A stretch of DNA of 36,892 nucleotides from Bryobacteraceae bacterium (GTDB taxonomy: Bacteria; Acidobacteriota; Terriglobia; Bryobacterales; Bryobacteraceae), in contig JASIAM010000076.1 in NCBI GenBank assembly GCA_030041985.1, forward strand, positions 1 to 36,892, read 5' to 3'. Each line of letters starts with the position of its first letter. Position 1 is the stretch's first letter. The position numbers were made by a program, and so were the translations under genes. Below, piece after piece: positions 1-36,892 of the stretch. The notes beneath the pieces were generated by a model that was not told where the DNA came from, searched no databases, and saw only the letters and a list, made by a program, of their open reading frames with translations.

Positions 1-1269
1 GAGCTGCAAATTACCCAGGAGTACATGGGCCAGGCGCGGCATCTCGTGTACCTCGTGCCGATGTGGAAGGAAACCCTCGATTTCAACATGGGCAACGGTC
101 CGGTGAAATCGCTGGTTTCGGGCTTCGCCGGCGTCGCCAACGTAGGCCTCGATGATAACTGGATGGGCAACCAGCTTTCCCAGGCCAACCTTTACGGCTT
201 CGGAAGACTGGCCTGGAATCCGGATCTGAGCGCGCGGCAGATTATCGGCGAATGGACGCGGCTTACGTTCGGCAGTGACTCCAAGGTCCTCGAGACCATC
301 TCCGGCATGCAACTCGAATCCTGGCGCGCTTACGAAAACTACACCGGGCCGCTCGGCCTGCAAACGCTCACCGACATCACGGGCAATCACTTCGGAGTCA
401 ACGTCGAAGCCTCCGAGCGCAATGGTTGGGGCCAGTGGCACCGCGCCGACGAGCATGAGGTGGGGATGGATCGCACGATTGCCACCGGCACCGGCTACAT
501 CGGCCAGTATCAACCGGCAGTCGCGCGCATCTACGAATCGCTCGATACCTGCCCCGACGATCTGCTCCTCTTCATGCACCACGTCCCCTACACGTATAAG
601 CTGCATTCGGGCAACACCGTAATCCAATACATCTACGATTCGCATTACGATGGCGCGGCAACCGCCGGAAATTATGTGCGCCAATGGAAATCGCTCGCTG
701 GCCGCATCGACGAGCAGCGCTATCAAGAGGTGCTCGCGCAACTGGAATACCAGGCGGGCCAGGCGCAAGTGTGGCGCGACGCGGTTTCCAACTGGTTCTA
801 CCGCGAATCCGGTATCCCCGATGCCAAGGGCCGCGTGGGCCATTATCCCGGACGCGTCGAAGCAGAGGCGATGATGCTCCAAGGCTATCAGGTAACTGAT
901 GTCATGCCGTGGGAAGCCGCTTCCGGTGGGAAGGCTATTGAGTGCCCGCAGACGCAATGCGCCGCCAGTTTCCGTTACGGCGGCAAGCCCGGCTGGTTCG
1001 ACTTGCGGGTTGAGTATTTCGATCAGCACTATCGCCACCCGGATCAAGGCGCGGCGCACTTCCGGGTTTCGATCGGGGACCAGATGGTGGACGAATGGTC
1101 CTCCACCGGCCCTGCCCCGAGCAACAAAATTGACGGGAGCACATCCACCCGGCGCACCATTCCCGGCGTGGCGCTCCGTCCTGGAGACTCCATCCACATC
1201 GAAGGTTTTCCCGATCCCGAAGAAGCTGCGGCCATCGACTATCTAGAGATCCAACCGAGCGAGAACTGA
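1..1269 (+). CDS. Alpha-glucuronidase, GH67 (5' truncated)
   Basis: The reading frame is open from base 1, so the N-terminal half lies outside the window; about 422 residues remain. The visible part starts in the GH67 catalytic barrel (LQITQEYMGQ, then LVPMWKE) and carries the family block NQLSQANLYGFGRLAWNPD. GH67 enzymes remove 4-O-methyl-glucuronic acid from the non-reducing end of xylo-oligosaccharides. After about residue 285 (GIPDAKGRVG) there is an extra beta-rich domain of about 140 residues (RVEAEAMMLQGY, FDLRVEYFDQ, RPGDSIHIEG). From memory it resembles the extended C-terminus of long, fungal-type GH67 enzymes; that likeness was not tested. The next gene starts one base after the stop, so the two are surely co-transcribed. 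Family assignment is firm; export cannot be judged without the N-terminus. Confidence 0.9.
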   Translation, partial: ELQITQEYMGQARHLVYLVPMWKETLDFNMGNGPVKSLVSGFAGVANVGLDDNWMGNQLSQANLYGFGRLAWNPDLSARQIIGEWTRLTFGSDSKVLETISGMQLESWRAYENYTGPLGLQTLTDITGNHFGVNVEASERNGWGQWHRADEHEVGMDRTIATGTGYIGQYQPAVARIYESLDTCPDDLLLFMHHVPYTYKLHSGNTVIQYIYDSHYDGAATAGNYVRQWKSLAGRIDEQRYQEVLAQLEYQAGQAQVWRDAVSNWFYRESGIPDAKGRVGHYPGRVEAEAMMLQGYQVTDVMPWEAASGGKAIECPQTQCAASFRYGGKPGWFDLRVEYFDQHYRHPDQGAAHFRVSIGDQMVDEWSSTGPAPSNKIDGSTSTRRTIPGVALRPGDSIHIEGFPDPEEAAAIDYLEIQPSEN

Positions 1270-1270
1270 C

Positions 1271-3979
1271 ATGCTACGCTGCATCAAACGCCTGAGCTGT
1301 GCTGCCCTGTGGACAGCGACGATGTTCGCCCAGCAGCCTCTATATAAGGACCCCAACGCGCCTATGGAAAAACGCGTGGACGACCTGCTCTCGCGGATGA
1401 CCCTCGAAGAGACGGTCTCCCAATTGATGAATGACTCGCCAGCCATCGACCGGTTGGGCGTTCCCGCCTACAACTGGTGGAATGAAAGCCTGCATGGCGT
1501 GGCGCGCGCGGGCCGGGCTACCGTCTTCCCGCAAGCCATCGGCCTGGCCGCTACCTGGGATACCGATCTTATGTTCCGCGTGGCCACCGCCATCTCCGAT
1601 GAAGCCCGCGCCAAGCATCACGAATTCGTGCGCCAGGGGAAACGCGGTATCTACCAGGGCCTTACCTTCTGGACCCCAAACATCAATCTGTTTCGCGACC
1701 CGCGCTGGGGCCGCGGCATGGAAACCTATGGCGAAGATCCTTATCTGACCGGCCGCATGGCAGTGTCTTTCATAAAAGGCATGCAAGGCGATGACCCGAA
1801 GTACTTCAAGACCATCGCCACCGCGAAGCACTATGTGGTGCACAGCGGTCCCGAGCCGTTGCGCCACACCTTCGACGCCGTCGTAAGCGATCACGACTTG
1901 TGGGACACCTACCTGCCGCATTTTGAAGCCGCGGTGCGGGAGGGTGGCGCATGGTCGGTAATGTGCGCCTATAACAGCGTGGATGGCCAACCGGCTTGCG
2001 CCAATACCCATCTGCTCGAAGATATTCTGCGCAAGCAGTGGGGCTTTCAAGGATACGTGGTCTCCGACTGCGGCGCCGTTGGCGACATTTACCGCAATCA
2101 CAAATTTGTTACGGGCGCCGAACAGGGCGTCGCGCGGGCCATCAAAGCCGGAACCGATTTGAATTGCGGTACCGAATACCGCAACCTGTTGCCTGCGGTG
2201 CGCAGCGGACTGGTTGCCGAGTCTGATATTGATCGCTCGCTGCGCCGCCTCTTGTATGCTCGCTTCAAGCTGGGGATGTTCGATCCGCCGGAATTAGTGA
2301 AGTGGGCCCGCATTCCGTATAGCGACAATGACAGCCCGGCTCACGCTCAGTTGGCGCTCGAAACCGCGCGCAAGGCTATCGTTCTCCTGAAAAACGAGCC
2401 TCTGGTGAAAAGCGGACGCCCCGTGCTGCCTCTTTCCAAATCGCTCAAATCGATTGCGGTGATCGGCCCCGATGCGGACGATGCGAACGTGCTGGTCGGT
2501 AACTACAACGGCGTCCCCTCCGCGCCCGTGACCCCGCTCGCAGGGATCCGCCGCAAGCTGGGTCCGGGTGCTCGTGTGCTCTATGCGCGCGGTAGTGATC
2601 TGGCGGCGAACATGCCGAGCTTCGAAGTGGTTCCGCCGTCCGCTCTGTTCGCCACCGATGGCCCCGATCGGCGGCAGGGCTTGAAGGGCGAATACTTCAA
2701 GTCGGCCGATTTCGATGGACAGGCGCACAAGCCGCGCGAATTGACTTATCCCAATTCCGGCCAATCCGTAGGCGATATTCCCAAAAATCCGCGGCCGGTT
2801 TTCACGCGGATCGATGCTCAGGTGAAATTCAACTGGTGGGATAAATCGCCCCGCAAAGATATGGATGCCGACGATTTCGGCATCCGCTGGACCGGTTACC
2901 TCGCGCCGCCCGTCACCGGCGATTACCAGCTTGGCGCGGACGGTATGAATGCCTTCGAGCTGTACCTCGATGACAAGCTTCTTGTGAGTTCCAACAGCAT
3001 TCACGGAGGCGACTACCGCTACGCCGCCATGCATCTCGACGCCGGAAAACTCTACCCTATTCGCCTCGACTATCACGAATATATAAATGACGCCGCCATT
3101 CAACTCATCTGGGCTCCCCCGGAGCCGAGGCTTGGCCGCGAGGCGCTCGATGCCGCCCGCCAGGCTGATGCGGTGGTTCTGGTCCTCGGTCTTTCCGCGA
3201 AATTGGAAGGCGAAGAAATGCGGGTGAACGTCGAAGGGTTCCAGGGAGGCGACCGCGTTCAGATCGGCTTGCCGCGCGCGCAAGAAGACCTTCTCGAAAA
3301 TGTCGCGGGCCTCGGCAAACCGGCCGTGCTCGTGTTGCTGAATGGCAGCGCACTGGCCGTGAACTGGGCGCGCGATCATGTGCCGGCCATTGTCGAAGCC
3401 TGGTATCCGGGGCAGGCCGCGGGCACCGCGCTAGCCGACGTTCTGTTTGGCGACTATAATCCCGCGGGCCGTCTCCCCGTTACCTTCTACAAGTCGACCG
3501 ACCAGTTACCACCCTTCACCGATTACAGCATGAAAGGCCGCACCTACCGCTACTTTACCGGCGAACCCTTGTTCCCGTTCGGATTCGGCCTCAGCTACAC
3601 CAGCTTCACTTACCGTAATCTGAGGCTGCCGAGGCAGGCAGCTACGGGCGAAGATGTGAAGCTCTCGGTGGGTGTAGAGAACAGCGGCAAAATGGCGGGC
3701 GAAGAAGTAGTCGAGCTTTATGTGAAGACCCCAATCAAAGACGGCCCGATTCGCGCGCTCGAAGGTTTTCAAAGGATCGGCCTGAAGCCTGGAGAACGCA
3801 AAACGGTGCAGTTCACTCTGGCGCCGAAGCAATTGGCCAGTGTCCTGACGAATGGCCAGCGGATGGTCGAGCCGGGAGTTTTCGAAATTTCCGTCGGTGG
3901 CCAACAACCCGGACCGGGAGTCCGCGGCGTACTGACAGGGAAAGTTAGCATTCGCGGCACGGCGAAACCGGTTAATTAA
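1271..3979 (+). CDS. GH3 beta-xylosidase/beta-glucosidase with PA14 insertion
   Basis: A 902-residue exported glycosidase. Residues 1-21 look like a Sec signal peptide ending in AQQ. The GH3 barrel follows (NWWNESLHGVAR, NLFRDPRWGRGMETYGEDP), with the nucleophile Asp266 in VVSDCGAV. The wording around these motifs is that of the xylosidase-like GH3 branch, which fits the neighbouring GH67. A PA14 domain (about residues 470-616, from GLKGEYFK to IQLIWAPP) is inserted in the GH3 C-terminal domain, as in other PA14-type GH3 enzymes. That domain then resumes with AKLEGEEM, where the acid/base Glu is expected, and ends in a fibronectin-III-like domain (VELYVKTP, LKPGERKTVQF). The inferred role is hydrolysis of xylo- or gluco-oligosaccharides, possibly after glucuronosyl removal by the upstream enzyme. 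Exact substrate is not decidable from sequence. Confidence 0.93.
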   Translation: MLRCIKRLSCAALWTATMFAQQPLYKDPNAPMEKRVDDLLSRMTLEETVSQLMNDSPAIDRLGVPAYNWWNESLHGVARAGRATVFPQAIGLAATWDTDLMFRVATAISDEARAKHHEFVRQGKRGIYQGLTFWTPNINLFRDPRWGRGMETYGEDPYLTGRMAVSFIKGMQGDDPKYFKTIATAKHYVVHSGPEPLRHTFDAVVSDHDLWDTYLPHFEAAVREGGAWSVMCAYNSVDGQPACANTHLLEDILRKQWGFQGYVVSDCGAVGDIYRNHKFVTGAEQGVARAIKAGTDLNCGTEYRNLLPAVRSGLVAESDIDRSLRRLLYARFKLGMFDPPELVKWARIPYSDNDSPAHAQLALETARKAIVLLKNEPLVKSGRPVLPLSKSLKSIAVIGPDADDANVLVGNYNGVPSAPVTPLAGIRRKLGPGARVLYARGSDLAANMPSFEVVPPSALFATDGPDRRQGLKGEYFKSADFDGQAHKPRELTYPNSGQSVGDIPKNPRPVFTRIDAQVKFNWWDKSPRKDMDADDFGIRWTGYLAPPVTGDYQLGADGMNAFELYLDDKLLVSSNSIHGGDYRYAAMHLDAGKLYPIRLDYHEYINDAAIQLIWAPPEPRLGREALDAARQADAVVLVLGLSAKLEGEEMRVNVEGFQGGDRVQIGLPRAQEDLLENVAGLGKPAVLVLLNGSALAVNWARDHVPAIVEAWYPGQAAGTALADVLFGDYNPAGRLPVTFYKSTDQLPPFTDYSMKGRTYRYFTGEPLFPFGFGLSYTSFTYRNLRLPRQAATGEDVKLSVGVENSGKMAGEEVVELYVKTPIKDGPIRALEGFQRIGLKPGERKTVQFTLAPKQLASVLTNGQRMVEPGVFEISVGGQQPGPGVRGVLTGKVSIRGTAKPVN

Positions 3980-4002
3980 GCCTATTACTGAGCCGCTAGC
4001 AT

Positions 4003-7000
4003 TTATGCGGGCAGCGGAGCCCGAACCGGATGGCGCAACGAGCGCAGCCACCGTTGCAGCCGGTCGAAGTACAGGTACACCACCGGGGTTGTAAAGAGCG
4101 TTAGGGCCTGGCTCACCAGCAGGCCGCCGATAATGGTGATGCCCAGCGGCCGCCGCAATTCCGATCCAGTGCCGGTTCCGAGCGCCAGAGGAAGCGCACC
4201 CAGCAATGCCGCCATGGTGGTCATCATGATCGGCCGGAACCGCAGCATACACGCTTCGAAAATGGAATCGCGCGAATTCTTGCCTTCGAGACGCTCGGCC
4301 GCGAGGGCGAAATCGATCATCATGATGGCGTTTTTCTTGACGATTCCGATCAGCAGAATGATGCCGATCATGGCGATCAGACTTAAGTCTGTATTCGTCA
4401 CCAGGAGAGCCAACTGCGCGCCCACGCCAGCCGAAGGCAGTGTGGACAGAATCGTAATCGGATGGATGAAGCTCTCGTACAAAATTCCTAGGACGATATA
4501 GACGCTGATCAACGCCGCCGCGATCAGAATTGGCTCGTTTTTCAGAGAGGCCTGGTAAGCCTGGGCAGTGCCCGCGAACCCGATTTGAATTGTGGGAGGC
4601 AGGCCGATTTCGAGGGCCGCTTTATTGATCTCATCCACCGCATCGCCAAGAGCCACGCCGGGCAGCAGGTTGAACGAGATGGTGAATGCGGGGAAAAGGC
4701 CCTGGTGCGGGACCGCGAGCGGCGCAGTGGTGTTGGCCCAGCGAGCGAAGGCGCTCAAAGGCACCTCCTGCCCGCCCGGCGCAGCCACCCAGATATCGCG
4801 GAGGGTTTCCGGATTCTGCCAGAACTCCGGGGCAGCTTCCATCACCACGTGATACTGATTCAGCGCCTTGTACATAGTGGAGACCTGGCGCTGGCCGAAG
4901 GCGTCGTAGAGGACATTATCGATCAATTGCGACGAGATGCCGAAGCGCGAGGCCGTGATACGGTCATACTCCACCAGGGACTGCAAGCCGCGGTTCAACT
5001 GATCGCTGCTCACGTCGGCAATAGCCGGGACCTTCGTGATTGCCTCCAGCATTTTGGGCGCGTAGACATTCAGATCGTTCAGGTTGTCGCCTCGCATGGT
5101 GAACTGGTACTGGGCGTTTGCCATGCGGCCGCCCACACGCAAATCCTGGGCGTTTTGCAAGAAGATATTGGCGCCGAGCACGCGATTCAGCCGGGGCCGC
5201 AGACGGTCAATCACCTGGTCAGCGGTAATATTTCGCTCGTCGAGCGGCTTGAGCATCAGAAAGCCGCGCGCCTGGCTGGTGACGCCGCCGCCGGTGAAGG
5301 ACTGGATCGATCCCACGGCCGGATCGCTCATGATGATCCCCAGCGTTTGCTTCAGAATTGCGTCCATAGCCTGGAAGGAGGTGTCCTGGTCTGCCTGAAC
5401 GTTGAGCTGCAGGCGTCCAGTATCCTGCTGCGGGAAGAAACCCTTGGGCACATGGATGAAGAGATACACATTCAAAACGATGGCGGCGATCAAGGTAGCG
5501 AGCGTGAGCGGGGCGAAGCGGAGAGCGGCAGTAAGCATTCGGGCGTAGTTGTTTACCATCCAGGTGAAAAAGCGGTCGGTGGCGCGGTAAAGCCGGCCGT
5601 GGCTTTCGTCCAGCTTCAGCAGATGCGCGCACATCATAGGAGTCGCCGTAAGGGAAATCAGCATGGATACGGCGATGGCCACGGACAGCGTAATAGAAAA
5701 TTCGCGGAACAGGCGGCCCACGATGCCGCCCATCAGCAGCAGCGGGATGAACACGGCACACAGCGAGATGCTGATGGTGAGGACCGTAAAACCGATCTCT
5801 CCAGCGCCTTTTAAAGCCGCTCGAAATGGCGGAATCCCGTGCTCCCGGTAACGCGTGATGTTCTCGATCACCACGATCGCATCATCTACGACGAACCCTG
5901 TGGCGACTGTTAGAGCCATAAGGGAAAGGTTGTCCAGGCTGAATCCGGCAAGGTACATAATGCCGAAAGTGCCTAATAGAGACACCGGCACTGCCACGCT
6001 GGGAATGAACGTGGTGCGGGCATTGCGGAGAAAGAGAAACACCACCAGCACCACCAGGATCATAGAGATGATCAGCGTGTCTTCCACGTTGTGCACGGAA
6101 GCGCGGATGGTGATGGTCTGATCCTCCATGATCTGCACTTTGATGGAGCGCGGAATGGCGGCCTCGAGTTGTGGCAATGCCTTTCTGATGCCCTCGACGG
6201 TGTCAATAATGTTGGCGCCAGGCTGGCGAAGCATGAAGACCACGACTGACGGCTTGCCGTTGGAATAGCCCGAATTACGGATATCTTCCACGGAATCGAC
6301 CGCCTGGCCCACATCGGAGACGCGCACGGGCGCGCCGTTTTTGTAAGCGATGACGAGCGGCGCGTAGTCGGCCGCCGTGAAGATCTGGTCGTTGGCGCCT
6401 ACCTCATAACTGCGGCTGTCTTCAGCGAGATAGCCCTTGGGCGTGTTGGCATTTTGTCCACCAAGGGCGGTGCGCACCTGCTCGAGGCCGATGCCGTACT
6501 TGTTGAGTTGCGTGGGATTCAGTTCGATGCGGACCCCCGGCAGCGAACTGCCGCCGATGTTCACCTGTCCCACACCCGGAATCTGCGATAGTTTCTGGCC
6601 CATGATGGAGGAAGCAGCATCGTAGATCTGGCCTTTCGTGAGCACGTCAGAAGTGAGGGCCAGCAACATGATGGGTGAATCCGACGGATTCACTTTTTTG
6701 TAAGTGGGGTTGCTTGGAAGATTGGTAGGCAGGTAGCCGCGGGCGGCATTGATAGCGGCTTGCACGTCTCGGGCAGCGGCGTCGATATTGCGGTTCAGGT
6801 CGAATTGCAGAGTGATGGAAGTGGAATTCAGGCTGCTGGAGGACGTCATTTCCGTGACGGCAGCGATATGGGCGAATTGCCGCTCGAGAGGTGTCGCTAC
6901 GCTGGAGGCCATGGTTTCCGGACTGGCCCCGGGCAAAGAAGCCTGCACCTGAATGGTCGGGAAATCCATCTGGGGCAGCGGCGAAACCGGGAGAATCTGA

Positions 7001-7086
7001 AAGGCCACCGAGCCGGCCAACGCCACGGCAATCAGCAGCAGCGTGGTGGCTACCGGCTTGCGAATGAAAGGTTCGGAAATGTTCAT
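4003..7086 (-). CDS. RND-family multidrug efflux permease (MdtB/MdtC/AcrB type)
   Basis: A 1027-residue inner-membrane proton-driven exporter of the HAE1 RND class, full length for the family. The N-terminus has the first membrane helix (about 10-30) followed by the porter-domain block SLPGASPETMASSVATPLER, which is very like MdtC. The proton-relay acidic pair is present in TM4 (VVDDAIVVIEN), and the TM10 lysine lies in GIVKKNAIMM. No membrane-fusion protein or outer-membrane channel gene adjoins it, so its tripartite partners must be elsewhere. No Shine-Dalgarno is visible before the ATG. A -10-like TATGAT lies at 7109-7114 on the minus strand. The gene converges on the GH3 gene with 23 bases between the stops and no obvious hairpin. 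Substrate is unknown. Confidence 0.93.
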   Translation of the reverse strand: MNISEPFIRKPVATTLLLIAVALAGSVAFQILPVSPLPQMDFPTIQVQASLPGASPETMASSVATPLERQFAHIAAVTEMTSSSSLNSTSITLQFDLNRNIDAAARDVQAAINAARGYLPTNLPSNPTYKKVNPSDSPIMLLALTSDVLTKGQIYDAASSIMGQKLSQIPGVGQVNIGGSSLPGVRIELNPTQLNKYGIGLEQVRTALGGQNANTPKGYLAEDSRSYEVGANDQIFTAADYAPLVIAYKNGAPVRVSDVGQAVDSVEDIRNSGYSNGKPSVVVFMLRQPGANIIDTVEGIRKALPQLEAAIPRSIKVQIMEDQTITIRASVHNVEDTLIISMILVVLVVFLFLRNARTTFIPSVAVPVSLLGTFGIMYLAGFSLDNLSLMALTVATGFVVDDAIVVIENITRYREHGIPPFRAALKGAGEIGFTVLTISISLCAVFIPLLLMGGIVGRLFREFSITLSVAIAVSMLISLTATPMMCAHLLKLDESHGRLYRATDRFFTWMVNNYARMLTAALRFAPLTLATLIAAIVLNVYLFIHVPKGFFPQQDTGRLQLNVQADQDTSFQAMDAILKQTLGIIMSDPAVGSIQSFTGGGVTSQARGFLMLKPLDERNITADQVIDRLRPRLNRVLGANIFLQNAQDLRVGGRMANAQYQFTMRGDNLNDLNVYAPKMLEAITKVPAIADVSSDQLNRGLQSLVEYDRITASRFGISSQLIDNVLYDAFGQRQVSTMYKALNQYHVVMEAAPEFWQNPETLRDIWVAAPGGQEVPLSAFARWANTTAPLAVPHQGLFPAFTISFNLLPGVALGDAVDEINKAALEIGLPPTIQIGFAGTAQAYQASLKNEPILIAAALISVYIVLGILYESFIHPITILSTLPSAGVGAQLALLVTNTDLSLIAMIGIILLIGIVKKNAIMMIDFALAAERLEGKNSRDSIFEACMLRFRPIMMTTMAALLGALPLALGTGTGSELRRPLGITIIGGLLVSQALTLFTTPVVYLYFDRLQRWLRSLRHPVRAPLPA

Positions 7087-7233
7087 GGTCTATTAAGACT
7101 TGGCTCTTATCATAGATGACCGTTGGTCCGGGCGGGAACCCTCGGGCCAAGCGTTTCGTGATCCGGATTCGATGTGGGCGGCGGTCGTCGTCATTGCCGG
7201 CGGGATCACGCCAAACGGAAGCTTCCCTCTGCT

Positions 7234-8523
7234 TTACGCCTCTTCCAAATACCGCTTCCGCCTCCACCGCGCCATAACAAACAAAAGCCCGGCCCCCACG
7301 AGCGCGCCCGCGGAAGCGCCAGCGCCGATCCACTGCGGTTCGTGCGAGTGAAGACTCAACGTCAGCGCCGCGTTCACTGCTACCGGGGCGAGCGCTGCAA
7401 TCAAGGGCGGCCACGGCCTGTCCAGGGCGAACAGGGAACGCGCTGTAATTTCTATCAGGCTCCAGCCAATCAGCACCGGAGCCAACCCTAGAAACACTTC
7501 AGAGACCAGGCGCGTGGAGTCCGCCGTGAAACTGCCCCGCTGAAATAGGAGGGCGATCGCCGGCCGCCGCAACGTCAAAGTAATGGCAGTGATTCCGATC
7601 GCAATCAGCGCCGCCAGCAACTCCGTCCGGTCAATCAGCCGGAAAGCTTCCCGCAATCGGAACAGGCTGCGCAGCCGCGCAATTTCCGGCAGCAGCGAAT
7701 TTGCCAGAGGGCTTACCAGAATCGCGAGCGGCACCCCCACCCCGCGCATACAATACTCGAGCGCCGCTGCCATTCCGGGGCCCGCATGGGTCGCGTAAGC
7801 GCGAGTAAAGGTCAGGTTCAAGCTGAGTCCGGCTGCATACGCCACAAAGAAAGCCGGCTTAGCGAGAATCCGGCGCCAGTCGAGTGCGGCCTCGCCCTCC
7901 GGCGCGCGTGGCTTTCTTACGCGGAGGCCGGGCCGCGCAGCGAAATGTACCAAAGCAAGCTGAATCGCTGCGCCGATGGCATAACCCAACGCAAAGGAGT
8001 AAACTCCCAGCGCCTTCCACAAGGTTATGGCCGTTACAATGGTCGCCAGATTCAACGTGGCTTGATAAAAGGCTGTGGGCCCGAACCGGCGTTCCGTATA
8101 GAGGAGCGCCCAATACAGCGCGGCAACTCCGGCTGCGGTAATCGATAGCGCAAGGATCCGCGCCAGGTTGACCGCCGCCTCAAAAGAATCCGCATTGAGT
8201 CCCGGCGCGAGCGCGCGCATCAGCCACGGCGCGCTCGCCATCACGATTGCCGAAACCGCCAGGAATATCCAAACGAATGCGCGGCGTAGCTTCCAAAAAA
8301 GCTCCGCCCGGCCTGCGCCGGACTGAGCCGCCAGCATCGGCACGAAAGCGAACACCATGCTGTTGGTGAGGATCGAATTGAGCGAATCGACAGGCCCCAT
8401 CGCCACGGCCAGCGAATCCGCCCGTGTGTGCGTGCCCAGCAGGTAGGCCGTCAGGGCCACGCGGAGAAAGCCGACTGCATTGCCGGTGAGCACCCCGCCC
8501 GCCAGCGTGAGTCCCCCGCGCAC
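7234..8523 (-). CDS. MurJ/MviN-like lipid II flippase (MOP superfamily)
   Basis: A polytopic membrane protein of 429 residues with roughly a dozen hydrophobic helices. Motifs match the MurJ/MviN branch of the MOP superfamily: an N-terminal VLTGNAVGFLRVALTAYLLG helix, then SNSMVFAFVP-like text (ILTNSMVFAFVPMLA), and in the second half LVSPLANSLLPEIARL and IALLFQRGSF. MurJ flips undecaprenyl-linked peptidoglycan precursor; typical members exceed 500 residues and have 14 helices, so this one is short. The start given is a GTG with a poor ribosome site. The frame is open upstream to about 8628, and a CTG at 8584-8586 follows a GGAAAGG by five bases, so the true N-terminus may be 21 residues longer. 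It lies downstream of tpx on the same strand. A related polysaccharide flippase is the main alternative. Confidence 0.8.
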   Translation of the reverse strand: MRGGLTLAGGVLTGNAVGFLRVALTAYLLGTHTRADSLAVAMGPVDSLNSILTNSMVFAFVPMLAAQSGAGRAELFWKLRRAFVWIFLAVSAIVMASAPWLMRALAPGLNADSFEAAVNLARILALSITAAGVAALYWALLYTERRFGPTAFYQATLNLATIVTAITLWKALGVYSFALGYAIGAAIQLALVHFAARPGLRVRKPRAPEGEAALDWRRILAKPAFFVAYAAGLSLNLTFTRAYATHAGPGMAAALEYCMRGVGVPLAILVSPLANSLLPEIARLRSLFRLREAFRLIDRTELLAALIAIGITAITLTLRRPAIALLFQRGSFTADSTRLVSEVFLGLAPVLIGWSLIEITARSLFALDRPWPPLIAALAPVAVNAALTLSLHSHEPQWIGAGASAGALVGAGLLFVMARWRRKRYLEEA

Positions 8524-8624
8524 CAGCGGGCTTTCGAACGCACGCGATATTTCCAGCGCGCGCTTTAGAGTATTTACCGGTGCCAGCTTGACCTTTCCAG
8601 GCGCTCCGGTATCGTCCCTACCGG

Positions 8625-9146
8625 TTAGGCCCGCGCGGCCAGAGCGTTCTTGGCTGCGGACAATGCCGCTTCGTAGTTCGGAAAATCGGCCACTTCCTTG
8701 ACGTACTCGGCGTGGCGGATCGTATTGTTCTGATCGATTACAAAAATCGCCCGGCTTTCGATCCGCAGATCCTTAATCAGCGTCCCGTAGTTGGCGCCGA
8801 ACGACCCTTCCCGGTGGTCGGACAGCATCCTCACCTTGTCCACGCCGAAAGCCCCGCACCACCGCTTCTGCGCAAATGGAAGATCCATGCTCACCGTGAG
8901 GATATCGACTCCCGGCAGCTTGGCCGCTTCCTCATTGAACCGCTTGGTCTGCGCATCGCAGACCGGCGTATCGAGCGATGGCACTACGCTGATAATGCGC
9001 ACTTGGTTGCCCGTGTCCTTCAGGGTCACGGGTTTCAAACCACCATCGATCACAGTGAACTCCGGCGCAGTGTCGCCGGGCTTCAGTTCGGGTCCGATCA
9101 GCGTCAAAGGGTTGCCTCGCATGGTAGTCGCACCTGGTCTTTCCAT
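8625..9146 (-). CDS. tpx: Thiol peroxidase (atypical 2-Cys peroxiredoxin)
   Basis: A 173-residue cytoplasmic peroxiredoxin of the Tpx family, which reduces H2O2 and alkyl hydroperoxides using thioredoxin. The peroxidatic Cys63 sits in PSLDTPVCDAQTKRFN and the resolving Cys97 in KRWCGAFGVD, the spacing expected for Tpx. Also seen are the N-terminal GNPLTLIGPELKPGDTAPEF and the C-terminal YVKEVADFPNYEAAL. The start is the ATG at 9144-9146, because a perfect AGGAGG lies just upstream of it; a longer in-frame extension to 9242 runs into the preceding gene and is rejected. It begins 29 bases after the DUF255 protein gene and precedes the MurJ-like gene, so the three probably share a transcript. 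Length and both cysteines fit a functional enzyme. Confidence 0.95.
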   Translation of the reverse strand: MERPGATTMRGNPLTLIGPELKPGDTAPEFTVIDGGLKPVTLKDTGNQVRIISVVPSLDTPVCDAQTKRFNEEAAKLPGVDILTVSMDLPFAQKRWCGAFGVDKVRMLSDHREGSFGANYGTLIKDLRIESRAIFVIDQNNTIRHAEYVKEVADFPNYEAALSAAKNALAARA

Positions 9147-9175
9147 GGTTCCTCCTCTTAAATCTTGGTGATCGC

Positions 9176-11290
9176 CTATTGTAGCAATTCGGCCAACTCC
9201 GCCGCGTCCGAAACCGGCAATTGGCAGGCATAGTTCCGGCAAACGTATGCGGTCGCACGGCCATCCTGCGCCGTCATGACGGCCAGGGCCGGTGTGCCTT
9301 GGGCCAATGCCCGGCGGGTCTCTTCTGAGTCCACCAGCAGCACCACGCGGTTGGGCAGAAAGCGCGTGTGCACGGTTTCGAGGAGCTTTCTGGTGTCGGG
9401 CGCATCCCGGGCGCCGGCAATCACAATCTGCCGCGGCTCGTTGAGCAGGAACTCATATGCCACCAGCATCTGCGGCGTGGCCATGGGAACGGCGGAAATG
9501 CGCGATTCAAACGCGGTGATGAGCCGTTCGGCCGAAAGGCGAAATTCAGCGCGGCCGGTGATTTGCGCCAGGCGCAGCAGATTCAGCGCGGCCACCGAAT
9601 TGCCCGATGGCTCAGCGCCGTCATAATCCTCCTTCACACGCAACACCAGGCTCGCATCGCTTCCTCCGGAGCTATAGAAACCGCCCTGCAGCGCGTCTTC
9701 AAACAGCTCTCGCTGCTTTTCGGTGAGGCGAATCGCAAGGTCCAGATGGCGGCGGTCGAACTGCGTCTCATATAAATCGATGAGGCTTTGGGTGAAGAGG
9801 GCGTAGTCGTCCAGAAAGCCTGGAATCGCAGCCTCGCCTTCCCGAAAGCGCCGCAGCAGGATGCCGGTGTGCGGATCGTACATGCGCGCGATAAGGAATT
9901 CTGCCGCGCGCCGGGCAGCGTCCGCGTAGCGGGAATCTTCGAGCACCGCGCCCCCCAAGGCGAAGGCGGAAATCATCAGGCCGTTCCAGCCCGTCAAAAT
10001 CTTGTCGTCCAAATGCGGGCGGACCCGGTGCGTGCGGGCTTCAAACAGCGCGCGCCGCGCCTGATCCATGGCGTCGCGGACTTCTTCCGCATCTCGCTCG
10101 AAATTGTCCGCGGTCTCCTCGATCGTATGCGCCTGATACAGAATATTTCTCCCGGCGAACTCGTCATGCGGGTCATGCGCTACATTGCCGCTATCGTCGA
10201 CGCCGTAGCGGTACTCGAACCAATCGGCAGCCGGGAACCCCACCCGCTCGCGAATCTCTTCGGCCGTCCAGATGTAAAATGCGCCTTCGCCCTTCACCAA
10301 CGGTTCTGCCGGGTCAATCACGCTGTCGGCATCTTCGGCGGAGTAGAAGCCGCCTTCGGCATGCCTCATATCGCGCAGCACGTAGTCGAAGATGCTGCGA
10401 GCCGTTGCCGCGAACCCCACGTCACCGGTAATTTGAAACGCCTCCAGGTAGGAAATCGCAAGCTGCGCCTGGTCGTACAGCATCTTTTCGAAGTGCGGCA
10501 CAAACCAGCGCTCGTCTACCGAGTAGCGGTGAAAGCCCCCGCCAAGCTGGTCATTCATCCCCCCTTTGGCCATTTCGCGCAGAGTCAGCAAAACCATGTC
10601 CAGCGCTTCCTGATTGCGCGTGCGGGCCCAATACCGCAACAGGAAGTTGTGCACGGAAGGGCGAGGAAATTTGGGCGCGCCGCCGAAGCCTCCCAGCCGG
10701 CTATCGAAGGTGCGGCGGAAGGCAAAAAAGCCGCTCTCGAGAATCGCCGGATCGAGTTGTGCCTTCTCACGGGCCGGCCCCAGCAAAAGCGATGTCTGCA
10801 AATGATCCATCACCTCGCGTGCCGAGTCCACGATTTTTTCGCGCTGCGAGCGCCAGGCCGAGGCAATCTGCCGTAACACGGAGCCGAATCCGGGATGCCC
10901 CCATCGATTCTCCGGCGGGAAATAAGTTCCTCCATAAAACGGCTGCCGATCGGGCGTTAGCCATACCGACATCGGCCATCCGCCGCCGCCCGTAGTTGCC
11001 TGTACGAAGGTCATGTAGATGCGGTCGATGTCCGGGCGCTCTTCGCGGTCCACTTTAATCGGCACGAAATCGCGATTCAGCAGGCCCGCGATCTGTTCGT
11101 CCTCGAACGATTCCCGCTCCATCACATGGCACCAGTGACATGTCGAGTACCCGATCGAAAGGAAGATCGGTTTGTCGTCCCGCCGCGCCGCATCGAAAGC
11201 TTCCGGTCCCCAGGCATACCAATCCACCGGATTATGCGCGTGCTGCAGCAGGTACGGACTTTTTTCGTTGGCCAGGCGGTTGGTGTGCAT
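9176..11290 (-). CDS. Thioredoxin-domain protein, YyaL/SSP411 family (DUF255)
   Basis: A 704-residue protein of the conserved YyaL family. The N-terminus is the family hallmark ([20 protein letters not shown]), followed by a thioredoxin-like fold with Cys51-His-Trp-Cys54 in [14 protein letters not shown] and then [11 protein letters not shown]. The rest resembles an (alpha/alpha)6 barrel of the glycosidase/epimerase type ([37 protein letters not shown]). Its biochemical role is unsettled. The start is the ATG at 11288-11290, since homologous text begins there and the longer frame to 11764 overlaps the divergent DinB gene. Upstream AAAGGCGG may act as ribosome site. It heads a minus-strand group with tpx and a MurJ-like gene, which places a thioredoxin-fold protein beside a thioredoxin-dependent peroxidase. 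Confidence 0.92.
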
Positions 11291-11356
11291 TCCGTAAACC
11301 GCCTTTATGGTAGCAGGGCAGCCGCCGGCGGCGCGGTTGCGATAGACTGCTTGTAC

Positions 11357-11905
11357 ATGGCACCTCAAGAGAGAAACTCCCAACCGGCAAGCGGCGCCAC
11401 CGAACTCCTGGAGATTCTCGGTGTGACGCGGCAGGAGGTACATGCCGCAGTGGAAGGGATGCCGGAAACCGCAGCTACCGCCGCGCCTGCGCCAGGGCGA
11501 TGGTCGGTGGTGGAGTGCCTCGAACACATAACCGTGGTCGAGCAGTCGTTCGTGGGCCGTCTCCAAACTGCGGCGCCGGGGGATGTGCCCCCCATCGACA
11601 AACAACGGGAGGCAAACTTTCTGGAGCAGATTCCGAACCGTAGCCAGCGCGCCGAAGCTCCCGAGCGAGCTCGTCCCACCGGGCGCTTTACCAATCTCTC
11701 CGATGCGCTGGCTGCCTTCGATCGAGCCCGCGCGGAAACCATCCGTTTCGCCGAAGCACAGCAAGAGAAACTGTATTCAATTGCGGAAACGCACGGCCGC
11801 TTTGGCCGGTTGAACGGCTATGAGTTTCTCATCCTGGTAGCCGCGCACAGCCGCCGGCATGCCGGTCAGATCCGCGAGAATCGCTCCGTGCTGGCTTGTG
11901 AATAA
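11357..11905 (+). CDS. DinB-superfamily protein (putative metal-dependent four-helix protein)
   Basis: A 182-residue cytoplasmic protein with the DinB/YfiT-type four-helix pattern. Seen directly are three histidines in the positions used for metal binding in this fold: His57 in [11 protein letters not shown], and His164 and His168 in [11 protein letters not shown]. The [11 protein letters not shown] segment is typical of DinB_2 proteins. Members include thiol-dependent S-transferases and many proteins without known function, so no reaction is assigned. The ATG at 11357 is chosen because family-like text begins soon after it; the frame is open to 11126 but that part lies under the divergent DUF255 gene. 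No Shine-Dalgarno is seen, and a weak TAGACT hexamer ends eight bases before the ATG. Its stop overlaps the likely GTG start of the next gene. Confidence 0.8.
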
Positions 11906-12800
11906 GCCTGCGAGCCAATCGCCGGCCGAGTTAGCGGCAGTCGAAGCCCATATTTGTGTGACCTGTGGGACTCAGTTTGCTCCCTCCGCCGCGCCGCCCA
12001 AAGAATGTGCCATTTGCACCGACCCACGGCAATTCGTAGGTTTTGACGGGCAACAGTGGACGACTCTGCAGGAACTGCGCCGCGCCCACCGCAACACCCT
12101 GCGGCAGGAAGAAGCCGGCTTGTACTCCATCCACACCGAGCCGCACTTCGCTATCGGCCAGCGCGCATTTCTGCTCCAAACGCGCCAAGGCAACCTGCTC
12201 TGGGATTGCGTGGCGCTGCTCGATGAAGCCACCATTCAGGCGATTCGCGATCTGGGTGGTATCGCCGCCATCGCCATTTCGCATCCCCACTACTACACCA
12301 CCATGGCCGAATGGAGCGCCACTTTTGGTGATGCGCCTATCTTTCTTCATAGAGCCGATAGCCGCTGGGTCGTGCGCCCTCAAGCTCATGTCCGGTTTTG
12401 GACCGGGGACTGTCTGCCCCTTCCGGGCGGGCTGATGCTGGTGCACACTCCCGGCCACTTTGACGGTTTTCAAGTTTTGCATTGGCCCGCGGGCGCGGAT
12501 GGAAAAGGCGCGCTGCTTTCCGGCGATCAGCCCCAGGTGTGCATGGACACACATTGGGTATCGTTCATGTATAGTTATCCCAACTACATGCCGCTGGGGA
12601 GGCGTACAGTGGAAGATATCCTGGCGCGGCTGGAACCGTACAGCTTTGACCGCATCTACGGTGCATTTCCCCGGCGGACGATTTATCGCAATGCCAAGGA
12701 GGCGGTGCGCCGCTCCGCGGAACGGTTTCTCAACGCACTGGGAGGAAGCGCACCGGTTGTAACCACCAGTGCACAAAGAACGTCCGAAGGTGCAGAATAG
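11898..12800 (+). CDS. MBL-fold hydrolase with N-terminal zinc ribbon
   Basis: About 300 residues. The N-terminus holds a four-cysteine ribbon (CVTCGTQF, then KECAICTDPRQF). The rest is a metallo-beta-lactamase-like fold: LLWDCVALLD, an altered first metal motif ISHPHYYTTM in place of the usual HxHxDH, HTPGHFDGFQ, and LSGDQPQVCMD supplying the bridging Asp. The metal site is therefore non-standard; substrate is unknown. The GTG at 11898 overlaps the DinB stop (GTGAATAA), which would couple translation of the two. An in-frame ATG at 11859 is the alternative and would add 13 residues that look unrelated to the fold. A metal-binding DinB protein and this enzyme thus form a two-gene unit. Confidence 0.85.
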   Translation: MNKPASQSPAELAAVEAHICVTCGTQFAPSAAPPKECAICTDPRQFVGFDGQQWTTLQELRRAHRNTLRQEEAGLYSIHTEPHFAIGQRAFLLQTRQGNLLWDCVALLDEATIQAIRDLGGIAAIAISHPHYYTTMAEWSATFGDAPIFLHRADSRWVVRPQAHVRFWTGDCLPLPGGLMLVHTPGHFDGFQVLHWPAGADGKGALLSGDQPQVCMDTHWVSFMYSYPNYMPLGRRTVEDILARLEPYSFDRIYGAFPRRTIYRNAKEAVRRSAERFLNALGGSAPVVTTSAQRTSEGAE

Positions 12801-12854
12801 AGCTTAGCACTTTTTGTGAACACCGCCGCTCTGACAATTCAAGGAGAGTTCTAA

Positions 12855-13523
12855 ATGCGACAACGATACGTATACCCCGCGCTGCTTGTGGTGACGCTTT
12901 GCTCAATTCCCTCCGCGCACGCGCAGGCCTCCGTCGATGCCAATATCGGCTTCGGAGGAGCGTGGGTTGGATCGAACGGGCAGGGCATTGACAACGCAAA
13001 TTCCGTGAACGCGTTTGGTTCTTGCGTTCCCAATTCGGGCGACATATATTGCCAGGCAACTCCAGCATTGCATGACTTCTTTTTGGGACTGGGGGCCGAT
13101 ATCTTTCTTACCAAACGCTACGGGTTTGGCGCAGAAGTATCCTTCACGCCCAACCGGCCGGATTACGGGCCTCTTCAGTACCGGCAGACCTTTTACGATT
13201 TCAACGGGATTTTCTCTCCTATCAGCCAGAAGCGTTTCAAGGTGAAGATTGAGGGTGGTATTGGAGGCGCGCGCACCAGCTTTGCAATCAATGAGAGCGG
13301 CTGCGTGGGAATTGCAGTCTGCACCACCGAAACCGAGCCCATCGGCAATGCCAGCCATTTTCAAGTGCACGTCGGAGTGGGCTTACAACTGTTTGTCACC
13401 GACCATTTGTTTGTGCGCCCTGAGTTCGATTACCATTACGTCACCAACTTCACGCAGCAGTTCTCCGGCAGTTCCGTACCCGCCGCTATGGTGTGGGTTG
13501 GATACAGCTTCGGCGAGCACTAG
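12855..13523 (+). CDS. Outer-membrane beta-barrel protein (porin-like fold)
   Basis: A 222-residue exported protein. Residues 1-25 are a signal peptide (basic start, hydrophobic core, AHAQA cleavage region). The mature part alternates polar and aromatic residues as in small OmpA/OmpW-like barrels: SVDANIGFGGAWVG, YGFGAEVSFTP, KVKIEGGIGGAR, FQVHVGVGLQLFV, FVRPEFDYHYV, and a terminal strand VWVGYSFGEH. Four cysteines in two pairs could form periplasmic disulfides. AGGAG at about 12842 lies just upstream of the ATG. It follows the MBL-fold gene by 54 bases and is followed by a strong hairpin. No ligand or partner is suggested by sequence; such barrels in acidobacteria are mostly uncharacterised. 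Confidence 0.8.
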   Translation: MRQRYVYPALLVVTLCSIPSAHAQASVDANIGFGGAWVGSNGQGIDNANSVNAFGSCVPNSGDIYCQATPALHDFFLGLGADIFLTKRYGFGAEVSFTPNRPDYGPLQYRQTFYDFNGIFSPISQKRFKVKIEGGIGGARTSFAINESGCVGIAVCTTETEPIGNASHFQVHVGVGLQLFVTDHLFVRPEFDYHYVTNFTQQFSGSSVPAAMVWVGYSFGEH

Positions 13524-13532
13524 ATTTAATGG

Positions 13533-13559
13533 GGAATGGAGCGCGTCAGCGCTCCTTCC
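13533..13559. terminator. Hairpin between convergent genes
   Basis: A 7-bp perfect stem GGAGCGC/GCGCTCC with a four-base loop GTCA, extended after one bulged T by GGAA/TTCC. It sits ten bases after the barrel-protein stop and 31 bases before the stop of the opposite gene, so it could serve both strands. There is no T-run directly after the stem, so it may act as a Rho-independent terminator of the weak type or simply protect 3' ends. Confidence 0.5.
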
Positions 13560-13590
13560 AGTCCCAGGCCCCTGACTCATCGCGCCCTTT

Positions 13591-14409
13591 TTACCTGGCC
13601 GCTCTTGCCGCCTGATGCGTGGAATCTCTCTCGTTTTCGAGACAGTAGTGCTCCAGCAAATCGGTGTCGGGAAGCAATTGTTCGACAAAATTGATCGTTA
13701 CCGGCCGGGTGAACGTCTTCGGATCGGTTATAGTGACGGTGACGTCCAGGTGGCCGAAATCGCGCCGATGAAAGCGCTCTTCGACGCGCATGTCTTCGCT
13801 GTGGCCATGGCCGCGCGCGTCGAGCCAACTCTGGTCATTGAACCCCAACGTGTCGATCACCATCGTGTCGCCTTCCCATTTGCCTACTGAATACCCATTC
13901 CACGTGGGTGATGGATCGGTGAGCTGCGCGCGTCCGTCAGTAAAGATCTGCCGGAAAGTGGTCTCCACTTCATACAGCATGATAATTTCGCGCGGCGTCT
14001 GAATGATCTTGAAAGGCTCCGGCAACAAGTCCGCGTGGGGCACGCCATCGGGCAGGCAATTCAACCCGGGAATGGCATTGGGGCCGGCTTGCGTGTGCCG
14101 CTGAAGCATTTCCACGCCCGCTGGCGTTAGCGGCGCTTCGGCTGGCTTGAAATCGGAGAGAATGTCCCGGAAATATTTGGAATTGGGGGATTCGCCCAAC
14201 CCGTACAGCCCCGGCCCGCGTGGCTCCGCCGCCGCCTGCCATATACCTGAAAGATCGGGCTTGCCGTTCACCCGGGGCGCAGGCCCCATCATATTCACAT
14301 TGCCATCGGGCGTGCGCGGAGCATCGGGAATCCGCTCATGCAGCCACTGCGCCTGCAGGCAGCCGCAAACGCCCAGAAAAGCTATTGCCATCGAAACCGG
14401 AAAACGCAT
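13591..14409 (-). CDS. Secreted protein of the acidobacterial 'PDLSGIW' family
   Basis: A 272-residue protein with a signal peptide (residues 1-20, ending LQAQ). It has the block NGKPDLSGIWQ, then CLPDGVPHADLLPEPFKI, ETTFRQIFTDGR, a GYSVGKWEGDTMVIDTLGFND block and ERFHRRDFGHLDVTVTI. I know this arrangement as a large paralogous family in Solibacter-type genomes with no assigned biochemical role. The repeated short beta segments and export suggest an extracytoplasmic, possibly ligand-binding role, but that is inference. The C-terminus (DSTHQAARAAR) is not hydrophobic, so it is not membrane-anchored there. No Shine-Dalgarno is seen; a TTTAAT hexamer lies seven bases before the ATG. Confidence 0.8.
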   Translation of the reverse strand: MRFPVSMAIAFLGVCGCLQAQWLHERIPDAPRTPDGNVNMMGPAPRVNGKPDLSGIWQAAAEPRGPGLYGLGESPNSKYFRDILSDFKPAEAPLTPAGVEMLQRHTQAGPNAIPGLNCLPDGVPHADLLPEPFKIIQTPREIIMLYEVETTFRQIFTDGRAQLTDPSPTWNGYSVGKWEGDTMVIDTLGFNDQSWLDARGHGHSEDMRVEERFHRRDFGHLDVTVTITDPKTFTRPVTINFVEQLLPDTDLLEHYCLENERDSTHQAARAAR

Positions 14410-14416
14410 ACTGCTG

Positions 14417-14422
14417 ATTAAA
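14417..14422 (-). promoter_or_regulatory. -10-like TTTAAT, possible leaderless start
   Basis: TTTAAT matches the sigma-70 -10 consensus at five of six bases and ends seven bases before the ATG of the secreted-protein gene. That gene has no ribosome site, so transcription could begin at or next to the start codon. No convincing -35 is visible. Confidence 0.35.
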
Positions 14423-14510
14423 TCACGGCCCGTGCGCCTTCGCTAGGCCGCATCAGCGAGACCACTCGGCAATTTGCGTGTCAGTAGCTCAGAGAGATTG
14501 CGGGGCTTCG

Positions 14511-14539
14511 TTCCCGCTGGCGCGTCATCGCGTTATACT
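14511..14539 (+). promoter_or_regulatory. Candidate sigma-70 promoter for the double-VOC gene
   Basis: TTCCCG and TATACT separated by exactly 17 bases. The -10 matches at five of six bases; the -35 is weak (three of six). It would give a leader of about 40 bases containing the GGGAGGG ribosome site before the ATG at 14588. Confidence 0.35.
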
Positions 14540-14587
14540 CTCTACGCTGGCGGAGTCCAGTAAATCTCGCGGCTCGAGGGAGGGTCT

Positions 14588-15607
14588 ATGAGGATGGTGT
14601 TTGCCTTCTGTGTCATTCCGGCGATGGTGTTTGTGGCCATGGCGCAAACGGGGTCTCCTGACCAAAGCAAGCCCCGCATCCGGAGCTTATCGCACGCCAT
14701 CCACGCCGTCGAGGATCTGGATACGACCCTGGCGTTTTACCGCGAAGTGTTCGGCCTCAAGGGAACGCCTAACGACTTTCCCAATCCGGCGGTCCCACTG
14801 CTTACGAACGCTCCGGGCGTGACGCTGCGTCTTTCGATGATGCCGCTTCCGGGCGCGATGCGCTTCGAGCTGACCCATTTCATGGGGCTCGAACGCAAGC
14901 CCGGACGAGCCGCTTATACGGACCCGGGCGCCGCCAGTATCGTCCTTTACGTCCGCAACCTCGATGCAGCCGTTGCCAACGCGAAGAAGGCCGATGCGCC
15001 CATCGTAACCACTGGCGGCATGCCGATCGAGATCAGTACCGCGAAAGGCAAGGCCCACTCGATACTCTTACGCGATCCTGACGGCTTTTTCGTTCAGGTA
15101 ATCGAGGAAGCGCCAGCGCCCGGCGCTCCGGAAGGAAATGTGCATCGCGTGTCGCTCGCCTATACCATGGAAAGCGCTGAAGCCACGGCCCGGTTTTACA
15201 ACGGCATGCTGGGCCTCGAACTGAGCGGCCCTTCGGCCTTCTCGAAGGACCCGGCGATGCTGAAGCTGGTGGGCGTTCCAGAGGGAACTGAATTCCGGAA
15301 ATTAACGGGTGTCCTTCCGGGACCGTCCGCCTATGTCGAGTTCACAGAATTTCGCGGAGTGCCGCGCACGAAGTTCCACCTGCGGGTCCGCGACCCCGGC
15401 GCGCCGGCGATGGCAATTCAGGTAACGAACCTGAACGGGATGGTCGACGAGATGAAGGCTGCGGGTGTTCCTCTGATTTCGGCCAACGGCCAGATTGTGG
15501 ACTTCGGCGGCGGCACCCACAACATTTTCGTCGAAGATCCGAATGGCATGAATCTTGAGTTGTTCGAACGCTCGGGCGCGCCGGCGGGGAGAGGGCAGAA
15601 GAAATAG
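14588..15607 (+). CDS. Exported protein with two VOC (glyoxalase-fold) domains
   Basis: A 339-residue protein. Residues 1-20 form a signal peptide ending in MAQ, unusual for the mostly cytoplasmic VOC superfamily. The first VOC domain (about 30-175) begins HAIHAVEDLDTTLAFYREVF and ends DPDGFFVQVIEEA. The second (about 187-330) begins RVSLAYTMESAEATARFY and ends EDPNGMNLELFER. Each domain keeps a glutamate at the end of the last strand, where the metal ligand usually lies. VOC proteins include dioxygenases, isomerases, lyases and binding proteins, and no substrate is suggested here. GGGAGGG precedes the ATG. The end is convergent with the glycogen block. Confidence 0.85.
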   Translation: MRMVFAFCVIPAMVFVAMAQTGSPDQSKPRIRSLSHAIHAVEDLDTTLAFYREVFGLKGTPNDFPNPAVPLLTNAPGVTLRLSMMPLPGAMRFELTHFMGLERKPGRAAYTDPGAASIVLYVRNLDAAVANAKKADAPIVTTGGMPIEISTAKGKAHSILLRDPDGFFVQVIEEAPAPGAPEGNVHRVSLAYTMESAEATARFYNGMLGLELSGPSAFSKDPAMLKLVGVPEGTEFRKLTGVLPGPSAYVEFTEFRGVPRTKFHLRVRDPGAPAMAIQVTNLNGMVDEMKAAGVPLISANGQIVDFGGGTHNIFVEDPNGMNLELFERSGAPAGRGQKK

Positions 15608-15667
15608 ACTTCGATTCGCCGGGATGGCGGTTGATTTTTGGACATAGCAAGCAGGCCTGTCTACCGC

Positions 15668-18600
15668 TCATAGCAGGCGTTTGTACAGTTTCCCGTACTC
15701 GCGGGCAGAGCGTTCCCACGAATAGTCCGCCGTCATGGCTTGCCGCATCAGCCGGGCCCAATCTTCTTTTCGCCGGAAAACCTCGAGAGCACGGTCAATC
15801 GCCGCCAGCAATGCTGCGGACTCGAATTCGTCGAAGACAAAGCCGTTTCCTTGTTCAGTCGCCGGATGGAAATCTTGGACACTGTCTTTCAACCCTCCGG
15901 TGGCGCGGACAATGGGAATCGCTCCATATTTCAAACTGTAGAGTTGATTGAGACCACTTGGTTCATAGAGCGACGGCATGAGAAACATGTCCGATCCGGC
16001 TTCGATGCGGTGGGCCAGGCCTTCATCAAAGCCGATGCGAACGCCGATTCTTTGCGGGTTGCGCTGTGCCGCCTTCTGAAAGAAGTCCTCGTATTGCCGG
16101 TCGCCCGTTCCCAGCAAAATGAATTGCACATCGCGCCGCAGCAGGCCGTCGAATGCTGATACGAGAAGATCGAATCCTTTCTGCGACACTAACCGGGATA
16201 CCATGCCGAGAAGCGGCAGATGGGGATCGGGCGTGAGATGGAAAGCCTGCTGCAAATCGGCTTTACAGACCAGTTTCCCGGCAAGATTTTCGGGACCGTA
16301 ATTCTGTGCGAGGAACCGGTCGGTTTGCGGGTTCCAGGCCGCGTAGTCGGCTCCATTCAAAATACCGCTCAGATCGGCGGCGCGTGCCCGAAAAAAACCG
16401 TCCAAACCAAATCCATACTCAGAGGTCTGAATTTCGCGGCTATAGGTTGGACTTACGGTAGAGATGGCATCGGCAAAGGCGAGGCCGCCTTTCAGAAAGT
16501 TGATGTCGCCGTAGAATTCGAGGTGGCGCGGGGTGAACAGCGCTTCGTCCAGGCCGAGGAGATTCCAATATTGCGGAGGGAACAAGCCCTGATAGCCCAG
16601 GTTATGAACCGTGACCACTGTCCGCACGGAATTAAGATCGGGGTACAACTCCGGCTGGGCTTTTAGAAAGGCAACTGCCAGAGCAGACTGCCAATCGTGC
16701 GCGTGAAGGATGTGAGGGGCGCCCACGCGAGGTAGAACCTCCAGAACGGCCCGTGCAAAGAAAATGAACCGCTCGGCATTGTCGGGATAATCGCCTTCCG
16801 GTGTGCTATAGAGGAACGGCCGCTCGAAATAGCGGTCCGAGCGGATGAAGTAGACCGGAATGTCATTTCCCAGCGTGGCGGTGAGGACGGCGCCTTCCAC
16901 GCTCGACGCGCCTATAGGGACATGGAAGCGAATTCCGGTGTCCCGCGCCACTGCTTGTTCCAGCACACTACGATAGGCCGGCATGATCGCTGTGACCCTA
17001 TGGCCCAGCGAGCGCAGGGCGGCGGCGAGCGAGCTCACCATATCGGCCAAGCCGCCAGTCTTGGCGAAGGGCACCAGTTCCGGAGAAGCCATGGCGATAG
17101 TGAGAGGCTCTCGCGCGGAAATAGCGAAACCGCCCGGAAGGGGAGAACCGGCAATCATTTCGGTTTTCCCGTTGGCCGGCGCAAACGCCCGGATGACAGG
17201 CATTCCGGCAAAGATGTTGTCCTGATTTTCGAGAGTCTCAAGCCAAGGTTCGTCAATAGTTCCGGCCTCCACCTGCGCCTTGAGCTTGTGCAACCGCGAT
17301 AGATGACTTTTGATCTGCCCGGTTGCGTAGTCCTTCATTTCGCCGGAATCCATCATGAAGGCCCAATCGCTCGATTGCGCCAGGAGCAATTCGCGGCCGG
17401 CCTGGTGGAGCGCGCGGAGTTGCAGCCCTGTAGCCTGAGGGTATGCGGCACACAGCTTTTCCACCATTTCGGCGCCCGCCTGCAAATGGCGGCAGATCCA
17501 ATCGTTGTGACCGTTCAACCACACTTCGTTGAAACCGTTGCGGCCCCAGCTCGAAAGAGAAGGCGTGGCCACCTGATTGGCCGGGTAGTCCTGCAGGTAT
17601 TCGGAAAGGGTGACGAGGCGCAGGCTGGATTGATCGAGCGCGATTTTGCGGATCAGGTAATCGAGCCAGCGCGGCCCCTCGAACCACCAGTGGCCGAATA
17701 GTTCTGCGTCATAGGGAGCCACGATGATGGGCTTGCGGTCCATGCCGGAAGCGAGGCCGGCCACTTGCCGGATGCGCTCGGAGAGAAAATGCTCCGCGTG
17801 GGCGGCCGCTTTGCGCTCTGCCCATTCGGGAACGTACGGTTGCTTTTGGTCCCCCGTCCCCGTGATCCGGTAGTATTTGAAACCGGTATCGATGCGGATG
17901 CCATCGGGGTGAATGTAGGGCCCGATATAATCCAAATCCAAGTCAAAACCGATGTCGCGATAAAAGTCGCGGTAGTCGAAATCGCCCGGGTAGCCGACTT
18001 CAGAACTCCAGACCTGGCGCGACGAATCCGGATCGCGCCCAAACACGGCCAGCCCGGAAGGGCAGGCGAGGGGAGCATAAACACCATAATGGGGCCGGCG
18101 ATCGGCCCGTGTGATGCCATGCGTTTCGAGGACCGTGTAGCTGATGCCGCTCTCGCGGAGAAGCTCGTCGAGACCGGGGTAGTAGCCGCACTCCGGCAGC
18201 CAGAAACCTTGGGGCGCGCGTCCGAAGGTCTGCATGTAGTGCTCAACTCCAAGGCGGATCTGCGCCCGCACGGCCGATGGGTTGACGGAGAGCAACGGGA
18301 GATAGCCGTGGGTAGCAGCGCTGGCGATCACCTCCACTTTGCCGGTTCGCTGGAAGCGATCGAGTGCGCCCACCAGGTCCTTGCCATAGCGATTCACGAA
18401 GCCATCGTGAACGCGCAGAAAAAGCCGCTGGTAGAGCAGCGCCAGCGGATGGAACTCGGGGAGGGAGCGCGTGCGGGCCACCTCCTTTCCGGCAAGCTCG
18501 ATCGTCCTTTCGAGCCGCTTCAGATAGCGTGCCTGAAGGGGAGGGTCGAGTAACATCAATGCGAGCGTAGGCGTGAGAGAAATGGTAAGGCGGAAATCGA

Positions 18601-18757
18601 TGCCATCTGCCAGGAGTCCATCGAGAATCTGAAACAGAGGTACGTAGGTTTCGGTGATGGCTTCGAAAAGCCAGTTTTCCTCTAGGAATTCCTGATGTTC
18701 CAGATGGCGAATGTAAGGAAGATGGGCATGCAGGATGAGAGCCAGGTAACCGTCCAT
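15668..18757 (-). CDS. Fusion of GH57 1,4-alpha-glucan branching enzyme and GT5 glycogen synthase
   Basis: A 1029-residue bifunctional-looking cytoplasmic protein. Residues 1 to about 525 are a GH57 branching-enzyme module: LILHAHLPYIRH, the nucleophile Glu189 in GFWLPECGYYPG, and the acid/base Asp350 in APYDAELFGHWWFEGP. A DUF1957-like helical segment follows. After a linker (about 525-548), residues 550-1029 form a full-length GT5 glycogen/starch synthase: KTGGLAD at 566-572 for ADP-glucose binding, HAHDWQSALA, TVHNLGYQGLF, NGADYAAWNP and EPSGLNQLYSLKYG (Glu932) of the retaining GT signature. GT5 length matches free-standing GlgA (about 480). The predicted chemistry is chain elongation from ADP-glucose plus alpha-1,6 branching on one polypeptide. 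It starts 11 bases after the DUF4912 gene, so is last in its operon. All catalytic residues named are seen; bifunctionality itself is inferred. Confidence 0.93.
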   Translation of the reverse strand: MDGYLALILHAHLPYIRHLEHQEFLEENWLFEAITETYVPLFQILDGLLADGIDFRLTISLTPTLALMLLDPPLQARYLKRLERTIELAGKEVARTRSLPEFHPLALLYQRLFLRVHDGFVNRYGKDLVGALDRFQRTGKVEVIASAATHGYLPLLSVNPSAVRAQIRLGVEHYMQTFGRAPQGFWLPECGYYPGLDELLRESGISYTVLETHGITRADRRPHYGVYAPLACPSGLAVFGRDPDSSRQVWSSEVGYPGDFDYRDFYRDIGFDLDLDYIGPYIHPDGIRIDTGFKYYRITGTGDQKQPYVPEWAERKAAAHAEHFLSERIRQVAGLASGMDRKPIIVAPYDAELFGHWWFEGPRWLDYLIRKIALDQSSLRLVTLSEYLQDYPANQVATPSLSSWGRNGFNEVWLNGHNDWICRHLQAGAEMVEKLCAAYPQATGLQLRALHQAGRELLLAQSSDWAFMMDSGEMKDYATGQIKSHLSRLHKLKAQVEAGTIDEPWLETLENQDNIFAGMPVIRAFAPANGKTEMIAGSPLPGGFAISAREPLTIAMASPELVPFAKTGGLADMVSSLAAALRSLGHRVTAIMPAYRSVLEQAVARDTGIRFHVPIGASSVEGAVLTATLGNDIPVYFIRSDRYFERPFLYSTPEGDYPDNAERFIFFARAVLEVLPRVGAPHILHAHDWQSALAVAFLKAQPELYPDLNSVRTVVTVHNLGYQGLFPPQYWNLLGLDEALFTPRHLEFYGDINFLKGGLAFADAISTVSPTYSREIQTSEYGFGLDGFFRARAADLSGILNGADYAAWNPQTDRFLAQNYGPENLAGKLVCKADLQQAFHLTPDPHLPLLGMVSRLVSQKGFDLLVSAFDGLLRRDVQFILLGTGDRQYEDFFQKAAQRNPQRIGVRIGFDEGLAHRIEAGSDMFLMPSLYEPSGLNQLYSLKYGAIPIVRATGGLKDSVQDFHPATEQGNGFVFDEFESAALLAAIDRALEVFRRKEDWARLMRQAMTADYSWERSAREYGKLYKRLL

Positions 18758-18768
18758 AAGCGGTTCGC

Positions 18769-19722
18769 TTACGGTTGCACGCCGGCGCGCGAGCGCTCGG
18801 AAGGGGAAGACGGGAGGCCGGGGAAGAAGGCGTGTTCGGCGAGGGCAGTGGGATCGAGCGGAGAGCCTGGGTGTTCGAGCGGCGCTGGCGCTCCGGTGGG
18901 CAGCCCAGCGCTACTCGACCAGTCGGCAGGGAATCGATCTGGTGCCGCGGGGGTTGCGACTTCGAAGGGCGCTCCCGCGCGGGAACGCCATGGCCGCAAC
19001 GCGTAGATCTCCGCGAGCTTCTGTTCGAGAACTTGAGCGGCATCTACACGTCTGGGAGCGCGCGCGATCCGGGGCGCGGCCGGCGCTTGCTCGCTTTGGC
19101 TCGCAACTGGCGTAGGCGCCGCGGCGGCCTCAGCAGAGCCTTTAGCGGGACCCACTTCACGCTTGTTTTCATCCCGCACAGGCTCGGCGTTCTCTGCAAG
19201 CCGCGCCACCGGCCAGGCCCGCGGAGTCTGCACCTGATTGGAACTAGCCAGTGGGCGGAACTCGCCCGCCGCGGTTTTCACGCCCAACTCCGCGTAGTAG
19301 GACTTGGCGGGACTCCCCACGTTCACATACCAGTTCCGTGTCCGCAGGTCGACATCTACCTCGAAGGAGCGCTCGGAGGCCACGTGGAAGCGCAACACGG
19401 CGGACGCAGTTTCGCGGGGAAGGCTGGTAATGCCGATATCCCAATAAGCGTGGATCAGATAGGGATCGACCACCATCAGAGTGACTCGGGGAGGCCCGTA
19501 GGAATCGGGCAGTTCGTCCCGATCCGCCGCGGGTGGGAGCGACGGCGACGTGTATTTGGCCCGTTCGATTCTCTCCCGGCCGTTCGAAAGAGAGGCGGTG
19601 CTCATCGAATTGCGATGTCCCAGACCGCGGCCTGCCGCACGCAAGGCAGCCCACATACCGGCTAGCCGGGTCTTCAAAGCCAGGAATAAGCTGGGCCACA
19701 TCCCTCCCGATTTGCCGGCCAC
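18769..19722 (-). CDS. DUF4912-domain protein
   Basis: A 317-residue protein whose central part (about 75-170) is a clear DUF4912 domain: RVTLMVVDPYLIHAYWDI, RNWYVNVGSPAKSYYAELG and GEFRPLASSNQVQTPRAWP. The fold has been likened to carbohydrate-binding beta-sandwiches, and the domain is often encoded near alpha-glucan genes; its role is unproven. The N-terminal 70 residues are basic with an amphipathic or weakly hydrophobic stretch. The C-terminal 140 residues are Ala/Pro-rich and probably disordered, apart from a helical LEQKLAEIYALRPW segment. The start is a GTG at 19722, seven bases after the zinc-protein stop; internal ATGs at about 19701 and 19605 are alternatives. It lies 11 bases upstream of the GH57-GT5 fusion, so a scaffold or glucan-binding role is plausible. 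Confidence 0.85.
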   Translation of the reverse strand: MAGKSGGMWPSLFLALKTRLAGMWAALRAAGRGLGHRNSMSTASLSNGRERIERAKYTSPSLPPAADRDELPDSYGPPRVTLMVVDPYLIHAYWDIGITSLPRETASAVLRFHVASERSFEVDVDLRTRNWYVNVGSPAKSYYAELGVKTAAGEFRPLASSNQVQTPRAWPVARLAENAEPVRDENKREVGPAKGSAEAAAAPTPVASQSEQAPAAPRIARAPRRVDAAQVLEQKLAEIYALRPWRSRAGAPFEVATPAAPDRFPADWSSSAGLPTGAPAPLEHPGSPLDPTALAEHAFFPGLPSSPSERSRAGVQP

Positions 19723-19729
19723 GTCCGCA

Positions 19730-19939
19730 TCACCGCCCAGGTTGAAACGCCTTCCATTCCAGGCGGCAATCGGAACACTTCAGCGCTCCGTAGACGTTGT
19801 AATAGGTAGCGTATCCCGTGCTCGTGTCGGTTTTCGCCAGTGTCATTTCGTCATGAATGTGCGCGTGCTGATGACAAAGTCCGCGGCCGCAGGCTGCACA
19901 TGTTCCTCGAGCCATGTTCTCACAGAACCAGCATTTCAC
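19730..19939 (-). CDS. Small zinc-finger-like protein in the glucan operon
   Basis: About 69 residues, with Cys/His pairs in B-box or zinc-ribbon style: CWFC, CAAC, a CHQHAHIH cluster and a late CSDC. The start is the GTG at 19937-19939, because GGAGGAG lies eight bases upstream; the in-frame ATG at 19972 has no ribosome site and adds eleven residues without zinc ligands. It sits between the GH57 gene (56 bases upstream) and DUF4912 (seven bases downstream), so is co-transcribed with glucan enzymes. No membrane segment is seen. Function is unknown; a small adaptor or regulatory protein is possible but not shown by the sequence. Confidence 0.75.
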   Translation of the reverse strand: MKCWFCENMARGTCAACGRGLCHQHAHIHDEMTLAKTDTSTGYATYYNVYGALKCSDCRLEWKAFQPGR

Positions 19940-19994
19940 AATATCAGCTCCTCCAAGGCCGGGAAGATTCAAAGAAACGGGCCTTTTTCAGCGA

Positions 19995-21488
19995 TCAGAA
20001 ATCGTGTTGCAGGATGGCGGTGGCCCGCCGGCAAAGCTCGCGCGCGTAATCGGTCCACACGCCCGTGCCCCAATACCGGAAGCAACTGGTCTGGGTCATC
20101 AGTAAGTAGTATACGGCGTTCCGGTAGCGATATTCCGACGGATTTACGTCCCGCGTCTTTTGGGCGAACAAGGCGCTCACTTGTTCGATCGGCCCCAACA
20201 CATCACCGTAGCCTTTTACCCAGGAGAGATTATTGGTCCAGCTCCCGCCTTCCACGTTGAAACGGTTGTCCTGCTTGCGCAATTCCTCGATCACTTCTTC
20301 GAGAGCGGCCCCTTTGTCAACGGCGTCCGCCCGGCCCTGGAGCCGGTCCCAGATGCGCTTCTGCATGATGGGCTGGATGGCGGGGAAGTTTCGCTCCTCG
20401 ACTCCCATGGCATCGAGATATTCCAGGTACTCAGTGACATTCATGGGAGGCGTATCGGAACCGGACGCTTCCCGCATGACTTCCATGTACTTGGAGGGAA
20501 ATTCGTTCATCATGACGCCGCCATTTTCACCGTCCGCAATCTGGGCACAAACCGGGGGAACGGATTTGCCCGCCACGGGGGAACGATTCAAGCCCCTGGC
20601 CTCGTAATAAGGTTGCATTTGCGCTACCAGCTTGGTGTCACTGCCCTGGGTCTTCACGATGGCGGTGATGGTTTGGGTTTGGCCCGCGGAATTCCGCGCC
20701 ACCAGCAGATGCGGCAGATGCGGTTCGCGAACGGGACCGCCATCCTCCACACGTTCTATAGAATGCTCCTGCACCAGTACCCAGCGGAAACCACTATCTT
20801 TGAGCGTGCGGACGAATTCGTAGGCGACATCGGGATGATTGGGCAACGCCATTTCCGGCGGGGAAAATCCACGCACCCGGCTAAGTGCTTCGAGGCCGAA
20901 CATGGAAGCGAAATGATGCTGCCAGGCGCGCACGTGATGGCGAAAATCCTGCACGGGGGTGGAAGGCGCGACGGCGTGGCCCCACGCGGTGCCCAGCCAC
21001 TCGACGCCGCGCCGGTATGCGGGATCGCGCGTGATGCGTTGTAAAGCTTCGATCACGTCGTGAAGGCCCATGGTTCGCAGGCCGTGCAGCAGGCATCCGG
21101 AATAATCGAGCATGATGCGCGGCTGCTTCCCTTCGCCGATCAATTGCGGAATGAACTCCCCCATGCGCTTATAGCACCAGGCGAAGATGCCGGCATTGTG
21201 ACGGGCTTCGTCGTTGCCGAAATCGCGCATGAACTGAAGATTGCAAATGATCGGCGCCGTGCCGAGGTCATGGCTACCTGCCGGGATGAGTGGCTGATGC
21301 ATATGGAGAGCATTGGCGAAGCCGCTCCGGACGCGGCCAAAATCGATGCCACACTCCGGCAGATAGAAGGGACCACTGCGGGCCATAGCCTGAGTGATAG
21401 CGTCCTCAGATCCGCACAGGTTCGGAACGCCGTCCACATATTCCGGCAAGCTGACCGATCCGATTTCGGGCAAAGTAGTGGTGCTCAT
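19995..21488 (-). CDS. GH57-family glycoside hydrolase of unassigned specificity
   Basis: A 497-residue protein distinct from the GH57 branching module downstream. GH57-like motifs are seen in order: ANALHMHQPLIP (motif 1, about 59-69), GTAWGHAVAP (motif 2, about 166-175), RGFSPPEMALPNHPD with Glu212 in the nucleophile position (motif 3), and IADGENGGVMMNEF with Asp319 in the acid/base position (motif 4). A late W-rich segment (FRYWGTGVWTDYAREL) follows. GH57 contains amylases, 4-alpha-glucanotransferases, amylopullulanases and branching enzymes; this sequence matches none well enough to name. The ATG at 21486-21488 is chosen; an ATG four codons earlier is possible, and the open frame to 21722 runs into the opposite gene. 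It is first in the GH57, zinc protein, DUF4912, GH57-GT5 run. Confidence 0.85.
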   Translation of the reverse strand: MSTTTLPEIGSVSLPEYVDGVPNLCGSEDAITQAMARSGPFYLPECGIDFGRVRSGFANALHMHQPLIPAGSHDLGTAPIICNLQFMRDFGNDEARHNAGIFAWCYKRMGEFIPQLIGEGKQPRIMLDYSGCLLHGLRTMGLHDVIEALQRITRDPAYRRGVEWLGTAWGHAVAPSTPVQDFRHHVRAWQHHFASMFGLEALSRVRGFSPPEMALPNHPDVAYEFVRTLKDSGFRWVLVQEHSIERVEDGGPVREPHLPHLLVARNSAGQTQTITAIVKTQGSDTKLVAQMQPYYEARGLNRSPVAGKSVPPVCAQIADGENGGVMMNEFPSKYMEVMREASGSDTPPMNVTEYLEYLDAMGVEERNFPAIQPIMQKRIWDRLQGRADAVDKGAALEEVIEELRKQDNRFNVEGGSWTNNLSWVKGYGDVLGPIEQVSALFAQKTRDVNPSEYRYRNAVYYLLMTQTSCFRYWGTGVWTDYARELCRRATAILQHDF

Positions 21489-21575
21489 AGCAATTTCCAT
21501 TGTGACGGATTTGGTGTTGCAGAATCTCCCCGACCCCGGCCAAAGGGGTGGCCGATGACAAGCTGAGCGGCTACC

Positions 21576-21863
21576 ATGAAAGAAAATACTATTATGGATC
21601 GTCTTGACCGCATCGAAGCCAGTATCGAACGCCTCGCCCAACAGCACGAGGCTGAACTGCACGAAATCCGCGAACTCTTCAAGGAAATGCTGAAGCGACA
21701 CGACGACAGCCACCGTATGCACGAAACGTGGCTACTTGACCATGACTATGTATTGCGCGAGGTCACAGCCGCCATCCGCGCCCTCACTGCCGCTCAGCAA
21801 AACACCGAGCACACGCTGCAAGTCTTAATCGACTCACTCCGCAGCGGCAACGGCCGTAAGTAA
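21576..21863 (+). CDS. Small coiled-coil protein, unknown function
   Basis: A 95-residue charged protein without cysteines, signal peptide or membrane helix. Heptad-like spacing of Leu/Ile runs through most of it (DRLDRIEASIERLAQQ, LHEIRELFKEMLKRHD, LREVTAAIRALTA), which predicts a coiled coil. An alternative ATG lies six codons in, where the heptads begin. Ribosome sites are weak for both. It is encoded between the GH57 and GT4 genes but on the opposite strand. I do not recognise a family, though coiled-coil proteins of this style are common in acidobacterial genomes. Confidence 0.6.
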   Translation: MKENTIMDRLDRIEASIERLAQQHEAELHEIRELFKEMLKRHDDSHRMHETWLLDHDYVLREVTAAIRALTAAQQNTEHTLQVLIDSLRSGNGRK

Positions 21864-21928
21864 GCACCCTTCGACCCCGCGACGCGCGGTGTAGGCCGGA
21901 GAGGGCCGTCCAGTTCCACGCGAGAGCG

Positions 21929-23086
21929 TCAGCTTTGATACACGCGCATGGTTTGCTCCGCTACGGCGTCCCAGGTGAATGCCGTTTCCGCGGCTAAGCG
22001 GCCATTGCGCCCCATCCACCGGGCCCACTCGAAATCCGTGAACAGAGTGCCGAGGCCCCACGCGATGGAATTAGCGTTGGCATGGACCTTCAAGCCATTC
22101 ACGTTGTGCCAGACGAACTCTTCCGGCCCTCCGTTGCGCGTAGAGACCACCGGCTTGCCGGCGCTCCAGGCCTCCAGAATCACGATGCCAAAAGGCTCGT
22201 TGCGGCTGGGCACGCAGACCACGTCGCAGGACCGGTACAGGTCCGCCAGAGTGCCGTTGGTCTGGAAACCGACAAAACGAGTAGCGTGCGCCACACCCAA
22301 CTGCTGGGCGCGGGTCTCAACGGGTTTACGCAGCTCGCCTTCGCCGGCAAAAATGAATTTGGCGCGCGCGTATTGTTTCAAGATGGCGGGGACGGTTTCC
22401 ATTAACAGATCGGGCCCCTTTTGATGAGCCATGCGGCCCACAAACAGCACCGTCGGATCCGTCGGCCCTATCGCATATCGCCTTTTGATCGCGGCCGGTT
22501 CAATAAATCCATCGTAGTTGCGAACGTTTACGCCGTTATAAACGACCGAAATCTTCGGCTCCGGGACTTCGTACATCCACTGGACTTCGCGCTGCAAAGC
22601 ACCCGACACCGTAATCACGCGATCCGCCCACACGGTGCCAGCGCGCTCCTGGTAGCGCACGCGCTCGGATTGTCCGCTGCAGAACCGGTTGCCACAACGG
22701 CCATATTCAGTGGAATGAATAGTCAGAATGCCGCGGCGCTCGCGCTGCTGGCGAATCCAGATCATGGCGTTCGCGGCCAGCCAGTCATGTGCGTGGATTA
22801 CGTCGAACGCTCCGCCGTAATTTTCCGCCGCAAACACGTAATCGACGAAGGAGCGGCACATGTTATTCACTTCATCCACAAAGTTGGCGTTCAGGTCAAA
22901 AGGGCAGCGGTGATAGTGCACGCCATGGATGCGGTCGTACTTGGCTTGTCCGCGGCCAATGCGCGTGAACACGTGGACTTCATGGCCTTGGCGCTCGAGC
23001 GCGGCAGCCAATTCCGTGACGTGGGTAGCGATTCCGCCCACCGGTATGGAATGCAAAGACTCCCAACTTAAAAATGCAATTTTCAT
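21929..23086 (-). CDS. Glycosyltransferase family 4 (possible glucan synthase-type)
   Basis: A 385-residue retaining GT-B enzyme. The N-terminal Rossmann domain has the acceptor/donor loop VGGIATHVTELAAAL, and HAHDWLAANA carries the conserved His-Asp. The linker has VVYNGVN, and the C-terminal domain has TVLFVGRMAHQKGPDLL and the E-x7-E signature EPFGIVILEAWSAGKPVVS. GT4 enzymes use nucleotide sugars or sugar phosphates; some act as ADP-glucose-dependent glucan or maltose-1-phosphate synthases. Its position in a glucan block makes such a role attractive but unproven. GGAG lies about ten bases before the ATG. It diverges from glgB across a long spacer. Confidence 0.88.
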   Translation of the reverse strand: MKIAFLSWESLHSIPVGGIATHVTELAAALERQGHEVHVFTRIGRGQAKYDRIHGVHYHRCPFDLNANFVDEVNNMCRSFVDYVFAAENYGGAFDVIHAHDWLAANAMIWIRQQRERRGILTIHSTEYGRCGNRFCSGQSERVRYQERAGTVWADRVITVSGALQREVQWMYEVPEPKISVVYNGVNVRNYDGFIEPAAIKRRYAIGPTDPTVLFVGRMAHQKGPDLLMETVPAILKQYARAKFIFAGEGELRKPVETRAQQLGVAHATRFVGFQTNGTLADLYRSCDVVCVPSRNEPFGIVILEAWSAGKPVVSTRNGGPEEFVWHNVNGLKVHANANSIAWGLGTLFTDFEWARWMGRNGRLAAETAFTWDAVAEQTMRVYQS

Positions 23087-23605
23087 GAAGGCAATTCTCC
23101 AGCGCGGCGCATCGCCCGGTGAAGGGCTTTCGGCAAGGGCTACTTATTCCGGTAGCAGTTTAATTGTTGCGTTACCGTGACAGGGGGTTTGGGCTGCGGC
23201 GGCACAACTTCCGCGGCCGCGGCTCCAGGCGCGCCCACTCGTGGACAAAATCAGTTCAGGCATATCGGGCGTTTTTGATGTATTTCCGCTACAAAACCAC
23301 GCCAATTCTCGAACTAGGAGAGTGATGCCACAGAGAGCCAGCGGGATTCGACAAACTGGCAGAATACTTCTGACCTCGGGACTGTGAGAGAGATTCATGG
23401 TTCTCCACGGTCATCTTCCGGATTGTGGAAGAACACACATAGTTCGTTCCCTCTTAGTGCTTACTCCAGCATTGTGTCATAGCAACAGTGAGCTGGCAAA
23501 GAAAAAAAGCTTACTAATGATTTGAGGTGTTTCTAATTGCTCAGTTGTGGAGAAGACTCAGTTCTGTAATGCTGAGATTTTCGATCGCATAGGAGAAGAT
23601 TGCAC
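23087..23605. other. Divergent intergenic region between the GT4 gene and glgB
   Basis: About 520 bases without a convincing gene; a short 84-codon frame (23144-23398, minus) lacks coding character. The half next to glgB is clearly richer in A+T than its surroundings. It holds a 12-bp palindrome CCGCGGCCGCGG (23211-23222), a hairpin TCTTCC/GGAAGA (23414-23432), a direct repeat CTCAGTT at 23540 and 23557 (17 bases apart), and an inverted repeat CTCAG/CTGAG (23557-23576) just before the ribosome site AGGAG at 23591. It is a likely control region for both genes, but no exact promoter can be named. Confidence 0.5.
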
Positions 23606-25870
23606 ATGTCATCCGTTATCGAGCCGATGTCTCACCACGCAAGTACTGCTAACGCCAGCGCGATTGCGGCCATTGCCGGCGGTTATCACAACTCCCCTTT
23701 CGATATCTTAGGGATGCATCCTGTAACGGTGGGTGGCAAGGCTTCGCTGGCAATCCGCACCTTCCAACCGCAAGCCTTGAGCGTTAACGTGCACCGCGCA
23801 GGAACGCAGTATCCGATGGAGCGTGTCCATCCCGCAGGCTTTTTTGAAACGGTATTTGCGGGTGAAACCGAATTCTTTCCTTATGTCTTTGCCATTACAC
23901 TACACGAAGCTCCCGGATCTCCCCAAACCCATCACTATGAAATCGAAGATCCTTATCGTTTCCCGCCGGTCCTCAGCGATTTCGATCTACATCTCTTTAG
24001 TGAAGGAACACACCTGCGGTTGTATGAGAAACTGGGCGCGCAGTTGATGGAGCACCGGGGCGTCGAAGGGGCGTGCTTTGCGGTATGGGCGCCGAATGCG
24101 GAGCGGATCAGTGTGATTGGCGGCTTCAACCAGTGGGATGGGCGGCGCCATCCTATGCGGCCGAGGGGTGCGTCCGGCGTTTGGGAAATCTTCATTCCCG
24201 GGATCCAGCAGGGTGATCTGTACAAATTCGAGGTGAAGACGCGCTACCAGGGCTACATGGCCACTAAATCGGACCCCTGCGCGTTTGCCGCGGAATTGCG
24301 TCCCAAGACGGCATCGGTGGTCTGGGACATGGATCGCTATCAGTGGCACGACAGCGAATGGATGGCAGCACGCCGGGCGCGGCAGAGTTTCGAAGCGCCG
24401 CTGGCGATTTATGAGGTGCACCTGGGTTCGTGGAAACGCGAGCCCGATGAGCAATACGGCCACCGCTGGCTCAGCTACCGGGAACTGGCCCAACAGTTGG
24501 TCCCCTATGTTAAGGAGTTGGGCTACACTCACATTGAATTAATGCCCATAACCGAGTATCCTTTCGATGGCTCCTGGGGCTATCAGACAGTTGGTTACTT
24601 CGCACCAACGTCCCGTTACGGTACGCCAGATGATTTTCGCCACTTTGTGGATCGCGCGCATGAGTCGGGCCTGGGCGTAATTATCGATTGGGTTCCGGCG
24701 CATTTCCCTAAGGACGCACATGGCCTTTCGTTCTTTGATGGGACTCACCTGTACGAACATGCGGACCTGCGCAAGGGCGAACATCAGGATTGGGGGTCAC
24801 TCATTTATAACTATGGGCGTAATGAAGTCCGGGAGTTCTTACTCTCCAGCGCGCTGTTCTGGCTGGATAAGTACCACATCGATGGACTGCGTGTGGATGC
24901 CGTGGCTTCCATGCTTTACCTGGACTATTCGCGTAAGGAAGGTGAGTGGATCGCCAACCAGTACGGAGGCCGGGAGAACCTGGAAGCAGTAGCATTTCTC
25001 AAACGCTTCAATGAAGTCGTGCACCAGGAGTACCCCGATGTACTCACGTTTGCCGAAGAGTCCACCGCCTGGGGCGGTGTCTCGCGGCCAACCTACGTCG
25101 GCGGCCTGGGCTTTGACATGAAGTGGAACATGGGTTGGATGCACGACATGCTCGAATACATTGGCAGAAATCCGGTTCATCGGCGCTATCACCATCACAA
25201 CCTCACTTTCTCGCTCTTATATGCATTCACCGAAAATTTCGTGCTGCCTTTGTCACACGACGAAGTGGTGCACGGCAAGGGGGCATTACTGGCCAAGATG
25301 CCGGGTGACTACTGGCAGCAATTCGCGAACTTGCGGGCACTGTACGGCTATATGTATGCGCATCCGGGCAAAAAGTTGCTTTTCATGGGCGGCGAGATCG
25401 GGCAATGGAACGAGTGGAGTCACCGGTGGGAGGTTGAGTGGGTGCTTCTCTATTTCGACGCTCACCGGCAAATTCAGGAATATGTGCGTGCTTTGAACCG
25501 GCTTTACCGTGAGCAGCCGGCTCTCTATCAGGTGGACTTCACCTGGAACGGTTTCGAATGGATTGACTTTCACGACGTCGATAATAGTATTGTTTCTTTT
25601 CTGCGGCGCGCCAAAGACCCGAATGACTTCGTGGTGGTCGCGGCTAACTTCACACCGGTCCCCCGGCACGGCTATCGGCTCGGTGTGCCGGAGGGAGGAT
25701 ACTACCGGGAACTACTGAACAGCGATTCCAGCTATTTCGGAGGCGGCAATCTCGGCAATAACGGCGGGGTTCCTTCGGAAGCAATCCCCTGGCAGGGCCG
25801 GCCGCACTCCATAGTGATCACGGTGCCGCCGCTGGCAGTGGCGTTTTTCAAGCGGGAAAACCGATTTTGA
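23606..25870 (+). CDS. glgB: 1,4-alpha-glucan branching enzyme, GH13
   Basis: A 754-residue cytoplasmic enzyme that cuts alpha-1,4 chains and rejoins them as alpha-1,6 branches. An N-terminal GlgB N1 domain comes first (about 25-120, [13 protein letters not shown]). A CBM48 domain follows (about 150-250, [20 protein letters not shown]), then the GH13 barrel: [31 protein letters not shown], the nucleophile Asp431 in [17 protein letters not shown], Glu484 in [12 protein letters not shown], and [11 protein letters not shown]. The 53-residue gap between the two catalytic residues equals that of E. coli GlgB. The start is the ATG at 23606 with AGGAG ten bases upstream; an in-frame TTG two codons earlier is less likely. 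This is the second branching enzyme of the block, on the opposite strand to the GH57 one. Confidence 0.97.
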
Positions 25871-25871
25871 G

Positions 25872-25944
25872 CCACAGATAAACGCAGATGAACGCAGATG
25901 AAAGGTCGTGGAGTCTATCAGTGTTCCTCTGTGTTTCTCTGCGG
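25872..25944. repeat. Inverted repeat built from 10-bp tandem units
   Basis: The left arm (25872-25902) contains two exact consecutive copies of AACGCAGATG (25881-25890, 25891-25900), preceded by a variant ACAGATA unit. The right arm (25914-25944) is its imperfect reverse complement, with CTCTGTGTTTCTCTGCGG pairing over roughly 23 of 29 positions. The whole can fold into a long hairpin with a short loop. It begins two bases after the glgB stop and lies before the convergent amidohydrolase stop, so it may end transcription from both sides. It resembles a dispersed intergenic repeat (CACAGATnAACnCAGATG style) that I know from several soil bacteria. Confidence 0.65.
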
Positions 25945-25998
25945 CCGATGGGCTTTTTGCGTATCCTGCTACCGGGGACCTTCCTCTGCAAGACCACG

Positions 25999-26889
25999 TC
26001 AACCAGCGCGCAACCTCTCGAGGTTCTCTCCCAGGATCAGCCGCGCATCCGGCGCGCCGGCGCCTAACTCCGCAAGTGCGCGCATCTGCGTATCGAAGAT
26101 TTCGCGATTCCATCCCCGGGGAAAGAATGAAGAATCGGTGCCGAACAGCAGTCGCGATGGTCCCACGATATCCAGCGCGCGGCGGAAAACCGTGACCAGA
26201 TCGAGTCCCAGGTAGCGCATCCAGCTATTGCTGCTCGAAGTGTCCAGATAGACGTTGGAGCAGAGGCCGGCGAGCATCAGCGCCTCGCGAAAATAGCCCG
26301 CGCCGAAATGGGGCACCACAAAGCGCACCCGCGGGTGCCGCAATGCTACACCATGCAGGTCGATGGGGTTCGAATAGCGCATATCGAACGGCGAGGCGAG
26401 GCCCAGTTTCTTGCGGACGCCCACAGTTAGTACGCCGCAATGCACAAAAACCAAGGTTCGTTCGGAGGCGGCCCGCTCCAGGAAAGGCTCCACGCGCGCA
26501 TCGTGAATATAGTATTGATGCATGGCCGGAAAGAAGCACACCGCGTCGAGTCCCTGTGTGCTCTCCGGCGTTTCCACCAGAGGATTTACCATCGCATAGG
26601 CGAGAAACCTGCCCGGACAGGCTACGGCCGCGGCCCGCACCGAATCGGCATCGCCTGGCACGCTGGCGATCAGCGCCGCTTGCCGGACACCCTGCGCATC
26701 CAGTTCGGCCGCCCAGCGTTTCGCCAATTGCGCCGGATCAACCGGTGGCAGTTCCCACTGCAGTTCGCTCGCGATGGCTTCGGCGCTCTTACCCGCCTGC
26801 GCCGCCAGCATCTCGAAAAACCGGCGGGAAAAGAAATGCAGGTGGGCGTCGGTTACCGGGAGATTGTCAGTCCAGGGTGTTGTTGACAT
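25999..26889 (-). CDS. Amidohydrolase-family protein (Amidohydro_2 type)
   Basis: A 296-residue TIM-barrel metallohydrolase-like protein. Motifs in order: VTDAHLHFFSRRF (first metal HxH), TLVFVHCGVLTVG, RFVVPHFGAGYFREAL, NVYLDTSSS and LLFGTDSSFFPRGW with the late metal/catalytic Asp. Relatives act as decarboxylases, lactonases or hydrolases of small cyclic or aromatic compounds; the substrate is unknown here. The ATG lies inside the end of the response-regulator gene (23-base overlap), so translation is probably coupled to it. It is last in the kinase, regulator, hydrolase operon and converges on glgB. Confidence 0.82.
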   Translation of the reverse strand: MSTTPWTDNLPVTDAHLHFFSRRFFEMLAAQAGKSAEAIASELQWELPPVDPAQLAKRWAAELDAQGVRQAALIASVPGDADSVRAAAVACPGRFLAYAMVNPLVETPESTQGLDAVCFFPAMHQYYIHDARVEPFLERAASERTLVFVHCGVLTVGVRKKLGLASPFDMRYSNPIDLHGVALRHPRVRFVVPHFGAGYFREALMLAGLCSNVYLDTSSSNSWMRYLGLDLVTVFRRALDIVGPSRLLFGTDSSFFPRGWNREIFDTQMRALAELGAGAPDARLILGENLERLRAG

Positions 26890-27547
26890 CCGGCTTGTTC
26901 CAGTTTGTCAAACCCGCAGCCAGCGCCAGTTGGGTTAATCCGGCGACATTATTGACGCCGAGCTTCTTCATCATGGTTTTGCGGTAACTGCGCACGGTCT
27001 GCAAACCCAGATCGAGAAGCACGGCGATGTCCTTGCTAGTTTTGCCCTCCGCTACCAGCCGTAAGACCTGCAGTTCGCGCGGGGAAAGGCCTTCCAAAGG
27101 GCTGCGCTCGTGTGTTTCCAGGTCGCCGCGCTGGATACGCGAAAGCAGCCGGTCGGAAACCTGCGAACTGAGATAGGAGCCGCCGCGCGCCACGGTCCGC
27201 AACGCATCCAGGAGCTCGGTGGAAGAGGCTTTTTTGAGCACAAATGCGCGTGCTCCCGAGCGGATAGCGCTCACTACCGAGTTCTCGTCATCGAACATGG
27301 AAAGAATGACGATTTTGATTCCCGGGCAATGGCGCAGTAGTTCGTTGGTGGTTTCGATGCCGTTCATTCCCGGGAGCCCGATATCCATGAGGACAATGTC
27401 GGGCTGCGATTTACGGCACAAATGAACGGCATCAGCGCCGTTTTCAGCCTCTCCGACAACCCGGAATTCGGCTCCACGCTCCAGAATGGTGCGCACACCG
27501 TCGCGCACCAGCTTATGATCGTCCACCAGCACAACGTCCAATGACAT
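26867..27547 (-). CDS. NarL/FixJ-type response regulator
   Basis: A 226-residue two-component regulator. The receiver domain (about 3-120) has the acidic pair Asp9-Asp10, the phospho-acceptor Asp55 in IVLMDIGLPGMNG, the switch Ser83 and Lys105 in FVLKKASS. The C-terminal LuxR-type helix-turn-helix is LSPRELQVLRLVAEGKTSKD followed by LQTVRSYRKTMMKKLGV. All phosphorylation residues are intact. AGGGG sits five bases before the ATG. The sensor kinase gene ends 30 bases upstream, so the pair is cognate. The C-terminal 12 residues extend past the usual domain end and overlap the start of the amidohydrolase gene. Targets are unknown. Confidence 0.94.
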   Translation of the reverse strand: MSLDVVLVDDHKLVRDGVRTILERGAEFRVVGEAENGADAVHLCRKSQPDIVLMDIGLPGMNGIETTNELLRHCPGIKIVILSMFDDENSVVSAIRSGARAFVLKKASSTELLDALRTVARGGSYLSSQVSDRLLSRIQRGDLETHERSPLEGLSPRELQVLRLVAEGKTSKDIAVLLDLGLQTVRSYRKTMMKKLGVNNVAGLTQLALAAGLTNWNKPDVNNTLD

Positions 27548-27577
27548 CCCCTATTTACAGAGTCGCGCGAGCGCAGG

Positions 27578-28573
27578 CTACTGCCTTGCGGCGCGCACCA
27601 CCGTACCCCCTTCGCGGTTGCTCGTAAAGCTCAAATCGAAACCCGCCTGCGCAGCGTAATGCTCCATGCTCAGCAGACCGAGGCCGCGCCGCACACCCAC
27701 TACATCTGCCGGGTCAAAGCCCCGGCCATTGTCCCTGACTTCCAAAATTGCCCCTTTACGTGTGGACTTTACCGCTATTTCAATGGCCGAGCAACCGGCA
27801 TGCTGCACGGCGTTCTGAGCGGCCTCCTGGGCAATGTAGAACAAGGAAGAAGCAACCCTCGGGTCGAGCTTGAGAGAAGCGTCCACATGCACGCGCACGC
27901 TGCCCGGAAAGCTCTCTCGGATGCGGCTGGTCAAACGGTCGAGCGCGCTCCGCAAGCCGGCCCGTTCCACGGTGGAAGGGTTCAACTCGTAGCTAAACTC
28001 CCGCACCTCCTCCATCACGGTTTCCAGCATTTTTTGAATCTCGGCGACGCGCCCGCCGATTTCCGGCGAAACCGTTTCCAGATCCATGCGGACCAAGTCA
28101 AGCTGTAAGCCCAGCGCCGTCAGGTTCTGGCCCACGGAATCGTGCAGAAACCGGGAGGCCGTCTGGCGCTCGGATTCCTGGGCCCGCAAAGCGCCGAGCA
28201 CGGTGTGGCGCAACTCCTGTTCCGCTGTGCTCCACGGGGCGCTCTGGTGAGCCACGCCGCCCAAGTGACTGATGCGGCCGTCCTGGCGAATCGGGAACAG
28301 CGTGACATCCCAGGTGGCATCGCCGTGCCGCTCGCGCAACATCAGCGTCTCGCCGGCCAGGGCGCGGGCAAAACGGTCCACCCACTTTTCCGGGGAGCCG
28401 AGCGCGGCTTCGGGTGTCTGGCCCTTGAGCTCCGCCGTGGTTCTACCGAAAATGCCGGAGGGATCTCCGTAAATTTCGCAAAACATGCCATCCTCCCCGG
28501 CGGTCCACATCACACTCGGACTCTGTTCCAGGAACACCTGCGCCAGCCACTGCGTGTCTGTATTCTTACTCAT
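27578..28573 (-). CDS. PAS-domain sensor histidine kinase (HisKA_3 type)
   Basis: A 331-residue kinase without membrane helices, so a cytoplasmic sensor. Residues 10-115 form a PAS-like domain (FLEQSPSVMWTAGEDG, FPIRQDGRISHLGGVAH). The dimerisation domain has the phospho-accepting histidine in ASRFLHDSVGQNLTALG, His145 if counted from the TTG immediately before the ATG, 144 from the ATG. The ATPase domain has EAAQNAVQHAG, EVRDNGRGFDP and GLGLLSMEHYAAQ. This is the NarX/DesK-like kinase class that partners NarL-type regulators, as encoded next to it. The ATG at 28571-28573 is used. No Shine-Dalgarno is seen; TAAAAT (28586-28591, minus strand) ends 12 bases before the ATG. The signal is unknown. 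Confidence 0.93.
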   Translation of the reverse strand: MSKNTDTQWLAQVFLEQSPSVMWTAGEDGMFCEIYGDPSGIFGRTTAELKGQTPEAALGSPEKWVDRFARALAGETLMLRERHGDATWDVTLFPIRQDGRISHLGGVAHQSAPWSTAEQELRHTVLGALRAQESERQTASRFLHDSVGQNLTALGLQLDLVRMDLETVSPEIGGRVAEIQKMLETVMEEVREFSYELNPSTVERAGLRSALDRLTSRIRESFPGSVRVHVDASLKLDPRVASSLFYIAQEAAQNAVQHAGCSAIEIAVKSTRKGAILEVRDNGRGFDPADVVGVRRGLGLLSMEHYAAQAGFDLSFTSNREGGTVVRAARQ

Positions 28574-28649
28574 CAATGAAGGAAGATTTTAGCGCGGTTT
28601 AGGACCGGAGATTAGTACGGTACAAATGAGCGGATTAGAAATCCGGGAG

Positions 28650-28655
28650 TATAAT
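28650..28655 (+). promoter_or_regulatory. Perfect -10 TATAAT, possible leaderless start
   Basis: TATAAT, matching consensus at all six bases, ends eight bases before the ATG of the Ser/Thr kinase gene, which would place the transcript start at or within two bases of the ATG. A GGGAG at 28645-28649 is 14 bases from the ATG, too far for a usual ribosome site. No good -35 is visible. Confidence 0.5.
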
Positions 28656-28663
28656 TCCGTACT

Positions 28664-31273
28664 ATGGCAGCTCCCTCCGATCCCGTGGCGGCGCTGCGCC
28701 AGGCGACTACTTTATCGGCAGAGCGCTGGGCCCACGTACGAGAACTGCTGGAAGCAGCGCTGGACCGGGAGCAGGGTGAGCGCGCGGAGTTTCTGCGGCA
28801 GGCCTGCGGCGCTGACGAGCAACTGCTCGCCGAAATTGAGGGATTATTGCGTGGCTTGGAACGATCTCCATCATTCCTCGAAGAGCCGGTTTTGCAGGTC
28901 GCGAGCGATGCGGAAGATACGCTGGTAGGCACTGCTGTGGGTCCCTGGAGGCTCTTGCGCCGCATTGGCGACGGGGGCACGGCATCGGTCTATGCGGCGG
29001 CGCGCAGCGATCACGAGTTTCGCAAAGTGGTGGCCGTCAAGCTCATCAAAGCAGGCATGGATTATGAAGAAGTCCTGCGCCGGTTTCGCAACGAGCGCCA
29101 GATTCTGGCCGCGCTAGACCATCCCAATATCACCCGCTTGCTGGATGGCGGCAGCACCGCGGCCGGCTTGCCGTACCTGGTGATGGAGTATGTGGAAGGG
29201 GTGCCGATCTCGCAATATTGCGCCACTCACAAGCTTTCCGTCACCGAGCGTCTCCAGCTTTTTCGCACCGTCTGCGCCGCGCTGGCCTACGCGCACCAGA
29301 ACCTGATCGTGCATCGCGATCTGAAGCCGGCCAACATACTGGTCACCGCCCAAGGTGTTCCCAAGGTTCTGGATTTCGGAATCGGTAAACTGTTGCGGCC
29401 GGAATCCTCCGGTTACACCGTCCCGTTCACGCGCACCCAAATGCGCATGATGACACCGGAATATGCCAGCCCGGAACAGGTGCGCGGCGACCCCATCACT
29501 ACCGCGAGCGACATTTACTCGCTGGGCGTAGTCTTATATGAGCTGCTGGCCGGACGGCGGCCCTACCGGCTCAAAAGTGGCGCCTCCACGGAGATCGAAC
29601 AGGCTATCTGTGAATGGGAACCGGAGCGCCCCAGCGCAGCGGCCGCACGGAGCGACGGCCCGGTCACGGCCGAGGAGACGCCGCAGAAGCTGTCCCGGCG
29701 GTTGTGCGGCGATCCGGACGCCATCGTTCTGATGGCCCTGCGCAAGGAGCCGCAGCGGCGCTATTCCACGGTGGACCGTCTGAGTGAGGACATAGACTGC
29801 CACTTACGCGGGCTTCCTGTCAGTGCTTCGAAAGATACATGGACATATCGCGCGGCCAAGTTCACGCGGCGGCACAAAGTGGGCGTTGCCATCAGCGTGC
29901 TGACTGCCGTGGTTCTGGTCTTTGTCACTATCTTTTCGACTTACCTGCTGCGCGCAGAGCGGAGGCAGCAGAGAGTCACTTATCAGCTTATCGAGTTTAT
30001 GCTGAACGATCTCGACAATGCCCTGAAGTCGGGCGCGACCTCCGCGAGGAAGGTTTTAGCCGATGACGTTCTGGCCAGACTGACACAGCTTTCTTCCGGC
30101 AGGGTTAGTGACCCGGACTTGCGTGTGTTGTTGGTCACTGCGTATTTGAAGTTAGGTGACATCCAGGGAAATATGTTCACCAACAACCTGGGTGATCCCT
30201 CGGCGGCCAGGCAAAGCTATCAGCGCGCCCGCCAGTTTGCGCGCACACCGGACGAAATCGTAGAAGCGGAAAGGCGTTTGGGAGACATGGCCTTCAACAG
30301 CGGGCAGTTCGGAGATGCGCTCGCCAGTTACCAGCGGGCGGCGCCGATACTCGACCGAGCCGTTCAAAGGAATCCGCAACAGCCAGCGTTATACGCGGCG
30401 GCAACCACCAACTGGTACCGGATCGGCTTCATGCAGTCGCAAATGGGAAGAATGCATGACGCTCTCGAAAGCTATGAGCATGAGATCAGCGTTGCCCAAC
30501 AGCAGTTCGACTTGTTTCCCGATTCCAACGTACGCCGCGAACTCGGGCTGGCGAATCAGCACGCCGCGGACGCGCTCGAACAACTCGGGAGGCCGCCAGA
30601 GGCCCTGTCGCGGCTCCAATCCGCCCTAACTATCTATCAAGAGCTCCGAAAGGAGAAGCCAGGCAGCCTGAATCTCCAGCGACTGGAGGGCACCGTGTAC
30701 ATTTCGCAGGCCGAAGCTTTCCGCCAGCAGGGGCAATTCTTGCAAGCCGAAGGCATGTACCAGAAAGGCCTAAGCGTTTCCGATACTCTCTTAACGAAAG
30801 ATCCTCACAACGAGAAGTATCAACAGGATCGCGACAGGATCCTACCGCGGCTCGCAGAGGTGGAAAATATCCTCGGTCGAACCAAGGAGGCGAGACGGCT
30901 GGCCAAAGACGCATTGGCCGAAGTGCAGCCCCTGGCTGAGAAGCCGCAACCCTCGCCAGATGATCTTTATTTGTATGCTTACGATCTCGTGACTACGCCC
31001 TTTCCGGATCTCCGCCGGCCCGAAGCTGCCCTGCACTATGCGCAAGAAGCGGCACGACTGACAGGCGGCTCCGATCCGGAGATATTGGACGTACTGGCGC
31101 GCGCCTGGGAGCAAAACGGAAACCTCGAGGAAGCTATCGCAACGGAAACGCGCGCGCTGGCACGTTATCCCGGATCAGAACCAATGATTCCGGGAACCGC
31201 ACGCGACGAAATAAGAAAGAGACTGGCCGATTGGCAACACCGGCGTGCGGGCCGGTCACTGCCGGCGCAGTAA
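28664..31273 (+). CDS. Transmembrane Ser/Thr protein kinase with TPR-rich C-terminal region
   Basis: An 869-residue Hanks-type kinase. Residues 1-90 are an N-terminal helical region typical of acidobacterial kinases (RWAHVRELLEAALD, LLAEIEGLLRG). The kinase domain (about 94-380) has the glycine loop RIGDGGTASVY, Lys126 in VAVKLIKA, Glu144, catalytic HRDLKPANIL (Asp219), DFG (Asp237) and the activation-segment end TPEYASPEQV, so it should be active. One membrane helix follows (about 406-429). The remaining 440 residues are helical repeats consistent with TPRs (GDALASYQRAAPI, GRMHDALESYEHEI, GQFLQAEGMYQKGL), predicted extracytoplasmic. Substrates are unknown. It diverges from the histidine kinase operon, and its 3' end overlaps the opposite PEP-CTERM-like gene by 18 bases. 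Confidence 0.94.
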   Translation: MAAPSDPVAALRQATTLSAERWAHVRELLEAALDREQGERAEFLRQACGADEQLLAEIEGLLRGLERSPSFLEEPVLQVASDAEDTLVGTAVGPWRLLRRIGDGGTASVYAAARSDHEFRKVVAVKLIKAGMDYEEVLRRFRNERQILAALDHPNITRLLDGGSTAAGLPYLVMEYVEGVPISQYCATHKLSVTERLQLFRTVCAALAYAHQNLIVHRDLKPANILVTAQGVPKVLDFGIGKLLRPESSGYTVPFTRTQMRMMTPEYASPEQVRGDPITTASDIYSLGVVLYELLAGRRPYRLKSGASTEIEQAICEWEPERPSAAAARSDGPVTAEETPQKLSRRLCGDPDAIVLMALRKEPQRRYSTVDRLSEDIDCHLRGLPVSASKDTWTYRAAKFTRRHKVGVAISVLTAVVLVFVTIFSTYLLRAERRQQRVTYQLIEFMLNDLDNALKSGATSARKVLADDVLARLTQLSSGRVSDPDLRVLLVTAYLKLGDIQGNMFTNNLGDPSAARQSYQRARQFARTPDEIVEAERRLGDMAFNSGQFGDALASYQRAAPILDRAVQRNPQQPALYAAATTNWYRIGFMQSQMGRMHDALESYEHEISVAQQQFDLFPDSNVRRELGLANQHAADALEQLGRPPEALSRLQSALTIYQELRKEKPGSLNLQRLEGTVYISQAEAFRQQGQFLQAEGMYQKGLSVSDTLLTKDPHNEKYQQDRDRILPRLAEVENILGRTKEARRLAKDALAEVQPLAEKPQPSPDDLYLYAYDLVTTPFPDLRRPEAALHYAQEAARLTGGSDPEILDVLARAWEQNGNLEEAIATETRALARYPGSEPMIPGTARDEIRKRLADWQHRRAGRSLPAQ

Positions 31274-31993
31274 GCGTCTGGAAATGACTAAAAGAACACT
31301 ACCTAACCCGGTGAGAAAAGTATACGAGGGTTCGGGCAGTAAGGTATCCTGCTTGAAACTCAAAATATCAGCGCTGCCTCCTTCGCCGAGCGGTCCGCCG
31401 TCCAAAGTGATCGTGGTACTGTTATCGTAAATACAAACTTTGTTGCTGAAGTATTGGCTCCCGCTGGTAGCTCCGTTACTGGCAACCGTGATGGTGATGG
31501 GGCCGGGCAAGTGATACGCCAACCCGCCACATCCTTGAGGGTACAGCGGGAGTATCGATGGCTGGGGTATGGGTGTCAGCGTCTCTGAGACGCTCGAGTA
31601 TCCGGGCAGCGTAGAAGGATCGGACATATCTTCCTGCCCGCCAACGATAATCGGCGGATAGTCCACCATGTAACTGATCGCGTACTGAACTTCCTGACCC
31701 GCGGTAACCGCAAAGTCACTGGGAACCTCCGGAGTATAGGTGAATCCGAGTATGGCTCCGCCGACTTCCATGTCGGGAGTCAGAATAATGTCGCTGGCGG
31801 TGGCCACTACCGGACTTCCTATCACAACGCTTGACGAGAAAGTGAAGTCTTTGAATGTGAGCGGACCCTCGCTGCAGCCCGCGGTCGGCGAGAGAGCCTC
31901 GTACGACGCCAGGGTTCCGGTCATGCACACGGAGGCGTTCAGAGTCACCAGACTTTGCGCGGCCAGTACTCCGAGGAACAGTTTCGAATACAT
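31256..31993 (-). CDS. Exported protein with PEP-CTERM-like sorting tail
   Basis: A 245-residue secreted protein with a signal peptide (1-20, FLGVLAAQSLVTLNA) and a beta-rich, Ser/Thr/Pro-rich mature part containing about five cysteines. The C-terminus is a PEP-CTERM-like signal: LPEPSYTF at about residue 219, a hydrophobic stretch LTGLGSVLLVI, and a basic end SRRLLRRQ. In known systems such tails are processed by an exosortase and the proteins go to the envelope or extracellular matrix. No exosortase gene is in the window. GGGAGG lies five bases before the ATG. The stop is inside the kinase gene end. The function of the mature domain is not recognised. Confidence 0.78.
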   Translation of the reverse strand: MYSKLFLGVLAAQSLVTLNASVCMTGTLASYEALSPTAGCSEGPLTFKDFTFSSSVVIGSPVVATASDIILTPDMEVGGAILGFTYTPEVPSDFAVTAGQEVQYAISYMVDYPPIIVGGQEDMSDPSTLPGYSSVSETLTPIPQPSILPLYPQGCGGLAYHLPGPITITVASNGATSGSQYFSNKVCIYDNSTTITLDGGPLGEGGSADILSFKQDTLLPEPSYTFLTGLGSVLLVISRRLLRRQ

Positions 31994-32013
31994 GGGGACC
32001 TCCCGTGTCCTTC

Positions 32014-32042
32014 AATGTAGGCTAAAAGGGACGGCTGCGCAA
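32014..32042 (-). promoter_or_regulatory. Candidate sigma-70 promoter of the PEP-CTERM-like gene
   Basis: Read on the minus strand: TTGCGC, a 17-base spacer, then TACATT. Each hexamer matches consensus at four of six bases. The predicted leader would be short and contains the GGGAGG ribosome site. Confidence 0.4.
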
Positions 32043-32105
32043 TCACAAGGGTACTGCCGATACCATGCTGCTGACGAAATTTAATTCGACACGGTTTTTC
32101 GCTGA

Positions 32106-32130
32106 TGCGCGCGCCCCTCGAGAGCGCGCA
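32106..32130. other. Inverted repeat in the divergent spacer
   Basis: TGCGCGC and its exact reverse complement GCGCGCA, 11 bases apart, about 40 bases before the patatin-like gene. It could be a leader hairpin or an operator for the divergent pair. The rest of the 31994-32168 spacer shows only the promoter candidate for the opposite gene. Confidence 0.3.
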
Positions 32131-32168
32131 AGCGAACAGTTCCGGCGATATCCGTCTACCATGAAGTA

Positions 32169-32870
32169 GTGAACGTGGCTCTGGTGCTTTCCGCGGGGGG
32201 TATGTACACCGCCTGGGAAGTGGGGGTCTGGCGGTCGATTGCTCCGTATATACAGCCTGGCCTGATCGTGGGCGCATCGGCGGGAGCGTGGAATGGTTGG
32301 GCTATTGCCGGAGGCGCCACGCCTGACGATCTGGCGGGCGAATGGCTCGATGCATCGCTCGCCACAATTCGCATCCGGCGGCCGGAACCTTTGCATCGCA
32401 AAGCGCGCGAATTATGGTCACGCTTTCAGCCGCGAGTGCCCTTCGGCCTCACGGTGGTAGAGATGCCGCGTTTCCGGGCACGGTTAATCCGCGGATCCGA
32501 CGTAACCTGGGAGCACCTGGCGGCCACCTGTTCCATTGCCGGCCTATTCCCTTCCGTGCGCATCGGCGGCCGGTCTTATGTCGACGGAGGGTTGCAAGGC
32601 GCGCTCCCGCTTTGGGCAGCCGAGGAGATGGGCGCCACTCATGCCATCGCGCTGAATTGCCTGGTGGGCTTGCGATGGCGCATCCTCCGCAGAGTGTTTG
32701 GTTGGCGGCGCCCGAGCCCACGGTTGCAGGTGGTATCCATTATTCCCTCCGAACCGCTAGGCTCCCTGAAGTACGCCCTCGTATGGTCCCGGCCCCGTAT
32801 CGAGCGGTGGATTCGATTGGGCGAGCGTGACGGGAGAGAGGCTTTACGTTCCATGAGCATCTTGAAGTGA
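32169..32870 (+). CDS. Patatin-like phospholipase-family protein
   Basis: A 233-residue patatin-fold lipid acyl hydrolase-like protein. The oxyanion loop is LSAGGMYTAWEVGV, the nucleophile Ser38 is in the elbow GASAGAWNG, and the partner Asp139 is in SYVDGGLQGALP, so the catalytic dyad is complete. It is at the short end for the family and has no signal peptide or membrane helix. The start is a GTG at 32169; no strong ribosome site is seen, and the TAG of a three-codon frame directly precedes it. Substrate lipid is unknown. The GC-rich inverted repeat upstream may influence expression. Confidence 0.88.
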   Translation: MNVALVLSAGGMYTAWEVGVWRSIAPYIQPGLIVGASAGAWNGWAIAGGATPDDLAGEWLDASLATIRIRRPEPLHRKARELWSRFQPRVPFGLTVVEMPRFRARLIRGSDVTWEHLAATCSIAGLFPSVRIGGRSYVDGGLQGALPLWAAEEMGATHAIALNCLVGLRWRILRRVFGWRRPSPRLQVVSIIPSEPLGSLKYALVWSRPRIERWIRLGERDGREALRSMSILK

Positions 32871-32911
32871 CGGCCGTCGTGGACCATGGCTCCGCTTCGC
32901 AGTACATCGAG

Positions 32912-32917
32912 TACAAT
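32912..32917 (+). promoter_or_regulatory. -10-like TACAAT, possible leaderless start
   Basis: TACAAT matches the -10 consensus at five of six bases and ends eight bases before the ATG at 32926, the same geometry as the TATAAT before the Ser/Thr kinase gene. No Shine-Dalgarno is present between them. No clear -35 is seen. Confidence 0.4.
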
Positions 32918-32925
32918 GGCTGTCT

Positions 32926-33207
32926 ATGCCGAGCTATCGGGTATACCATATGAAGGATTCCTTACGGCAGCAGTTCCGTTGGGCCTCGCATGTCTCCGGT
33001 GCGGCAACAGTCAAACCGAAGGATTACGAGCCGGACGGCCAGATCGAAGCCCATAACGAATACCATGCCTGGCAGTCGCTGCGGGAATCCGGCCAGCCGC
33101 TCAGCGTGGGGGACTTGCTGGAGACGGAGGAAGGCCAGTTGCGTATTTGCAAATATGTCGGTTTCGAGCCGGCGCAATGGGTGCAGCCGGAACCCGCCGG
33201 GGTGTAG
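32926..33207 (+). CDS. Small protein of unknown function
   Basis: A 93-residue soluble protein with no signal peptide, membrane helix or cysteine cluster. Its text (SYRVYHMKDSLRQQFRWASH, KPKDYEPDGQIEAHNEYHAW, PLSVGDLLETEEGQLRICKYVG) has normal amino-acid balance and good coding character but no motif I can name; the end of the segment looks like a small beta fold. The next gene starts eight bases after its stop, so the two form an operon. Another in-frame ATG at about 32950 is possible. Treated as a real hypothetical gene because of the coupling and base composition. Confidence 0.75.
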   Translation: MPSYRVYHMKDSLRQQFRWASHVSGAATVKPKDYEPDGQIEAHNEYHAWQSLRESGQPLSVGDLLETEEGQLRICKYVGFEPAQWVQPEPAGV

Positions 33208-33215
33208 GAGGGCCC

Positions 33216-33530
33216 ATGCCGGACTACCGTTTAGGTGATGTGATTGACGACTTTTGCGTGCGCTGCAAGCGCATCATGAATCATTCACTGGTGTCATTGG
33301 TGAATGGCGAACCGGCGAAGGTCCGTTGCCGCACCTGCCACAACGATCATGATTACCGTCATGAGCAGGCTCCACCTCCCAAAGCCGACGCCCGTAAGCA
33401 GGCGCTGTTCGACGAAGTCCTAAAGAAGGTAACTCCCGACGGCAGCGGCCAGCCCGAAGCGTCAGCGGGAGGAAGCCAAGCCGAGGCCAAGCCCGCAGCC
33501 AAGGGCAAAAGCAAGAAGACGAGCACGTAG
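33216..33530 (+). CDS. Zinc-ribbon protein with lysine-rich tail
   Basis: A 104-residue protein. The first half is a four-cysteine ribbon, FCVRCKRIMNH and VRCRTCHNDHDYRH, spaced by about 20 residues as in zinc ribbons. The second half is low-complexity Ala/Lys/Pro (KADARKQ, AEAKPAAKGKSKK), probably disordered and positively charged, which would suit RNA or DNA contact; that is inference. The ATG at 33216 is chosen because GGAGGG overlaps the previous stop at a good distance. Same transcript as the preceding small gene. The 51 bases to the opposite PQQ gene hold a loose GGGCAC...GTGCCC inverted repeat only. Confidence 0.78.
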   Translation: MPDYRLGDVIDDFCVRCKRIMNHSLVSLVNGEPAKVRCRTCHNDHDYRHEQAPPPKADARKQALFDEVLKKVTPDGSGQPEASAGGSQAEAKPAAKGKSKKTST

Positions 33531-33581
33531 GGCACGCGCTCGAAATTGCCGCATCCGCCGCGGCGTTGCGTTTGTGCCCGC

Positions 33582-35261
33582 CTAATGTAAAGCGAAGACC
33601 ACCAGGGCTTGGTTGTTGTCGCGGGCCGCGCCTCCGGCCGCCACAATCGCTACATATTCCTTCCCGCTTTTCCCCTGGTATGCGATGGGTACCGCGGTGG
33701 CCGCATGGTCGAGTTTGGTCTCCCAGAGTTGGTTCCCGGTTTTCGCATCGAAGGCGCGAAACCGATTGTCATTGGTGGCGCCGATAAACACTAGATCTCC
33801 GGCGGTGGCAATGGGGCCGGCAAAAGCGCCTGCGCGCCCGGTATTCCGTTTTCCTTCCGGTAATCCTTCTGTGATTCCCAGCGGCACTTGCCAGGCGATC
33901 TCGCCCGTGTTGGCATTCACCGCGAAGAGGCGCTCCCATGGTGGCTTCACGCAGGGCAGGTTGCCGATCGATTTGCCGTCCGCACCTTTAGCCGGCGCGC
34001 TGAAGCTGAAAAAGCCCGGCGCCTTGTCGTACGGCAGTTGCCCTTCTTGGCCGGCGTTCGGATTCTTCCGAATCCACCCGGTGCCGGGGCTGTCCTGCGA
34101 GTTGACGAAAACATATCCCGTGTGAGGATCGGCCGCGGCCCCACCCCAGTTGGTGCCGCCGGTTGGCCCGGGGAAGCTGATGGTCACCTTGGCGGGCGTG
34201 CCCTCCGCTTGATAGGCCCACGGCGTGAAGGGGCCGGATTCTTCGAACCCGTTCTTCACCCACAGCTCCTGGCATGCCTTCGCGTGCTCGGGCGTGGTGT
34301 CTTCGGCAGTGACGATGTCTTCCTTTTTTACGCTGACACGCGCTAGCGGCGGCGGCTTCAGGGGGAATGGCTGCGTGCGCGCGTACCATTCTCCCGGCAC
34401 GCTGCCCTGTGGCACCGGCCGCTCCTCCACTCCGAATACCGGCTTGCCGGTAGTGAGATCGAGGATGAACATGTAGCCGGATTTGCCGGTCTGAATCAGA
34501 GCGGGAATCTTCTTGCCTTCGACAGTGAGATCCAACAACACCGGATCGGGCGGCAGATCATAATCCCATAGCTCATGGTGCACCGTCTGGAAATACCATT
34601 TCATCTTGCCGGTGTTAGCATCGACGGCCACCACGGAATTCGCAAACAGGTTGTCGCCTTTGCGATCGCCGCCGTAATAGTTCGCCGCCGGCCCTCCCAT
34701 GGGCATGTAGAGAATATTGCGCTGGTCGTCGGCGGTCATCGAGTAGGACCACATATTGTTTCCGGCATGGCCTTTCCAGGCATCCGCGGGCCAGGTGCCG
34801 TAACCGGTTTCGCCGGGCGGGGAATGGTGTGGAATTCCCATAGCTTCTTCCCGGTGCGCGCATCGTAAGCGCGCGAATCGCCAGAAAGCCCGCCCGGAAC
34901 TTCGTCTTGCGGATGGGGATTCGGTTCGCCCGGACCGAACACGTTCATGCCGGCGAAGATCAGGTTTTTGAAAACCAGCGGGACCGGCAGGCAGGTAAAT
35001 GATGCCGTTGACAACCAGCGGAGTGACCTGGTTCATGGTGCTGGCGGGCGAACTGTTAGCGTCCGGCCTCATGCGATAAGCCCACGCCTGCGCCAACTCC
35101 GCCACGTTCCGCGTATTGATCTGCGTCAGCGGCGAATAGCGGGTACTGGCGAGGTCCCGATTATAAGTGGGCCAGTCGCCTGCCTGTATTTTGATGGCTT
35201 GCGCCTGGAGTGCCGGCAGAGCAGCCGCGGCGCAGACAAAAAGCAAAGATCTCGCGTGCAT
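33582..35261 (-). CDS. PQQ-dependent dehydrogenase, with two internal frame changes
   Basis: The open frame encodes 559 residues, with a signal peptide (ending LQAQA) and quinoprotein propeller motifs: GDWPTYNRDLASTRYSPL, VHHELWDYDLPPDP with the expected active-site Asp, GGTNWGGAAADP, PPWERLFAVNANTGEIAWQ and a C-terminal YVAIVAAGGAA. It resembles the glucose/alcohol dehydrogenase group that oxidises sugars or alcohols in the periplasm and passes electrons to the respiratory chain. Between about 34822 and 34982 the proper protein text is in another frame: PLVFKNLIFAGMNVFG to KLWEFHTIP, so about 53 residues of the annotated product are scrambled. About 90 residues expected just before that segment in the family appear to be missing. 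It may be a pseudogene or hold sequence errors. TATACT at 35273-35278 ends 11 bases before the ATG; no Shine-Dalgarno is seen. Confidence 0.8.
   Translation of the reverse strand: MHARSLLFVCAAAALPALQAQAIKIQAGDWPTYNRDLASTRYSPLTQINTRNVAELAQAWAYRMRPDANSSPASTMNQVTPLVVNGIIYLPAGPAGFQKPDLRRHERVRSGRTESPSARRSSGRAFWRFARLRCAHREEAMGIPHHSPPGETGYGTWPADAWKGHAGNNMWSYSMTADDQRNILYMPMGGPAANYYGGDRKGDNLFANSVVAVDANTGKMKWYFQTVHHELWDYDLPPDPVLLDLTVEGKKIPALIQTGKSGYMFILDLTTGKPVFGVEERPVPQGSVPGEWYARTQPFPLKPPPLARVSVKKEDIVTAEDTTPEHAKACQELWVKNGFEESGPFTPWAYQAEGTPAKVTISFPGPTGGTNWGGAAADPHTGYVFVNSQDSPGTGWIRKNPNAGQEGQLPYDKAPGFFSFSAPAKGADGKSIGNLPCVKPPWERLFAVNANTGEIAWQVPLGITEGLPEGKRNTGRAGAFAGPIATAGDLVFIGATNDNRFRAFDAKTGNQLWETKLDHAATAVPIAYQGKSGKEYVAIVAAGGAARDNNQALVVFALH
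34822..34982 (-). other. Frame-shifted segment inside the PQQ dehydrogenase gene
   Basis: In the frame used upstream and downstream, this stretch gives Arg-rich nonsense (LRRHERVRSGRTES). In the next frame it gives conserved text: FKNLIFAGMNVFGPGEP, then DSRAYDARTGKKLWEFHTIP. The return to the main frame coincides with a C/G run (CCCCGCCCGGCG on the coding strand), where one extra C would restore HTIPRPGETGYGTW. The entry point coincides with the missing propeller section near a repeated CCGCTGGTT (copies at 34973-34981 and 35013-35021). Confidence 0.75.
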
Positions 35262-35272
35262 ATGCGCCCGCC

Positions 35273-35278
35273 AGTATA
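35273..35278 (-). promoter_or_regulatory. -10-like TATACT upstream of the PQQ gene
   Basis: TATACT, five of six consensus bases, ends 11 bases before the ATG on the minus strand. It would give a leader of only a few bases. The remaining spacer toward glnA (35279-35483) shows no clear promoter; I looked for a sigma-54 GG-N10-GC pattern and found none. Confidence 0.3.
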
Positions 35279-35483
35279 TCGTGGCCGTCAGCCATGCGGT
35301 GGCGCCGGAGCCGGGGAAAATGGTTAGCCCCAGATAAAAACGCAGCAGGCCGCGGACTTACTGTAACTCACGCGGCTGGTTCATTCAAAGTCTTTATTCC
35401 GCACATAAGAACTTTTTGCTTCTCTGCTACATCGGTTCCAGGCATTCTGAAGGGTTCAGCTATCGAAACAAGGAGAATTCAAA

Positions 35484-36892
35484 ATGAGTCCGCAAGAAGT
35501 CTTGGAATTTAGCAAGAAAAACGATGCCAAACAGCTCGATTTGCGTTTTACCGATATCCCGAGCCTGCAGCATCACGTTTCTTACCCCATCAATGAGCTC
35601 GATGAGAGCAGTTTTGAAGATGGCTTCGGCATGGATGGCTCGAGCATCCGCGGCTGGGCGGCGATCCATGAGAGCGATATGCTCCTGATCCCCGATCCCA
35701 AAACCGCGTTCATGGACCCCTTCGCCGAAACCCCCACCCTAGTCATGTACGGCGACGTGAAGGATCCCGTGACCAAGCAGCGCTACGAGCGCGACCCGCG
35801 CTGGGTTGCCCAGAAAGCCGAACTGTATTTGAAGAACACCGGTATCGCCGATACCGCCTATTTCGGCGCCGAAGCCGAGTTCTTCATTTTCGATAACGTC
35901 AGCTTCGATCAGAACCAGCATTCCGGCTACTATTACGTGGACGCCGAAGAGGGCCGCTGGAATTCGGGGCGCAAAGAGAACAACCTGGGCTACCGGCCGC
36001 GCTACAAAGAAGGCTACTTCCCGGTGCCCCCCACCGACCACTATCAGGATCTGCGCAGCGAAATGGTGCAGACCATGATCAAGTGCGGCATGACCATCGA
36101 GTGTCATCATCACGAAGTCGCCACCGGCGGGCAATGCGAAATCGATCAGCGCTTCGATACGCTGGTGCGCTCGGCCGACAACATGATGCTGTACAAGTAC
36201 ATCATCCGCAACGTGGCCAACCAGTACGGCAAAACCGCGACCTTCATGCCCAAGCCGATCTTCGCCGATAACGGCAGCGGCATGCACACCCACCAGAGCC
36301 TGTGGAAAGACGGCAAGCCGCTATTTGCGGGGGATTGCTATGCCGGCTTCAGCCAGTTGGGCTTGCACTACATCGGCGGCCTGCTGAAGCATGCGCGCGC
36401 GCTGTCGGCCCTCATCGCGCCCACCACCAACAGCTACAAGCGTCTGGTGCCGGGCTATGAAGCGCCGGTGAACCTGGCTTACTCGCGGCGCAACCGTTCG
36501 GCGGCCTGCCGCATTCCGATGTACTCGGCCAGCCCCAAGACGAAGCGCGTGGAGTTCCGTCCGCCCGATCCATCGTGCAACCCATATCTGTCGTTCGCCG
36601 CCATGGTGATGGCGGGCCTGGATGGCGTGCTCAGCAAGATCAACCCGGGCGAACCGCTCGACAAGGATATCTACGATCTGACACCGGAGGAGATGAGAAA
36701 CGTGCCGTCCATGCCGGGGTCGCTCGAAGAAGCCCTGAGTTGTCTCGAAGACGACCACGATTTCCTGCTGCGTGGCGATGTGTTCACCGAGGAGTTGATC
36801 GAGACTTTTATCGATTACAAGCGGAAAAACGAAGCGGATGCCGTGCGCCTGCGGCCGCATCCTTACGAATTCGCTTTGTATTACGACATCTA
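35484..36892 (+). CDS. glnA: Glutamine synthetase, type I (3' end cut at the stop codon)
   Basis: Encodes 469 residues, ending YEFALYYDI; the last two bases of the window are TA, so only the final base of a probable stop codon is missing. This equals the usual GlnA length. The enzyme makes glutamine from glutamate, ammonia and ATP as a cytoplasmic dodecamer. Signatures seen: [23 protein letters not shown] with metal-binding glutamates, the ATP/glutamate region [16 protein letters not shown], and [22 protein letters not shown]. Tyr397 in DIYDLTPEE is the adenylylation site of the I-beta subtype, so control by GlnE is expected. AGGAG lies eight bases before the ATG. Confidence 0.97.

Follow-up and report, generated by a model that had tools for sequence, protein, structure and literature searches.

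The window analysed here comprises 36,892 nucleotides of a Bryobacteraceae genome (contig JASIAM010000076.1). On its minus strand, positions 15668..18757 hold a single uninterrupted frame that runs from ATG to TGA and encodes 1029 amino acids. The product is a real single polypeptide, GH57 then GT5, as claimed for these coordinates in the preliminary description of this DNA and borne out by Pfam and NCBIfam. The GH57 branching-type domain (residues 1–517; 17207..18757, minus strand) was delimited by Pfam matches to PF03065 (GH57, residues 6–396) and PF09210 (BE_C, 424–518), by alignment with 2b5d and by the match of the model to 2b5d. The GT5 glycogen synthase domain (residues 552–1029; 15671..17104, minus strand) was delimited by PF08323 (GT5, 554–790) and PF00534 (group-1 glycosyltransferase, 847–993), by TIGR02095 and by its match to 2qzs. 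Between them lies a linker (residues 518–551; 17105..17206, minus strand) defined from an alignment of six fusions and from pLDDT. Taken from the end of the GH57 match to the first GT5 strand, it comprises approximately 34 residues and is longer than the 25 or so first estimated. Glu189 (codon 18191–18193) and Asp350 (17708–17710) in the GH57 domain and Lys566 of the KTGGLAD motif (17060–17062) and Glu932 (15962–15964) in the GT5 domain, all on the minus strand, had been placed correctly and are invariant in the six fusions.

G+C content was lowest at the second codon position in 14/14 blocks along the frame, linker included. In-frame ATG codons occur at residues 519, 534 and 556, within the linker or close to it, and only 556 is conserved in the alignment of six fusions. 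A separate internal start of the synthase was considered and rejected as unlikely: by eye, no strong ribosome site was present at any of the three, and a start at 556 would remove the first strand.

The nearest relative of the GH57 half by sequence was Thermotoga maritima AmyC (2b5d; residues 2–517, E 5.7e-143), a free enzyme; over 512 aligned residues the two are 44% identical, and they share the short loop, the nucleophile, the acid/base residue and the Cys. The BE_C helical domain is present (PF09210, 108 bits vs cut-off 25). His12, Glu189, Cys190, Asp350, Trp357, Trp404, Trp413, Ser463 and Asp464 are invariant in 6/6 fusions. Active-site roles were assigned after the relevant table and text of PMC6616209, and Glu189, Cys190 and Asp350 align to AmyC E185, C186 and D349; a Cys following the nucleophile is described there as a branching-enzyme feature. 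Through the catalytic loop region the alignment with 2b5d is gap-free, and the loop is 10–12 residues shorter than in 5wu7, TK1436 and TT1467. The long flexible loop with its Tyr, found in the looped 'true' group as defined in the relevant part of PMC10346327, is thus absent. In the results consulted from that study, the loop-less T. maritima enzyme branched amylose at 10.5 mU/mg and the looped T. kodakarensis enzyme at 480 or 550 mU/mg (both figures are given); alpha-1,4 transfer was highest for the loop-less T. maritima enzyme among the three GH57 enzymes tested, and the loop and adjoining strands were missing in 92% of GH57 branching enzymes (PMC10346327). The AmyC product was a glucan with 8.5% alpha-1,6 bonds, and hydrolysis accounted for up to 30% of activity, according to the AmyC data in PMC6616209. 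By analogy with this weak and mixed activity, and given its short AmyC-type loop, the GH57 half probably branches, though weakly and not cleanly.

The GT5 half exceeds the curated cut-off of NCBIfam TIGR02095 glgA (542 bits vs 328), and its nearest match by sequence was E. coli GlgA (2qzs, 39% identity). Its active-site motifs are common to this enzyme and to Agrobacterium GlgA (1rzu), both of them free enzymes. Lys566, Gly568, Gly569, Asp572, His718, Asn719, Asn801, Arg855, Lys860 and Glu932 are invariant in the aligned fusions (n = 6), including that of G003 (L006), which ends at a contig edge after residue 939 and still covers Glu932. Glu932 corresponds to E. coli Glu377, which is the residue altered in the E377A entry 3cop; the other GT5 residues listed are taken as active-site positions. 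The residue beside Glu932 varies, the EPCGL of bacterial GlgA being kept in 2/6 fusions and replaced by EPSGL in 4/6. Family membership and the kept active site suggest that the GT5 half would use ADP-glucose.

The structure of the linker and the orientation of the domains, which the preliminary description had proposed to predict, were addressed with AlphaFold2 using an alignment of 68 rows. The model of the fusion had a mean pLDDT of 92.3 and a pTM of 0.60. Model residues 1–530 matched 2b5d (AmyC) with Z 47.4 (512 aligned, 1.8 Å) and residues 552–1029 matched E. coli GlgA 2qzs with Z 50.6 (467 aligned, 1.6 Å), both using VIA-align 2. The linker is poorly conserved in sequence across the six aligned fusions and is predicted to be disordered (pLDDT <50 at residues 531–545), and the domain orientation is undefined in the model. 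We take the prediction to mean two rigid heads joined by a flexible string, with low confidence in how they are oriented to each other. A disordered linker together with a pTM of 0.60 would point to a tether rather than a fixed channel.

A search for the same two-domain order found the fusion as a continuous frame in five additional genomes, from four genera, three families and two classes, at 61–71% identity. Two are from the genus of the window (G001, 69%; G003, 66%, with the contig end after residue 939), one from the same family (G199, 71%), one from another family of the same class (G097, 64%) and one from another class of the same phylum (G461, 61%). The fusion is therefore not an assembly join. 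G674 retains the synthase half only (64%), cut at a contig start. G040 carries both halves at 71% in two overlapping frames; its frame is broken in the linker through a length difference relative to its nearest relative G199.

Genomes were drawn from the family, phylum and class, and these draws overlap one another. Within the family, 5/237 genomes reached 1e-150 (window, G001, G003, G199 and the split G040), that is, four continuous fusions and one split. In the phylum draw, 42/396 reached 1e-150, two of them (window and G461) with a continuous frame across both halves; the remaining matches were mostly free GH57s or free GlgAs, and in G574 a stop separates the GH57 and the GlgA of a pair. 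In the class draw, 8/399 reached 1e-170, namely the window, G001, G003, G040, G097, the G674 fragment and the free GH57s of G689 and G670. A continuous fusion was present in 1/38 genomes of the class of G461 and in 1/11 of the family of G097. By these counts and identities the fusion is rare, scattered and diverged to 61%. Phyla beyond that of the window were covered by a non-exhaustive search of genome contigs with six short peptide patterns, in which 0/35 loci held a GH57-GT5 frame and 11/35 held GH57-GT4 frames. At locus L055 (Myxococcales) GT5 lies within a frame of 1184 residues in which Pfam finds nothing ahead of residue 706. Among plasmids, 555 records matched, none with a single stretch covering 80% of the query.

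For the GT5 tree (LG+G4, quick search), 55/56 rows were kept, further repeats were filtered and overlapping loci were dropped. Nine rows of fused-type GT5s (one duplicate) grouped into one clade (SH-aLRT 100, branch length 0.39), and the ordinary GlgAs of G001, G003, G040, G199 and G097 fell outside it; the duplicate, the G461 synthase, left the clade unaffected. For the GH57 tree, 56/64 rows were kept and overlapping loci were dropped. Here, seven fusion rows (including G040) and three free GH57s, from the Nitrospiraceae locus L033, G689 (L138) and G670 (L139), formed a 100/100 clade of ten. The free GH57 of G689 is sister to the fused one of G097 (98/90), which counts against reading the fusion as a two-headed enzyme. 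In this tree, 'one change' for the fusion holds only against the GT4-fusion rows. This topology would fit a single joining after which the synthase half was lost in some cases, or else repeated events. In G689, G670, G405 and G476, which have a free GH57 of this kind, only GlgAs of 44–45% identity were found.

Selection was estimated from G040 and G199, the closest and sole unsaturated pair of four, which includes the split G040; ratios of the other three pairs were not used because dS exceeded 1. NG86 dN/dS was 0.055/0.441 for the GH57 half and 0.077/0.393 for the GT5 half, and both halves are under constraint in this pair. Covalent joining may thus be dispensable in G040, where the frame is broken and yet both halves are constrained, unless the split is an assembly error. 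The preliminary description had considered that one domain might be catalytically dead. Neither half looks dead, as the catalytic residues are kept and are conserved in other genera.

The fusion gene lies in a cluster. 11 bases upstream is a gene for a DUF4912 protein (18769..19722, minus strand; PF16258), followed by a second GH57-family protein (19995..21722, minus strand; PF03065), a GT4 glycosyltransferase (21929..23086, minus strand; TIGR02149 161 bits, below the cut-off of 302) and a divergently placed GH13 GlgB (23600..25870, plus strand; NF003811 1035 bits vs 741, TIGR01515 971 vs 464). The true start of the second GH57 gene is probably near 21458, because homologues mostly begin near residue 75–91; no sequence relative of its product was found in the PDB at E 0.001. 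In the six fusion loci and split G040, DUF4912 adjoins GH57 in 7/7, a second GH57 is nearby in 6/7 (exception G461) and GT4 is nearby in 4/7 (window, G001, G199 and G097; the G003 contig ends before GT4). An alpha-glucan phosphorylase lies between GT4 and the second GH57 in G199 and G097.

With an HMM built from these DUF4912 neighbours, DUF4912 was found just upstream and on the same strand in 21/31 free-GH57 loci, or 17/27 once L071, L072, L138 and L139, whose genomes also supplied training rows, were removed, and upstream of free GlgA in 0/34 loci; for most loci these counts cover flanks of 1.5 kb, and related genomes do not count as independent. L094 was missed by the HMM, and Pfam places DUF4912 in the same frame there. 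DUF4912 and GH57 share one frame in G411 and G451 (over the Pfam cut-off) and in G427 (below it). DUF4912 is predicted to fold as an FN3-like beta sandwich (model residues 21–110, block mean pLDDT 91–98), with best matches to fibronectin-type domains (Z 10.8, 90 aligned, 2.5 Å). The DUF4912 protein is probably a partner of the fusion enzyme.

Other glycogen genes were surveyed in 13 genomes, the window's included. GlgC was over cut-off in 13/13 and GH13 GlgB in 12/13; in the window's genome two GH13 GlgB matches exceeded the cut-off, one of them in the fusion cluster. An ordinary GlgA is also present in G001, G003, G040, G199 and G097, and in G461 a divergent second GlgA adjoins the fusion. 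The fusion is the only GlgA over cut-off in the window's genome. That it is the sole synthase there was a candidate explanation that had to be dropped: a 39-residue fragment at the edge of contig C72 is 56–69% identical to four ordinary GlgAs (over 25–39 residues) and only 41–44% identical to the three fusions used for comparison. To judge by this fragment, the genome almost surely has an ordinary GlgA.

Among known systems, the closest in make-up are the GlgA-GlgB (GH13) fusions of Waddliaceae and Criblamydiaceae, in which a glycogen synthase and a branching enzyme likewise make up a single protein. In the sections of PMC7935935 used here, their branching half was inactive in assay, one copy carried a premature stop, and the authors stated that no other example of such a fusion had been reported. 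The chlamydial synthase is N-terminal and GlgB C-terminal, whereas in the window GH57 is N-terminal and GT5 C-terminal. We file the window fusion as new relative to that case: it has another GH family, the opposite order, conservation across two classes and, in contrast to the inactive chlamydial GlgB half, two active sites that appear intact by sequence. In the passages on fusions consulted, review PMC11046441 mentions GlgB-MalQ and TreS-Mak and names no GH57-GT5 fusion. For Petrotoga, which has two branching enzymes, the relevant part of PMC6629080 does not settle what the GH57 enzyme does. A literature search of titles and the starts of abstracts found no GH57-GT5 fusion named; database entries of this order may exist.

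The GH57-GT4 fusions (11 loci, Paenibacillus and other Bacillota) were recognised as such by blastp in 11 and by Pfam in the three that were scanned. They have the same order as the window fusion, a related GH57 half (37–46% identity) and, as at the window fusion, DUF4912 upstream in 11/11. Their second half is a GT4, 28–34% identical to the free GT4 encoded in the cluster of the window, whereas that of the window fusion is a GT5, and in the GH57 tree they have a separate origin. The Asp350 column holds Asp in 9/11 rows and Pro in L039 and L043. In L052, Ser463/Asp464 are missing from the alignment, perhaps through misalignment, and a long insertion sits at the loop; the set of 11 is thus not uniformly loop-less. 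A literature search found no study of these fusions, and we know of none.

On balance, we think it rather probable that the two heads both act on one glucan. The GT5 head would add glucose from ADP-glucose to non-reducing ends. The AmyC-type GH57 head would cut an alpha-1,4 chain and move the piece partly to O-6, forming a branch, and partly to O-4 or water. A flexible tether would hold both heads on the same polymer, where freshly lengthened chains would meet the transferase at high local concentration, and this tethering may compensate for the poor hold of a loop-less GH57 on its acceptor. The FN3-like DUF4912 neighbour would probably assist as partner. The fusion would then work as an accessory to the ordinary GlgC-GlgA-GlgB set, making a glucan with its own chain profile. 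We infer both activities, their cooperation and the role of DUF4912. For the two-headed reading we counted the continuous frame in six genomes, the invariant active sites, the folds predicted for both halves, the constraint on each half in G040 and G199, the clade of fused-type GT5s, the GlgC over cut-off in 13/13 genomes and the GH57-GT4 fusions of Bacillota. The weak branching by the T. maritima enzyme, the inactive chlamydial half, the rarity of the fusion and the split in G040 were counted against it. The proposal that joining elongation and branching links chain length directly to branch frequency stands in part. One polypeptide, full-length halves and kept sites favour it; the short-loop GH57 does not, and with two GH13 GlgBs and an ordinary GlgA fragment in the genome the fusion probably does not set branch frequency alone.

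Alternatively, the GH57 half might chiefly trim or redistribute chains, like an amylase or 4-alpha-glucanotransferase, so that the fusion would control chain length and primer supply while GlgB branches. The short AmyC-type loop would suit such a role, as would the hydrolysis (PMC6616209) and high alpha-1,4 transfer (PMC10346327) reported in the parts of those studies cited above and the two GH13 GlgB matches of the genome, one in the cluster. Set against these are the BE_C domain, the invariance of Cys190 beside the nucleophile in 6/6 fusions and the alpha-1,6 bonds that AmyC itself formed (branching feature and product both as given in the cited part of PMC6616209), and we regard this explanation as unlikely. 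Less likely again, and in our view improbable, is that fusion has silenced one half, leaving a plain synthase or a transferase with a silent passenger. The inactive branching half in Waddlia, as described in the cited part of PMC7935935, is a precedent, but the branching half of the window protein has a free N-terminus, the catalytic residues of both halves are kept at 61–71% identity, and dN/dS is low in both halves of the one unsaturated pair, which includes split G040.

That a sequencing or assembly error merged two genes, a possibility raised in the preliminary description, is scarcely credible. The two overlapping frames of G040 and the free GH57 of G689 could be cited for it; the continuous frames in five other genomes, and a codon-position signal that persists through the linker, speak against it.

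Returning to the two-headed enzyme, its parts are joined differently elsewhere: DUF4912-GH57 in some genomes of the window's phylum, GH57-GT5 in the window and GH57-GT4 in Bacillota. We tentatively suggest, as a rather doubtful extension, that DUF4912, a loop-less GH57 and a glucan synthase form a three-part unit that has been welded repeatedly at different seams, with tethering replacing the acceptor loop to give an elongate-and-branch machine. If this were true, many GH57 'branching enzymes' of unclear role would act only in such complexes. The GT5 fusion, the DUF4912 neighbour and the second, GT4 fusion tie loop-less GH57 enzymes to chain synthesis. With a single mutation for each, elongation and branching can be uncoupled within the one construct that the fusion offers, and one molecule could extend a sugar chain and branch it as well.

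The gene directly upstream of the fusion gene, a DUF4912 gene on the minus strand (window positions 18769-19722), has counterparts in loci L071-L098 and L033-L052. DUF4912 was steadily located upstream of AmyC-type GH57 genes (21 of the 31 free GH57 loci), and it was a neighbour in none of the 34 free GlgA loci. With Pfam, frames that combine, or in one case may combine, DUF4912 and GH57 were located at L146:1-1938, L145:2050-4662 and L144:1500-3953. One frame holds both domains above the Pfam cut-off in genomes G411 and G451; in G427, with a score below the cut-off, one frame perhaps holds both as well. The DUF4912 fold was predicted to be an FN3-like sandwich. A literature search with the term DUF4912 returned a cotton transcriptome paper as its sole match.

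In 11 Bacillota loci (L034-L041, L043, L051 and L052), GH57 is joined to GT4 and precedes it, as GH57 precedes GT5 in the window's fusion. Seven Paenibacillus loci each carried two distinct GH57 genes of this kind. In a 1184-aa frame of a Myxococcales MAG (L055:521-4072), GT5 was placed at residues 706-1148, and the approximately 700 residues ahead of it gave no Pfam match.

GlgA was not found at 1e-10 in G002, a genome of the window's genus rated 100% complete with 5% contamination; GlgC and GlgB were present. A Helicobacteraceae MAG carried two differing GlgA genes in tandem (L054:5929-9069).

In genome G574, a distant GH57 gene (32%) and a GlgA gene are adjacent (L095; L107:7317-10406) and share a frame with a single stop between them, an arrangement that could give rise to a fusion. 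In G461, a genome of another class with a continuous GH57-GT5 fusion, a gene for an alpha-glucan water dikinase-like protein (1172 aa; L103:37-3552) adjoins a second GlgA gene and the fusion gene. Because this dikinase-like protein is encoded beside the fusion, it is conceivable that the glucan product is phosphorylated as in starch.
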